From assembly GCA_903642275.1 (NCBI GenBank), contig CAHJWK010000018.1, positions 1-54,733 of the forward strand: 54,733 nucleotides of DNA, in the 5' to 3' direction. The notes beneath the pieces were generated by a model that saw only the letters and a program-made list of their open reading frames with translations, ran no database searches and was not told the DNA's origin. Each line of letters opens with the position of its first letter. Within the stretch, counting starts at the first letter, position 1. The DNA comes from Chitinophagaceae bacterium. Lineage in GTDB: Bacteria; Bacteroidota; Bacteroidia; Chitinophagales; Chitinophagaceae. The position numbers and the translations under genes were made by a program. Below are positions 1 through 54,733 of this stretch, one piece after another.

Positions 1-11
1 TGCAAAAAAAA

Positions 12-866
12 ATGTTTGATAATAAGATTGAAGGATTTGAAAATGCATTGCAGAAAACAGCTTTGCACTTTAATAATACATTATTACTGCATTTTAATTT
101 AAATGAAGAAACTGAGTTTAAAACAGGCGAGCCATTAATATCAACAAAAAATACAAATTATTCTGTAGAAGCTGAAGAAAGTACGCTAGCAAATATTACA
201 AAAGATGATGTTGAAAAGGCTGTTGCAGAAAAAAATGAGATCCTGACTTCAGAAGAAACTATATCTTATATAACAGAAGATATAGAAAGTAAAGTAATTG
301 AGTTTAAAGAAGCTCATCCTGAAATCATACACATAGAAAATGATAAACAGGATGATGAAGTTTTTGAAGATGAGGTTGAAGATTCAACAAACGAAATAGC
401 TAAAGAAGACGGGTTTGAACCGAATGAAAGATTAAGCAATCTTTTAAAAGAGCAGGCTGAAGCATTGGAAAAACCTATTGAAACAACTGTGCTTTCCATT
501 GAAAACATCCCAGCTCATCGCGTAGATTATTTTGAATCACAGGGAATAAAACTTGATCCTGAAAAGGAAGCCAACGATAAGTTGGGAATACAGTTAAAAA
601 GGTTTACTGATTGGTTGAAGCAAATGAAGCGTGTTAGCCCTAATTTAAATAATCTTGAAACAGATGCAGCCGGTGAAATACAGGCACAAAACATGGCTGC
701 ACGCTCAAACGATCCTAAGGAAGTAGTAACAAAGACGATGGCAGAAGTGTTGATTAAACAGGGCAAACCGGAAGAAGCAATTACTATTTATGAAAAATTA
801 AGTTTTTCCAATCCCTCTAAATCCGCTTACTTTGCGGCAAAAATTAAGAACTTAAAGCTTAAATAA
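12..866 (+). CDS. TPR-like hypothetical protein upstream of secG
   Basis: The 284-residue protein is very acidic over residues 30-150 (many Glu and Asp). Its C-terminus (about 238-284) reads like one tetratricopeptide helix pair, with the sequence AEVLIKQGKPEEAITIYEKL followed by a short Lys-rich tail. There is no signal peptide or membrane segment, so it is probably cytoplasmic. The stop codon overlaps the secG start (TAATG), so the two are translationally coupled. The frame stays open to the left edge of the window, so the ATG at 12 may be internal and the gene may be truncated here. A regulatory or scaffold role is possible, but no specific function is recognisable. Confidence 0.75.
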   Translation: MFDNKIEGFENALQKTALHFNNTLLLHFNLNEETEFKTGEPLISTKNTNYSVEAEESTLANITKDDVEKAVAEKNEILTSEETISYITEDIESKVIEFKEAHPEIIHIENDKQDDEVFEDEVEDSTNEIAKEDGFEPNERLSNLLKEQAEALEKPIETTVLSIENIPAHRVDYFESQGIKLDPEKEANDKLGIQLKRFTDWLKQMKRVSPNLNNLETDAAGEIQAQNMAARSNDPKEVVTKTMAEVLIKQGKPEEAITIYEKLSFSNPSKSAYFAAKIKNLKLK

Positions 867-1225
867 TGACATTTCTTTTTTTCATAATCCTCGTAATTGT
901 ATGTATAATTTTGGGGTTGATTGTACTGATTCAAAATCCCAAAGGTGGTGGTTTAAGTGGTACGCTTGCCGGTTTCAATAACCAGTTTATGGGTGTTAAA
1001 CAAACCACAGATGTGCTTGAAAAAGGCACATGGATATTTGCTTCAATACTTGGAGTATTATGCATTGTATCTGTTTTATTTATTTCAAATGTTTCTGGCA
1101 CTAATGATAATAAAATACTGAAAGATATAAATACATCAACTGTTCCAACACAGCAGTCACCTGCAACTCCGCAGCAGTCAACACAGCCAAAAACGCTTAA
1201 CTTAGGCAATCAACAAAAGAAATAA
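866..1225 (+). CDS. secG: Preprotein translocase subunit SecG
   Basis: This 119-residue inner-membrane protein belongs to the SecYEG channel. It has two hydrophobic segments (about residues 2-22 and 54-74) separated by the conserved SecG loop, here IQNPKGGGLSG followed by FNNQFMGVKQTTDVLEK. The C-terminal tail is Gln/Pro/Thr-rich, as is common in Bacteroidota SecG. The start overlaps the stop of the upstream TPR-like gene. tRNA-Gln follows after 16 bp. The family assignment is secure. Confidence 0.95.
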   Translation: MTFLFFIILVIVCIILGLIVLIQNPKGGGLSGTLAGFNNQFMGVKQTTDVLEKGTWIFASILGVLCIVSVLFISNVSGTNDNKILKDINTSTVPTQQSPATPQQSTQPKTLNLGNQQKK

Positions 1226-1241
1226 TTATCTGTTTTCATAT

Positions 1242-1312
1242 TGCCTGATAGTATAAGGGTAGTACATCAGATTTTGATTCTGAGTGTCTTGGTTCGAATC
1301 CAGGTCGGGCAA
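1242..1312 (+). tRNA. tRNA-Gln (anticodon TTG)
   Basis: A full cloverleaf is visible. The acceptor arms are TGCCTGA (1242-1248) and TCGGGCA (1305-1311). The anticodon stem is TCAGA/TCTGA around loop TTTTGAT, giving anticodon TTG. The T arm is CTTGG-TTCGAAT-CCAGG. The CCA end is not encoded: the discriminator A is followed by CA. A terminator hairpin follows directly. Confidence 0.96.
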
Positions 1313-1314
1313 CA

Positions 1315-1341
1315 ATAAGCTACATTTGTGTAGCTTATTTC
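1315..1341 (+). terminator. Intrinsic terminator after tRNA-Gln
   Basis: A perfect 10-bp inverted repeat, ATAAGCTACA (1315-1324) and TGTAGCTTAT (1329-1338), has a TTTG loop and a short T-rich tail. It sits two bases after the tRNA and would end the secG/tRNA transcript. The T run is short, so it may act partly as a 3' processing structure. Confidence 0.75.
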
Positions 1342-1438
1342 ATTTAAATATTCAATGTTTTTCCACTTGTAAAATTTAATCAAATAAGTGATGGATTTTA
1401 ATAACTTTAAATCAACTTTAAATTATTAAACTAAAACT

Positions 1439-1969
1439 ATGAAACAGCTTTTACTTGCTTTTTTATTATTGAATTTTATAACACTAAATGCACAAAAAGA
1501 TTCAACATCAACATTAAAAAGCATTCTTCTTGAACAACTAAAAACAACACACAATGTAAAAGACTGGTTTGTACCTGCTGATACTGCAATTGCAGGCTTA
1601 ACAGCCGAACAAGCTAACTGGAAAGACAGCAGTGAAAACCATTCAATAGCACAGTTAACCACGCATTTGATTTTTTGGAACTTACATGCTTTAAAAAGTT
1701 TTACAGGTCAAAAGCAATCTGCATTTGATGGCGACAATAAAGAAACGTTTTCGCCGGTTGATGAAAAGTCATGGCCTGCAACTGTTACAAGGCTAGATAG
1801 TGTTTTAACAGCATGGGAAGTTGCTGTTAGTAACGCAGATGAAATTAAACTGCAAAAATGGTATGATACAATTGCGCACATTGGTACGCACAACGCTTAT
1901 CATACTGGACAAATACTTTACATTAGGAAAATGAAAGGCTGGTGGAATGATGCGAATGGCGTAAAATAA
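1439..1969 (+). CDS. Secreted DinB-like protein
   Basis: The 176-residue protein has an N-terminal signal peptide (residues 1-19, ending LNAQ). The rest resembles the DinB/YfiT four-helix fold. Putative metal ligands are a His in SIAQLTTHLIFWN and an HxxxH pair in THNAYHTGQI near residue 160. Members are often metal-dependent thiol transferases or hydrolases of unknown substrate. A secreted form suggests a periplasmic role. It is followed 5 bp later by a DUF1801 gene, probably co-transcribed. The fold assignment is good; the biochemical function is unknown. Confidence 0.85.
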   Translation: MKQLLLAFLLLNFITLNAQKDSTSTLKSILLEQLKTTHNVKDWFVPADTAIAGLTAEQANWKDSSENHSIAQLTTHLIFWNLHALKSFTGQKQSAFDGDNKETFSPVDEKSWPATVTRLDSVLTAWEVAVSNADEIKLQKWYDTIAHIGTHNAYHTGQILYIRKMKGWWNDANGVK

Positions 1970-1974
1970 TCTGT

Positions 1975-2373
1975 ATGAAAAAATACAATAGTATTGATGA
2001 CTATATTACTGATAAACCTAAACATAAACAAAAGGTGTTACAACAGTTCAGGCAAGTTATAAAAAAAGCCGCGCCACATGCAGAAGAATTAATCAGTTAT
2101 GGAATGCCCGCATTTAAGCAAAATGGTTTTGTACTTGTTTATTTTGCTGCGGGCAAAGAACATTACGGTTTTTATCCAACACCAAAACCAATAGAAGCTT
2201 TCAAAGAAAAACTTATGTCTTATAAAACTTCCAAGGGTGCTGTTCAGTTTCCTTTGAGTGAGCCGCTTCCTGAAAAATTAATTGGTGAAATAGTTAAGTA
2301 TCGTGTGAAAGAAAATTTTGATAATATGCAGTTAAAGGAAGGATTAAAAAAATCAAACAAAAAAACTGTTTAA
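1975..2373 (+). CDS. DUF1801 (YdhG/Fra-like fold) protein
   Basis: This 132-residue cytoplasmic protein matches the DUF1801 pattern. It starts with a short D-Y-I helix, then has the core PHAEELISYGMPAFKQNG and a following HYGFYPTP strand. It ends in the usual K-G-A-V-Q-F-P-L-S-E-P-L-P segment and a helix. The fold is related to Bacillus Fra/YdhG iron-chaperone-like proteins, but an iron role is not shown for most members. It lies 5 bp after the DinB gene. Confidence 0.85.
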   Translation: MKKYNSIDDYITDKPKHKQKVLQQFRQVIKKAAPHAEELISYGMPAFKQNGFVLVYFAAGKEHYGFYPTPKPIEAFKEKLMSYKTSKGAVQFPLSEPLPEKLIGEIVKYRVKENFDNMQLKEGLKKSNKKTV

Positions 2374-2556
2374 CGCAATGGACTTGATGATAACAGATAT
2401 GTCTTCGTTTCTTGTAATAAGTATTCCAATTATTGCGGCTGTGTTGATTTTATTCGAATGCGCAGAAAAAGAAATCGTTACTAGTTTATATAAACTGATT
2501 TTTTGTTATTGTTTTAAAGACCTCTTACCATATCATCTTACTAACAAATATTCTTT

Positions 2557-2564
2557 TAAATTTG
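2557..2564 (+). promoter_or_regulatory. Probable -7 box of the rnpB promoter
   Basis: TAAATTTG matches the Bacteroidota -7 consensus TAnnTTTG exactly. It ends six bases before the first nucleotide of the RNase P P1 helix (2570), the expected distance to a transcription start. No clear -33 TTTG is seen. Confidence 0.6.
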
Positions 2565-2569
2565 TAATG

Positions 2570-2888
2570 CTACAAACCCGGGTCATCGCTTCGAGTTAAT
2601 CGGGGAGGAAAGTCCGGACAGCATAGGGCAACTTACCATGTGTTAAACATGGCTTCTTATTTATAAGAAAGAGATAGTGCCGCAGAAAATAACCGTTCCG
2701 CTTGGCGGAGTAAGGGTGAAAATGTGAGGTAAAAGCTCACGTTCTGTTATGGTAACATGGCAGAAGGGTAAACCTTAGGTGCTGCAATGCCACATAAAGA
2801 AGCGTTTGAGAGCTGCCCGTTCAAGCTTCAGGGTAGGCAGCATAGATAAATGATGACTTAAACAGAATCCGGCTTACGAGGTTTGTAG
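2570..2888 (+). ncRNA. rnpB: RNase P RNA (bacterial type A)
   Basis: This is the catalytic RNA that processes tRNA 5' ends. The CR-I/P4 5' signature GAGGAAAGTCCGGACAGCAT begins at 2605. The matching 3' signature ACAGAATCCGGCTTACGAGG ends at 2881. The terminal P1 helix is formed by CTACAAACC (2570-2578) and GGTTTGTAG (2880-2888). The length of about 319 nt is normal for the phylum. Together with the flanks this RNA explains the gap between 2374 and 2924. Confidence 0.95.
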
Positions 2889-2924
2889 TTTTTCAATTTC
2901 TACTTTTTAATTTCAATTTGCACT

Positions 2925-4283
2925 ATGAAAAAATTTCAATCCATCTTTCCATATAATCAAAAATTAGTGGCAGAATATCCCCTAATGCCTGAATCAGAAA
3001 TTGAGACCATGCTTGATGTTTCTGAAAATGCTTTTTATGTCTGGCGTGATAAAACATTTCAGCAAAAGGCGGATGTGTTTACAAAGCTTGCTCAGTTACT
3101 TAAAGAAAAGAAAGGAATGCTTGCAAAGCTTATGACAAATGAAATGGGCAAGCTAACCAAAGAAGCAATTGCTGAGATTGAAAAATGCGCAACCGGTTGT
3201 GAATATTTTGCTGAACATGCAGAGGCATTTTTAAAAGATGAAACATATCAAACCAATTATAAAAAAAGCTTTGTAACGTTTCAGCCAATTGGTGCAGTGC
3301 TTGCAATCATGCCCTGGAATTTTCCTTTCTGGCAAGTGTTTCGTTTTGCAGCGCCAACATTAATGGCCGGCAATGTTGGTATATTAAAACACGCTCCCAA
3401 CGTTTGCGGTTGTGCGTTGGCAATTCAGCAATTGTTTGAAGAAGCAGGAGCGGAGCCTGGTGTGTTTCAAACTATAATTGCAGATGTAGATGTAACTGAA
3501 AAAATTTTGAAGCATGATATTGTGCAGGGTGTTTCTTTAACCGGAAGTGAAAGAGCCGGAAGCAGTGTTGCGGGCATTGCATCAAAGCTTATAAAAAAAT
3601 CTGTACTTGAATTAGGTGGCTCTGACTGCTTTATTGTTTTAGCTGATGCTGATATACAAAAAGCTGCTGAAGTTGCAGTGGCATCAAGAATGCAGAACGC
3701 AGGCCAGAGCTGCATTGCAGCCAAACGTTTTATAATTGTAAAAGATGTTTTAGAAGATTTTACTGAAGTTGTAAAAAATGAAATCAATAAATTAAAACAA
3801 GGCGATCCATTTAAAGAAGATACAACTATGGCGCCGATGGCACGGCTTGATTTAGCAGAAAATTTGTTTAAGCAGATGAATGCTTCTGTTGCAAAAGGCG
3901 CTGAAATTATTATTGGCGGCGAAATGGTAGGTAGTAACTATCAGCCAACATTATTAAAGTATGTGCAACAAGGAATGCCTGCTTTTGATGAAGAAACATT
4001 TGGTCCTTTGTTTTGTTTGATTGAAGTAAATAATGAAACCGAAGCTATAAACATCGCTAATAATTCAAGGTATGGTTTAGGTGGCAACTTATGGACAAGC
4101 GATATTGATAAAGGAATTGCTTTAGCAAAGCAAATAAACAGCGGTGCCGTATTTATAAATTCGATGGTTAAGAGTGAAGCTGTCTTGCCTTTTGGCGGCG
4201 TAAAAAAATCAGGTTATGGAAGAGAATTAAGCAATCATGGAATAAAGGAATTTGTGAACATGAAAACAATTACAGTTTTATAA
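2925..4283 (+). CDS. NAD(P)-dependent succinate-semialdehyde dehydrogenase family (Sad/GabD type)
   Basis: The 452-residue aldehyde dehydrogenase has the proton-shuttle site MPWNFPFW (about 128-135), the nucleotide-site glycine motif SLTGSERAG, the general-base Glu in LELGGSDCFIVL (about 227) and the catalytic Cys in NAGQSCIAAKRF (about 262). The GQSCIAAKR form and short length resemble E. coli Sad/YneI, which oxidises succinate semialdehyde to succinate. ELGGSD is followed by Cys where relatives have Pro. The substrate is inferred from the subfamily and other short aldehydes are possible. It is convergent with purE; the two stop codons abut. Confidence 0.9.
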   Translation: MKKFQSIFPYNQKLVAEYPLMPESEIETMLDVSENAFYVWRDKTFQQKADVFTKLAQLLKEKKGMLAKLMTNEMGKLTKEAIAEIEKCATGCEYFAEHAEAFLKDETYQTNYKKSFVTFQPIGAVLAIMPWNFPFWQVFRFAAPTLMAGNVGILKHAPNVCGCALAIQQLFEEAGAEPGVFQTIIADVDVTEKILKHDIVQGVSLTGSERAGSSVAGIASKLIKKSVLELGGSDCFIVLADADIQKAAEVAVASRMQNAGQSCIAAKRFIIVKDVLEDFTEVVKNEINKLKQGDPFKEDTTMAPMARLDLAENLFKQMNASVAKGAEIIIGGEMVGSNYQPTLLKYVQQGMPAFDEETFGPLFCLIEVNNETEAINIANNSRYGLGGNLWTSDIDKGIALAKQINSGAVFINSMVKSEAVLPFGGVKKSGYGRELSNHGIKEFVNMKTITVL

Positions 4284-4817
4284 CTACTTATCAAAATCAT
4301 TCGTCCATTCTTCAGAAATCTTTTTTACTTTATCAAGCACTGATGCTTCTAACTGGTTTTTATAATCTCTCATTTTTGATGAAATATTTTCATCAAACGT
4401 TCCTATAATTTGTGCAGCAACAATACCTGCATTCTTTGCCGCATTTAAAGCAACAGTTGCAACAGGAACTCCATTCGGCATTTGCAGGATTGATAAAACA
4501 GAATCCCATCCATCAATAGAATTAGATGATTTAATCGGAACGCCAATAACCGGTAAAGTTGTAATGCTTGCAATCATTCCAGGTAAATGCGCAGCACCAC
4601 CGGCACCCGCTATAATAATTTTCAATCCACGATCTGCAGCTTTGGTTGCATATTCAACCATACGCGTTGGTGTACGATGCGCAGAAACAATTGTCAGCTC
4701 AAAAGCAATACCAAATTCTTTTAAAATTTCAGCAGCATCTTTCATTATTTTAAGGTCACTATCACTGCCCATGATGATGCCAACAAGAGGAGTTTGTAGT
4801 TTAGCGGTTTCTTCCAT
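4284..4817 (-). CDS. purE: N5-carboxyaminoimidazole ribonucleotide mutase PurE
   Basis: PurE converts N5-CAIR to CAIR in de novo purine synthesis. The phosphate/ribose site [13 protein letters not shown] lies near the N-terminus, SAHRTP holds the catalytic His, and [10 protein letters not shown] and the [18 protein letters not shown] loop are all intact. The ATG at 4817 is chosen because it puts the GSDSD motif at the usual distance from the N-terminus (177 aa). The longer frame to 4847 would start with TTG and run into purK. It lies 22 bp after purK, so this is a two-gene operon with purK first. Confidence 0.95.
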
Positions 4818-4839
4818 CTTCAATTTGATTAAAATAAAA

Positions 4840-5958
4840 CTATGCAATTACTTTTAACTTATTTTTTATCTCTTTCGCTTTCTCAACCAACTCATTTCTG
4901 TCTTTACTCATTACAGTTACATGTCCCATTTTTCTACCGGGCTTTGTTTGTTCTTTACCATACAAATGCACAAAAGTATTTTTCATCTTTAATACATCAT
5001 TCAATCCTTCATATTTTGCTTTACCGCTCTGGTTTTCTGCGCCAATAATATTTACGATTGATGAAGGCATGATTGCGTTTGTATTACCTAAAGGATAATC
5101 CAGTATAATGCGCCACAACATATCATATTGACTGCAATAGTTGGCTTCAATTGTATGATGGCCGCTGTTATGAACACGAGGCGCTGTTTCATTCACCAGC
5201 ACTTTATTATTTTCATCAACAAACATTTCAATGGCAAATAAACCTGCGCTGTTAAAAGCAGTTACCAGTTTTAGTGCAATTTTATTTGCCTTATTTAAAA
5301 TACTCTTGCTTAATTCAGCAGGCGAAACCTGGTAATCCAATAAATTTAAATAAGGGTCAAAAACCATTTCAGTAGCAGGATAAACGGCCGTTTCTTTTTT
5401 GTTGTTCATTGCTACAATCACAGCTATCTCTTTTTTTATGGCGACCATTTTTTCAAGAATAGCAGGCGCATTAAAACCTTTCTCAATATCGCTTTCATTT
5501 TTTAAAACCACTACACCTTTGCCATCGTAACCGCCTTCACCAATTTTATGTACTGCAGGTAAAAAAGATTCATTATGTCTTAAATCATGTTTAGAATTTG
5601 TAACAACATAATCAGGAGTCAGAATTGCGTTCTGAGTATAAAAATCTTTTTGCCTGATTTTATTCTTTATAATTTTTATAGCAGATGGTGAAGGATAAAT
5701 TTTTACGCCTTCACTTTCTAATTTTTCAAGCGCTTCAATATTTACAGATTCTATTTCAATTGTCAGCGCAGCCAACTGCTTTCCAAAATTGTAAACGGCA
5801 TCAAAATCTTTAATATTTCCTTTTACAAAATGATGGCACAAATGTCCGGCCGGGCAATTTGCATCATCTTCTAAAACATAAGTTTCAACAACATAATTTG
5901 CTGCAGCCTGCAACAGCATTCTTCCCAATTGTCCGCCACCAAGAATACCAACTTTCAT
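4840..5958 (-). CDS. purK: 5-(carboxyamino)imidazole ribonucleotide synthase PurK
   Basis: This ATP-grasp enzyme carboxylates AIR to N5-CAIR, the step before PurE. The 372-residue protein begins [15 protein letters not shown], the PurK pre-ATP-grasp motif. It has the glycine loop [15 protein letters not shown] (about 145-160), the EKMVAI segment, and the ATP/Mg site [19 protein letters not shown] (about 260-280). The ATG at 5958 is preferred over the upstream GTG at 5967 because the protein normally begins right at the GGGQLG strand. purE follows on the same strand. Confidence 0.95.
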
Positions 5959-6086
5959 AATTGACACGAAGATAACATGCGCTTAAATAATTATACTAAC
6001 TACACTTTATATGCGTTTTCAAAATGCTTTTGTTAGTTCAATTAATATGAATGTTGAAACTATTTTATGAATTATTTTCGGGGCGC

Positions 6087-6845
6087 ATGAAAAAACTGAT
6101 TGTAACAATAATCAGCCTTATATTTTGTATTGTGTTGATAAAAGCGCAGTCTTCATTTATTGATTATGAGCGCAATTTTCCACGTGTGGCAGATGCATTG
6201 AACAGAAAAACCGACACATTAAAAAAGCAATTTGCGGCGCTTGGTTTACAATGGCCGGCAAGACAGATTTATATCCGTTCTTTTAAGTATGACAGCCAGC
6301 TCGAAGTTTGGGTGCGCAACAATGCAGTTGAGCCTTTCAGGCTTTTTAAAACATATGCTGTATGTGCACTTGCCGGAACGATGGGTCCAAAAAGAATGGC
6401 GGGTGATTACCAGGTGCCGGAGGGTTTTTATTACATCAATGCGTTTAAGCCGAACAGCCTATACCACATGTCGCTTGGATTAAATTATCCGAATGCTTCA
6501 GACAAAATTGTAACTAATGGAACAGATCCCGGCGGTGATATTTTTATTCATGGAAGCTGCGTTACGGTAGGTTGCATTCCGATACAGGATTTACAGATTG
6601 AGGAGTTATATATTCTTGCAATGAGCGCAAAAAGCAATGGTGAAGATTTTATACCGGTACATATTTTTCCGGTGCGTTTTAATAATACAAAAAGTATGGC
6701 ATACTTTGATAAAACAACAAAAGATCAGCCTGACGTGCATCAGTTTGCCATGAAGCTTAAAGAAGTGTATGATTATTTTGAAAAAGAAAAAAAGTTACCT
6801 GTTATTTCAATTAATGCAAAAGGTGATTATGAGATTATGAATTAA
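6087..6845 (+). CDS. Exported L,D-transpeptidase-fold (YkuD, YafK/DpaA-like) protein
   Basis: The 252-residue protein starts with a signal peptide (about residues 1-21, ending LIKAQ). The YkuD active site is IFIHGSCVTVGCIPI, with His155 and Cys163. The preceding segment GDYQVPEGFYYINAFKPNS is the strand typical of the YafK branch. E. coli YafK/DpaA cleaves the lipoprotein-peptidoglycan link rather than cross-linking, so a periplasmic cell-wall amidase or transpeptidase are both possible here. The frame extends to an ATG at 6051, but the start at 6087 is chosen because it begins directly at the signal peptide. It stands 21 bp before the S4-domain gene. Confidence 0.88.
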   Translation: MKKLIVTIISLIFCIVLIKAQSSFIDYERNFPRVADALNRKTDTLKKQFAALGLQWPARQIYIRSFKYDSQLEVWVRNNAVEPFRLFKTYAVCALAGTMGPKRMAGDYQVPEGFYYINAFKPNSLYHMSLGLNYPNASDKIVTNGTDPGGDIFIHGSCVTVGCIPIQDLQIEELYILAMSAKSNGEDFIPVHIFPVRFNNTKSMAYFDKTTKDQPDVHQFAMKLKEVYDYFEKEKKLPVISINAKGDYEIMN

Positions 6846-6866
6846 TTAATTGCCGACTTTATTTAT

Positions 6867-7244
6867 ATGAATGAAAAAATAAGGATTGATAAATATTTAT
6901 GGAGTATCCGCATTTTTAAAACAAGAAGCGTTGCCGCTGATGCCTGCGATAAGGGAAGAGTAAAACTGAACGGCACTTCGGTAAAAGCTTCAAAAAATGT
7001 AAATGTTAACGATGAATATGATATCAAAACCGAAGACAGGAAATGGGTTATCAGAGTTGTTGGCCTACTTGATCATCGCGTACAATATTCAGAAGCAATT
7101 AAATATTATATTGATTTAACGCCTGCAGAAAAAGATGACCCGGCACAAATACAGGCTTCCAGTTTTCATACCGGAAAACGTTTAAGTAAAATTGGCCGGC
7201 CCACAAAAAAACAGCGCAGAGATTTGGAAGATTTTATTGAATGA
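6867..7244 (+). CDS. S4-domain RNA-binding protein, Hsp15 (HslR) family
   Basis: The 125-residue basic protein carries an S4 domain over residues 4-65: IRIDKYLWSIRIFKTRSVAA, then CDKGRVKLNGTSVKASKNV. A Lys/Arg-rich tail (KIGRPTKKQRRDLEDF) follows. The E. coli homologue Hsp15 binds 50S subunits stalled with nascent chains and helps recycle them after heat stress. The order of elements and the GRPTKKQRR tail match this family well. Its partner genes are not heat-shock genes, so regulation is unknown. Confidence 0.88.
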   Translation: MNEKIRIDKYLWSIRIFKTRSVAADACDKGRVKLNGTSVKASKNVNVNDEYDIKTEDRKWVIRVVGLLDHRVQYSEAIKYYIDLTPAEKDDPAQIQASSFHTGKRLSKIGRPTKKQRRDLEDFIE

Positions 7245-7273
7245 AATAACTGTTCTTTTGTTGATAATCTGAT

Positions 7274-10200
7274 TTATCTTAATAATGTTATATCTCCTTT
7301 CTTTTCAAATACTGTATTATTAGTAAAAGTTATGCTTAACTTATAAGCATATACATCCTGTGGTTGCAACACACCTTTATAACGGCCATCCCAGCTATCG
7401 TTAAGGCCTGATGAAGTGAATACCCGTTTGCCCCAGCGGTTAAAAATATTCCAGCTCATTTTAGCAACACCGTAACCTTTTACACTAACTACATCATTTG
7501 TACCATCACCATTGGGTGAAAATGCATTCGGCACATCTGCCAGCGGTATCACAATAGCTGTAACCGTTTGGCAACTTGTATCAGTGCAACCATTTGCATT
7601 GTATGCTATAAGACAAACATTAAATGTACCACTGCTATTAAATAAATGACTGACAGGTGTAAGTATATTTGTTGCAATAAGCGTATCACCATCACCAAAA
7701 TTCCATTTATATCTTACTGCATTAACTGATAAATTGGTAAACTGAAACGGTGTATTTTCCTGAGGCGCAGTTGGATTAAAGCTGAATGATGCAAGCGGCC
7801 CTTCTATCACGGTAATAGTTAATGAAGTATTATCTGTTGGATTACATGTTAATTTATCCGTTGCTGATAAATGAACAGTATAATTACCGGGACTTGAATA
7901 TAAATGTATAGGAGATGGGTCAGTTGAAGTTGTGCCATCACCAAAATCCCAAGCAAATTGCTGACCACCTAATGATATATTATTGAACACAGCGTTGTAA
8001 GGTGTGCAGCCGATTGGTGGTGTAGTAAACTGAGCCACTAAAACAGATGCTACTCTTAATTGTGTTACCAGTGAATCAGGCGAATTGCAATAATTGGTAT
8101 CATTGAGATATAACTTGACAAAGTAGGTGCCTGTAGAAGCGTAAGCATGCGTAACTGTTGGCGCATTGGATACCAATGTTGTTGCATCACCAAAATCCCA
8201 TGTAAAATCATTTGCATCAAAAGGAAAACCTGCAGGCGCAACAGAAGTATTTGTAAATTGGTAACCTAAAGATTGACAAGGAGGTAATTTTGAAATGGCA
8301 TAATTAATCAGGGCTTTATGGTTACCTGCAATTATATGTACATAAGCCGTGTCAGCGAGATTGCATGATGAAGAATCTATGCTGATAACTCTTGCTAAAT
8401 AAATACCAGTATTAAGATAAGTATGACTTGTACTATGAAGTGTGGTTGTTACATCAGTAGAACCATCACCAAAAGTCCAGATATATTTTTGACCAAGCGC
8501 AATAGTATCAGTAAAATCAACGGTGAGCGGTATACAGCCAGTGCTGTCACCCGGCAAACCATTAATGCTTGGACGTATTGAAGCAATAACACCAGATAAT
8601 TCAAATGCAATTTTAACGGCTGCTTCGTTGCAAAATGCATCTTCCTGCGAAGGATTAGTTGGGCTCCATGAACCTGTTGTGGTAGGAAAGGTTCCCTTTT
8701 TAAAACAATTTGCACAAACAGCCTGGTAGATAACGCCCCGCCGGTCAAAGCGGCTGGTGCCTCCATCTACATGATCCCCATAACCATCTGGATCGTTTTC
8801 GCCAAAGAAACTTCCAAATTTCTGACTTAATGCATTTTTTTCTAAAACAAAAAAATAGAAATCATTGCCATCTGTAAATCTTGATAGTGCATTGGCAGTT
8901 GTAGGCATTCCAAATAATGTATTATTTTTATTGTAGTCAAAATTAGCCTTGCCACCCCAACCTGAAACATATACATTACCACAGATGTCAACAAGAAAAG
9001 CAGTAGGTGAGATGTCAGGTGTTGTTGATGAATTTTTACCAAAATTTGCATTGTAAATAATCTGTGTAAGTTCAGGATTCATCTTGGTGATAAACTGTTT
9101 GGCATTTGCCTGGTTATCATTTGCATTAAATGGTGAATTGATTACCGGGAAAGTTTGTGTAGTTGTGCCTGTTATAAAAGGATATCCATATTTATCTGTT
9201 TGTACGCCATATACAATATCATTACCCGAAGTTCCAACGTACATAGTTTTGATGAGTGTATTAGCATCACTGCTTAGCTCACTAATAAAGCCATCGCATT
9301 CGCCGCCCTGGTAATTTGCATGAAGAATACCTTGAATTTCTTTTGCGTTAAAAGCAAAGTCTGAGCTGCTGTTAGTTCCGCCTGCGATATAAATATTGCC
9401 TGTGGCTTTGCTGATGTTCAGTACAAATGCTGCATCATCACCATTACCACCAAGTAAAGAACAATTATATATTGAATCAAGGTTACTGCTTGTTTTTATA
9501 AAAACACCATCCTGGAAACCGCCAAGACTTTTTCTGAATGCATTTGAAGTTGTAGGAAAATCAGATGACTGTGTGCAGCTTGCGAGATAGATATTATCAC
9601 TGTTATCAACTATAACTTCGCTATGTGCATCATCACCATAATTTCTGCGGATAGATTGATTGATTAAAGATTTACCTGCATACTTGGGAGCAATATTTAC
9701 TCCATCAGCACCAGAACCACCAAACTTTCTTGCTGCAAGCAAAGTCTTTCCATCAGCACTTAACCTGGCAATTACTATATCAAAAGAACCGCCACTGCCA
9801 TACGTTGCTTCAGTTAAAGGAAAATCAACAGATGACGTTCTGCCTGCAACTATAAGATTTCCTTTGCTGTCAACAATTAAGCTGTGTGGCTGTTCATCTC
9901 CTTTACCACCCAAGTAGGTTGTATATAAAGCCAGAGTACCGATAGAGTTAAATTTGATAATAGTCATATCGCAGGCAAGACCTGAACCTTCGGCACCATC
10001 ACCACCATTAAAGGTTTCATCATAACCACCAACACCGCCATGAAGAAATCCATTATCTTGTAATGCTATTCCACCTGCATAAAAATCGCCGGCATTATCA
10101 TAAGTTGCTGTGTAGCCCCAATCATCAGAAAGAACACCCACAAAGCTGGAAAATATTTCGGTAGGATCTATGATAAGCGTTGCCTTTTTATCGTAATCAC

Positions 10201-10933
10201 CCAGCTTAAAGCGAATGATATTATCCTTCAATATAAAACCGGCTTTTACTTTACTTCTTGTTGTTTTATTTACCTGGTAAGTTGATGGTATAGTTTGATA
10301 AGTTTCACCAACGGAAGTTTTTAGCGTGAGGTTACCATATTTATTTACGGATAAACTATCGAGGCCATCAATTTTTAAAGCTATTTTACTAATATCAGCG
10401 CCGGGATTAACTATCAGGTCATAACTAAGATTACCATTATCTGAGAAATAGCGTACATCTACATTCTTATATACATTTTTGTAGGTTACGCTATTATAAA
10501 TGCGACAACCTGATGTCCATTTACTGCTGTCATTGCCTATAAAATAATTGTTGTATGTATTCAAGGCTTTCTCAGATACAATTACAGCATTTGTGTCAGC
10601 ACCGATAAAACTTACTTTATAAGCATGTGAATGAAGGATAAATTGAGGAGAGGCTTTTTTTAAGTTAGTTATGCTGGTACTGTTTATTTTTTCTGCACTA
10701 TCATGATGACCACCAATATATTCAGCAATGTTTTTAAACTGCTCTTTATTATGCAAAACAATTTTATAGCCACCTGGTTGTAATGCAATATCACCGCATT
10801 GAATGTGCGCTTTAAATTTTATTGATTGATCCCACTGACCTTTATTCTCAACAAACTGCAGGTACTGAGCATTTAATTTTTCATTAAAAAAAGCAAGCAA
10901 AAAAATGATACAAATGAAGTACTTGTTGTTCAA
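7274..10933 (-). CDS. Large T9SS cargo with SBBP repeats, four PKD domains and type B sorting domain (copy 1)
   Basis: The 1219-residue secreted protein has a signal peptide (about 1-22, ending LNAQ). Next comes an ENKGQWD-type N-terminal domain (about 23-250), then beta-propeller-like SBBP repeats (about 255-700) with recurring LGGKGDE / FGGSGADG / LGGNGDDA blocks followed by GNIYIAG-like strands. Four PKD domains, each with a WxFGDG core (about 810-1100), follow. The C-terminal gliding-motility-associated sorting domain begins PNAFSPNGDGTNDVV and ends in GDITLLR. The domain order predicts export through the type IX system and attachment to the surface or a partner. It is a close paralogue of the 13178-16843 gene, including the bases just upstream of the start. 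No enzyme domain is seen. Confidence 0.92.
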   Translation of the reverse strand: MNNKYFICIIFLLAFFNEKLNAQYLQFVENKGQWDQSIKFKAHIQCGDIALQPGGYKIVLHNKEQFKNIAEYIGGHHDSAEKINSTSITNLKKASPQFILHSHAYKVSFIGADTNAVIVSEKALNTYNNYFIGNDSSKWTSGCRIYNSVTYKNVYKNVDVRYFSDNGNLSYDLIVNPGADISKIALKIDGLDSLSVNKYGNLTLKTSVGETYQTIPSTYQVNKTTRSKVKAGFILKDNIIRFKLGDYDKKATLIIDPTEIFSSFVGVLSDDWGYTATYDNAGDFYAGGIALQDNGFLHGGVGGYDETFNGGDGAEGSGLACDMTIIKFNSIGTLALYTTYLGGKGDEQPHSLIVDSKGNLIVAGRTSSVDFPLTEATYGSGGSFDIVIARLSADGKTLLAARKFGGSGADGVNIAPKYAGKSLINQSIRRNYGDDAHSEVIVDNSDNIYLASCTQSSDFPTTSNAFRKSLGGFQDGVFIKTSSNLDSIYNCSLLGGNGDDAAFVLNISKATGNIYIAGGTNSSSDFAFNAKEIQGILHANYQGGECDGFISELSSDANTLIKTMYVGTSGNDIVYGVQTDKYGYPFITGTTTQTFPVINSPFNANDNQANAKQFITKMNPELTQIIYNANFGKNSSTTPDISPTAFLVDICGNVYVSGWGGKANFDYNKNNTLFGMPTTANALSRFTDGNDFYFFVLEKNALSQKFGSFFGENDPDGYGDHVDGGTSRFDRRGVIYQAVCANCFKKGTFPTTTGSWSPTNPSQEDAFCNEAAVKIAFELSGVIASIRPSINGLPGDSTGCIPLTVDFTDTIALGQKYIWTFGDGSTDVTTTLHSTSHTYLNTGIYLARVISIDSSSCNLADTAYVHIIAGNHKALINYAISKLPPCQSLGYQFTNTSVAPAGFPFDANDFTWDFGDATTLVSNAPTVTHAYASTGTYFVKLYLNDTNYCNSPDSLVTQLRVASVLVAQFTTPPIGCTPYNAVFNNISLGGQQFAWDFGDGTTSTDPSPIHLYSSPGNYTVHLSATDKLTCNPTDNTSLTITVIEGPLASFSFNPTAPQENTPFQFTNLSVNAVRYKWNFGDGDTLIATNILTPVSHLFNSSGTFNVCLIAYNANGCTDTSCQTVTAIVIPLADVPNAFSPNGDGTNDVVSVKGYGVAKMSWNIFNRWGKRVFTSSGLNDSWDGRYKGVLQPQDVYAYKLSITFTNNTVFEKKGDITLLR

Positions 10934-11138
10934 TTCAATATTTTATGAATTATTGTTAAAACGAAGGGGTTTAATTTTTTGTTGTTATTAATGTAAAATC
11001 GAAATAATATAATCTCAAACCTTGAAGCTCAGTAAAAATAAGCGATTTACAATTTTGGTTTAGCCTGAATGCTACTGGTACACCGAATCCGATGTTTTCA
11101 GTTGAAGATTAAATATTTACATTATAACCGTCCATATC

Positions 11139-11174
11139 AACATTGGCAAAATCAACGTTAGCATTGCCAATGTT
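11139..11174. repeat. 10-bp perfect inverted repeat
   Basis: AACATTGGCA (11139-11148) and TGCCAATGTT (11165-11174) are exact reverse complements with a 16-base spacer. The right arm shares TGCCAATGTT with the units of the 21-bp array further right, so the array and the inverted repeat have a common origin. No T run follows, so it is not a standard terminator. Confidence 0.75.
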
Positions 11175-11216
11175 AATGCAAACATCTTCAATGTTGAAGA
11201 TAACTGTTTAAATGCT

Positions 11217-11300
11217 GATGCTGACAATGCTAATGTTGATGCTGACAATGCCAATGTTGATGCTGACAATGCCAATATTGATGCTGACAATGCCAATGTT
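11217..11300. repeat. 21-bp minisatellite, four units
   Basis: Four consecutive units of the form GATGCTGACAATGCCAATGTT occupy 11217-11237, 11238-11258, 11259-11279 and 11280-11300, differing at one base each in units one and three. The period of 21 keeps all frames open, giving heptapeptide-repeat ORFs on both strands. The flanks contain degenerate ATGTT/AATGC fragments of the same type. Confidence 0.92.
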
Positions 11301-11426
11301 ATTATTAATAATAATAACTGAGTTCGGAATGAAAGATTTGCCACTATTAAGTTTGTGACAGTGAGAATACAATTTTTAATTACGACAACTGAAAGAATTA
11401 AAAGCATAACCAGATAACTTTACCTG

Positions 11427-12107
11427 ATGAACATTCATATTCTTACTGTTTTACCTGAATTACTTGAAAGCCCGCTAAATCACAGCATTATGAAACGTGC
11501 ACAGGAAAAAGGTTTGCTGCAGGTAGAAATATTTAACCTGCGTAAATGGGCAGTTAATGAGTATGGGCAGATTGATGATTATCAATACGGTGGCGGTGCA
11601 GGTATGATTATGATGTGCGAACCATTATCAAAAGCTATTAATGAATTGAATAATCAACATCAGTACGAAGAAATTATTTATACGACCCCGGACGGCGATT
11701 TGTTTGATCAGAAAGAAGCGAATACATTATCATTAAAGAAAAACCTGCTTATTATTTGCGGGCATTATAAAGGTATTGATCAGCGCATAAGGGATCATTA
11801 TATAACCAAAGAAATATCAATCGGAAATTATGTATTAAGCGGCGGAGAATTAGCAGCAGCAATAATTACAGATGCAATAGGAAGATTGATTCCGGGCGTT
11901 TTAAACAATGAAACTTCTGCTTTATTTGATTCTTTCCAGGATGATCTTTTAGCGCCACCTGTATATACAAGGCCGGCTGATTTTAATGGCTGGCAAGTGC
12001 CGGAAATTTTATTATGCGGTAATCAAAATAAAATAGACGAATGGCGCCATGAACAATCCGTTAATAGAACACAATTAAAAAGACCAGAACTATTAAAAGA
12101 GAATTAA
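11427..12107 (+). CDS. trmD: tRNA (guanine-N1)-methyltransferase TrmD
   Basis: TrmD makes m1G37 in tRNAs with G36, which prevents +1 frameshifting. The 226-residue protein begins [13 protein letters not shown]. It has the [12 protein letters not shown] loop (about 51-62), the trefoil-knot AdoMet segments [16 protein letters not shown] (about 110-125) and [16 protein letters not shown], and the C-terminal [16 protein letters not shown] block. In many bacteria trmD sits between rimM and rplS; here it stands alone between two T9SS genes on the opposite strand, which is unusual. Confidence 0.97.
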
Positions 12108-12151
12108 TTGTATCAAATTATATCTTCAAGTTTTTAACACTCTAGCTCAAA

Positions 12152-13165
12152 TCAAAATTTAACCACGGGACATTTTACAGATTTGCCGAAGTTGGAGAAA
12201 ACACCGTTTTTTACAAGCGATAATTCATAAGCACCTTGTGTTTGGCTATATGTACCCAGGGAAGAATTAGTAGCGTCATAACTTACTGTAATTGTAACTG
12301 AACTTACAGACACACCAACCATCGGTATTACTGCATCTTTTGTGCGGTAATATAATCCTCCTATCACCTGTAAATTACCATCGCCGCTTAAATTATAATG
12401 CGCATTCATACCTCCAACAAGCTCTGTTGATTTGCTCGTCAAACTAAAATAAACATTCGGATTAATTATCCATTGATCATTCAACTTTACGCTGGCATTA
12501 GCAAAACCATTATAGCGCATGGCGACTTTTGTATCGGCCGTATTGTTAGAAAAAAAGGATTCTTTTGGAGTGTTAATATGATCTACGCTGAAGCCTGCAT
12601 TAAGATAAACATTATCTGAAGGGAATAGTGCATAATTTAAACCTGCTTCCAGGTCAAAATACCAAACAGATGTACTGTTAAAAGGTTCATTACTTGGAAT
12701 AGTAACATCAAAAAATTTACCGTTCCATTCATCATCAAATGTAAGCTTGGTTATATCAATCCTTTTATTCACTGCGCCAAAGCCAAAGCCTCCGCTTAAC
12801 AAGCTTTTATATCCAAGCAATTGATGATAAGCAACAGAACCATACACTTTATTGCTGGTTAAATTACCGCTGCCGGCTGCATCTTTCAATAATACCAAAC
12901 CAACTCCTAACCAACCGTTATCAATGCGATTATTTAATAACTGTACATCGCCCCAGGCACTCATTGTTTTGTAAGGATTATTTAAAACACCTGCCCATTG
13001 ATTACGGTAATTTATACCCACCCTGTAATCTGCATCAGGCTCAAAGCCAGTGTTGGCAGGGTTGGTCAACAAAGGCGAATTAAAGTATTGGGAAAAATGT
13101 AAATCCTGTGCATTTAGTTTTGCATAACAAATTATAAACAGCAAAAAATATTTAAGCAATCTCAT
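12152..13165 (-). CDS. PorP/SprF family outer-membrane protein
   Basis: The 337-residue protein has a signal peptide (about 1-19, ending LNAQ) and then the family start DLHFSQYFNSPLLTNPANTG. The remainder is a run of alternating beta-strands expected of an outer-membrane barrel. PorP/SprF proteins partner T9SS type B cargo; SprF is needed to export the adhesin SprB in Flavobacterium johnsoniae. The gene starts 12 bp after the stop of the 1221-residue PKD cargo on the same strand, the usual cargo-then-SprF order, so it probably serves that cargo and perhaps also its paralogue. Confidence 0.92.
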   Translation of the reverse strand: MRLLKYFLLFIICYAKLNAQDLHFSQYFNSPLLTNPANTGFEPDADYRVGINYRNQWAGVLNNPYKTMSAWGDVQLLNNRIDNGWLGVGLVLLKDAAGSGNLTSNKVYGSVAYHQLLGYKSLLSGGFGFGAVNKRIDITKLTFDDEWNGKFFDVTIPSNEPFNSTSVWYFDLEAGLNYALFPSDNVYLNAGFSVDHINTPKESFFSNNTADTKVAMRYNGFANASVKLNDQWIINPNVYFSLTSKSTELVGGMNAHYNLSGDGNLQVIGGLYYRTKDAVIPMVGVSVSSVTITVSYDATNSSLGTYSQTQGAYELSLVKNGVFSNFGKSVKCPVVKF

Positions 13166-13177
13166 TATATCACATTT

Positions 13178-16100
13178 CTATCTTAATAAAGTTATATCAC
13201 CTTTCTTATGAAATACCGTGTTGTCAGAAAATGTTATATTTAATGTATATGCATACACATCCTGCGGTTGCAATACACCCTGGTAACGGCCATCCCAGCT
13301 ATTGCTTATGCTTGATGATGAGAACACAAGCTTGCCCCAGCGGTTAAAAATATTCCAGCTCATTTTTGAAATGCCATAACCTTTAACGCTTACTACATCA
13401 TTTGTTCCATCACCGTTAGGGGAGAAGGCATTAGGTACATCTGCCAGTGGCACTACAACCGCGGATACCATTTGGCAACTTGTATCTGTGCAACCATTTG
13501 CATTGTATGCAATAAGGCAAACTTTAAATGTATTACTGACATTAAATAAATGATTGACTGGTGTTAGAATATCTGTAGTGATTAGTGTATCACCATCTCC
13601 AAAATCCCATTTATACCGCGCTGCATTTGTTGAAAGATTCGTAAACTGAAATGGCGTATTTTCTTTAGGCTCTGTCGGGCTGAAGCTGAATGATGAAACA
13701 GGTCCTTGTATCACAGTAATGTTTAATGAAGTATCATCTGTTGGATTACAAGTTAGATTATCTGTTGCTGTTAAGTGAACAGTATAAGTACCCGGATTAC
13801 TATATAAATGTGTTGGAGATGGATCGGTTGAAGTGGTGCCATCGCCAAAATTCCAAACAAATTGCTGACCACCTAATGAAGTGTTATTAAACACAGCATT
13901 ATACGGTGCGCAACCAATTGATGGCGTTTCAAACTGTGCTACTAAAATAGAGGCCACCCTTAATTGTGTTACCAATGAATCAGGCGAATTGCAATAGTTT
14001 GTATCGCTTAAATAAAGTTTTACAAAATAAGTTCCGGTAGAAGCATAAGTATGTTGAACAGTCGGAGAATCTGTTACCAATATTGTCCCATCACCAAAGT
14101 CCCAGGTAAAATCATTAGTACTAAAAGGAAAGTTTGCCGGAGCAACGGAATTATTTGTAAACAGGTAAGAAAGTGACTCGCATGGTGGAATTTTGGAAAT
14201 AGTATATTTAATAACAGCTTTATTGTTACCTGCTTTAATGTTTACATAAGCCGTATCAGCAATATTGCATAAGGAAGAATCAATGCTTATAACACGTGCT
14301 AAATAGTTACCAATATTCAGGTAAGTATGGCTGGTGTTGGGAGCAGTAGTTGTTACATTAGCAGAACCATCACCAAAAGTCCAGATATACTTTTTACCAA
14401 GTGCAATAGTGTCTATAAAATCAACAGTAAGCGGCACACAACCTGTGCTATCCCCGGGTAAACCGTTAATACTTGGCTTTATTGAAGCAATGACACCTGA
14501 TAATTCGAAAGCAATTTTAACAGCAGCTTCATTACAATAAGCTTGTTCCTGGGATGGATTGGTAGGACTCCATGAACCTGTCGTTGTGGGAAAGACTCCA
14601 TTTTTTCCACAATTAGCGCATATTGCCTGGTAAATAACACCCCTTCTGTCAAAGCGGCTTGTACCACCGTCCACATGGTCTCCATAAGCATTTGGGTCTC
14701 CTTCTGTACCAAAAAAACTACCAAATAACTGGCTTGATGCATTTTTCTCTAAAACAAAAAAGTAAAAATCGTTACCATCTGTAGTTCTTAAAAGAGCATT
14801 AGCTGTTGTAGGCATGCCTACAAGCGTATTGCCTTTGTTATATTCTAAATTAGCAGAACCACCCCAGCCTGAAACATATACATTGTCGCAAATATCAACA
14901 AGAAAAGCAGTAGGAGAGATATCAGGGTTTCCCTTTACTGTAGTACCTTTTCCAAAATTTGCATTGTAAATAATCTGGGTAAGTTCAGGATTCATTTTGG
15001 ATATAAACTGCTTGCCATTTGACTGGTTACCATTTGCATTAAATGGTGAATTGATCACAGGAAAAGTTTGCGTAGTTGTGCCTGTAATAAAGGGAAAACC
15101 AAATTTATCTGTTTGTACACCATATACAATGTCATTGCCGGGTGTTCCAACGTACATCGTTTTAATAAGCGTATTTGCATCACTGCTTATCTCTGCAATA
15201 AAACCATCGCATTCACCACCCTGATAGCCGGCATGCAAAATACCCTGCACATCTGTTGCATTAAAAGAAAGATCAGTACTTGTAGTGCCACCTGCAATGT
15301 AAATATTTCCTGTAGCTCTACTTATATTCAGAACAAAAGCCGCATCATCACCATTGCCGCCAAGCAATGAGCAATTAATTACATTGGTAAGATTTGAATT
15401 TACCTTTAAAAAAACACCGTCCTGAAAACCGCCAAGTGCTTTTTTGAATGCATTAGAGGTAGTTGGAAAATCAGAAGATTGTGTACAGCTTGCGAGATAG
15501 ACATTATCACTGTTATCAGTTATAACTTCACTGTGCGCATCATCACCATAATTTCTGCGGATGGATTGATTAGGTTCTGACTGATTTGCATATTTGGGTG
15601 CAATGTTTACACCGTCAGGGCCGGAGCCGCCAAACTTTCTCGAAGCGACCAACATCTTGCCATCAGGGCTTAACTTGGAAAGCATAATATCAAAATCACC
15701 CCCAGAACCGTATGTTGTGGCTGTTACCGGATAATCAGGTGAACTGGTTCTGCCGGCAACAACAAGATTTCCATCGTTACTAACAATTAAGCTGTGTGGT
15801 TGTTCATCACCTCTGCCACCTAAATATGTTGTGTATAAAGCCTGCGTGCCGGTAGGATTAAATTTTATAATGGTTATATCACAGGCTATACTTGAACCTT
15901 CCTTACCATCACCACCATTAAAAGTTTCATCATAACCTCCAACACCGCCATGAAGAAATCCATCACCAAATAATGCTATTCCGGCTGCGTAAAAATTACC
16001 GGCATTGTCGTAAGTTGCAGTATAGCCCCAGTCATCAGAAAGCACACCCACAAAACTGGCGAATATTTCAGTTGGATCTACAATCAGCGTTGCGTTCTTG

Positions 16101-16843
16101 TCATAGTCGCCTAACTTAAAACGAATAATATTATCCTTTAATATAAAGCCGGCTTTTACTTTAGTTCTTATTGATTTATTTACCTGGTAGGTTGATGGTA
16201 TAGATTGATAAATATCACCTACAGAAGTTTTTAATGTTAAGTTGCCATACTTATTTACAGACAAATCATCCAAGCCATCAATTTTTAAAGCTATTTTACT
16301 TACATCAGCACCAGGATTAACTATAAGGTCATAACTCAAATTTCCATTGTCAGAAAAGTATCTTACATCAACATTCTTATAAATATTTTTGTATGTAACG
16401 CCGTTATAGATGCGGCATCCAGATTTCCATTTACTGCTGTCGTTACCAATAAAATAATTATTGTATGTATTTAATGCTTTGTCAGGAACAACTGTAGCAT
16501 TAGTATCAGCGCCCATAAAACTTACCTGGTAAGCATGTGAATGAAGTGTAAGATTTGGGATAGCTTTCCCAGAATTGTTTACAGCAGTATTGATTGCTTT
16601 TTGAGAACTATCATGGTGCCCTCCGAAATATTCAGCGATCCTTTTAACATCATCTCTATTATGCATATTTACCCTGTAACCACCCGCCTGCAATGAAACA
16701 TCACCGCATGAAATATGCGATTTAAATTTTATCGAGTTATCCCACTGACCTTTATTCTCTACAAACTGAAGGTATTGAGCGTTAGATCGTACAGTAAATA
16801 AAGCAAGCAAAAAAATAATACAAACGAAGTACTTGTTGTTCAA
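13178..16843 (-). CDS. Large T9SS cargo with SBBP repeats, four PKD domains and type B sorting domain (copy 2)
   Basis: The 1221-residue secreted protein has the same plan as the 7274-10933 gene: signal peptide (1-22), ENKGQWD domain, SBBP propeller-like repeats, four PKD domains with WTFGDG/WDFGDG/WNFGDG/WDFGDG cores, and a C-terminal domain from PNAFSPNGDGTNDVV to KKGDITLLR. The copies are collinear end to end with scattered substitutions, many conservative. This points to a duplication kept under selection. PorP/SprF follows in the same operon; recG lies 50 bp upstream on the same strand. It probably acts in surface adhesion or gliding, but no ligand can be inferred. Confidence 0.92.
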   Translation of the reverse strand: MNNKYFVCIIFLLALFTVRSNAQYLQFVENKGQWDNSIKFKSHISCGDVSLQAGGYRVNMHNRDDVKRIAEYFGGHHDSSQKAINTAVNNSGKAIPNLTLHSHAYQVSFMGADTNATVVPDKALNTYNNYFIGNDSSKWKSGCRIYNGVTYKNIYKNVDVRYFSDNGNLSYDLIVNPGADVSKIALKIDGLDDLSVNKYGNLTLKTSVGDIYQSIPSTYQVNKSIRTKVKAGFILKDNIIRFKLGDYDKNATLIVDPTEIFASFVGVLSDDWGYTATYDNAGNFYAAGIALFGDGFLHGGVGGYDETFNGGDGKEGSSIACDITIIKFNPTGTQALYTTYLGGRGDEQPHSLIVSNDGNLVVAGRTSSPDYPVTATTYGSGGDFDIMLSKLSPDGKMLVASRKFGGSGPDGVNIAPKYANQSEPNQSIRRNYGDDAHSEVITDNSDNVYLASCTQSSDFPTTSNAFKKALGGFQDGVFLKVNSNLTNVINCSLLGGNGDDAAFVLNISRATGNIYIAGGTTSTDLSFNATDVQGILHAGYQGGECDGFIAEISSDANTLIKTMYVGTPGNDIVYGVQTDKFGFPFITGTTTQTFPVINSPFNANGNQSNGKQFISKMNPELTQIIYNANFGKGTTVKGNPDISPTAFLVDICDNVYVSGWGGSANLEYNKGNTLVGMPTTANALLRTTDGNDFYFFVLEKNASSQLFGSFFGTEGDPNAYGDHVDGGTSRFDRRGVIYQAICANCGKNGVFPTTTGSWSPTNPSQEQAYCNEAAVKIAFELSGVIASIKPSINGLPGDSTGCVPLTVDFIDTIALGKKYIWTFGDGSANVTTTAPNTSHTYLNIGNYLARVISIDSSLCNIADTAYVNIKAGNNKAVIKYTISKIPPCESLSYLFTNNSVAPANFPFSTNDFTWDFGDGTILVTDSPTVQHTYASTGTYFVKLYLSDTNYCNSPDSLVTQLRVASILVAQFETPSIGCAPYNAVFNNTSLGGQQFVWNFGDGTTSTDPSPTHLYSNPGTYTVHLTATDNLTCNPTDDTSLNITVIQGPVSSFSFSPTEPKENTPFQFTNLSTNAARYKWDFGDGDTLITTDILTPVNHLFNVSNTFKVCLIAYNANGCTDTSCQMVSAVVVPLADVPNAFSPNGDGTNDVVSVKGYGISKMSWNIFNRWGKLVFSSSSISNSWDGRYQGVLQPQDVYAYTLNITFSDNTVFHKKGDITLLR

Positions 16844-16893
16844 TTCAACTATTTTGAATTATTGTTTAAACGATTTCCTCTTATTATTTGTTG

Positions 16894-18984
16894 TCACGAA
16901 ATTGTGCTCCAGGAAATTTTTCCCTTTTGCGATAATAAGTACATTTTTAAAACACTGTTTTCAGGTTTTATTAATTCTTCATCATCTTTTAAAATTTGCT
17001 CGGCATAATATTTTGCAACATCAAGCAAGTCTTTGTCATTGACTATACTTGCCAATTTAAAGTTTAACATGCCGCTTTGTTTTGTTCCTTCAATTTCTCC
17101 TGGTCCACGCAATTCCAAATCTTTTTCAGCAATTTTAAATCCATCATTGGTGGCGCACATAATTTTCAGACGCTCTTTTGCTTCATTGCCTAACTTATAA
17201 GGCGTGAGCAAAATACAATAACTTTTGTCATTGCCTCTGCCAACCCTGCCTCTCAACTGGTGTAATTGAGAAAGCCCGAACTTTTCAGCACTTTCAATAA
17301 CCATAACACTTGCATTGGGTATATCTATGCCAACTTCAATAACAGTAGTACCAACGAGTATCTGTGTTTTACCCTCTTTAAAACGCTGCATGTTTTCTTC
17401 TTTCTGCTGTGCATGCATTTTACCATGCAACATACTTAAGCTATACAAATGTTCAGGAAAAAAACTTTTCACCTGTTTATAACCTTCTTCTAAATTTTCA
17501 TAACTTAATTTTTCGCTTTCTTCTATTAAAGGATAAACAAAAAAAGCCTGTCTCCCCTTTGCAATTTCCGATCGCACAAATTCCATCACTGCCATTCTTT
17601 TTGTTTCAAACCGGTGAACCGTTATAACCGGTTGCCTGCCCGGCGGCAATTCATTAATAATACTGTAATCCAAATCGCCGTAAGCCGTCATGGCAAGTGT
17701 ACGTGGAATGGGCGTTGCCGTCATTACTAAAATATGCGGTAGTACAACTGCTTTTGACCAAAGCTTTGCGCGTTGTGCTACTCCAAAGCGATGCTGTTCA
17801 TCAATTATTACCAAACCAAGATTTTTAAATTGTACTGCTTCTTCAATTACGGCATGTGTACCTACGAGAAAGTGCAGTGTTCTGTTTTTCAATTCATTCA
17901 ATATAAGTTTTCTTTCTGCTTTTTTTGTACTGCCGGTGAGTAATCTTATTTCAACTGATGTTCCAGATAATAAATTTTTAAGATTATTATAATGTTGTTG
18001 TGATAAAATTTCTGTCGGCGCCATAAAACAACTCTGATAACCGTTATCAGCAGCCAGCAACATAATTAATAAAGCAACTATTGTTTTTCCGCTGCCAACA
18101 TCTCCCTGCAACAAGCGGTTCATTTGATGTCCTTTTGCAGTATCACTCCTGATTTCTTTTACTACTCTTTTTTGTGCGTTGGTTAATTTAAAAGGCAGGT
18201 AATTATTGTAAAATGAATTGAAATAATTGCCCACTTTTTCAAACAAAACGCCTTTGCTGCGGCGATGGCGCTGCCCGCGAATCATACGCATACGCACCTG
18301 CGCAAAAAACAATTCTTCAAATTTCAGGCGATGCAATGCAGCTTCATATTGCTCCTGTGTTTTTGGAAAATGTACAGCCGTTATTGCATGAAAACGATTT
18401 ACCAGTTTTAATTTTTCTATGATATTATAAGGAAGATTTTCAGCTATTTCTTTTTCTGAAACCTGTGCAAGCAAAGTACCGGTAAGTTTTGCAATCTGTT
18501 TAGCGCTTAACCCTTTTGCTTTTAATTTTTCTGTAGTTGGATAAACAGGCTCTAAAAATTTTGTGGTTGTTAATTCCGGCTGACAAATTTCAATTTCAGG
18601 ATGTGTTATCTGCGGCTTATTATTGAACATGCCAGCCTTACCAAACACAAGATATTTACTTCCTTCCTGGATTATTTTTTGTATCCATTGAATGCTTTGA
18701 AACCACACCAGTTCAATTTCTCCACTGTCATCTTTAAGCAATGCACGCAAACGTTTTGAACTTCGTTCACCTAAAACTTCAATGCCTGCTATTGTACCAA
18801 CAAGCTGTACATAATTTGTTTCATACATAATGCTGGCAATCTTATCAATTTTAGTTCGGTCAACGTGCCGGAAAGGAAAATGCAACAGCAGATCATTAAA
18901 CGTAAAAATGCCTAATTCTTTTTTTAAAAGATCAGCCTTTAGCGGACCAACGCCTTTCAGATATTCAATTGGCGAGCTTAATAT
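16894..18984 (-). CDS. recG: ATP-dependent DNA helicase RecG, apparent non-canonical start
   Basis: RecG remodels stalled replication forks and Holliday junctions. Visible motifs are Walker A (GDVGSGKT), DEQHRFGV, TATPIPRTLAM, and the C-terminal helicase motif GRVGRGNDKSYC. The only in-frame ATG/GTG/TTG near the start is a TTG at 18885, which would remove the conserved N-terminal wedge. The frame remains open upstream and encodes LSSPIEYLKGVGPLKADLLK, the normal RecG N-terminus. The codon at the expected Met (18984-18982) is ATA. With that start the protein is 696 aa, the usual length. The start is inferred; the helicase assignment is certain. Confidence 0.93.
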   Translation of the reverse strand: MLSSPIEYLKGVGPLKADLLKKELGIFTFNDLLLHFPFRHVDRTKIDKIASIMYETNYVQLVGTIAGIEVLGERSSKRLRALLKDDSGEIELVWFQSIQWIQKIIQEGSKYLVFGKAGMFNNKPQITHPEIEICQPELTTTKFLEPVYPTTEKLKAKGLSAKQIAKLTGTLLAQVSEKEIAENLPYNIIEKLKLVNRFHAITAVHFPKTQEQYEAALHRLKFEELFFAQVRMRMIRGQRHRRSKGVLFEKVGNYFNSFYNNYLPFKLTNAQKRVVKEIRSDTAKGHQMNRLLQGDVGSGKTIVALLIMLLAADNGYQSCFMAPTEILSQQHYNNLKNLLSGTSVEIRLLTGSTKKAERKLILNELKNRTLHFLVGTHAVIEEAVQFKNLGLVIIDEQHRFGVAQRAKLWSKAVVLPHILVMTATPIPRTLAMTAYGDLDYSIINELPPGRQPVITVHRFETKRMAVMEFVRSEIAKGRQAFFVYPLIEESEKLSYENLEEGYKQVKSFFPEHLYSLSMLHGKMHAQQKEENMQRFKEGKTQILVGTTVIEVGIDIPNASVMVIESAEKFGLSQLHQLRGRVGRGNDKSYCILLTPYKLGNEAKERLKIMCATNDGFKIAEKDLELRGPGEIEGTKQSGMLNFKLASIVNDKDLLDVAKYYAEQILKDDEELIKPENSVLKMYLLSQKGKISWSTIS

Positions 18985-19371
18985 GGATGAAGTTGTTGTT
19001 ATAATTTTTTCTAAGCAACAAATATCTGAATGAAAAGATAAGCTGCAACGGATGATAAAGTTGTGTGCATAAAGACTGAATGGAAAGACTATTTAATTTA
19101 AGCAGCATCATATTTATATTCAGATTATACCTTTTAACAAGAATGAATTGCTTTTACTAAAAAGCTTAAGCTTTTGGTTCAAATGCTTAAGCTTTTAATT
19201 GAAATGTATATGCTTTTGGTTGAAATGCTTAAACTTTTGATTGAAAAGCAAATGCTTTTGACTAAAATGCTTAAGCTTTTAGTTGCAATGTATATGCTTT
19301 TGAATGAAATGCAGATGAGTTTTGATTGAAAGTAGCTGGTTTTGGTTGCGCCTGATAAGCGATAAATAAAT
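18985..19371. other. Gap between recG and the GNAT gene, mostly 21-bp repeats
   Basis: The 387-bp gap contains the region upstream of recG, which remains open in the recG frame to a TAA near 19091, and the 21-bp array at 19151-19338. A 66-codon minus-strand ORF across the array is only a translation of the repeats. No promoter of good quality was recognised. Confidence 0.5.
19151..19338. repeat. 21-bp minisatellite, about nine units with a two-unit superrepeat
   Basis: Units of the form CTTTTGGTTGAAATGCTTAAG start at 19151 (20 bp), 19171, 19192, 19213, 19234, 19255, 19276 and 19297; a degenerate ninth starts at 19318. Unit ends alternate between CTTAAG-like (units 2, 4, 6) and TATATG/CAAATG/CAGATG-like (3, 5, 7, 8), so the older unit may be 42 bp. 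Each unit has a T4 tract and an A3-A4 tract about ten bases apart, roughly one helical turn. Confidence 0.9.
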
Positions 19372-19866
19372 TCAAACAAGCATTAACTGCATAAACTTCA
19401 GGTCAAGCCAGCGATTAAACTTGTAACCAACTTCTTTAAAATGTGCCGTTTCAACAAAACCAAATTGTTTATGCAAAGCAACGCTGGCGTCATTATCTGC
19501 AACAATACCTGCAATAATTGTATGCAAGCTCATTTGCTTTGCGGTATCAATTAAAGGTGGTAATAATAATTTGCCAATCCCTTTGCCACGACAATCTGCT
19601 TTAACATATACAGAATTCTCAACTGAAAACTGGTAAGCCTGCCAGTTTCTGAATTGACCAAACGTACTAAAGCCAAGTATTATATCATCTTCTTCAGCAA
19701 TAAACACCGGGAAATTTTTTTCCTGCTTTTCTGCAAACCATGCTTTACGCATTTCTAAAGTTTGCGGTTCATACTGAAATATAGCTGTACTATTTGCAAT
19801 GATTTCATTATAAATATCAAGCGTTTGCTGCAGATCGTTTTCTGTTGCTTTACGAATCTTTATCAT
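19372..19866 (-). CDS. GNAT family N-acetyltransferase (phosphinothricin/methionine-sulfone acetyltransferase-like)
   Basis: The 164-residue protein shows the GNAT fold. It begins IRKATENDLQQTLDIYNEII, has the central strand FIAEEDDIILGFSTFGQFR, and the acetyl-CoA pyrophosphate loop CRGKGIGKLLLPPL (about 94-107), then the NDASVALHKQFGFVE block. The IYNEII start and the KEVGYKFNRWLDLKFMQ tail resemble the Pat/MddA/YncA group, which acetylates phosphinothricin or methionine derivatives; the substrate here is unknown. It lies 60 bp after trpF on the same strand, at the place where trpBA would often be. Confidence 0.9.
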   Translation of the reverse strand: MIKIRKATENDLQQTLDIYNEIIANSTAIFQYEPQTLEMRKAWFAEKQEKNFPVFIAEEDDIILGFSTFGQFRNWQAYQFSVENSVYVKADCRGKGIGKLLLPPLIDTAKQMSLHTIIAGIVADNDASVALHKQFGFVETAHFKEVGYKFNRWLDLKFMQLMLV

Positions 19867-19926
19867 GTTTAAAGACTAAGGATATATAATAAATCCTGTT
19901 AATCCATTAATCTACTTAAATACTGA

Positions 19927-20592
19927 TTAGACATCAGGAAATAATGTTGGAAAAAATGGTTCCGATAATCTGCGTTTAAATGTCTTTATTAATTCAATAT
20001 CTTTTACACCTGGCGCCACTTCAAATTTGCTGTTTATATCAATTGCAAAAAGATCTTTAGCAACTTTTTCTTTTTCGAAAATTTTTAACTCCTCAATGTC
20101 ATTTGGCCCAATTCCGCCAGCTAAAAAAAACGGCTTCTTAATTTCTACGTCTTTAAGTAACTTCCAGTCAAACTTTTTACCGCCGCCGCCGTACTTCGGG
20201 CTTTCCGTATCAAACATAAACATGTCAGCCACTTCATAATAATCTTTAATCTTCCATTCCACATTGTCATTATCAGATAAACGAAACACTTTAATTATGC
20301 TGATGTAGTTCGCAATCTTCTCGCAGTACTTTGGCGATTCATCACCATGCAGCTGCACTAAATACAAGCCGCATTCATCAACCGTTCTAAGCAGTTCATC
20401 AGGATCTTCATTTACAAAAATGCCGACCTTGTTTATTTTTCCGCGTATTTTTTTTATGGTGGTTGCAGGCATGCTTTTATATACATACCGCGGCGAACGC
20501 GGATAAAAATTAAACCCTGCAAACTCAATCCCAAGTTCATTAAGCTGGCGAACCTGGTTTACGTTAGTTAAGCCGCATACTTTAATTCTCAT
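19927..20592 (-). CDS. trpF: Phosphoribosylanthranilate isomerase TrpF
   Basis: TrpF isomerises phosphoribosylanthranilate to CdRP. The 221-residue TIM-barrel protein begins MRIKVCGLTNVNQV, with the catalytic Cys in KVCGLT. It has FYPRSPRYV, KVGIFVNE, LVQLHGDE, the catalytic Asp in FMFDTESPKYGGGGKKFDW, the phosphate site FFLAGGIGPNDIEE, and the C-terminal AIDINSKFEVAPGVKD. Its ATG overlaps the trpC stop as ATGA. It is the last trp gene of the operon. Confidence 0.96.
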   Translation of the reverse strand: MRIKVCGLTNVNQVRQLNELGIEFAGFNFYPRSPRYVYKSMPATTIKKIRGKINKVGIFVNEDPDELLRTVDECGLYLVQLHGDESPKYCEKIANYISIIKVFRLSDNDNVEWKIKDYYEVADMFMFDTESPKYGGGGKKFDWKLLKDVEIKKPFFLAGGIGPNDIEELKIFEKEKVAKDLFAIDINSKFEVAPGVKDIELIKTFKRRLSEPFFPTLFPDV

Positions 20593-21386
20593 TTTAGTTT
20601 TGCCTTTAGCCTTTTCATAAAATCAGCAAAAGCAATCGCAGGACTTGGTTGTTTCATAAAATATTCACCAATTAAAAAACCTTTAAAACCAAGTTTGTAT
20701 AATTCAACAATTGTATCCACATTATTTATTCCGCTTTCAGAAATAGCAGGTTTGTTTGCGGGCAGTTGTTTAATTAATTGTACAGAAGTTTTTATATCTG
20801 TTTCAAATGTATCAAGATTACGATTGTTAACTCCAACAATATCAATTTCGTCAGTTATGTAATCTATCTTTTCTTTTGAATGAATTTCAAGCAGCACTTC
20901 AAGCTTTAATTCTTTTGCTTTTTTTGCCAGCTCTTTTGTTTGTTGCTTTGATAAACATGCTGCAATTAAAAGTATAACATCTGCGCCATAACTTTTAGCT
21001 TCATACAACTGAAATTCATCAATAATAAAATCTTTTCTTAATAAAGGAATATCAACTTCAAGCCTTGCAATTTTCAACTCTTCAATATCACCTCCAAAAA
21101 AATCTTTATCCGTTAAAACTGAAATACCTGTTGCATGATATTCTTCATAATCGGGCACTACTTCAGAAATATGTATGTGTTCATTTATCCATCCTTTTGA
21201 TGGCGATTTTCTTTTAAATTCTGCAATAATGCCTCCATGCTTTGTAATATTAAGAGCATCTTTTAATGAATAACATTGCCTGTCAAAATCACTGCTCATG
21301 AACTTCAGGAAATCAATATCCATCATTGCTTTTTTTTCAGCAACCTCTTTGTGCTTTTGTGCAATTATTGTTTCAAGAATATTCAT
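20589..21386 (-). CDS. trpC: Indole-3-glycerol phosphate synthase TrpC
   Basis: TrpC closes the indole ring to form indole-glycerol phosphate. The 265-residue protein shows IIAEFKRKSPSKGWI (catalytic Lys), the PLLRKDFIIDEFQLYEAKSY segment, VGVNNRNLDTFETD, SESGI and the phosphate loop GFLIGEYFM. The ATG at 21386 overlaps the trpD stop (ATGA), which supports this start over the TTG further upstream at 21413. The trpF start overlaps its stop in the same way. Confidence 0.96.
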   Translation of the reverse strand: MNILETIIAQKHKEVAEKKAMMDIDFLKFMSSDFDRQCYSLKDALNITKHGGIIAEFKRKSPSKGWINEHIHISEVVPDYEEYHATGISVLTDKDFFGGDIEELKIARLEVDIPLLRKDFIIDEFQLYEAKSYGADVILLIAACLSKQQTKELAKKAKELKLEVLLEIHSKEKIDYITDEIDIVGVNNRNLDTFETDIKTSVQLIKQLPANKPAISESGINNVDTIVELYKLGFKGFLIGEYFMKQPSPAIAFADFMKRLKAKLK

Positions 21387-22375
21387 TGCAGGCTGATTAA
21401 TTTTTGTAAGCAATTATAAGCGCTTCCTGATTCTAAACTTTCAACAGCCGCAGCATAAGCATCTTCATAATGTGTAAAATTATTCGTACACTGTAATGCC
21501 ATTGCAGTATTGGCAAGTACTACAGCATTCTGCGACCAAGTGCCTTCTCTTTTTAAAATGTTTAAAAATATTTTAGCTGATTCTTCAATGTTTCCACCAC
21601 CATAAATATCATCCGGCGTAATAAAACGCTTACCTAATTCTATTGGTGTTTTTATGTGCTCGCCTTCATTTGTAATAACTTTTGTATCGGTTGTAAGCGA
21701 AATTTCATCGTATCCATCAAGTGTATGAATGATGGTAAAAGCTTTATTGCTTTGTTGCAAAACATAATTATAAATTCTTGCCATCTCTAAATTATAAACA
21801 CCAATCATTTGATATGTTGGTGCAGCAGGATTAACCAGCGGGCCAAGCATATTAAAGAATGTTCTCAATCCAAAATTCTTACGTATGGGTGCAACTGTTT
21901 TTAAAGCCGGATGAAACAACGGCGCATGCATAAAGCAAATGTTCGCCTGTTCTAACTCCGTTTTTAATTTTGAATTTTCATTTTTGAATTTATAACCTAA
22001 TTGCTCCATTACATTAGATGAACCGCTTATTGAAGTAGCACCATAGTTTCCATGTTTGGTAACTTTTTGTCCTGCACCTGCTGCAACAAAACATGCTAAT
22101 GTTGAAATATTAAATGTATTTTTTCCATCACCACCGGTGCCTACAATATCAAGTGTTTTATAATCTTTCAAATCAACTTTTACGCAGAGTTCTAATAATG
22201 CATCACGAAAGCCTTGTAATTCTTCAATTGTAATGCTGCGCATTAAAAACACCGTAACAAATGATGCAACTTCTGTTTCATTATAAATACTCTTAGATAT
22301 GTTCAGTAATACCTCTTTTGCATCATCCCGCGAAAGCGTTTTGTATTCAAATAAATATTGTAAAATTTTCTTCAT
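21383..22375 (-). CDS. trpD: Anthranilate phosphoribosyltransferase TrpD
   Basis: TrpD joins anthranilate to PRPP. The 330-residue protein has the PRPP-binding motif DIVGTGGDGKNTFNIST (about 78-94), the segment KHGNYGATSISGSSNVMEQLG, the anthranilate-site region HPALKTVAPIRKNFGLRTFF and the LGPLVNPAAP turn. It is a separate protein, not fused to TrpG. One base separates it from the trpG stop. Confidence 0.96.
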   Translation of the reverse strand: MKKILQYLFEYKTLSRDDAKEVLLNISKSIYNETEVASFVTVFLMRSITIEELQGFRDALLELCVKVDLKDYKTLDIVGTGGDGKNTFNISTLACFVAAGAGQKVTKHGNYGATSISGSSNVMEQLGYKFKNENSKLKTELEQANICFMHAPLFHPALKTVAPIRKNFGLRTFFNMLGPLVNPAAPTYQMIGVYNLEMARIYNYVLQQSNKAFTIIHTLDGYDEISLTTDTKVITNEGEHIKTPIELGKRFITPDDIYGGGNIEESAKIFLNILKREGTWSQNAVVLANTAMALQCTNNFTHYEDAYAAAVESLESGSAYNCLQKLISLQ

Positions 22376-22376
22376 G

Positions 22377-22964
22377 TTATCTTTTTAACCAGTTACGCAT
22401 TATTATTTCTCCGCCAGGAGTTAATATGCTTTCAGGATGAAATTGCACGCCTTGTACATCATAACTTTTGTGTTGTAATGCCATGATATAACCATTCTCA
22501 TCTTCAACTGTAATTTCAAGTTCAGCAGGAAAATTTTTTTCTTTGCTAATAATCCATGAATGATAACGGCCTGCGGGAAATGTTTCATCTAATCCATTAA
22601 ATAATTGACTGTTGACTGTTGACTGCTGACCGATGACTTTCTTCACTTCTGTTGCCACACCATGATATACATTAGTAAGATTTTCAAGCTTTCCGCCGAA
22701 TGCTTCACCGATTGCCTGGTGACCAAGACAAACACCAAGTATAGATTTTGTTGCTGCATATTCTTTTATCAACGGCAATAATAATCCTGCTTCTACAGGA
22801 ATGCCTGGTCCAGGTGATAAAATAATTTTATCATATTGCCGAACATCTTCCAATGCAATTTTGTCGTTGCGAAACACATCAACTTTTTCATGTGTTATTT
22901 TTTCAACCAAATGCACAAGATTATACGTAAACGAATCGTAATTATCAAACACTAAAATCTTCAT
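22377..22964 (-). CDS. trpG: Anthranilate synthase component II (glutamine amidotransferase) TrpG
   Basis: TrpG supplies ammonia from glutamine to TrpE. The 195-residue class I amidotransferase has the oxyanion region LSPGPGIP, the nucleophile Cys in GVCLGHQAIGEAFGG (about residue 79) and the His/Glu pair in QGVQFHPESILTP (about 172-174). It could also serve para-aminobenzoate synthase, as in Bacillus, but its place between trpE and trpD makes TrpG the first choice. It starts 17 bp after trpE. Confidence 0.95.
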   Translation of the reverse strand: MKILVFDNYDSFTYNLVHLVEKITHEKVDVFRNDKIALEDVRQYDKIILSPGPGIPVEAGLLLPLIKEYAATKSILGVCLGHQAIGEAFGGKLENLTNVYHGVATEVKKVIGQQSTVNSQLFNGLDETFPAGRYHSWIISKEKNFPAELEITVEDENGYIMALQHKSYDVQGVQFHPESILTPGGEIIMRNWLKR

Positions 22965-22981
22965 AATTTATAATTCATAAC

Positions 22982-24400
22982 TTATAATTGCGTTGCCATT
23001 TCAATTGCTTTCTTCAATGCACCTAACTTATTATTCACTTCCTGCAATTCATTTTCAGGTTGTGATGCGGCCACAATGCCTGCGCCTGCCTGGTAATGCA
23101 ATGTGTTTTGTTTACTTAAGAAAGTACGTATCATAATTGCCTGGTTACAGGTTCCATCAAAGCCCATAAAACCGATGCAGCCAGCGTAATAACCACGAAC
23201 TGTTGGTTCATATTCATCTATCAATTGCATGGCTTTAATTTTTGGGGCGCCGCTTAATGTGCCTTGCGGAAATGTTAGTGCGAGTAATGTAAAAGGATTT
23301 GTATCATTACGCACATTACCACAAACTTCACTCACCAAATGAATTACATGCGAATAAAAATGCACCTGCCTGAAATATTGCACACCTACATCATCGCAAC
23401 ATCGGCTTAAGTCATTCCTTGCCAAATCAACCAGCATGGTATGCTCCGCATTCTCTTTTGCATCTTTCAAAAGTTGTTCAGTAAGTTGTTTATCATTTGC
23501 TTCATTGCCTGTGCGCTTAAAAGTGCCGGCAATGGGATGTACAATAGCCTTGCCGGTTTTAATTATCAATTGAGATTCCGGGCTCGAACCCATCAGCTTA
23601 TAATCGCCATAATCAAAATAAAATAAATACGGCGAGGGATTTATGCTGCGCAAACCACGATATACATTAAACTCATCACCAATAAATTTCTGATTGTATC
23701 TTCTGCTTAAAACGATTTGAAAAACATCACCACGCAAACAACTTTTAATACCTTTTTCTACCATGCTTTTATAATCTTCATCCTGCATGTTTGCCGTTTC
23801 TGCATCCTTTATTTTAAAAGGATAAGCAGGAATATTTTTGCTTGTGATAAGTGATTCAATTAATTCAATTTCTCCTGGCAAATCTTTGATTACATTTTCA
23901 CACAAATACATTTCATCTTTAAAATGATTTATTGCAATAACATATTGATACAACCGATAACGCATCAACGGAATTTCAGCATCATTAGAACCAGTTGAAG
24001 AACGTAACTGAATGTTTTCAAAAAACTGAACAGCATCATAACTGCAATAACCAAAAACACCTTGTGCAATTTTTACATTGTTATCATCAACGGTATTTAA
24101 ATCAAACTGCTGCATAAACTGCCATAATATTTCAGGCACGTTTGTATTAATACCTAATAATTTTTTTTCAGGATTTTGATTAGGATATTTTAATTCGATG
24201 AGATGAAAATTTCTTATCTCTATTCCGGCAATTGCATTAATACCAATATAAGAAAAACTATTTTCTGAAGAATTATTATCAGCGCTTTCAAGCAAAATTG
24301 TGTCGCGAAACCTGTCACGTAAACGCAGGTAAATGCCGACAGGTGTATAAATATCTGACAGCATTTTTTTATAATGCGTTTCTATATGTATCTTTTTCAT
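22982..24400 (-). CDS. trpE: Anthranilate synthase component I TrpE
   Basis: TrpE converts chorismate to anthranilate. The 472-residue protein has the tryptophan feedback motif LLES near residue 35. The chorismate-binding domain carries GDVFQIVLSRRY, YKLMGSSPESQL, HPIAGTFKRTG, LVDLARNDLSRCC and the TFPQGTLSGAPKIKAMQLI signature (about 383-401). The LLES motif suggests normal feedback inhibition. It is the first structural gene of the operon, downstream of an attenuator with a Trp-rich leader peptide. Confidence 0.96.
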   Translation of the reverse strand: MKKIHIETHYKKMLSDIYTPVGIYLRLRDRFRDTILLESADNNSSENSFSYIGINAIAGIEIRNFHLIELKYPNQNPEKKLLGINTNVPEILWQFMQQFDLNTVDDNNVKIAQGVFGYCSYDAVQFFENIQLRSSTGSNDAEIPLMRYRLYQYVIAINHFKDEMYLCENVIKDLPGEIELIESLITSKNIPAYPFKIKDAETANMQDEDYKSMVEKGIKSCLRGDVFQIVLSRRYNQKFIGDEFNVYRGLRSINPSPYLFYFDYGDYKLMGSSPESQLIIKTGKAIVHPIAGTFKRTGNEANDKQLTEQLLKDAKENAEHTMLVDLARNDLSRCCDDVGVQYFRQVHFYSHVIHLVSEVCGNVRNDTNPFTLLALTFPQGTLSGAPKIKAMQLIDEYEPTVRGYYAGCIGFMGFDGTCNQAIMIRTFLSKQNTLHYQAGAGIVAASQPENELQEVNNKLGALKKAIEMATQL

Positions 24401-24412
24401 TTAGTAATAATT

Positions 24413-24439
24413 AAAAAAAAACCCCGACTTATGTCGAGG
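24413..24439 (-). terminator. Intrinsic terminator of the trp attenuator
   Basis: On the minus strand CCTCGAC (24439-24433), loop ATAA and GTCGGGG (24428-24422) form a 7-bp stem followed by nine T residues. It lies between the leader peptide and trpE, so it can stop transcription before the operon. Confidence 0.92.
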
Positions 24440-24526
24440 CTACAATACTATAAAAGCAATGCATTACAAGCCCCGTACGAAGTTTGAATGCCACCACCAA
24501 TTGAAATTTAAAATTAATTTCGTCAT
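24422..24526 (-). promoter_or_regulatory. Tryptophan attenuator (leader peptide, antiterminator and terminator)
   Basis: Three alternative pairings can be read on the minus strand. Protector: GCATTCAA (24491-24484), just after the Trp codons, pairs with TTGTAATGC (24469-24461) with one bulge. Antiterminator: CGGGGCT (24475-24469) pairs with AGCCTCG (24441-24435). The latter overlaps the 5' arm of the terminator, so the two exclude each other. A ribosome stalled on the Trp codons would cover the protector and allow antitermination. This is inferred from the fold but follows the classical model. Confidence 0.88.
24464..24526 (-). CDS. trpL: trp operon leader peptide with three consecutive Trp codons
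   Basis: A 20-residue ORF starting MTKLIL contains NWWWHSN, with three TGG codons in a row at residues 10-12, and stops at TAA 24466-24464. The terminator hairpin follows 24 bases later. The same frame is open to 24679, but that extension runs into the divergent membrane-protein gene; the internal ATG at 24526 gives a typical leader-peptide size. Stalling at the Trp codons when charged tRNA-Trp is scarce would turn on trpEGDCF. Confidence 0.88.
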   Translation of the reverse strand: MTKLILNFNWWWHSNFVRGL

Positions 24527-24581
24527 TGCAGTGCAAGATGGATAACAAATTTGTAATAGCAAAATTTTAAAGTATTTAATT

Positions 24582-25694
24582 ATGGAGTCAATAGTTTTTC
24601 CGCCAAAGGTTTCACAGCGGTTGCTTTCGCTTGATTTTATGCGTGGTTTTATAATGGTATTACTTGCGCTGGAAAGCACAGGTTTGTATGAACATCTTTC
24701 TGATGCATCAAACGGTACATGGCTTCATAATTTAATGCAGCAGTTCTTTCATCATCCATGGCATGGCTTGCATTTTTGGGATTTGATTCAACCCGGATTT
24801 ATGTTTATGGCAGGCGTGTCAATGGCGTATTCATTAAGCAAACAACAACGCGAAGGTTATTCATGGAACCGTTCTTTTAAAAAAGTTTTAAAGCGATGTG
24901 CATTATTATTTTTTTGGGGTGTGTTGGATTACGCCGTAAGAGAATCAGGCTTATCATTTGAATTGTGGGATGTATTAACGCAGTTGTCTTTTACAACATT
25001 GGTTGCATTTTTAATTTTTGAATGGAAGGCAATCTATCAGGTATTATTTTGTGTTTTTCTTTTATTACTTACAGAAGCATTATACCGCTTTACCAATGTT
25101 CCAAACTTTAATCAGCCGTTTTCTGATCAACATAATTTCGGTAACTATATTGATCTCATTTTAATGAATAAAATAAATAGCGGTGGCTGGGTTGCCATCA
25201 ATTGTATTCCAACGGCAGTGCATACAATAGCTGGTGTTTTAATAGGAAAATTATTTTTAAGTAACAGGAAAAATAAAATTAAATCACTTTTATTTTGGGC
25301 TGTATTATGTTTAATTATTGGCTATGGTTTGGACGCGGCTGCTTTAACGCCAATAATAAAACGTATAGCAACATCTTCGTTTACAATTGTTTCTTTAGGA
25401 TGGTGTTTATTAGGGCTTTCATTTTGTTATTGGTGGATAGATATTCTTAATCATAAAAAATATCTCATGTTCTTTTTAATCATTGGTATGAATTCACTTT
25501 TCATTTATTTGTTTTTTGAAATTGTTGGATCACGCTGGTTTAACGATTATATAAATGCTATAACCGGCGGATTAATGCAGATAGTTCACGTGCTTGATAT
25601 GCCTCGTGCAATCATTTCTTCACTTTGCATTTTTATATTAGAATGGCTGCTCTGTTATTTTTTATATAAAAAGAAGATATTTTTCAGGCTATAG
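24582..25694 (+). CDS. Heparan-alpha-glucosaminide N-acetyltransferase-like membrane protein (DUF5009 type)
   Basis: The 370-residue protein has around ten hydrophobic segments. It begins RLLSLDFMRGFIMVLLALES, then WHGLHFWDLIQPGFMFMAGV, the typical start of the YeiB/DUF5009/HGSNAT group. Members are inner-membrane acyltransferases that transfer acyl groups to sugars across the membrane. The conserved His in the HGLHFWD segment is a candidate active residue. It is divergent from the trp leader and the two promoters must overlap in 24527-24581. Substrate unknown. Confidence 0.82.
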   Translation: MESIVFPPKVSQRLLSLDFMRGFIMVLLALESTGLYEHLSDASNGTWLHNLMQQFFHHPWHGLHFWDLIQPGFMFMAGVSMAYSLSKQQREGYSWNRSFKKVLKRCALLFFWGVLDYAVRESGLSFELWDVLTQLSFTTLVAFLIFEWKAIYQVLFCVFLLLLTEALYRFTNVPNFNQPFSDQHNFGNYIDLILMNKINSGGWVAINCIPTAVHTIAGVLIGKLFLSNRKNKIKSLLFWAVLCLIIGYGLDAAALTPIIKRIATSSFTIVSLGWCLLGLSFCYWWIDILNHKKYLMFFLIIGMNSLFIYLFFEIVGSRWFNDYINAITGGLMQIVHVLDMPRAIISSLCIFILEWLLCYFLYKKKIFFRL

Positions 25695-25795
25695 TTTGTC
25701 ATTGTTAAAAGAACAAAATTTTTCACTTTTCTTGGCTGCACTTAATATATTTCAGATAGGCATCTTAGTTATCTTTACCGCTCAACGTAATTTAT

Positions 25796-28700
25796 CTGGC
25801 TAAAAAAATTCTGAAAATATTTCTGCGAGTTATAGTTAGCCTGCTGGCTTTTATTCTTTTGATATGGCTGCTTATTCAAACTTCACCTGTTCAAAATTAC
25901 ATTGTTAAAAAATTAATAATCAGGCTATCAAAAGATCTTAATACAACAGTTAAAATTGGCAGTGTTGATTTTTCTTTATTTGATAAAATGAATCTGAACA
26001 ATACGCTTGTTTTAGATCAGCATAAAGATACTTTACTTAAAGCCGGCTCATTAAAACTGCGCATTACTGACTGGTTTTTTTTGAAGCAGAATATTGAACT
26101 TAAATATATCGGGCTTGAAGATGCGGTGATCAATCAATCACGTACAGATTCTGTATGGAATTACCAGTTTATCATAGATCATTTTTCAAAACCTAAATCA
26201 AAAAATCAGAGTAAAAAAATTGTACTAAAAATTCAAAAAATCGATCTTAAAAATGTTGTTTATAACAAGCATGATGCATGGCTTGGCCATAATGCAGTAC
26301 TTAAAACCGGCAGCTTTTTGCTTGATGCAGATACTATTGATTTAAGCCAGAATCTTATGCTCATCAATTCAATTGATATGGATAAGACTTCCTACATAAA
26401 TGAAAATTATATTGGTAAAAATACGGCTGTGCAGACAACAAAATCATCATTAAAAGATACTGGCTTGTATTTTAACGGTTCTAACATGCGGCTGCGGATA
26501 ACATCTTTAAAGATGAAAGATTGTTCTTTTGGTACAGGTACTAAAAATGAAATACCACGCCAGGATATTTTTGATGGTAAGCATATCCTGTTTTCGAAAA
26601 TTTCTGGCAATATAAATAACATCAGTTTTATTAAAGACACTATTAAAGCCAGTATAAATATAGAGACTGTTGAGCGCAGCGGGCTGAAAGTAAGAAAGCT
26701 GCAAACTGTTTTTAAACTCACTCCTCAGATAATTGAATTTTCAAAGCTGCTGCTTAAAATAAATAACAGTACGCTTACGGATTATTATGCAATGCAATAC
26801 AAAGATTTTTCAACCAATATGAGCAATTATGTTACGCAGATAAACATGAAAGTTTTACTGCATAGCAGCATTGTATCTACAGATGATATTGCTTTCTTTG
26901 CGCCCAGCTTAAAAACATGGAACGAAAAGTTTTTGGTGAATGGAAAATTCAACGGCACAGTTTCTGACTTTACTGTTAAAAATTTATTCGTCCGCAGCAA
27001 TGCCAATACGTTTGTTTCAGGTGATTTAGCTGTAAAAGGCTTGCCCGATAAAAATGCGGTTACCATTAATCTAGCGAAAGCGAACCTGCAAACTAACAGC
27101 CGCGAAATAGCTTTCATCGTTTCAAAAATTGCAACGGTTAAATCACCTGATCTTGCTGCTTTAGGCAACGTTCATTTTATAGGTGATCTTACAGGCTCAC
27201 TGCACAATGTGATTGCTAAAGGTATGCTGGCAAGCGCTTTGGGTGGTATGTCTTTAAATCTCGGGCTTTCATTTCCTGCTAATGCAGAACCATTATATAA
27301 AGGCACGATAGAAACACAGCAGTTTAACCTTGGCAAATTTTTACTGGCAAACGATTTGGGTAACGTAAGTTTTAAAGGTGATGTTGAAGGCAGCAGTTTT
27401 AAGCTTGACAAAATTGCAACAAGGCTAAACGGCAACTTCAGCTCTTTAACTTATAAAGATTATACGTATCAGAATCTTACATTTAATGGTGCAATAAAAA
27501 AGAAAAATTTCCAGGGTGATTTTAAGTCAGCAGATCCCAATTTTATTTTCACCAGTAACATTGTAATTGATCTTAACGGCGAGGCACCTTCGTTTAATGT
27601 ATTGGGTGATTTGGTTACTGCTAATTTAAAATCGCTAAAGCTATCAAAAGATAGCATTGCTGTAACAGGTTTGTTTGACCTTGATTTTAAAGGCCATAAT
27701 ATTGATGATTTTTTAGGTTATGCAAAAATTCTTAACGCAACAATAATCCATAATAATCAGCGGCTTGATTTTGATTCACTTACTTTAAGCACATCAATTG
27801 ATTCTGCCAATCATAAAAAATTAATACTTGAAAGCAACGAGTTTGTTGTAGCGGTGGAAGGTCAGTATAAAATTCTTGAGTTGCCGCAAAGCTTCCAGGC
27901 ATTTTTAAATCATTATTATCCTTCATATATCAATCCGTCAAAAATGGCTTTGAGCAATCAGAACTTTGTAGTAAGTATTAATACTGGCAATTTTGATTAC
28001 TATGCAAAGTTGATTGATTCAAATTTGTCCGGGTTTGATAATGCAATTCTTTCAGGAAAAATAAGCACGCTTGGTGGCAACAAATTCAATCTTGATATCA
28101 ACATTCCTTCAGCAAAATATAAAAGATATTCTTTGCAGGATGCAAAGTTTACGGGCATTGGTAATGAAGACAGCCTTTTATTAAACGGTGACATTGGAAG
28201 AATTTATCTGGGCGACAGTATGTATTTTCCAAACACAAAAATATCAGTGCGTTCAGCAAATGATCTTTCGCATGTGCAGATATCAACCAGTGCAAATAAA
28301 ACTTTAAACAATGCAGAGTTGGATGCTGATTTGCAAACAATGCCAGAAGGATTAAAGATAAATTTTCACCCTTCGAGCTTTGTTTTAAATGATAAAAAAT
28401 GGAATCTTCAAAACCAGGGTGAGGTAGTAATAAGCAAGCATAATGCTTCAGCAAAAAATATGAAGTTTACACAAGGCTTCCAGGAAATTGCTATTGAAAG
28501 TGTGAATGATAACAACGGTATGCCTAATACACTTGCAGTGCGGCTGAAAGATGTTGATCTTGGTGATATTCTTCCGCTTGTAGTAGCACGGCCTGTAATG
28601 GAAGGTATTGCTGGCGGAGATATTTACCTGCATGATATTTACTCACAATTTAACGCTGATGCGCAGCTGCATATTCAGCAGTTCAGGCTTGATAATGATT

Positions 28701-30559
28701 CTATTGGTATTGTTGATGTGGGCGCAAAATATAATAAAGCTGATGGTAAAATATTATACAATGTAAAAGCCAATGACCTGAACTTTGTTATGAATGCAGA
28801 CGGTTTATATGACCTGAAAGATTCACTCAATAATCCTTTACAAACAACTATAAAACTTGATCATTCGAAGATTGGTATATTAAATACTTTTCTCGGAACC
28901 CTGTTTGATAATATTACCGGCCTGGCAACAGGTGAGCTTGTTATGCATGGGGATCTAAAAAACTTGCATCTAACCGGTCACGCACATCTTGACAGTGGCG
29001 CACTTATTGTAAAATTTACAAAGGTGCGGTACACAATTCCTTCGGCTGATTTTGTTTTAACTGAAGATGAAATAAATTTAGGAAGCTTTGACATAAAAGA
29101 TAAGTTTGGCAATACGGGAAATGTAAAAGGCATATTGTATGAAACGGCTTTTAAAAACAACCGTTACGATATTAATATGTCAACAGATAGATTATTGCTG
29201 TTTGATACGAAAGCAAAAGACAACGATCATTTTTACGGTAATGTTATTGGTAAGGCAACATTAAATCTTACAGGAACAGAAGAAAACCTTCAGATGAACA
29301 TAACCGGAGAAGCGGTTGATGTTTCGCATATCTATATTCCTACTGATAACAGTCGGCAAAATACTGACGCAGATTATATTATCTTTAAACAATATGGTTC
29401 ACAACTGCAACCGGTTGCTGCATCTTCAACAAATCTTAGTGTAAATCTTGATCTTACTGCAACTAATAAAGCTGTAATTTCTGTGATACTCGATGAATTA
29501 ACAGGTGATATAATTGAAGCCACCGGCAATGGAAGGTTGCAAATAAAAATTCCTGCACAAGGTGATGTGACAATGAATGGGCGTTACAATATTGAACAGG
29601 GAAATTATAATTTTAATTTTCAATCACTTGTAAAAAAGCCGTTTGAATTATTGTCCGATCAGAATAGCTATATTGAATGGAACGGCAATCCGTTTGATGC
29701 TAATATTAATATAACAGCACGTTATACTGCAAAGAATGTGGCTTTAGGTGACTTATTAAATTCCGCTTCTTTTACAACGCTTAGTCCAGCAACACAAGGC
29801 TATCGCGGAGATGTGTATGTTATTGCGGATCTCACCGGTAAATTAAGTAAGCCTGATATTAACTTCAAGATTGATTTTCCGCAAGGCAGTGCTATTAAGA
29901 ATGACGACTACTTTAACCAGTTGCTGGCAAAAATTTCAAGTGATGAAAACGAAATGCTTAAACAGGTTACCTGGCTGATTGTATTTGGCACTTTTTCACC
30001 GTATGGAGAAATTGCGGGAAATGCCACACTGGTACAATCAACTGCATATAATACAATATCCCAAAAAGTAGCTGCTGTATTAAACAGTGCTGTTTCAAAT
30101 TTTTTGTATAAGCTAACCGGTGATAAGAGCCTGCAATTTGATATTGGTGCTAAAACATATAGCAGCTCAAGCCTGATAGGTGGCACATCAGGCGGTACGT
30201 TAGACCGGCAATCAGTTAATCTGAAAGTAAATAAAAGCTTATTAAATAATAACGTAATTGTAACTTTTGGCGGCGATCTTGACTTTAATGTAAGCGGTGC
30301 TGCTGCAACCAGCAACAGCTTTCAATGGCTGCCTGATATTTCAGTGCAAATCATTCTTTCAAGAGATAAAAAACTGAGAGCTATTATATTTAACCGCGCC
30401 AGCTTAGGTGCTGTTGCAAATGAAAATATCGGTCGTGTAAGTAAACAGGGCGTTAGTATATCTTATACAAAAGATTTCGATAAAATTTTTGGTAAACAGC
30501 AGGATATATATTTTACACCTCCGCCAAAAACAGATTCATCAGCAGTTAAAAAAGATTAG
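25796..30559 (+). CDS. tamB: TamB-like translocation and assembly module protein (DUF490), apparent non-canonical start
   Basis: TamB proteins form a periplasmic bridge between inner and outer membranes and act in envelope biogenesis (outer-membrane protein or lipid transport). The protein (1587 aa from the proposed start) has one N-terminal membrane anchor, then long repeated amphipathic strands. The DUF490 domain lies at the C-terminus (about 1150-1550), with the GNFN/GRYNIEQGNYNF and PDINFKIDFPQG segments. The first permitted start in frame is TTG at 25859, which cuts through the membrane anchor. Upstream the frame reads LAKKILKIFLRVIVSLL back to a TAG, so CTG at 25796 is proposed. A near-consensus -7 box TATCTTTA lies at 25770. 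No tamA-like gene is adjacent. Confidence 0.9.
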   Translation: MAKKILKIFLRVIVSLLAFILLIWLLIQTSPVQNYIVKKLIIRLSKDLNTTVKIGSVDFSLFDKMNLNNTLVLDQHKDTLLKAGSLKLRITDWFFLKQNIELKYIGLEDAVINQSRTDSVWNYQFIIDHFSKPKSKNQSKKIVLKIQKIDLKNVVYNKHDAWLGHNAVLKTGSFLLDADTIDLSQNLMLINSIDMDKTSYINENYIGKNTAVQTTKSSLKDTGLYFNGSNMRLRITSLKMKDCSFGTGTKNEIPRQDIFDGKHILFSKISGNINNISFIKDTIKASINIETVERSGLKVRKLQTVFKLTPQIIEFSKLLLKINNSTLTDYYAMQYKDFSTNMSNYVTQINMKVLLHSSIVSTDDIAFFAPSLKTWNEKFLVNGKFNGTVSDFTVKNLFVRSNANTFVSGDLAVKGLPDKNAVTINLAKANLQTNSREIAFIVSKIATVKSPDLAALGNVHFIGDLTGSLHNVIAKGMLASALGGMSLNLGLSFPANAEPLYKGTIETQQFNLGKFLLANDLGNVSFKGDVEGSSFKLDKIATRLNGNFSSLTYKDYTYQNLTFNGAIKKKNFQGDFKSADPNFIFTSNIVIDLNGEAPSFNVLGDLVTANLKSLKLSKDSIAVTGLFDLDFKGHNIDDFLGYAKILNATIIHNNQRLDFDSLTLSTSIDSANHKKLILESNEFVVAVEGQYKILELPQSFQAFLNHYYPSYINPSKMALSNQNFVVSINTGNFDYYAKLIDSNLSGFDNAILSGKISTLGGNKFNLDINIPSAKYKRYSLQDAKFTGIGNEDSLLLNGDIGRIYLGDSMYFPNTKISVRSANDLSHVQISTSANKTLNNAELDADLQTMPEGLKINFHPSSFVLNDKKWNLQNQGEVVISKHNASAKNMKFTQGFQEIAIESVNDNNGMPNTLAVRLKDVDLGDILPLVVARPVMEGIAGGDIYLHDIYSQFNADAQLHIQQFRLDNDSIGIVDVGAKYNKADGKILYNVKANDLNFVMNADGLYDLKDSLNNPLQTTIKLDHSKIGILNTFLGTLFDNITGLATGELVMHGDLKNLHLTGHAHLDSGALIVKFTKVRYTIPSADFVLTEDEINLGSFDIKDKFGNTGNVKGILYETAFKNNRYDINMSTDRLLLFDTKAKDNDHFYGNVIGKATLNLTGTEENLQMNITGEAVDVSHIYIPTDNSRQNTDADYIIFKQYGSQLQPVAASSTNLSVNLDLTATNKAVISVILDELTGDIIEATGNGRLQIKIPAQGDVTMNGRYNIEQGNYNFNFQSLVKKPFELLSDQNSYIEWNGNPFDANINITARYTAKNVALGDLLNSASFTTLSPATQGYRGDVYVIADLTGKLSKPDINFKIDFPQGSAIKNDDYFNQLLAKISSDENEMLKQVTWLIVFGTFSPYGEIAGNATLVQSTAYNTISQKVAAVLNSAVSNFLYKLTGDKSLQFDIGAKTYSSSSLIGGTSGGTLDRQSVNLKVNKSLLNNNVIVTFGGDLDFNVSGAAATSNSFQWLPDISVQIILSRDKKLRAIIFNRASLGAVANENIGRVSKQGVSISYTKDFDKIFGKQQDIYFTPPPKTDSSAVKKD

Positions 30560-30656
30560 CAATCAAATCCATAACAACCAAAAGGTTTAAATGAATTTTC
30601 AACTTTATTAAACTTTTAAATTAAACCATTGTCTATGCTGAAATATAAAAATCAAA

Positions 30657-31505
30657 ATGAAAAAATTAGTCAAATCTTTCCTGCTGCCGGTGTGTGTGAT
30701 GTTTATTTTATTCTATGGATGTAATAAGGATAACAGTCCCGGCAACAATACTGACACAGAAACCACTACTTCCGTAGATAATTCTTTTGCAGAAAATACC
30801 AGCGATGATGTTACAGCGGTAAGTACACAATCAGAAGATAACGGCGTTGCGGGAAGCCCGCTTGATTCAAGTTCAGGGATACATCTTGGTCATTGTGTTA
30901 ATATAATACGTGATACAGTTTCTGTTCCACATAAGCTCACTATTGATTTCGGTACAGCAGATTGCTTTTGTTTTGATGGCAAGTATCGCCGTGGGAAAAT
31001 ACTGGTAAGTTATACAGGTCATTACAGAGATTCCGGAAGTACACATACTATTTCTTTTGATGGATATTACGTGAACGGTAATCATGTTGAAGGCAACCAG
31101 ACTGTAACGAACAATGGTCATGATTCCGCTGGCTTTCTTAGTTTTTCAATTAATATAAGCACCGTTATTACTGATTCTTTAACAGGTAAAACGCTTACCT
31201 ATACTTCAACCCGTACAAGAGAATGGGTTGCCGGTTATGATACATGGGGATTGCATGAATGGTCTGATGATATTTATAAAATTACTGGTAGTGCAAGTGG
31301 CACTAATTTCAATGGCACATCTTTCACATCAACAATTACAAAACCTTTAGTAGTTTCTTTAAGTTGCAGATGGATTGAAGCAGGCACAATTGAATTTATG
31401 CCCGATGGAAAGTTAACACGTACCGTTGATTTTGGTAACGGTGATTGCAATAACATAGCAACTGTTACAATTGCAGGAATAAGTTTCCCGATAACGTTGC
31501 GCTAA
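30657..31505 (+). CDS. Lipoprotein of unknown function
   Basis: The 282-residue protein has a lipoprotein signal (lipobox FYGCNK, Cys at residue 22). A Thr/Ser/Asp-rich linker (about 25-75) follows, then a beta-rich region with a CVNII..DTVSVPHKLTIDFG start. Cys residues in GTADCFCFDGKYRRGK and GDCNNIATVT near the end may form disulfides. The pattern of LTIDFG / TVDFGNGDC repeated at both ends suggests two related beta-sheet modules. It is placed at the envelope; the function is not recognised. A strong terminator follows. Confidence 0.8.
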   Translation: MKKLVKSFLLPVCVMFILFYGCNKDNSPGNNTDTETTTSVDNSFAENTSDDVTAVSTQSEDNGVAGSPLDSSSGIHLGHCVNIIRDTVSVPHKLTIDFGTADCFCFDGKYRRGKILVSYTGHYRDSGSTHTISFDGYYVNGNHVEGNQTVTNNGHDSAGFLSFSINISTVITDSLTGKTLTYTSTRTREWVAGYDTWGLHEWSDDIYKITGSASGTNFNGTSFTSTITKPLVVSLSCRWIEAGTIEFMPDGKLTRTVDFGNGDCNNIATVTIAGISFPITLR

Positions 31506-31524
31506 AAAATAATTTATAAAAGAG

Positions 31525-31563
31525 AAGGTTTGAAGTGATATAATTCGCTTCAAACCTTTTTTT
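31525..31563 (+). terminator. Intrinsic terminator after the 282-aa lipoprotein gene
   Basis: AAGGTTTGAAG (31525-31535) and CTTCAAACCTT (31548-31558) form an 11-bp perfect stem with a 12-base loop, followed by five further T residues. Confidence 0.92.
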
Positions 31564-31608
31564 ATTTGAACTTAATAATCCTGATTGATTATAACTCTAA
31601 ATAAGTTA

Positions 31609-31914
31609 TTACTTGTTCTTCCCTTCAAGCTTGTCACAATATTCAACAGAGCCTAAACGAAACTTTATTGGAAAGCCAACTGCTTTTTGTACCTGTAATT
31701 CTTTGCCGCAGAAGAAAGGTAATTGCTTCGAATAAAAATTGCCGGAAACAGTATTATTATAAACAGGCGCAGGATAATATTTGCTCATCATTGTAACAGG
31801 CAAGTGTGTTGTATCATGCCTTGGAGTATCATGAACTGTTTGTGCATGTGTTGTTGTAACACACAACAGCAATTTAACAGTGCATGCAAAAATTGTTTTC
31901 TTTTTCAACAGCAT
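31609..31914 (-). CDS. Small secreted protein, unknown function
   Basis: The 101-residue protein has an N-terminal signal peptide (about 1-24, ending THAQ). The mature part is about 75 residues. Its C-terminal block, with FFCGKELQVQKAVGFPIKFRLGS split by a few residues and then EYCDKLEGK, contains the only two mature cysteines. It is divergent from rpoN with a 64-bp gap. No known family is recalled with certainty, but the signal peptide and coherent C-terminal block make a real gene likely. Confidence 0.7.
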   Translation of the reverse strand: MLLKKKTIFACTVKLLLCVTTTHAQTVHDTPRHDTTHLPVTMMSKYYPAPVYNNTVSGNFYSKQLPFFCGKELQVQKAVGFPIKFRLGSVEYCDKLEGKNK

Positions 31915-31978
31915 ATTTGCGTGTAAATGTACGTAATGTGATTATTTTGCGTTGCTAACATTTGATTAAGATTAAAGC

Positions 31979-33460
31979 ATGGCATTAAGTCAATCATTAC
32001 AACAAAAATTATTACAACGTTTATCTCCGCAGCAGATACAGTTAATGAAATTGCTGCAAATACCTACGGCAAATCTTGATGAACGGATTAAAGAAGAACT
32101 GGAAGAGAACCCTGCACTGGAAGTTACGGAAGAGGGTAAAGAAGATTATGACGAAAACCACCAGGAAGAATTGAGCGACAGCAACGAAGATGAATATGAC
32201 GGCAGTGAAGATGAATATGATAACATTGATATCTCAGATTATGTAAATGATGGGGATGATGAAGTTGCTGATTATAAGCTGCGTGATGATAATTATGGTG
32301 ATAACGAAGAGCAGAAAACCATTCCGCTGCGTGTGGAAACATCTTTACATGATATGCTGATTGACCAGCTTGGCATGTTATCGCTTGATGAAAGGCGATT
32401 TAAAATTGCCGAGCAGATCGTTGGCAGCATTGATGATGATGGTTATTTACGCCGTGAGTTAAGTTCTGTGGTTGATGACCTTGCCTTTCGTCAAAATATA
32501 GATTCCACACCAGAAGAAATTGAAGAACTTATTAAGCGCATACAGCATTTTGACCCGCCTGGTGTTGCTGCTAGAGACCTGCAGGAATGCTTAATGCTCC
32601 AGTTAATTCGTCAGCAAAAGGATGGGAGGGAAGTAACCCTTGCCGTTAAAGTGGTTGAAAAATATTTTGATGAGTTTACTAAAAAGCATTATGAAAAAAT
32701 TCAACGCGGTCTTAACATAAGTGACGAAGAATTGAAGGAAGTAATTACCCTGATACTTAAATTAAACCCGAGACCGGGTGGTAACGTGGGTGAAATAAAT
32801 AAGGCCGAAAGTTATATTATACCTGATTTTTTTATTTTAAATAATGCCGGAAAATTAGAGCTTACACTTAACTCGAAAAATGCACCTGACTTACGCATAA
32901 GTGAAGGCTATCGCGACATGCTGAAAGAATATGACCGTGGTGCAAAAAAAGATAAACGCCAGAAAGAAGCCGTACTTTTTATCAAACAAAAAATTGATTC
33001 GGCAAAATGGTTTATTGATATGATTAAGCAGCGCCAGAATACGTTGCTTAGCACTATGGGCGCCATCATGCATTATCAGAAAGATTTTTTTCTTACCGGC
33101 GATGAAACCACCTTAAGGCCGATGATATTGAAAGATATTGCAGAGATTACAGGGCTTGATATATCAACTGTAAGCCGTGTTGCCAACAGTAAATTTGTGC
33201 AAACAGAATTTGGTACCTACCGCTTGAAATTTTTCTTTAGTGAATCTTTAAGCACAGACAGCGGTGAAGAAGTAAGTACACGTGAAGTGAAAAAAATTCT
33301 CAGTGATTTGGTTGAAGCTGAAAATAAAAAGAAGCCTCTTAGTGATGAACGCTTAACAGAATTGCTACAGGAAAAGGGATATAATATTGCAAGAAGAACG
33401 GTGGCTAAATACCGTGAGCAATTGAATATTCCTGTGGCTCGTTTGCGTAAAGAATTATAA
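31979..33460 (+). CDS. rpoN: RNA polymerase sigma-54 factor RpoN
   Basis: The 493-residue protein has all three RpoN parts. The N-terminal Gln/Leu-rich activator domain starts LSQSLQQKLLQRLSPQQIQL. A very acidic linker (about 55-105) and the core-binding region follow. The DNA-binding domain has a helix-turn-helix (ITGLDISTVSRVANSKFV) and the RpoN box ARRTVAKYRE near residue 475. Sigma-54 needs an AAA+ enhancer-binding activator, none of which is encoded here. The next gene begins 6 bp later. Confidence 0.97.
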   Translation: MALSQSLQQKLLQRLSPQQIQLMKLLQIPTANLDERIKEELEENPALEVTEEGKEDYDENHQEELSDSNEDEYDGSEDEYDNIDISDYVNDGDDEVADYKLRDDNYGDNEEQKTIPLRVETSLHDMLIDQLGMLSLDERRFKIAEQIVGSIDDDGYLRRELSSVVDDLAFRQNIDSTPEEIEELIKRIQHFDPPGVAARDLQECLMLQLIRQQKDGREVTLAVKVVEKYFDEFTKKHYEKIQRGLNISDEELKEVITLILKLNPRPGGNVGEINKAESYIIPDFFILNNAGKLELTLNSKNAPDLRISEGYRDMLKEYDRGAKKDKRQKEAVLFIKQKIDSAKWFIDMIKQRQNTLLSTMGAIMHYQKDFFLTGDETTLRPMILKDIAEITGLDISTVSRVANSKFVQTEFGTYRLKFFFSESLSTDSGEEVSTREVKKILSDLVEAENKKKPLSDERLTELLQEKGYNIARRTVAKYREQLNIPVARLRKEL

Positions 33461-33466
33461 TGTAAT

Positions 33467-34126
33467 ATGGCAGAAGCACTGATTGCAACTTACCGGGATG
33501 AATCCAAAATTTTACGCTTTATTGCAAAAGTTGTTTCTTATGTTTTGCATCCGCTGTTTATTCCAACATACATTTTTATATGGATTGTAAAAAGATTCCC
33601 GGTAGATTTTGAAGATATTACCCGACAAGGTTTATTGTTGAAAGAAATAAGTGTTTTTCTGAATGCATCTTTTTTTCCGGCTTTTGCGGTATTTCTTTTA
33701 TACAAGCTAAAATTTATTGAAACTATTTACCTGCGCACACAAAAAGATCGTATCATTCCGTATATCATTACCATGATATTTTATTGGTGGATGTGGTATT
33801 TAAGCCGTTCATTTTCAGATCAACCAGCAGTGCTAAAGTTTTTTTATTTTGGTATCTTTCTTACAACCATTTTCGGCCTTATCATTAATAACTTTATCAA
33901 AATAAGTATGCATGCAATTGGTGCAGGAACCTTTGTTTCATTTATTATATTAACTTGTTTTGCCTATCAAACTTTGCTAGGTGCTGATATTATTATTGCC
34001 ACATTTTTAGCCGGCACTATTTGCACAGCAAGGTTGCTATTGAATCAACATTCAAATACAGAAATCTATAGCGGATTAATAATAGGAATCGGTTGCCAGT
34101 TATTAGGTTTATGGATTGCTTTATAA
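33467..34126 (+). CDS. PAP2-like integral membrane protein with altered phosphatase motifs
   Basis: The 219-residue protein has about six membrane segments. Remnants of the PAP2 lipid-phosphatase signature are visible. RTQKDRIIP resembles the first motif (KxxxxxxRP), SMHAIGAG lies at the place of PSGH, and ARLLLNQHSNTEI keeps R-x5-H but has Ala for Ser and Glu for Asp. It is probably a PAP2 relative that may have changed or lost catalysis. It sits 6 bp after rpoN and its end lies 10 bp before the next start, so it is in the rpoN operon. Confidence 0.78.
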   Translation: MAEALIATYRDESKILRFIAKVVSYVLHPLFIPTYIFIWIVKRFPVDFEDITRQGLLLKEISVFLNASFFPAFAVFLLYKLKFIETIYLRTQKDRIIPYIITMIFYWWMWYLSRSFSDQPAVLKFFYFGIFLTTIFGLIINNFIKISMHAIGAGTFVSFIILTCFAYQTLLGADIIIATFLAGTICTARLLLNQHSNTEIYSGLIIGIGCQLLGLWIAL

Positions 34127-34136
34127 AGAAAATACG

Positions 34137-34604
34137 ATGAGATTATCATATTGCCTGTTGATTTTTATTTTTATTGCAGGCTGTAATACAAACAATGAAA
34201 ATGATGGGAAAGATTCTGTTGAATTAAAGTATAAAAATATTACGGAAACAAGAGCATCTGTGAATTTTTTACCTATTAAAATGTATAGTGAAGTGATGAA
34301 AAGTTTTGAAACAAATGATACTTTCAAAGTTAATTTATACGAGACAAAACAAACATTTAAATATCTCATCAAAATAAATTATAAGCAGCTTGACGCTGAA
34401 GACACTTTAAGAATTCCAAACTTCGGCATCAACCCTCTGATTGAAATAAAAAAGGGAGATAAACGACCATCTTGTATTGTAGGATTTTTCGATGAGCATA
34501 AGCAGTTCAGGGAATCAAAAATGGTTTCCTATGAAGACAGCGAAATAAAAATTCACGTATTGAAACATTATGCTGTTACCACATATCAGGATACGGTTAA
34601 GTAA
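34137..34604 (+). CDS. Small lipoprotein of unknown function
   Basis: The 155-residue protein starts with a lipoprotein signal, MRLSYCLLIFIFIAGCNTNN (lipobox Cys16). The mature part is mostly beta-strands with the motif DTLRIPNFGINPLIEIKKGD. The ATG at 34137 is chosen because it begins exactly at the signal peptide; the longer frame overlaps the upstream gene. It follows the PAP2-like gene closely. No function is recognised. Confidence 0.75.
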   Translation: MRLSYCLLIFIFIAGCNTNNENDGKDSVELKYKNITETRASVNFLPIKMYSEVMKSFETNDTFKVNLYETKQTFKYLIKINYKQLDAEDTLRIPNFGINPLIEIKKGDKRPSCIVGFFDEHKQFRESKMVSYEDSEIKIHVLKHYAVTTYQDTVK

Positions 34605-34635
34605 TCGGAGTCAATTTTACAAAAGAACAGCATAG

Positions 34636-34668
34636 TTGCAATTTATTCACCTTAAACGCTTATTTTTG
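34636..34668 (+). promoter_or_regulatory. Probable promoter of rpmB-rpmG-DUF4295
   Basis: TTG at 34636 (in GTTGCA) and TATTTTTG at 34661-34668 match the Bacteroidota -33/-7 elements (TTTG and TAnnTTTG) with about 21 bases between TTGC and the -7 box. The rpmB ATG is at 34687. Confidence 0.7.
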
Positions 34669-34686
34669 CCATCCTAAAAAAGTTTT

Positions 34687-34923
34687 ATGGCAAGAGTTTG
34701 TGATGTTACAGGAAAAAAACCAATTAAAGGTCATTATGTTTCTCATTCAAACATAAAAACGAACCGCAGGTTTTTACCTAATCTTCAAACCAAGCGTTTT
34801 TATTATGCTGAAGAAGATAAGTGGGTTACGCTGAAAGTTTCTACAGATGCAATTCGTACTATTAATAAGCGTGGTTTGGCAACGGTTATTAAAGAGCTTA
34901 GGTTGAAAGGTACAAAAATTTAA
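34687..34923 (+). CDS. rpmB: 50S ribosomal protein L28
   Basis: The 78-residue basic protein begins MARVCDVTGKKPIKGHYVSH. It has the NIKTNRRFLPNLQ core and a C-terminal STDAIRTINKRGLATVIKEL segment, the standard L28 layout. The promoter immediately upstream and the genes downstream (L33, DUF4295) give the conserved Bacteroidota order. Confidence 0.98.
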   Translation: MARVCDVTGKKPIKGHYVSHSNIKTNRRFLPNLQTKRFYYAEEDKWVTLKVSTDAIRTINKRGLATVIKELRLKGTKI

Positions 34924-34942
34924 AAATATTAAATAGCTTACA

Positions 34943-35125
34943 ATGGCAAAGAAAGGAAGCAGGGTTCAGGTTATCCTGGAATGTACAGAGCAAAAAACAA
35001 GTGGTTTACCGGGTATGAGCCGTTATATTTCAGAAAAAAATAAAAAGAATTCTCCTGAACGTTTGGAATTAAAAAAATATAACCCGATTTTAAAAAAAGT
35101 TACTGTTCATAAAGAAATCAAATAA
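34943..35125 (+). CDS. rpmG: 50S ribosomal protein L33
   Basis: The 60-residue protein shows the L33 pattern: [14 protein letters not shown] near the start, then the [20 protein letters not shown] segment and a [17 protein letters not shown] tail. The zinc-ribbon cysteine pairs are absent except one Cys, so this is the zinc-independent (C-minus) type. It follows rpmB by 19 bp. Confidence 0.98.
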
Positions 35126-35127
35126 TC

Positions 35128-35301
35128 ATGGCAAAAGCAGCTAAAACAGCTATTAAAACAAAAGATCAGAAAGCCGCTTCTGACGCAAAGAACTGGAGTA
35201 AGGTTATACGTTCTGTCCGTAGTCCAAAAACCGGTGCATATACTTTTAAAGAAGCTATTGTACATAAGGATAAAGTCAAGGAATTTCTTGCACAGAAGTA
35301 A
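35128..35301 (+). CDS. DUF4295 small basic protein
   Basis: A 57-residue ORF begins MAKAAKTAIKTKDQKAASDA and ends KDKVKEFLAQK. It is rich in Lys and Ala. The central WSKVIRSVRSPKTGAYTF matches the Bacteroidota-specific DUF4295 family that sits directly after rpmG. It begins two bases after the rpmG stop and is therefore co-transcribed with the ribosomal genes. A ribosome-associated role is plausible but unproven. The terminator follows 19 bp later. Confidence 0.9.
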   Translation: MAKAAKTAIKTKDQKAASDAKNWSKVIRSVRSPKTGAYTFKEAIVHKDKVKEFLAQK

Positions 35302-35320
35302 TCAAATCTTTTAAACAATA

Positions 35321-35349
35321 AGCTGTTCACAATGAACGGCTTTTTTTTT
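35321..35349 (+). terminator. Intrinsic terminator of the rpmB operon
   Basis: AGCTGTTCA (35321-35329) and TGAACGGCT (35333-35341) form a 9-bp stem with a CAA loop and one G-T pair, followed by a run of eight T residues. Confidence 0.93.
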
Positions 35350-35353
35350 ATTT

Positions 35354-35902
35354 TCAATTCATTTGAGGGTCTAAGGGATAGTTTATTATTTGTTGGTATT
35401 TACTATCTAATTGTTTTATTGCTTCAGGCCAAATCTTCTTTATATCCTGGTTAAAAACTAGGTTTTGCGAACTATATGTTGATAGCCAGGTTTTTTCTTT
35501 AATCTCATTTTCTAATTGTTCTTTACTCCAGCCGCTGTAACCTAAAAATAAACGTATCTGTTGTGTTGTTAACGTATTGCGTTTAAGAAGTGCAATCATT
35601 TCATCGTACTCGCCTCCCCAATAAATTTCTTCAGTAATTTTTTCACCACCAGTAATTAACCCCGGGCAGCAATGAATAAAATGAACCGTATTTTGCTGTA
35701 CAGGGCCACCATAAAAAACCGGGTGATCACAATTTTCGAGTTCTGTTATAATCTTCCCTGCTACATATTTAGACTTACGATTAGTTACAAACCCAAAAGC
35801 GCCTTCTTTATAGTCACATAAAAAAATTACTGAGCGTGCAAAATTTGGATCTTTTAAAAAGGGATCAGCAATTAGTAAAGTGCCTGCGTCTATCTTTTCC
35901 AT
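35354..35902 (-). CDS. YqgE/AlgH family protein
   Basis: The 182-residue protein begins MEKIDAGTLLIADPFLKDPN, followed by FARSVIFLCDYKEGAFGFVTNR. It has the PVFYGGPVQQNTVHFIH segment and the FLGYSGWSKEQLENEI helix, all hallmarks of YqgE/AlgH. The ATG at 35902 is used since it starts at the conserved AGTLLIAD strand; the frame runs on to 35941. The role is unknown in most species; a link to alginate regulation was reported only in Pseudomonas. It stands convergent to the rpmB operon. Confidence 0.93.
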   Translation of the reverse strand: MEKIDAGTLLIADPFLKDPNFARSVIFLCDYKEGAFGFVTNRKSKYVAGKIITELENCDHPVFYGGPVQQNTVHFIHCCPGLITGGEKITEEIYWGGEYDEMIALLKRNTLTTQQIRLFLGYSGWSKEQLENEIKEKTWLSTYSSQNLVFNQDIKKIWPEAIKQLDSKYQQIINYPLDPQMN

Positions 35903-36007
35903 GATGTAAAATACGAAAAGCATAAAATTAATAATATCCATGTGCCGAAAAAGCAGTTAAATTGCTTACAAAGATTTCGCTTAGTTTTTCATTTGATACA
36001 TAGAAAA

Positions 36008-36015
36008 TATCTTTG
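36008..36015 (+). promoter_or_regulatory. Probable -7 box of the sensor kinase promoter
   Basis: TATCTTTG matches TAnnTTTG exactly and ends only five bases before the ATG at 36021, so transcription would start at or next to the start codon. No good -33 TTTG at the right distance is seen. Confidence 0.5.
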
Positions 36016-36020
36016 TTTAA

Positions 36021-37355
36021 ATGAAGAAAGTTTTCCCGTTAATTATTGTTCTTATTTCTTTATCGCTTATCGGTATAATTGTTATACAGGTTAACTGGTT
36101 TAAAAATCAGCTGGTAATACAGCAGGAAAGATTTCTTGACCGCGCAGAGAAAGCCGGGGTTGACGTTGCATCAGAAATAAGTAAACAAACATCATCCAGT
36201 TTTTTCAACTTAAACAAGAGACAAGGGCTTGAAACTTTTCCCAACAATCTTTCCTTCAATATTATAAGGCCCATAATGGTTTCAGACAGGTTTACAACAT
36301 CTGAAATATATGATAAATTTGAAAAAGCTTTAAATAAAGTAGGGCTGACAAATATCCGGTTTGAGTTTGCTGTTACTTCCAATGCCGACAATTTTGAATT
36401 TGAAATGCAGAGTGAGCATTTTCAGCAGGAGTCTTTCGATACACTTCATTTTCGTAAAATAATTATTCCAATCATTTCTGAAAATGCAACAGATATTCAA
36501 ACCTTAATGGCTTATGAGCATTTATTTATTATAATCCCGGATTTTAAAATCCAGGTATGGCAATCATTATCCTGGATGATTATTTTTTCAGCTTTATTTT
36601 CAATTATAATAATTGCTGCATTTTTTATAACAGTTAAAACCCTGCTTAACCAAAAAAAGATGAGTGAAATTAAAAGCGATTTTATTAATAATATGACGCA
36701 TGAATTTAAAACACCAATCGCAACAATTTCTTTAGCTGTTGATGCATTAAAAAATGAAAAGGTTTATACAGACAGAACAAAGTGGCAATATTTTAATAAT
36801 ATTATTAAAGAAGAAAACCGCAGAATGAATAAGCATGTTGAAACAATTCTGCAGGCAGCTTTAATGGAAAAGCAGGAATTCAGGTTGCATTTTGAGCCGA
36901 TACATTTACATGCACTATTACAGAATGTTTTAAATAATTTTCAATTACAACTGCAGGAAAAAAAAGGACAGGTAGAATATCTTTTAAATGCATCAAACGA
37001 TTTAATTGAAGCGGACGAAGTTCATTTTACCAATGTAATATCTAACCTTATAGATAACGCTATAAAATATTCAAAAGATAATCTTGTCTTAAAATTTATT
37101 ACGCATTCAACATCAAAATTTACTGTATTACAGATCCAGGATAATGGCATTGGCATGAGCAAAGAAACCGTTAAGCGCATCTTTGAAAAATTTTACCGTG
37201 CACATACTGGCAACTTGCATAATGTAAAAGGCTTTGGATTAGGAATGAGTTATGTGAAGTCAGTAATTGATGAACACAAAGGCAGAATAAAAGTGGAAAG
37301 TGTTTTAGGCAAAGGCAGCACATTTACGTTAGAAATTCCACATAAGGAATCATAA
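36021..37355 (+). CDS. Membrane sensor histidine kinase
   Basis: The 444-residue protein has two membrane segments (about 4-23 and 180-208) flanking a periplasmic sensing domain of about 155 residues. The HisKA domain has the H-box INNMTHEFKTPIATISLA (His about 233), then an HATPase_c domain with N-box ISNLIDNAIKYS, DNGIGMSKETVKRIFEKFYR and GFGLGMSYVKSVI. The phospho-acceptor box is HEFKTP rather than HELRTP, as often seen in Bacteroidota. No response regulator is adjacent, so it is an orphan here. The mazG-like gene follows after 5 bp. Confidence 0.93.
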   Translation: MKKVFPLIIVLISLSLIGIIVIQVNWFKNQLVIQQERFLDRAEKAGVDVASEISKQTSSSFFNLNKRQGLETFPNNLSFNIIRPIMVSDRFTTSEIYDKFEKALNKVGLTNIRFEFAVTSNADNFEFEMQSEHFQQESFDTLHFRKIIIPIISENATDIQTLMAYEHLFIIIPDFKIQVWQSLSWMIIFSALFSIIIIAAFFITVKTLLNQKKMSEIKSDFINNMTHEFKTPIATISLAVDALKNEKVYTDRTKWQYFNNIIKEENRRMNKHVETILQAALMEKQEFRLHFEPIHLHALLQNVLNNFQLQLQEKKGQVEYLLNASNDLIEADEVHFTNVISNLIDNAIKYSKDNLVLKFITHSTSKFTVLQIQDNGIGMSKETVKRIFEKFYRAHTGNLHNVKGFGLGMSYVKSVIDEHKGRIKVESVLGKGSTFTLEIPHKES

Positions 37356-37360
37356 ATAAA

Positions 37361-37687
37361 ATGACTTTAGAAAATGCGCAGCAACAGGTTGACGAATGGA
37401 TAAAAACCATTGGTGTACGTTATTTTAATGAGCTTACTAATCTTGGTATTTTAATGGAAGAAGTGGGTGAGCTTTCAAAAATTATGGTGCGTGTTTATGG
37501 CGAACAATCATTTAAAGAAGCAGAAAAAGATAAGAGTTTAAGTGATGAGTTTGCTGATGTTTTATGGGTATTGCTTTGCCTCGCTAATCAAACCGGTGTA
37601 AATCTTACAGATGCCTTACAAAAAAATTTTGAAAAGAAAACATTGCGTGATGCATTGCGTCATAAACTAAATAATAAACTGCAATAA
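37361..37687 (+). CDS. MazG-like nucleotide pyrophosphohydrolase
   Basis: The 108-residue protein has the MazG metal-binding pattern: EEVGELSKIMVRVYG (EExxE) followed by DEFADVLWVLLCLAN (ExxD) 40 residues later. The C-terminal helix ends in RDALRHKL. It is a single-domain enzyme, expected to hydrolyse nucleoside triphosphates to the monophosphate, perhaps house-cleaning. It lies between the sensor kinase and tsaE, all on the plus strand. Confidence 0.88.
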   Translation: MTLENAQQQVDEWIKTIGVRYFNELTNLGILMEEVGELSKIMVRVYGEQSFKEAEKDKSLSDEFADVLWVLLCLANQTGVNLTDALQKNFEKKTLRDALRHKLNNKLQ

Positions 37688-37698
37688 TTTGGTTATCG

Positions 37699-38121
37699 AT
37701 GATAATTGATTTTCATCTTTCTCAAATAAAAAACATTGCAGCGCAGCTTTGGCTGCAATATAATCAATCAAAAACCTGGGCTTTTAATGCACCAATGGGC
37801 GCTGGCAAAACAACATTAATACATGCGCTTTGCGAGGTAATTGAAGTAAGAGATTCTGTTAGCAGCCCAACATTTGCAATCATAAATGAATACAAAAGCC
37901 CGGTTGCAGGAATCGTGTATCACATGGATTGGTATCGTTTAAAAAATGAGGTGGAAGTTACAAACACAGGTTGCGAAGATTGCATAGAAAGCGATAATTT
38001 ATGCTTAATTGAATGGGCTGAAAAAGCGCCTCATCTTTTACCTCAAAATACCATGTACTTAAGTATTGAAATTATAAACAGTACCGAAAGAAGATTAAAA
38101 GTTAATTTCCAAACACCTTAA
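37699..38121 (+). CDS. tsaE: tRNA threonylcarbamoyladenosine biosynthesis ATPase TsaE
   Basis: TsaE is the ATPase of the t6A37 tRNA modification complex with TsaB and TsaD. The 140-residue protein shows Walker A APMGAGKTTLIHAL (about 31-44), DSVSSPTFAIINEY, the MDWYRL segment and LIEWAEKAPHLLP. The start is 11 bp after the mazG-like gene. Confidence 0.95.
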   Translation: MIIDFHLSQIKNIAAQLWLQYNQSKTWAFNAPMGAGKTTLIHALCEVIEVRDSVSSPTFAIINEYKSPVAGIVYHMDWYRLKNEVEVTNTGCEDCIESDNLCLIEWAEKAPHLLPQNTMYLSIEIINSTERRLKVNFQTP

Positions 38122-38157
38122 TATATACGTAATTTTATAATCTATAATCATTAAAAT

Positions 38158-39372
38158 ATGGCCTCTGGCAAACCACTTATAAGCACAGGATTTAGTTTTG
38201 AAACCCAGGAAGAAACGCTTGATATAAAACCATCCAGTGCAAGGTTAACTATTGGTATTCCAAAAGAAACAGTGTTGCAGGAAAATCGTGTTTCACTTAT
38301 TCCGGAAGCAGTAAGTGTGCTGGTAAACAATGGGCATGAAGTGATAATGGAAACCAAAGCCGGGGAAGGCAGCAAGTATTCTGATAATGATTTTAGTGAA
38401 GCAGGTGCGCATATTGTTGAGAATAAAACAGAAGTATATAAAGCACCGGTGCTTATAAAAAGTGCACCGGTTATGGATGAAGATGCACCCTTCATGCAAC
38501 TAAACCAAACTATTGTTTCGCCGATAAATATTTCCATGCTTAAGAAAGGCCTAGTAGAAAAAATGATGGCGAAAAGGGTTACGGCGCTGGGCTTTGAAAT
38601 AATTAAAGATGACAGTGGTACATTTCCTATTGTACGCAGCATGAGTGAAATTGCGGGCAGTGCGGTAATGCTTATTGCAGGCCAGTATTTAAGTACAGCA
38701 AGTGGCGGCAGAGGTGTGCTGCTGGGTGGCATTAGCGGTATTCCACCAACAAAAGTTATAATAATTGGCGCAGGTGTGGTTGGTGAATTTGCAACCCGTA
38801 CGGCTTTGGCAATGGGTGCATCTGTAAAGGTGTTTGATAATAATGTTTACCGCTTAAAGCGATTGCAGAATAATCTTGGTGTGCGTGTATGGACGAGTGT
38901 AATGGAGCCGCGCATTCTTGCCAAGCAATTAAAAACATGCGAAGTTGCTGTTGGCGCATTAACCAATGAAGGAGGTCGCACGCCGATTGTTGCAACTGAA
39001 GAAATGGTGCAGGCAATGCGGCGGGGCAGTGTAATAATTGATGTAAGTATTGATCGTGGTGGTTGTTTTGAAACAAGTGAAATAACCACGCATGAACATC
39101 CAACATTTGTAAAATATGGTGTAACACATTATTGTGTACCGAATATACCAAGTGGTTTTGCACGTACAGCCAGCCACGCAATAAGTAATGTGCTTATGCC
39201 TTTATTGTTATCTGCGGGTGAAGAAGGTGGCCTTGAAGAAATGGCATGGCATAATTTTAATCTGCGGCATGGGGTGTATTTATATAAGGGTCATCTTACC
39301 AATTTTTATATAAGCCAGCGTTTTGATTTAAAGTTTACTGATTTGAATCTACTTATTGCAAGCAAGCGATAA
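38158..39372 (+). CDS. ald: Alanine dehydrogenase (Ald), Bacteroidota type
   Basis: The enzyme interconverts L-alanine and pyruvate with NAD. The 404-residue protein begins with a short family-typical extension and has the substrate-binding IGIPKETVLQENRVSLIPEA (Arg/Lys), the NAD-binding IIGAGVVGEFATRTALAMGA (about 202-221) and VPNIPSGFARTASHAISN (about 327-344). These elements are shared with transhydrogenase alpha subunits, but the gene stands alone, which supports alanine dehydrogenase. An Lrp-type regulator converges on it 10 bp away. Confidence 0.88.
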   Translation: MASGKPLISTGFSFETQEETLDIKPSSARLTIGIPKETVLQENRVSLIPEAVSVLVNNGHEVIMETKAGEGSKYSDNDFSEAGAHIVENKTEVYKAPVLIKSAPVMDEDAPFMQLNQTIVSPINISMLKKGLVEKMMAKRVTALGFEIIKDDSGTFPIVRSMSEIAGSAVMLIAGQYLSTASGGRGVLLGGISGIPPTKVIIIGAGVVGEFATRTALAMGASVKVFDNNVYRLKRLQNNLGVRVWTSVMEPRILAKQLKTCEVAVGALTNEGGRTPIVATEEMVQAMRRGSVIIDVSIDRGGCFETSEITTHEHPTFVKYGVTHYCVPNIPSGFARTASHAISNVLMPLLLSAGEEGGLEEMAWHNFNLRHGVYLYKGHLTNFYISQRFDLKFTDLNLLIASKR

Positions 39373-39381
39373 TGCTAATAA

Positions 39382-39858
39382 TTATCTTTTTAATTCTGTC
39401 ATCTGCACATCTCTTACAAAACTTTCTTCCAGCGAGATGATGGTATCGGTACGTTCAATACCTTTTATTTTTTGCAGTTCATCATGTAAAAAAAGTTTTA
39501 GCTCGGCAATATCTTTACAAACCACTTCTGCAAACATGCTGTAATTACCCGTTGTATAATTAAGGCGTACTATCTGCGGAATTTTCTTTAATTCTTTTGC
39601 AACTGAATCATACAAAGAACTTTTTTCAAGGTAGATACCGATAAATGCAATTACATCATATCCAAGCAGTTTGTGATCAACATACAGCTTGGTACCTTTA
39701 ATTACATTTAGCTGTTGCAATTTTTTTATGCGGACATGAATGGTGCCGCCCGAAACGAATAATTTCTTGCCCAGGTCAGCATAAGAAATGTTAGCGTTAA
39801 GCATCATGGCTTGAATAATCTGCAAATCCAGTTTGTCAATATTTAATTCTTTATTCAT
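39382..39858 (-). CDS. Lrp/AsnC family transcriptional regulator
   Basis: The 158-residue protein has an N-terminal winged helix-turn-helix (about 6-55: LDLQIIQAMMLNANISYADL, LFVSGGTIHVRIKKL). The C-terminal RAM/ligand domain (about 75-150) contains LNYTTGNYSMFAEVVCKDIA. It probably responds to an amino acid. The convergent neighbour, alanine dehydrogenase, is a plausible target but this is inferred from position only. Confidence 0.92.
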   Translation of the reverse strand: MNKELNIDKLDLQIIQAMMLNANISYADLGKKLFVSGGTIHVRIKKLQQLNVIKGTKLYVDHKLLGYDVIAFIGIYLEKSSLYDSVAKELKKIPQIVRLNYTTGNYSMFAEVVCKDIAELKLFLHDELQKIKGIERTDTIISLEESFVRDVQMTELKR

Positions 39859-39996
39859 ATTTAATACTTAATTAGATAAAATTTAATAAAGCTAATAATA
39901 ATTAGATAATATCTATAATTACAAAAATTAACTTGAATAATTTCTATCAAACTGAAATATCTTATAATATTGCACCGGTAATTAAAGTTCTTTATA

Positions 39997-40166
39997 CTGT
40001 GGGGTGATGAAATTTTGGCAGACATGCCCTCTCGTCTCGGGGGTGGAGATCAAAGGATAAACTGAACATAGAGCCGACGTAACACCAGTTAGGCCGACCG
40101 GGGTTGACCACCAGTCTTTGTGTTTGTGCTAACTTCTCCGTGGAGGTTCGATCCCTCCCCCTACAG
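39997..40166 (+). ncRNA. Structured RNA with a complete tRNA-like fold and giant variable arm
   Basis: All tRNA arms are present in order. The acceptor is CTGTGGGG (39997-40004) and CCCTACAG (40159-40166). The D arm is ATG/CAT with GG in the loop (40017-40018). The anticodon-like arm is CCCTC-TCGTCTC-GGGGG (40027-40043). The T arm is GGAGG-TTCGATC-CCTCC (40142-40158). The variable arm has base stem GGAGA (40045-40049) and TCTCC (40135-40139) but encloses about 85 nt instead of a few. No U33 and no purine at 37, and GTC as the apparent anticodon, make decoding unlikely. The total is 170 nt; CCA is not encoded. Alternatives (pre-tRNA with insertion, divergent RNA class) remain open. Confidence 0.65.
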
Positions 40167-40182
40167 CTAAATGTATTGACCT

Positions 40183-40243
40183 GCGGTTAGATCACCAACT
40201 TCGTTAAATAGGATTAACCAACGCTTTAAGTTAGCACTTACAC
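40183..40243 (+). ncRNA. Hairpin and long-range pairing partner downstream of the tRNA-like RNA
   Basis: A hairpin pairs GGTTA-g-ATC (40185-40193) with GATTAACC (40212-40219), with an inner AAC-TTC-GTT loop stem. Next, AAGTTAGCAC (40228-40237) is an exact complement of GTGCTAACTT (40126-40135) in the variable arm of the tRNA-like RNA. A further ACAC (40240-40243) pairs with GTGT (40120-40123) across a TT/TT internal loop. This would form a pseudoknot with, or an alternative to, the tRNA-like fold. It suggests the RNA extends past 40166. Confidence 0.5.
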
Positions 40244-40345
40244 CTCCTCCAGGATACTCATTTGTAGAAATGAACTTCTCATTTAAACCGGTTGATTAAG
40301 TTATAGTATAATTGCTGAAATATTAATTTGTCTTTATCATACGTA

Positions 40346-42388
40346 ATGAACTTTTTTTCAAAAAAATATTGTGCAGTATTTATAGTATTTAGCTCTAATT
40401 TTTTTTTAGCTAAATCACAGCCTTGGCAAAACAATTCTGAAAAAAACAGCTTTGTTACTCATGCACTGGTTAAGAAATTTTTTGAAACACAGGCAAGCGT
40501 AAAATACATTTATCAATGTACCATAAATAAAAGCGCAACAGTAATTGCCTGGTGTGCAGATCATGATAATGGGCAATCAATTTATTTAAAATTAGTAAAG
40601 AAAAATGATTCCCTAATTCACATTACGGCTAATGATTCTTTAAATAAATTTTGTAATGAAAGCGAACCTCAATTCTCGCCGGATGGAAAGAAAATTGCTT
40701 TTTTATCAGATACAAAAACAAAAGGTCAGCCTCAGATATTTATCGCAGATGCCTTTACGGGAAAATTAATTTCACAACAACCAATTACAGATTTTGATGG
40801 GTATATTTCTCATTTACAATGGTCACCGGACGAAAAGTTTTTAAGTGTTTTGTACGTTGAAAAAGCAAGCCGTAATCCAAACCCTATGGCTGCTTTGAAC
40901 AGGAATGTTGGTTTGATTGATTCTTCCATAAACAAAAATGTACAACGTATTGCGGTTGTTGATTTATCAGGTTATCAAACAAAAATTATAACGCCTTTGC
41001 CGCTATATATTTTTGAATATAACTGGTCGCCTGATAGTAAATTTTTTTGTTATACTGCTGCGCCGCCACCGGGTGATGACAATTGGTATATCGCAAAATT
41101 GTATAAACAAAATTTATTAAATTCAGATACTGTTTGCATATATAAACCACAATTTCAAATTGCGGTTCCATGTTGGTCACCGGATGGTAAACACATTGCA
41201 TTTATTGAAGGTTTAATGAGTGACCAGGGTGGAACAGGAGGCGAAATTTATATTATTGATACAATCAAAAACAGCTTGCCTAAAAATCTGACACCAAATC
41301 GTAATTCAACGCCTTCTTGGTTTACATGGCAACCGGATGGAAATATTTTATTTAGCGAATTTGTGGGTGGCTCTGTTGCCATATCATCATTAAATACAAA
41401 CACATTACTTACACAAACTTTATGGTATGCAGATGAATCAATACGAGCCGGTAATGAAGAAACAAGTTTATCTGTTACAAACAATAAAGCAGAAACAACT
41501 TTTGCATTAATAAGAAGTTCTTGGAACAAATTACCTGAAGTTTGGTATGGAGATTTTAAGAAACAGGCACAGGTTACACATTTAAATGATAGCATTCAAA
41601 AACCATTATTAAGGTTTGAAAATGTTACATGGACGAATGATTACAAACATGTACAGGGTTGGTTGTTATTTCCTGCAAATTATGATTCAACAAAAAAATA
41701 TTCCATGCTTGTTTGTGTGCATGGTGGCCCGGCATGGATTGCAACGCCAACATGGGCTGCGCCTGATTTTAATACAACTGTTTATACTCAGTTAGGTTAT
41801 TTTGTTTTGTTTCCCAATGCAAGAGGCAGCTATGGACAAGGTGAGAATTTTACCTTAGCGGATCGCAAAAATTGGGGCTTTGGCGATTTGCGTGATATAT
41901 TAAGTGGTATTGACGCTGCTATAAATAAATATTCAATTGATAGTAATCGCATTGGAATTTTAGGATGGAGTTATGGTGGCTCCATGGCAATGATTTCAGT
42001 AACTCAAACAAACCGTTTTAAAGCGGCTGTTGCAGGCGCCGGTGCATGCGACTGGAAAAGTTACTATGGACAAAATGCAATAGATAAGTGGATGAACTCG
42101 TACTTTAATGCATCGCCATATAATGATCCGGAGGCGTATGAAAAGGTTTCAGCTATCACATATATCAGACAAGCAAAAACACCGACACTGGTTTTAGTTG
42201 GTGAACGTGACGGAGAATCTCCGCCACCACAATCTTTTGAATTCTGGCATGCATTAAAAGAATTAGATGTTCCAACTCAATTATATGTTTATCCTGATGA
42301 AGGGCATGAGTTTGAAAACTTTGATAACATGATTGATGTAAGTGTAAGAACGATTGAATGGTTTAACTTACATATGCCAGGCAGATAA
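40346..42388 (+). CDS. Secreted S9 family peptidase (prolyl-oligopeptidase type)
   Basis: The 680-residue protein has a signal peptide (about 1-25, ending FLAKSQ). The N-terminal half is a beta-propeller with repeated SPDGKKIAFLSD / SPDEKFLSVLYV / SPDSKFFCYTA / SPDGKHIAFIEG blades. The C-terminal alpha/beta-hydrolase has the catalytic triad Ser in GWSYGGSMA (about 541), Asp in VGERDGESPP (about 621) and His in PDEGHEFEN (about 653). It is probably an exported dipeptidyl- or acylaminoacyl-type peptidase. The ATG at 40346 is preferred over the upstream TTG at 40328 because it begins the signal peptide. Confidence 0.92.
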   Translation: MNFFSKKYCAVFIVFSSNFFLAKSQPWQNNSEKNSFVTHALVKKFFETQASVKYIYQCTINKSATVIAWCADHDNGQSIYLKLVKKNDSLIHITANDSLNKFCNESEPQFSPDGKKIAFLSDTKTKGQPQIFIADAFTGKLISQQPITDFDGYISHLQWSPDEKFLSVLYVEKASRNPNPMAALNRNVGLIDSSINKNVQRIAVVDLSGYQTKIITPLPLYIFEYNWSPDSKFFCYTAAPPPGDDNWYIAKLYKQNLLNSDTVCIYKPQFQIAVPCWSPDGKHIAFIEGLMSDQGGTGGEIYIIDTIKNSLPKNLTPNRNSTPSWFTWQPDGNILFSEFVGGSVAISSLNTNTLLTQTLWYADESIRAGNEETSLSVTNNKAETTFALIRSSWNKLPEVWYGDFKKQAQVTHLNDSIQKPLLRFENVTWTNDYKHVQGWLLFPANYDSTKKYSMLVCVHGGPAWIATPTWAAPDFNTTVYTQLGYFVLFPNARGSYGQGENFTLADRKNWGFGDLRDILSGIDAAINKYSIDSNRIGILGWSYGGSMAMISVTQTNRFKAAVAGAGACDWKSYYGQNAIDKWMNSYFNASPYNDPEAYEKVSAITYIRQAKTPTLVLVGERDGESPPPQSFEFWHALKELDVPTQLYVYPDEGHEFENFDNMIDVSVRTIEWFNLHMPGR

Positions 42389-42488
42389 TGTTTAACTAAC
42401 AGCTAAACTTCATCCCTAAAAAAAAGTTATATAATTGAAATGTGCAGAGTGCATATTTGCAAACACACATTTATTTATAAAACATTGC

Positions 42489-43586
42489 ATGACCATACAG
42501 GAAGCGTTAGAGAAAACACAGCAACTGGGCACTTCAGATGAAACAATTAATCACATTAGAAATGCAGGTTTGCTTTCAGTTGTTTTACCTGGTGGGGTGC
42601 TTGATTTCAACAAAAAAAAATCACAGAAATTATTGCAGTTACTAAAAGCAGTTGGCGGCGCTGACCTTTCAATGGGCAGAATTTATGAAGGACATATTAA
42701 TGCATTATATCTTATTCATCTTTTTGCAACGCAGGAACAAAAGGAAAGATGGTTTAATGATGCAGGCGAAGGAAATTTATTCGGTGTCTGGAATGCCCAG
42801 CCAGATAATGGCTTGCAAATAAATTGTTCAAACAATATTTTTACGCTGAATGGTAATAAAACATTTTGTTCGGGCACGGGTTATGTTACACGCGCATTAG
42901 TAACCGGTAACATTAACTCAGATACGGTAAAAGGCTACCAAATGTGTATAGTAAATACAGCGGCAATACCAGAAACCCAGATTAACAAGTCTGCGTGGAA
43001 ACCACTGGGAATGCAGAGTTCAGACAGTTTTACAATAAATTTTGATAACTATAGTGATAGTACAGATAACCTTTTTGGAAATGAGGGTGATTACCTGAAA
43101 CAACCATATTTCACAAGCGGCTCAATACGTTTTGCGGCTGTACAATTAGGCGGTGCAGAAGCTTTATATAATGAGACGATCTGCTACTTAAAAAATCAAA
43201 ACCGTATAAACGATACTTTTCATATTGCCCGTGTAGCAGAGATGACAACTCAAATTGAAGCTGGTAACAATTGGCTGCGGCAGGCTGCTGCATATTATGA
43301 TAGATGGTATGATGATGATGAGTACATAAAAAAATTAATGGCCTACACAAACATGACGCGCACTGCAATTGAAAAAATCTGTACGGTTGTAATAGAATTG
43401 AGTATAAAATCTGCAGGTGCCCGTGGTTTAAATCATCCGTACAAAACAGAGCAGCTGGTAAGAGATCTTTATTTTTATTTACGCCAGCCTGCTTCAGATG
43501 CAGCGTTTGCTGATATTGGAAAATTTGTTATTGAACAAGAGGCAGGCATAGAAAATATTTGGAATGACAGCAACGGATTTATTTAA
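42489..43586 (+). CDS. Acyl-CoA dehydrogenase family protein
   Basis: The 365-residue protein has the layout of the acyl-CoA dehydrogenase fold. The N-terminal helices include AGLLSVVLPGGVLDF. The beta domain has FTLNGNKTFCSGTGYVTRAL (a flavin-region motif). The C-terminal helical domain has AGARGLNHPYKTEQLVRDLYFYLRQP. The ATG at 42489 is used, since the frame before it (from 42435) is not family-like. With the methyltransferase and glycosyltransferase that follow it forms a small unassigned cluster. Substrate unknown. Confidence 0.82.
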   Translation: MTIQEALEKTQQLGTSDETINHIRNAGLLSVVLPGGVLDFNKKKSQKLLQLLKAVGGADLSMGRIYEGHINALYLIHLFATQEQKERWFNDAGEGNLFGVWNAQPDNGLQINCSNNIFTLNGNKTFCSGTGYVTRALVTGNINSDTVKGYQMCIVNTAAIPETQINKSAWKPLGMQSSDSFTINFDNYSDSTDNLFGNEGDYLKQPYFTSGSIRFAAVQLGGAEALYNETICYLKNQNRINDTFHIARVAEMTTQIEAGNNWLRQAAAYYDRWYDDDEYIKKLMAYTNMTRTAIEKICTVVIELSIKSAGARGLNHPYKTEQLVRDLYFYLRQPASDAAFADIGKFVIEQEAGIENIWNDSNGFI

Positions 43587-43597
43587 AAACATTAATA

Positions 43598-44188
43598 ATG
43601 AAACTTATGAAAGATACCCTGCCAGAATCATACTTTGAATCTGTGTACAACAACAGCGAAGACCCATGGAATTACGAAAACAGCGATTATGAAAAAGAGA
43701 AGTATGAAACAACACTTATGTCATTACCAAAACAACATTACAAAAATGCTTTGGAAATCGGTTGCTCAATTGGCGTGCTTACCAAAATGTTGAGTCGGTG
43801 TTGTGCCTCGTTGTTATCAATTGATGTTAACGATGCGGCTATACAAAAAGCAAGGGAACGGTTAAAAGATTCGCAGCATGTTAAGTTTGAAAAAATGGCT
43901 ATTCCTGATGAATACCCAATAGGCAAATTTAGTTTAATAGTAATGAGTGAAGTAGGCTATTATCTGTCAATGAAAGATTTAAAAATCACGAAAGAAAAAA
44001 TTATTAACTGCCTGGAACAAAATGGCAATTTGATTTTAGTACATTGGTTGCCATTCGTTCATGATTATCCTTTAACAGGTGATGAAGTACATGATTTTTT
44101 CGCTGAACCAAATGCCGCTTTGACGCACATCAATGATTTAAGAAAAGAAAAATACCGGCTTGATGTTTATACTAAAATCAATTACTAA
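43598..44188 (+). CDS. SAM-dependent methyltransferase, NodS family
   Basis: The 196-residue protein has the NodS signature start, with YFESVYNNSEDPWNYENSDY and KYETTLMSLP (about 12-48). The SAM motif is ALEIGCSIGVLTKML (about 50-64), then SIDVNDAAIQKARERL. NodS N-methylates chitooligosaccharide nodulation factors; relatives outside rhizobia have other unknown targets, probably amino-sugar compounds. It follows the acyl-CoA dehydrogenase by 11 bp, and its end overlaps the convergent glycosyltransferase by 11 bp. Confidence 0.88.
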   Translation: MKLMKDTLPESYFESVYNNSEDPWNYENSDYEKEKYETTLMSLPKQHYKNALEIGCSIGVLTKMLSRCCASLLSIDVNDAAIQKARERLKDSQHVKFEKMAIPDEYPIGKFSLIVMSEVGYYLSMKDLKITKEKIINCLEQNGNLILVHWLPFVHDYPLTGDEVHDFFAEPNAALTHINDLRKEKYRLDVYTKINY

Positions 44189-45401
44189 AGTATCCTCTTA
44201 GCTGCTGTATTGCATCAGTAATCAAGATGTGTTGATTCATCTTCCGCCATTTGCGTGACTTATACGTTCGACTTTCTGTTTCTTCCCATAGCTCACCAAA
44301 AAATGAAGCTTTGTTAAACCGCTTAAATAACCAGCGTGCAGGTATGCATAAAGGTTTGGCAATAATACTTAGAGCAGTTTTATCAATTACATGTACATCC
44401 CTGCTATCCCAGTAATTTTTTAAACGTTGCTTGTTTATAAACTTTATTTTTAAAATTTCAGGTGCTTCCACGTATTGTTGCTCATCTTCTTTCCGCATGT
44501 TTTCCAGATATTTTAAATGAGCCGCAAAACCAACATGTACACGATTACTGCGCCTTGATGAAGTATAAACTTTCACATCCGGCGAACATCTGATTTTTGC
44601 ATCTATTCTATACGATGCACTGCAAAATGCTGCATCTTCTAAAAAAGGAATAGCGGGCAAACCGCCAGCTTTTTTGTAAACCGAACATTGTACAGCCATG
44701 CTGGCACCATAGCATTGAAAATGGCTTGGCCAAGGGTCATGTGTACATGGATTTATTTTTGTTTCTAACTTTTTTGCCAGGTAGCGATAAGTAACATCCT
44801 GCAGGTAATAACGGCGCACATTTTTAGTAATCGGTTTTGAAATAATTCTTCCCCCAACAACATCATTGCCTTTGTTTATTTCTTTAATTGTATTGCAAAG
44901 CCACTTTGTATCAACTTCAGTATCTCCATCTGTTGATGCAATAATGCCATTAGGATTATTAAGTTGAAGCCTTCTGTAAGATTCATCCATCAGTAATCTT
45001 CTTACTGTTCCAATATGTGCGGCTTTTTTTTGTAAAGTAATATCAGCAATATGCAGTTGAAAAAATGGATGCTTTTGCTGATAAGCTTTTGCTATCTGAA
45101 AAGATGCATCCGTACTGTTATTTATTAGCAACAGTACTTCATATAAATTAAAAGGAAAAGGTTTGCCGGCATCATCAACCTGGTTTCTTAAAGCATTTAA
45201 TGTATAAATTAGATAGAGTTCCTCATCTTTAACAGGAACTATAACTGATACCTGCAGATTTTTATCAGGAGTTGAAGGAAATAAATAAGATGACGTGCAG
45301 CCTTGCAGTTTTTCTGCATATACATATCCGTTTATTTCGGGTTTTGAAATAGTATGTCTGCGAAGAACCTCGGGTAAAATAGCCCTAAAAAAAGTAATCA
45401 T
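44178..45401 (-). CDS. Family 2 glycosyltransferase
   Basis: The 407-residue protein has a GT-A fold. The nucleotide-sugar strand is VSVIVPVKDEELYLIYTLNA (about 51-70), ILLINNSTDASF follows, and IIASTDGDTEVDTKWL (about 153-168) holds the metal-binding DGD. The acceptor region has VVGGRIIS and FLEDAAFCSASYRIDA. There is no clear membrane segment except possibly at the C-terminus. It is convergent with the NodS-type gene and probably part of the same pathway with the acyl-CoA dehydrogenase. Confidence 0.9.
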   Translation of the reverse strand: MITFFRAILPEVLRRHTISKPEINGYVYAEKLQGCTSSYLFPSTPDKNLQVSVIVPVKDEELYLIYTLNALRNQVDDAGKPFPFNLYEVLLLINNSTDASFQIAKAYQQKHPFFQLHIADITLQKKAAHIGTVRRLLMDESYRRLQLNNPNGIIASTDGDTEVDTKWLCNTIKEINKGNDVVGGRIISKPITKNVRRYYLQDVTYRYLAKKLETKINPCTHDPWPSHFQCYGASMAVQCSVYKKAGGLPAIPFLEDAAFCSASYRIDAKIRCSPDVKVYTSSRRSNRVHVGFAAHLKYLENMRKEDEQQYVEAPEILKIKFINKQRLKNYWDSRDVHVIDKTALSIIAKPLCIPARWLFKRFNKASFFGELWEETESRTYKSRKWRKMNQHILITDAIQQLRGYFSN

Positions 45402-45492
45402 TATTAATCATACATGATTATACATAAGCTTAACTAAATAGATGCCACACTTAATAATTGTAACAACTATTATTAAACTTTATAAAAGCTTG

Positions 45493-46992
45493 TTACACTA
45501 CTGTGTTTAATTTTTTGTTTTTTGATGAGAGGGCAAAATAATAAACCGGAATTCCTGCCAATACAATCAGCAGTCCTCGTATTGTAAAGTCAGGCCGGTA
45601 AATAATTAAGGAAATACAAAATGCTGAGGCCAGAATCATATAAACGATTGGTACCAAAGGATATCCAAACGCTTTATAAGGCCGTTCTAATTCAGGCCGT
45701 TTTTTTCTTAAAATAATTACACCGCCAATTGTTATTACATAAAACAACATAACCACAAAAGAAATGTAATCAAGCAGGTCACCATATTTACCGCTTAAGC
45801 AAAGCAAGCTTGCAACAAAACATTGCAACCAGATTCCATTTGCGGGCACAGATGCTTTGTTTAAAGTACCTGTATTCTTAAAAAACAGGCCATCTTTAGC
45901 CATGGCGTAATACACTCTTGCGCCGGATAATATCAAACCGTTATTACAACCAAAATTTGAAAGCATGATCAAAAATGCAATTACCAATGCAGACTTAGCA
46001 CTAAAGATTTGCAGCGCCGCCGCAACACCAACGCGGTTCTCTGCAGCAAACCCAATACTTCTTGTATCTGAAGGTGAATGACCCAATGGTAATACAGCGA
46101 GGTACATTACATTACATAAACAATATAATGTTGTAACAATGAGTGTGCCGAGGAACAAACTTAATCCTACATTGCGTTTTGGGTTCTTCACTTCACCTGC
46201 GATGAATGTAATATTATACCATGAATCGCTGGTAAGAATGGCGCCGACCATCGCTGCCGCAACAGCACCAAATACAGCAAAACCTGTTACATGTGTCCAG
46301 AAATTTTTTGTCCCGTCATAACCTGGCAAGCGCGATGAATGCCTGAACATTTCAAACGGATGTTGCCAGTTTGCATGCCATACATCTTTATTAAAAGCAA
46401 TTGCAAAACCAAATACAATCAATCCAAACAACATCAGCAATTTTATAATCGTAAGAACATCCTGCACAATCTTGCCGGTAACAATACCGCGTGTATTAAT
46501 GAAGCTTAAAAAAATAATTTGAATGATTCCAAAAATCTGCGCAGCAGAAATATTTATTAAGGGTGAATGAAAGATGATATTGCTTTCGCTTAATGATGGA
46601 AATATAAACGCAGCAAACTTGCTGAAAGAAACGCCAACAGCAGCTATCATTCCTGTTTGAATAACGGTAAAAAAACTCCAGCCATATAAAAAACCTATCA
46701 ATGGATTGTATGCTTCTTTCAGGTAAACATACGTGCCACCGGCTTTGGGAAATAATGCGCTTAACTCAACAAAGCTTAGTGCAGCAGCAACCGTCATTAA
46801 TGCTGTTAACACCCATGAAAAAATTAACCAGCCTGCGCTTCCTACATCCTGTACCATGTATGAACTCACAATAAAAATTCCGGAACCAACCATACTTCCG
46901 GCAACAATCATAGTTGCATCAAGTAAGCCAAGTCTGGGCTTGAATTGTTGTGTTGAATTTGTTGTTTCATTACTTATCACTTGTTCTGTCAT
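45493..46992 (-). CDS. APC family amino acid permease
   Basis: The 499-residue protein has about twelve membrane segments. Family motifs are LLDATMIVAGSMVGSGIFIV (about 24-43), GSAGWLIFSWVLTA and FPKAGGTYVYLKEAYNP, typical of the APC superfamily (YjeH/LAT-like). The ATG at 46992 is chosen; the extension to 47040 is not hydrophobic or family-like. It stands 79 bp downstream of the GH13 gene and may share a transcript. Substrate unknown. Confidence 0.92.
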   Translation of the reverse strand: MTEQVISNETTNSTQQFKPRLGLLDATMIVAGSMVGSGIFIVSSYMVQDVGSAGWLIFSWVLTALMTVAAALSFVELSALFPKAGGTYVYLKEAYNPLIGFLYGWSFFTVIQTGMIAAVGVSFSKFAAFIFPSLSESNIIFHSPLINISAAQIFGIIQIIFLSFINTRGIVTGKIVQDVLTIIKLLMLFGLIVFGFAIAFNKDVWHANWQHPFEMFRHSSRLPGYDGTKNFWTHVTGFAVFGAVAAAMVGAILTSDSWYNITFIAGEVKNPKRNVGLSLFLGTLIVTTLYCLCNVMYLAVLPLGHSPSDTRSIGFAAENRVGVAAALQIFSAKSALVIAFLIMLSNFGCNNGLILSGARVYYAMAKDGLFFKNTGTLNKASVPANGIWLQCFVASLLCLSGKYGDLLDYISFVVMLFYVITIGGVIILRKKRPELERPYKAFGYPLVPIVYMILASAFCISLIIYRPDFTIRGLLIVLAGIPVYYFALSSKNKKLNTVV

Positions 46993-47071
46993 TGATTTAA
47001 AAATAATGGGAAAATTTAATCCGCAACTATATTGTTTCAACTTAATAACCTGAGTTGTTTCACAGTAAATT

Positions 47072-49063
47072 TTAATTTATCATTAATAAGGTTGTGGTGT
47101 ATGGCTGCATTGTGAGGCTTAATTCGTTTTTAAAAGATTTGAATGATTCACCAGTTAACATATCATTAAAAAATAAGCTGTCATTTTTGTTTTTACTAAT
47201 TTGATTTAAATTAATGATTACAGGTTGAGCAGTTGCACTCATGTTTATTACAACAATAAATTGCTCATCATCTTTCCACCGGTATAAAGCGAGAACCGCA
47301 CCTGTTCCATTTGCCAAAAGATTATGCATGTTAAAAGAACGTAAGCTTTTATACTGGCGCCTTATTTTTATCAGCTGCTGATAGTATGTAAACAAGCTGT
47401 CCTTATCAAGAGACTGAATGCTTTGGGTTGATTTAAAAACAGGCTTTGTTGAGTATATTTTATTAGTGCATCCAATTTCCTGTCCATTATATATTAAAGG
47501 AATTCCGGGCAACGCAAACATAAATGCAGCGGCCATTTTGGTTCTTGCAAGGCCATGATTATTTATAAATCTTGACAGATCGTTATTCTCTATAAAACGC
47601 AAACGCAAATGCATTGAATCTCCGCTGAATAAAGCATTCCTTAATTTTTGTCCACGTTTAGTTTCATCATCATAATTAAAAACAGTGTGGCTGGTTAAAA
47701 GATCATAATCGGTTTGCCAGCTCCATTTTGATATCCAGTTTGTATCTGTGCGCCAGTCATACGCAGCATCATAACCTTCTTCGTAAACTTTTTTACGTTC
47801 GCCTTTGTCTTCAGCCAGTAATAAAATATCTGGCTTTATACTTTTTAATTCAGTTTGCAGTCGTGTACCAAAAAAATTATTTCTAGCGTTTAGAGCCCAC
47901 ATCGCATCAAACCTGTAACCATCCAGATCAAATTTTTTCAACCAGTATTTACAAGCTTCAATCATCCATTGCTGCACTTCTTCACTATCAAAATTCAGGT
48001 TGATCAATTGCTTCCAGAAGTAATGATAAAATCCAGCTGAATCTTTTTTATATAAAGAAGAATATTGCGCGCCGTCATCTGTATGTTGATAAAAATTATA
48101 GTAATGCGAATCGTTATTGTTATCAATAACATCCTGCGCATAAGGGTGGAATACAGATGTATGATCCGGCACAAAATCAAACAACACTTTTATATGCAAA
48201 CTCTTTGCAGTTGTAATGAGATACTGCAATTGTTGCTCTGTTCCAAGATCAGTACGTAACGAAAAATAATCAATAACATCATAAGCCTGGTTACCGCGAT
48301 GTGATTGATAAACCGGCTGCAGCCAGATGCAATTAATACCAAGCTGCTTTAACTCCGGCAACTTAGCAGTTATATCATCATAGTTTGCATTTTCAGTGAA
48401 GATCGATGGTGTGATTTCGTACATTACTGTACTATCAATCCAGCCCGCATGGTCTGTTTCAATATTAAAGCAATGAATACTGTCTGTTCTTGTAATCATT
48501 GTTTTAAAATTTGTCGAATCATTACCTGAAATTACAGTAAGGTTAAAATAATAATCACCTTGTTTTGATGGCAGTGAAAAATTTGCTTGGCTATGATTAT
48601 AATCATTAATTTTCACCGGCGCAGGATTGCTCTTATCATCAGACCATATAAAAGATAGAGGCAGGTTATAAGGATTGCTTTTTACGTCAGCATGTAAAAA
48701 AATTATATTTCCTTTTGATGTTGCAAAAGGTTTAATTAATGGCAACGGTTTATAGCCAAGCTTTAACTGTATAGTATCTGATTTTGTATGATGTTGCCCG
48801 CTTCCCGCTTCAACCCAAATATTGTTGATAGTTAGTTTCAATAAAATTGATATAACAAAACGATGTTTTATATCTATCGGCAAAATAAAAGCTGAATCAT
48901 TAAAATGAACCGTTACTTTTTTTACAGTTTGATCTGACACGCTGCCATTAATATTTTGTTGCGGTAACCAAACTACCGCATTTTTTGCCTGGATATGTAT
49001 TGAAGATGCATGGACAGAAACCATTAAAAAAATACCAAAGTAGAGCAGGGAATACTTTTTCAT
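47072..49063 (-). CDS. Secreted alpha-amylase family glycoside hydrolase (GH13)
   Basis: The 663-residue protein has a signal peptide (about 1-20, ending VHASS). A beta-rich N-terminal part (about 21-190) is followed by the GH13 barrel: region I FDFVPDHTS, region II GYRFDAMWALN with the nucleophile Asp, region III LLAEDKGE with the acid/base Glu, region IV FIENNDLSRF with the transition-state Asp. A C-terminal beta-domain follows. It probably acts on alpha-1,4-glucans (starch or maltooligosaccharide). It is divergent from the ECF sigma-FecR-Sus locus, 107 bp apart. Confidence 0.93.
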   Translation of the reverse strand: MKKYSLLYFGIFLMVSVHASSIHIQAKNAVVWLPQQNINGSVSDQTVKKVTVHFNDSAFILPIDIKHRFVISILLKLTINNIWVEAGSGQHHTKSDTIQLKLGYKPLPLIKPFATSKGNIIFLHADVKSNPYNLPLSFIWSDDKSNPAPVKINDYNHSQANFSLPSKQGDYYFNLTVISGNDSTNFKTMITRTDSIHCFNIETDHAGWIDSTVMYEITPSIFTENANYDDITAKLPELKQLGINCIWLQPVYQSHRGNQAYDVIDYFSLRTDLGTEQQLQYLITTAKSLHIKVLFDFVPDHTSVFHPYAQDVIDNNNDSHYYNFYQHTDDGAQYSSLYKKDSAGFYHYFWKQLINLNFDSEEVQQWMIEACKYWLKKFDLDGYRFDAMWALNARNNFFGTRLQTELKSIKPDILLLAEDKGERKKVYEEGYDAAYDWRTDTNWISKWSWQTDYDLLTSHTVFNYDDETKRGQKLRNALFSGDSMHLRLRFIENNDLSRFINNHGLARTKMAAAFMFALPGIPLIYNGQEIGCTNKIYSTKPVFKSTQSIQSLDKDSLFTYYQQLIKIRRQYKSLRSFNMHNLLANGTGAVLALYRWKDDEQFIVVINMSATAQPVIINLNQISKNKNDSLFFNDMLTGESFKSFKNELSLTMQPYTTTLLMIN

Positions 49064-49140
49064 GTCAGTAACTAATACGAATTAAAACAAACACTTCCTG
49101 CTTTGAAAAAAAATTATTCAGGTAAGATTTGTATGATTGA

Positions 49141-49148
49141 TAAGTTTG
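49141..49148 (+). promoter_or_regulatory. Probable -7 box of the ECF sigma gene
   Basis: TAAGTTTG matches TAnnTTTG exactly. It lies 31 bases before the proposed ATG at 49180, in the divergent gap between GH13 and the sigma factor. A -33 element at the usual distance is not clear. Confidence 0.5.
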
Positions 49149-49179
49149 TAGTTTTACTGTTTTCCAAAAATTGCTGACT

Positions 49180-49722
49180 ATGATGATTGATGCCATTAAA
49201 AACGGAAGTGCAGCTGCTTTTAAAGATGCGTATGACACTTACAGTAAAAAAGTTTTGTCTTATTTTTTTAAGAAAACAAATTCTGTTGAAGACTCAAAAG
49301 ATTTGGTGCAAATAACATTTTGCAAGCTGTGGCAATACAGACAATCTTTGTCTGCAGATTTTTTACCCGAACAGCAATTGTTTCATATTGCACGTACCGT
49401 ATTTATTGATTATTTACGAAAACAAAGTAAAATGCATAAAGTAAGTGCAAACGTAAAATCAAATATTGAAACAATTAAAAATGCGGATGAGATATATGAG
49501 TTTGATGTGCATGAACGGTTGCAAAAAATATTATCCGGTTTACCTGCGCTTCGAAAGCAAGTTTTTGAGCTGAATAAAATTGAAGGTTATTCATATAAAG
49601 AGATTGCGGAAATTTTATCTATTCCTGTAAAAACAGTAGATAATAATCTTGCTAAAGCACTTAAATACTTGCGCGGTATTAAATTGATTTTTATTATCGC
49701 GATTATACATTTCTTGCATTAA
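49180..49722 (+). CDS. ECF RNA polymerase sigma factor
   Basis: The 180-residue protein has the sigma-70 region 2 pattern: YDTYSKKVLSYFFKK (about 16-30), then DSKDLVQITFCKLWQYR. Region 4 has LPALRKQVFELNKIEGYSYKEIAEILSIPVKTVDNNLAKAL, split in two helices. The C-terminus (about 160-180) is a hydrophobic tail ending IIAIIHFLH. It belongs to the SusC-associated (FecI-like) ECF group; the FecR anti-sigma follows. ATG at 49180 used; ATG at 49183 is equally possible. Confidence 0.93.
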   Translation: MMIDAIKNGSAAAFKDAYDTYSKKVLSYFFKKTNSVEDSKDLVQITFCKLWQYRQSLSADFLPEQQLFHIARTVFIDYLRKQSKMHKVSANVKSNIETIKNADEIYEFDVHERLQKILSGLPALRKQVFELNKIEGYSYKEIAEILSIPVKTVDNNLAKALKYLRGIKLIFIIAIIHFLH

Positions 49723-49784
49723 TTTTTTATTGATGAAGGAAATAATTTGTTTGCTGCGTAGTAGTATTTATACCATTTTAAATT

Positions 49785-50834
49785 TTGGAAGCATTATTAA
49801 TCGAACGCTTTTTTAATAAGCAATGCACATCGGCTGAGGCAAAAAGAGTGGCGTTGTATTTAAATAATAATCCGTCTTTGCTTGAAAAATATTTAAGTAA
49901 AGATGAATGGGATAATGTTACGTGTAATGAAAATTTAGCACAGGAATTTTGCGATAAATTGTGGCTGGAAATAAATAAAAAGAATAAAGCCAGGTTAGTT
50001 AGCATGAGGTTGAAACGCTTTGCTATCGCGGCTTCTGTGATTCTTATTATTGGAGTAATTTATTTTTTACCATCGCCGTCAAAGCCTACCATTGCGGTTA
50101 TAACATCAAAAACAACCTTGCCTGCGTTTAAGCAGGAAACAATATCAAATTCAACTAAAAAGATAATGCAGGTTGTATTGCCTGATAGTTCTGTTATAAT
50201 GCTTGCTCCAACATCTTCTATAAGTTACGCTGTTCCATTTCAAAATAATAAAAGAGAAATTTTGCTGGAAGGTGAAGCAGAGTTTCATGTAACAAAAAAT
50301 AAATTAAAGCCTTTCACTGTGTATGCCGGTGCATTAGCTACAACCGCATTAGGAACTGTTTTCAGCATAAAAAAGAACAACAAAAAAAACAACATCACTG
50401 TAAAATTGTTTAAAGGCAAAGTAGTAGTTCAATCAACAAGCAAAAATTTAAAAGGCTGGAACAACGATGTGTATTTATCACCGGGTGATGAAATGAGATT
50501 TAGTATTAAAAATGCAGTACTAACCATTGCAAAGATTAATGCTGATTATAATCAAGGCATGATTACAAAAGTTAAACCTCAACAAACTATTACTGATTCT
50601 TTAAAAGCTGAATTGTTATTCAATAACGAAAAATTACCAGTTGTAATAAATAAACTGTCATCGTTTTATAAAGTGAAAATACAGTACGATTCTGTACTTA
50701 TAGACACAATGAACTTTACAGGAACAGTTTCAAAAACAGATTCTTTGTCGGTTATATTAAAAGCAATTGGCGAGATGAATGAACTTGAAATACTTAAGAA
50801 TGAAGACGGTTTTATTATTTCAAAACGTCAATAA
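49785..50834 (+). CDS. FecR-type anti-sigma factor
   Basis: The 349-residue protein has an N-terminal sigma-binding part (1-65), a membrane segment (about 70-90: AASVILIIGVIYFLPSP), a FecR domain (about 125-240) with VLPDSSVIMLAPTSSISY and LLEGEAEFHVTKNK, and a C-terminal DUF4974 (about 270-345: LLFNNEKLPVVINKLSSFYK). It keeps the ECF factor inactive until a signal comes from the SusC receptor. The start is TTG at 49785, with TAA six bases upstream; no ATG exists upstream in frame. Confidence 0.9.
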   Translation: MEALLIERFFNKQCTSAEAKRVALYLNNNPSLLEKYLSKDEWDNVTCNENLAQEFCDKLWLEINKKNKARLVSMRLKRFAIAASVILIIGVIYFLPSPSKPTIAVITSKTTLPAFKQETISNSTKKIMQVVLPDSSVIMLAPTSSISYAVPFQNNKREILLEGEAEFHVTKNKLKPFTVYAGALATTALGTVFSIKKNNKKNNITVKLFKGKVVVQSTSKNLKGWNNDVYLSPGDEMRFSIKNAVLTIAKINADYNQGMITKVKPQQTITDSLKAELLFNNEKLPVVINKLSSFYKVKIQYDSVLIDTMNFTGTVSKTDSLSVILKAIGEMNELEILKNEDGFIISKRQ

Positions 50835-50862
50835 CAAGTTGTATAATTATTTAAACAAGCAT

Positions 50863-53800
50863 ATGAAAATGAAGATTACTTTACCAAGAAAAATGTTTTG
50901 GCTTTTGTGTATTGTAACATCGCTTACAATAAACTCATCGGCACAAAATAATTCCACTGTTACAGGAACAGTGATAACAGAAAACGGAGAATTACTAAAC
51001 GGCGTAACTATTAAAGCGACCAGCCTGAATGGCAAGGAAAGCTTTACTACCGTTACTAATACCAAAGGATTGTTCACCTTTACAAAATTAAAAATTGGTA
51101 CAAGCTACACGTTAGGCGCATCGTATGTTGGTTATGATAACGGCATAACCACAATTAACCCAACATCCGGCAGCAATAATTCAGTGCTTATAAGATTAAC
51201 GCAATCAAACAATGCGTTGAATGATGTTGTTGTAATTGGTTATGGAACACAAAAGCGTGAAACGGTTACAGGTTCTATTGCAACTGTTCAGGCAAAGGAT
51301 TTTAATTCAGGTCAAATCAATGATCCGCTTACTTTAATTGCAGGCAAGGTTGCCGGGCTTTCAATCAGCAATACGGACCGGTCAAACCCGAATGCAACTG
51401 CAGATTTTTCGTTGCGTGGTCCGGCAACAGTGGAAGGTAACTCACAACCTTTGGTGGTTATTGATGGCGTGCCTGGGGGAGATTTGCAAACTATTGCTCC
51501 AAATGATATTGCTTCAATTGATGTATTGAAAGACGGTTCGGCTGCATCAATTTATGGCTCACGTGCTACTGCAGGTGTTATTATCATTACTACAAAAAGA
51601 GGTAAAGCCGGTGTGACTAAAGTTAATTACAGTGGTTATGTTACCACATCATCAATAACTAAGAAATATGATCTGTTAAGCGCAAAACAATATATTTCTT
51701 TAGGAAAAAGGTTACAACAGCAAAATCCTGATGCAGGTATTAATATAGATGATGCAAAACATAATACAGATTGGTTTGATGCTCTTACACGAACACCAAT
51801 AAGCCATTCGCATAATCTTTCAGTAAGCGGTGGTACCGATAAAACAAATTATTACGCATCAGTAAATTACAGGAATAATGAAGGTATTGACCTGCGTTCT
51901 GAAAGAGAATTTGTAAACGGAACTTTTCGTTTAAATACAAAAGCATTAAATGATAAGCTTGATTTCGGTTTAACAATAGTTAACTCATTTGATAAAAGAA
52001 ATTTTGCTAACTATGGTGCTATTGCACAATCATTAAATGAAAATCCAACTTATCCGGTAAAAAATTCTGATGGTACATTTTATGAAAGATTTGATATACC
52101 GTATAATCTGCAATGGAATCCTGTAGCCAATGTTTACCAGAATTCATACCTTGATAAAGAGAGAAAATTTTTAGGAACTGCAAACGCCGCGTATCATATC
52201 CTTCCATCTTTAACAGCGTCTGTTACTTATTCATTAATTAAAAACAATTATCTCAACAGTTCTTTTTCTGATTTGGATGATTTCTTCCAGTTGATAAACG
52301 GAACAAACGGACAGGCTTCAAGATCAGAAGATGATGAAACAGATAACATACTTGAAACAACGCTTAACTACGATAAAACTTTTGGTGATCACCACTTAAG
52401 TGCTTTGGCTGGTTATTCATACCAGGATATTTTTAATGAAGGCTTTAGTGCAGGTAATAACAATTTTATTACCAATGCTTATGGGTTTTATAATCTTGGT
52501 GCAGGTTCTGCTTTTAATAACCTTGATCCAAATGCAAACAGAAGCGCTGCCTTTGTTGGTAGCTATGCAAATGAAAGAACTATTCTTGCTTATTTTGGAA
52601 GAATAATATATGATTACAAACAAAAATATCTTTTAAATGTTAGCATAAGGCGGGAGGGAGCTTCTGTATTGGGTGTTGATAATAAATGGGGTAATTTTCC
52701 GGGCGTATCAGCAGGTTGGGTTTTAAGTAAAGAAAACTTCCTTGCAGGTTCTTCTGTAATAAAATTTCTCAAGCTTCGTGCGGGCTATGGTGTAACTGGT
52801 AACCAGGAAAGCCTTTCACCTTATCAGTCATTGGCAACCATCGGGCCCTTTCTGCTTAATTCACAAGAAGCCTATTATAACGGTTCATATATTCAAACCT
52901 ACGCACCAACTATCAATGCCAACCCCTTATTGGAATGGGAAACAAAGTCTGAAACAAACATAGGTCTTGATTTTAATTTATTGAATAATGGCTGGCTTAG
53001 CGGTTCAATAGATTTGTACGATAGAAGAATTAAACATCTTGTTGGTGATTACAGCGCACAACTGCCTTCTCAGATTTATCCAACCGTATTTGCCAATGCC
53101 GGCACTATGGAAAACAAAGGCATTGAAATTTTATTGAATGCAAAAGTGATTACTCAAAAAAAGTTTAACTGGAACTTTATTTTTACAGGAGCCTATAATA
53201 AAAACGAAATACTTTCTGTTACGAGCAACCAGTTTTTTGGTACCGCACATGATATAACAAGAGTTACTGAAGGTGTATCAATACAAAGACTTGCACCTGA
53301 TGAGCCTGTAGCTGTTTTTTACGGCCCTGTTTTTTCAGGTATTGATAAAAATGGGTTATGGCAGTTTAAAAGCAGTAAAGGAGAAGTTATTTCTGCTGAT
53401 GAATTATCTGGTGACGATTATAAATATCTTGGCAACAGCATTCCAAAATATACTGTCGGCTTCACCAATAATTTTAGTTATGGAAGGTTTGATGTATCAT
53501 TATTATTGAAAGGTGCACTTGGCTTTAAAGCTGTTAATTCAAAGCGCATGTTTCATGAAAATTTATCTTTCTATTCAAGAAATAATCTTTTTACTTCAGC
53601 TTTGCATACAAAGCTTAATGATGCAGCTATATTTTCAAGTTACTACATTGAAAATGGCGCTTATGTAAAAGGAGATAACTTAAACGTAGGTTATACATTG
53701 CCTGTTAAAAATTCACCTTACATTCAGAATGTTCACTTTTATATAACAGCCGCAAATCTGTTTACAATTACAAACTTTTCAGGCACCAATCCGGAGATGC

Positions 53801-53922
53801 AGATAAATTATTATCCGGGAGATCCCAATGCTGAAACTACTGACGGGCCAAGCGTTGAATCAAACTATGGTTATTATCCAAATACACGTGTTTATACTTT
53901 AGGTGTTGATATAAATTTTTAA
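50863..53922 (+). CDS. SusC/RagA-type TonB-linked outer-membrane receptor
   Basis: The 1019-residue protein has a signal peptide (about 1-27, ending SSAQ), a carboxypeptidase-like regulatory domain (about 30-110), a TonB box (NDVVVIGYGTQKRETVTGS) and plug domain (about 120-250) with IYGSRATAGVIIITTKRGK. A long beta-barrel follows. The ATG at 50863 is used; the frame extends upstream into the FecR gene. It probably imports oligosaccharide with the SusD that follows. No N-terminal signalling (STN) domain was recognised. Confidence 0.94.
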   Translation: MKMKITLPRKMFWLLCIVTSLTINSSAQNNSTVTGTVITENGELLNGVTIKATSLNGKESFTTVTNTKGLFTFTKLKIGTSYTLGASYVGYDNGITTINPTSGSNNSVLIRLTQSNNALNDVVVIGYGTQKRETVTGSIATVQAKDFNSGQINDPLTLIAGKVAGLSISNTDRSNPNATADFSLRGPATVEGNSQPLVVIDGVPGGDLQTIAPNDIASIDVLKDGSAASIYGSRATAGVIIITTKRGKAGVTKVNYSGYVTTSSITKKYDLLSAKQYISLGKRLQQQNPDAGINIDDAKHNTDWFDALTRTPISHSHNLSVSGGTDKTNYYASVNYRNNEGIDLRSEREFVNGTFRLNTKALNDKLDFGLTIVNSFDKRNFANYGAIAQSLNENPTYPVKNSDGTFYERFDIPYNLQWNPVANVYQNSYLDKERKFLGTANAAYHILPSLTASVTYSLIKNNYLNSSFSDLDDFFQLINGTNGQASRSEDDETDNILETTLNYDKTFGDHHLSALAGYSYQDIFNEGFSAGNNNFITNAYGFYNLGAGSAFNNLDPNANRSAAFVGSYANERTILAYFGRIIYDYKQKYLLNVSIRREGASVLGVDNKWGNFPGVSAGWVLSKENFLAGSSVIKFLKLRAGYGVTGNQESLSPYQSLATIGPFLLNSQEAYYNGSYIQTYAPTINANPLLEWETKSETNIGLDFNLLNNGWLSGSIDLYDRRIKHLVGDYSAQLPSQIYPTVFANAGTMENKGIEILLNAKVITQKKFNWNFIFTGAYNKNEILSVTSNQFFGTAHDITRVTEGVSIQRLAPDEPVAVFYGPVFSGIDKNGLWQFKSSKGEVISADELSGDDYKYLGNSIPKYTVGFTNNFSYGRFDVSLLLKGALGFKAVNSKRMFHENLSFYSRNNLFTSALHTKLNDAAIFSSYYIENGAYVKGDNLNVGYTLPVKNSPYIQNVHFYITAANLFTITNFSGTNPEMQINYYPGDPNAETTDGPSVESNYGYYPNTRVYTLGVDINF

Positions 53923-53940
53923 TGTTATTTAATTTATTTT

Positions 53941-54733
53941 ATGAAAAAGATACATTACAGAAACTCATTATTGCCAATACTTATAATGGTGATTTTAGTT
54001 TTTACAAATTGTAATAAAAAGTTAGATGAAAAATTATATGATTCTGTAACTGCCAACGGATTTTATAAAAATGCTGACCAGGTTACGGCAGCTTATTTAC
54101 AACCGTATGCCTATATTCAAACGCATATATACCAGGTACATTTCCAGGTAACTGAATTTGCAACAGATGAAGCCTGTGTGCCGGCTTTGTATGGTTATAT
54201 AGATCAGCAGGGCCAGTGGATAAGATTGCATAAACATAGCTGGACAAACAAAGATTTCTGGATTCTTTTAGAATGGCAGGATTTATTCCAGGCAATTGGT
54301 TATTGCAACAATTTTATTGATAATATTCAAACCGTAGATATAAGCAACATGGGTTTATCAATAAGTAAAGAACAAATGATTGCGGAAATAAAGATGGTAA
54401 GAGCACTTCATTATTATTGGGCATTAAGTGAATTTGGAAATGTTCCCATTGTTGAACATGTTGGTAAAGTAGGTGACCCCGGGCCTGCAAACAGTACACC
54501 TCAGGTAGTATTTGCTTTTATTGAAAAAGAAATAAAAGATAATATCCAGTACTTAAGTGAAAAAGGAGATGATGGCTCATACGGACATTTTACTAAAGGT
54601 GCAGCTTATGCATTGTTAGCAAAGCTGTATCTTAATGCACAATCATTTACTGGTCAGGAACATTGGCAGGATTGTATAAGCGCATGTGATAACATTAAAG
54701 GTTATTCACTCGATACACATTGGAATGATCCTT
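53941..54733 (+). CDS. SusD/RagB family lipoprotein (partial, cut by window end)
   Basis: At least 264 residues are visible. It has a lipoprotein signal (MKKIHYRNSLLPILIMVILV, then FTNCNKKLD; Cys about 24). Next comes a DSVTANGFYKNADQVTAAYL segment, typical of the SusD N-terminus, followed by alpha-helical TPR-like regions. There is no stop before the window end, so the 3' part is missing. SusD caps the SusC transporter and binds the glycan. It is 18 bp after susC. There is no sign of an adjacent SusE/F in the window. Confidence 0.92.
   Translation, partial: MKKIHYRNSLLPILIMVILVFTNCNKKLDEKLYDSVTANGFYKNADQVTAAYLQPYAYIQTHIYQVHFQVTEFATDEACVPALYGYIDQQGQWIRLHKHSWTNKDFWILLEWQDLFQAIGYCNNFIDNIQTVDISNMGLSISKEQMIAEIKMVRALHYYWALSEFGNVPIVEHVGKVGDPGPANSTPQVVFAFIEKEIKDNIQYLSEKGDDGSYGHFTKGAAYALLAKLYLNAQSFTGQEHWQDCISACDNIKGYSLDTHWNDP

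Follow-up and report, generated by a model that had tools for sequence, protein, structure and literature searches.

The window, by which we mean the whole 54,733-nt stretch of Chitinophagaceae DNA that was analysed, contains a class-II tRNA-like RNA gene that appears to stand alone and whose product is probably, to judge from sequence, a dedicated carrier for making or sensing asparagine and not a codon-reading tRNA. We observed a family of such RNAs, a conserved structure, a set of identity nucleotides, a place beside asnC and a co-occurrence with GatB. It is the combination of marks for aspartate loading and for amidation, an adjoining gene of the asparagine-sensor type and co-occurrence with the converting enzyme that leads to this reading. 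The best explanation in our view, with a probability of roughly 0.6, is a dedicated non-decoding RNA for tRNA-dependent asparagine formation, on which AspRS and GatCAB would act. We regard the RNA as new as an RNA class, and the amidation chemistry is already known; judged by pathway only, the system would be a variation on tRNA-dependent asparagine formation.

The RNA gene and its parts

From the window copy and its homologues, it is clear that the RNA has the tRNA-like frame proposed in an earlier sequence-only reading, as a 3-bp D arm with GG and a 5-bp anticodon arm are seen in both, the T loop reads TTCGANY across homologues, and the giant variable arm of about 95 nt is closed by a base stem that covaries (Table 1). 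The acceptor stem, which that reading had put at 8 bp, stands as 7 bp plus the discriminator G73; the eighth pair does not hold up, being C-G in 92, U-G in 20 and a mismatch in 6 of the 118 copies described below. The pairs that it had drawn inside the variable arm (CAAAG and ACTG with CAGTCTTTG, and AGTTAG with CTAACT) give way to other helices, which are the ones conserved in relatives.

The total length of the RNA ranges from 110 to 212 nt in the family, through the structured variable arm. In the minimal form of 110 nt, this arm consists of the base stem, an asymmetric bulge, a 3-bp stem, an internal loop GAUAAA/CUAA and a hairpin, while the window copy is a longer form that carries two extra hairpins beyond the next stem. 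The AA of CUAA is kept in 118 of 118 copies, and the internal loop appears to resemble the UAA/GAN motif.

At the 3′ end, CA would plausibly have to be added to the encoded G73-C74. None of the 39 tRNA genes of the window genome encodes CCA: 37 end with the discriminator and one C, one ends with CC and one with none. Since a G-C end without CA is thus the form of 37 of the 39, completion of CCA on the RNA is plausible.

Table 1. Positions of the RNA gene, its structural parts and neighbouring features in the window.
Feature	Position	Strand	Details
tRNA-like RNA	39997..40167	+	class II, stand-alone; model positions 1-173; covariance model search match, blastn conservation
Predicted mature 5′ end (position 1)	39998
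Last encoded tRNA position (C74)	40167
Acceptor stem, 5′ strand	39998..40004	+	UGUGGGG (U1, G2); pairs with 40159-40165
D arm	40007..40025	+	AUG/CAU; tRNA-Leu-like loop, G18 G19, A20a, no U20a (our numbering)
Anticodon-like arm	40027..40043	+	loop UCGUCUC at 40032-40038; GUC at 40034-40036; C38 at 40038
Variable arm, about 95 nt	40045..40139	+	base stem 40045-40048/40136-40139
Variable arm, inner 3-bp stem	40053-40055/40133-40135	+
Variable arm, conserved internal loop	40056-40062 opposite 40127-40132	+	GAUAAAC opposite UGCUAA
Variable arm, stem	40063-40070/40119-40126	+
Variable arm, hairpins	40073-40094 and 40100-40112	+
T arm	40142..40158	+	GGAGG-UUCGAUC-CCUCC
Acceptor stem, 3′ strand, and 3′ end	40159..40167	+	CCCUACA, discriminator G73 (40166), C74 (40167)
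AsnC-type Lrp/AsnC regulator gene	39382..39858	-	divergent from the RNA, 138 nt away
TTGAATAATTT box	39933..39943	+	candidate AsnC site (putative)
TAATATTG	39965..39972	+	Bacteroidota-type -7 promoter-like box
Leader GTTCTTT	39987..39993	+	boxA-like
RNase P RNA class A	2570-2892	+	212.4 bits; ordinary
tRNA-Gln	1242-1313		ordinary

Detection and distribution

Using blastn, matches were found in 35 of 59 relatives (the window's own genome included), and a covariance model was built from 29 homologues. This model matches 259 of the 396 genomes in a survey of the order at E ≤0.001, about 238 of them strongly (E 1e-16 or better); the other 21 matches by our count, with E above 1e-16 (two near 1e-14 and 19 weaker), were set aside because weak matches may be ordinary tRNAs. 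A survey of the phylum gave matches in 166 of 395 genomes, of which 40 were kept as strong, and these belong to several other orders and to one group (f68) outside the class. The long matches of the phylum survey score at least 75.9 bits and the next one 56.2 bits with lengths of 74-89 nt from there on, and all ten of the weak matches (<57 bits) that were fetched proved to be ordinary tRNAs, nine tRNA-Leu and one tRNA-Asn.

A pattern scan of named genomes found at least 120 stretches. Among the matches listed are Chitinophaga, Ferruginibacter, Terrimonas, Pedobacter, Mucilaginibacter and others, and also Saprospiraceae, Cyclobacterium, Algoriphagus, Spirosoma, Dyadobacter, Fulvivirga and one Ignavibacteriales MAG. 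The pattern-found and model-found loci partly overlap (L188 and L029, for example, are the same sequence). Since the search pattern fixed GTCNC, the pattern-found loci L123-L202 were excluded as evidence for anticodon conservation, which would be circular at those positions; conservation and covariation were scored on 118 distinct copies that BLAST or the covariance model had picked up without any anticodon pattern, 89 of them outside the model.

No family of Rfam 15, the tRNA model RF00005 included, matches the window RNA at E values up to 10, and nine matches at E ≤1 were returned for 19 loci with diverse members, none of them at the gathering score (T-box and riboswitches included). ARAGORN calls none of the 118 copies by default, and when introns of up to 200 nt are allowed it calls eight, with scattered identities. 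The class has been missed so far because the tRNA finder and the Rfam release used do not model it. No publication on this RNA was found among the best literature matches, as judged by title and start of abstract or by title, and a separate non-decoding RNA class with these marks has no counterpart in Rfam 15 or in the literature searched. The lack of an Rfam match and of a default ARAGORN call, the deep conservation of the family and its strong covariation all agree with the earlier suggestion of a tRNA mimic or novel class, and a widespread structured RNA class is thereby added to the phylum Bacteroidota.

Covariation of the structure

Among the 118 copies, 33 of 46 pairs have changed on both sides, and 97.4% of the paired cells are indeed paired, compared with 85.2% in shuffled and 43.8-54.4% in slid controls. 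None of 500 shuffles attains the observed pairing and covariation values, a result to be read knowing that kin sequences can beat such shuffles without any structure and that the alignment was fitted to the covariance model, so that its structure is favoured. The D stem and the inner 3-bp stem of the variable arm are absent from the covariance model, yet both covary. All helices of the cloverleaf (acceptor, D, anticodon and T; helices 1, 2, 3 and 11) covary, with 99.2% of cells paired and both-side changes in two of three pairs for the D arm, and 100% of cells paired and both-side changes in two of five pairs for the T arm. In each of helices 4-10, which make up the variable arm, one pair or more shows changes in both partners. 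The compensatory changes in relatives thus speak for the acceptor stem, the T stem and the base stem of the variable arm, the very stems on which the sequence-only reading had staked its claim.

Thermodynamic folding, which by itself does not exceed chance, was dropped as evidence for structure and covariation used in its place, the z values lying between -1.15 and +0.76 (-0.40 for the RNA alone, +0.76 with the downstream stretch, and -1.15 to +0.17 for three minimal relatives).

Identity nucleotides

U35, C36, C38, G73, C74 and the pairs U1-A72 and G2-C71 are invariant in 118 of 118 copies. G34 is found in 115, with C or U at this position in the three copies from G784, G569 and G718. Because the covariance model weights the anticodon loop, these counts may overlook copies whose different anticodon lowers their score. 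In bacteria, the Asp identity set consists of G73, G10, G34, U35, C36 and C38, according to the cited passages of the review by Giege and Eriani (PMC9976931). The AspRS determinants G73, G34, U35, C36 and C38 are present in 118, 115, 118, 118 and 118 of the 118 copies, respectively, and G10 is not kept, position 10 being A in 92 copies (the window copy among them), U in 14 and G in 12. Also against charging by AspRS, the RNA has another pair in place of the G1-C72 of tRNA-Asp, to which a part in placing the 3′ end in AspRS is ascribed.

For amidation, the same passages state that U1-A72 is needed by GatCAB on Asp-tRNA-Asn, and that tRNA-Asp is protected from GatCAB by the antideterminants G1-C72 and U20a (PMC9976931). 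The RNA carries U1-A72 in every copy and has neither G1-C72 nor U20a; position 20a (in our numbering) is A in the window copy, at 40020, and invariant in 29 aligned copies. The window genome's own tRNA-Asp has G1-C72, U20a (again in our numbering) and the anticodon loop CTGTCAC, and its tRNA-Asn, like the RNA, has U1-A72.

Co-occurrence with GatB

The expectation that the RNA should be accompanied by GatCAB was drawn from U1-A72 before GatB was searched for, and the 61 genomes used were likewise picked beforehand by RNA status from the order and phylum surveys. The 26 genomes without the RNA comprise nine from outside the window's family, chosen among those listed, and the RNA-lacking ones of that family, from whose 19 we removed G169 and G390 because a contig end truncates the RNA that these two have. 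With presence of GatCAB scored through GatB alone, GatB was found in 35 of 35 genomes with the RNA versus 2 of 26 without it, and the two exceptions, G451 and G481, have no GlnRS and so plausibly need GatCAB for Gln-tRNA. AsnRS is present in 61 of 61 genomes and GlnRS over the cut-off in 54. Within these 54 genomes, which have both synthetases, GatB occurs in all 30 that carry the RNA and in none of the 24 that lack it, an agreement of 54 out of 54.

On an AsnRS tree of 60 rows (G675 left out, bootstrap not settled, two rows with long branches), the RNA and GatB each need 8 changes. Independent pairs on supported branches go in the same direction in 6 of 6 cases (sign test, p 0.03), and when the genomes without GlnRS are added, an average of 5.7 of 7 pairs do so, none being opposite. 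In the phylum sample, which was less selected, every one of the 40 genomes whose RNA match is strong has GatB. Among the Bacteroidia of this sample, four genomes have GatB without a strong RNA match (G451, G481, G559 and G604), the GatB match being weaker in G559 and G604 and GlnRS having been scored, among the four, for G451 and G481 only. Rows outside the class mostly have GatB without the RNA, as expected if GatCAB serves translation there.

The asparagine synthetase genes were also compared. As an explanatory trait asnB was rejected, being unrelated to the RNA (24 of 30 versus 19 of 24 GlnRS-containing genomes with and without it), and asnA leans the opposite way (1 of 30 versus 5 of 24, p 0.08), which is suggestive only. 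Since most genomes with the RNA also have asnB over the cut-off, the window genome included, the RNA is not their only asparagine source. Neither asnA nor asnB is over the cut-off in 6 of the 35 genomes with the RNA, where the RNA route could be the main asparagine supply, versus 4 of the 26 without it; the latter four are the reason why absence of both genes does not decide the purpose of the RNA.

The co-occurrence with GatB would be accounted for equally well if the RNA were a scaffold or regulator of the transamidosome, which binds AspRS and GatCAB and tunes or assembles the complex, the amidated substrate being tRNA-Asn misacylated by a non-discriminating AspRS. At the residue that is L or H in the discriminating and non-discriminating classes of AspRS, the enzyme here has F. 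This main rival agrees with the U1-A72 pair of the genome's own tRNA-Asn, with the known existence of genomes that hold AsnRS, GlnRS and GatCAB, and with the lone AspRS of Bdellovibrio, described as non-discriminating in the cited part of one study (PMC4206432); we consider it unlikely, as by itself it leaves unexplained the AspRS determinants and the tRNA-style G73-C74 end of 118 of 118 copies. Rather improbable, in turn, is a role as amino-acid donor, in which Asp-RNA or Asn-RNA would feed an aminoacyl-tRNA-dependent transferase that decorates a lipid, a peptide or a cell-wall component. The same identity nucleotides and GatB data speak for a donor, and a non-decoding body would suit it, but no transferase family was noticed among the gene clusters shared by the 1.5-kb flanks, a range in which a distant gene would be missed.

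The AsnC-type neighbour

The protein encoded next to the RNA has E. coli AsnC (2cg4) as its best PDB match, at E 6.5e-31 with the next at 8.8e-19; its best NCBIfam model is AsnC, at 155.8 bits and below the cut-off of 227, and it lies above the cut-off of Pfam AsnC_trans_reg. Comparison of the 1.5-kb flanks gave AsnC as the sole neighbour common to most loci. A divergent AsnC gene is found in 69 of 80 loci, within a narrow range of distances; contig ends cut three of the 11 exceptions. Among 79 named loci it is found in 51, the remaining 28 having no AsnC homologue near the RNA, some of them being cut by locus ends. Across 80 genomes searched, an AsnC match of at least 150 bits was present in 48 of 48 with the RNA, this cut lying above the 114-136 bits reached in genomes of family f25 without it. 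In the GlnRS-containing genomes of the co-occurrence set the corresponding figures are 30 of 30 with the RNA and 5 of 24 without it, the 5 of 24 depending on the 150-bit cut. Four genomes of the window's family (G236, G034, G290 and G414) have an AsnC-level match and no RNA, either in a pattern look at some 900 nt upstream or by the covariance model.

Some further arrangements were seen around such genes. An AsnC-like gene (39% identity, 114 bits) has asnB as its divergent neighbour in G463, a genome without a strong RNA match. The f25 genomes seen have no strong RNA match either, and in three of them (G437, G477 and G467) the AsnC-like match contains a single in-frame stop, which may mark a pseudogene or come from alignment run-on. 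A gene for TrmB, the tRNA (guanosine-46-N7)-methyltransferase (225.6 bits), lies beside asnC in L244 of G236, where there is no RNA, and in L018 and L028 the gene after the RNA looks similar on visual comparison.

Upstream of the RNA, the TTGAANNATTT box is found in 55 of 156 regions versus 0 of 156 shuffled ones. In the 60 nt upstream, 104 of 156 loci have the motif TAnn[AT]TTG, presumably the Bacteroidota -7 consensus, a raw count without shuffled control. The boxA-like leader GTTCTT occurs in 77 of 226 copies versus 1 shuffled. Downstream, a simple scan found a terminator-like hairpin in 81 of 116 relatives versus 17 of their shuffles, and the same scan found none in the window itself.

A stand-alone gene beside a regulator gene, often with such a hairpin (the same 81 of 116), could also encode a regulatory RNA only, that is, a tRNA mimic acting on AsnC, AspRS or mRNAs for which charging is irrelevant, and tRNA-Other of B. 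cereus, as its abstract describes it, offers a precedent (PMC3399842). We regard this as quite improbable, since a purely regulatory role would not predict that G73/C74, U1-A72 and C38 are invariant or that the RNA and GatB agree without exception across 54 genomes.

The anticodon loop

The absence of U33, which the sequence-only reading had pointed out, holds for the window copy, which has C33, and only partly for the family: of the 118 copies, 70 have U33, 40 have C33, 7 have A33 and 1 has G33, so that U33 is missing in 48. Position 32 is also variable, and position 37 is U in 107, C in 7 and G in 4, that is, a pyrimidine in 114 copies and a purine in four. All 39 of the window genome's own tRNAs have U33 and a purine at 37. 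The RNA does not have this decoding-competent loop (U33 with purine 37), and its positions 33 and 37 look unfit for decoding. The GUC anticodon and the U33 of 70 copies could point to a tRNA that decodes Asp codons or serves in recoding, which is nonetheless very improbable in view of the pyrimidine 37, the 48 copies without U33, the normal tRNA-Asp present in the window genome and the harm that Asn at Asp codons would presumably do.

Proposed function and relation to known systems

For the dedicated, non-decoding carrier that we favour, the charging, the amidation, the control by AsnC and the fate of the asparagine are steps that we infer. AspRS would load aspartate on the RNA by way of GUC at 34-36, C38, G73 and G2-C71, and GatCAB would turn the resulting Asp-RNA into Asn-RNA, recognizing U1-A72 and meeting neither G1-C72 nor U20a. 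The large variable arm, together with a loop that looks unsuited to decoding at positions 33 and 37, would keep the RNA off Asp codons. Low asparagine would probably induce the RNA via the AsnC-type regulator, since the RNA gene, its promoter facing the regulator gene, occupies the slot that asnA has beside AsnC in E. coli, where AsnC activates the divergent asnA, less so with asparagine present (as stated in the cited part of PMC8707732). The Asn product may be free asparagine or a signal; that free asparagine is the purpose of the RNA we propose tentatively, with rather less than even confidence. The wider picture, in which a private, ribosome-excluded tRNA-like RNA would serve the Bacteroidota as a platform for asparagine synthesis, induced by an asparagine sensor, is in our estimate an even bet.

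The closest known system is tRNA-dependent Asn formation on tRNA-Asn by a non-discriminating AspRS and GatCAB, known in Deinococcus, Thermus and Bdellovibrio. Common to both are GatCAB beside AsnRS and GlnRS, the U1-A72 amidation mark and the loading of Asp first, which is published for tRNA-Asn and presumed for this RNA. Unlike tRNA-Asn, the RNA has GUC and not GUU, a non-decoding loop and a giant variable arm, and, unlike in the tRNA-Asn route, an ordinary discriminating AspRS could charge it. Its D arm and class-II layout are like those of bacterial tRNA-Leu, to which nine of the ten checked cross-matches of the model belong, and it differs from tRNA-Leu in G73 in place of A73, in GUC, in its length of 110-212 nt and in pyrimidine 37. 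It also resembles tmRNA in standing alone and in having an acceptor and a T arm like those of tRNA, and differs from it in having full D and anticodon arms; the tmRNA model (RF00023) is over its cut-off in the window genome only on contig C142, elsewhere from this RNA. The tRNA-Other of Bacillus cereus is another tRNA-like RNA, one with no function in translation, as we propose here too, and its abstract, by whose description we compare the two, gives no GatCAB or AsnC link (PMC3399842). The gene arrangement is that of E. coli asnC-asnA, with an AsnC-type regulator divergent from its target and a function in asparagine supply, the latter proposed here and described for E. coli in the cited part of PMC8707732, except that the target slot holds an RNA gene and not asparagine synthetase A.

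In a survey of 547 genera, AsnRS, GlnRS and GatCAB occur together in 67-68 genera; 18 of these, Bacteroidetes among them, lack asparagine synthetase, and where deltaproteobacteria have one the authors suggest that GatCAB may be vestigial (cited passages of PMC4206432). In a smaller survey, 1 of 14 Bacteroidetes has GlnRS together with gatCAB and 12 have GlnRS alone (cited passage of PMC3927822). The RNA offers a testable answer to why GatCAB persists in genomes with AsnRS and GlnRS: if the proposed function is true, it would be for amino acid biosynthesis on a dedicated RNA. A loop that fixes the bases read by the synthetase and frees those read by the ribosome would amount to natural amino acid chemistry on RNA uncoupled from decoding.

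Downstream sequence and tandem copies

A switch of the RNA between two folds by means of 40228-40243, which the sequence-only reading had raised, is hardly credible: the stretch offers a 10-nt perfect complement (attained by 13 of 500 shuffles) and the minimum-energy fold of the longer stretch uses this pairing, but no blastn match in 58 other genomes passes query position 185 (about 40174), even the closest relative's match (97% identity) covers query 3-179 only, and, since no relative's match extends to 40228-40243, the long-range alternative is not a family feature. The reverse complement of 40228-40243 shares GTGCTAACTT with the RNA, and the stretch may be a decayed inverted copy or a matter of chance.

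Tandem copies of the RNA were also seen, two in 40 and three in 4 of 179 loci, some of which overlap (for example L016:1756-1878, L021:1721-1839, L030, L114-L122, L273 and L275). A seemingly decayed 3′ half of a second copy follows the intact one at L013:1686-1768. Such tandems often combine a long with a minimal form, as if both versions were maintained together.
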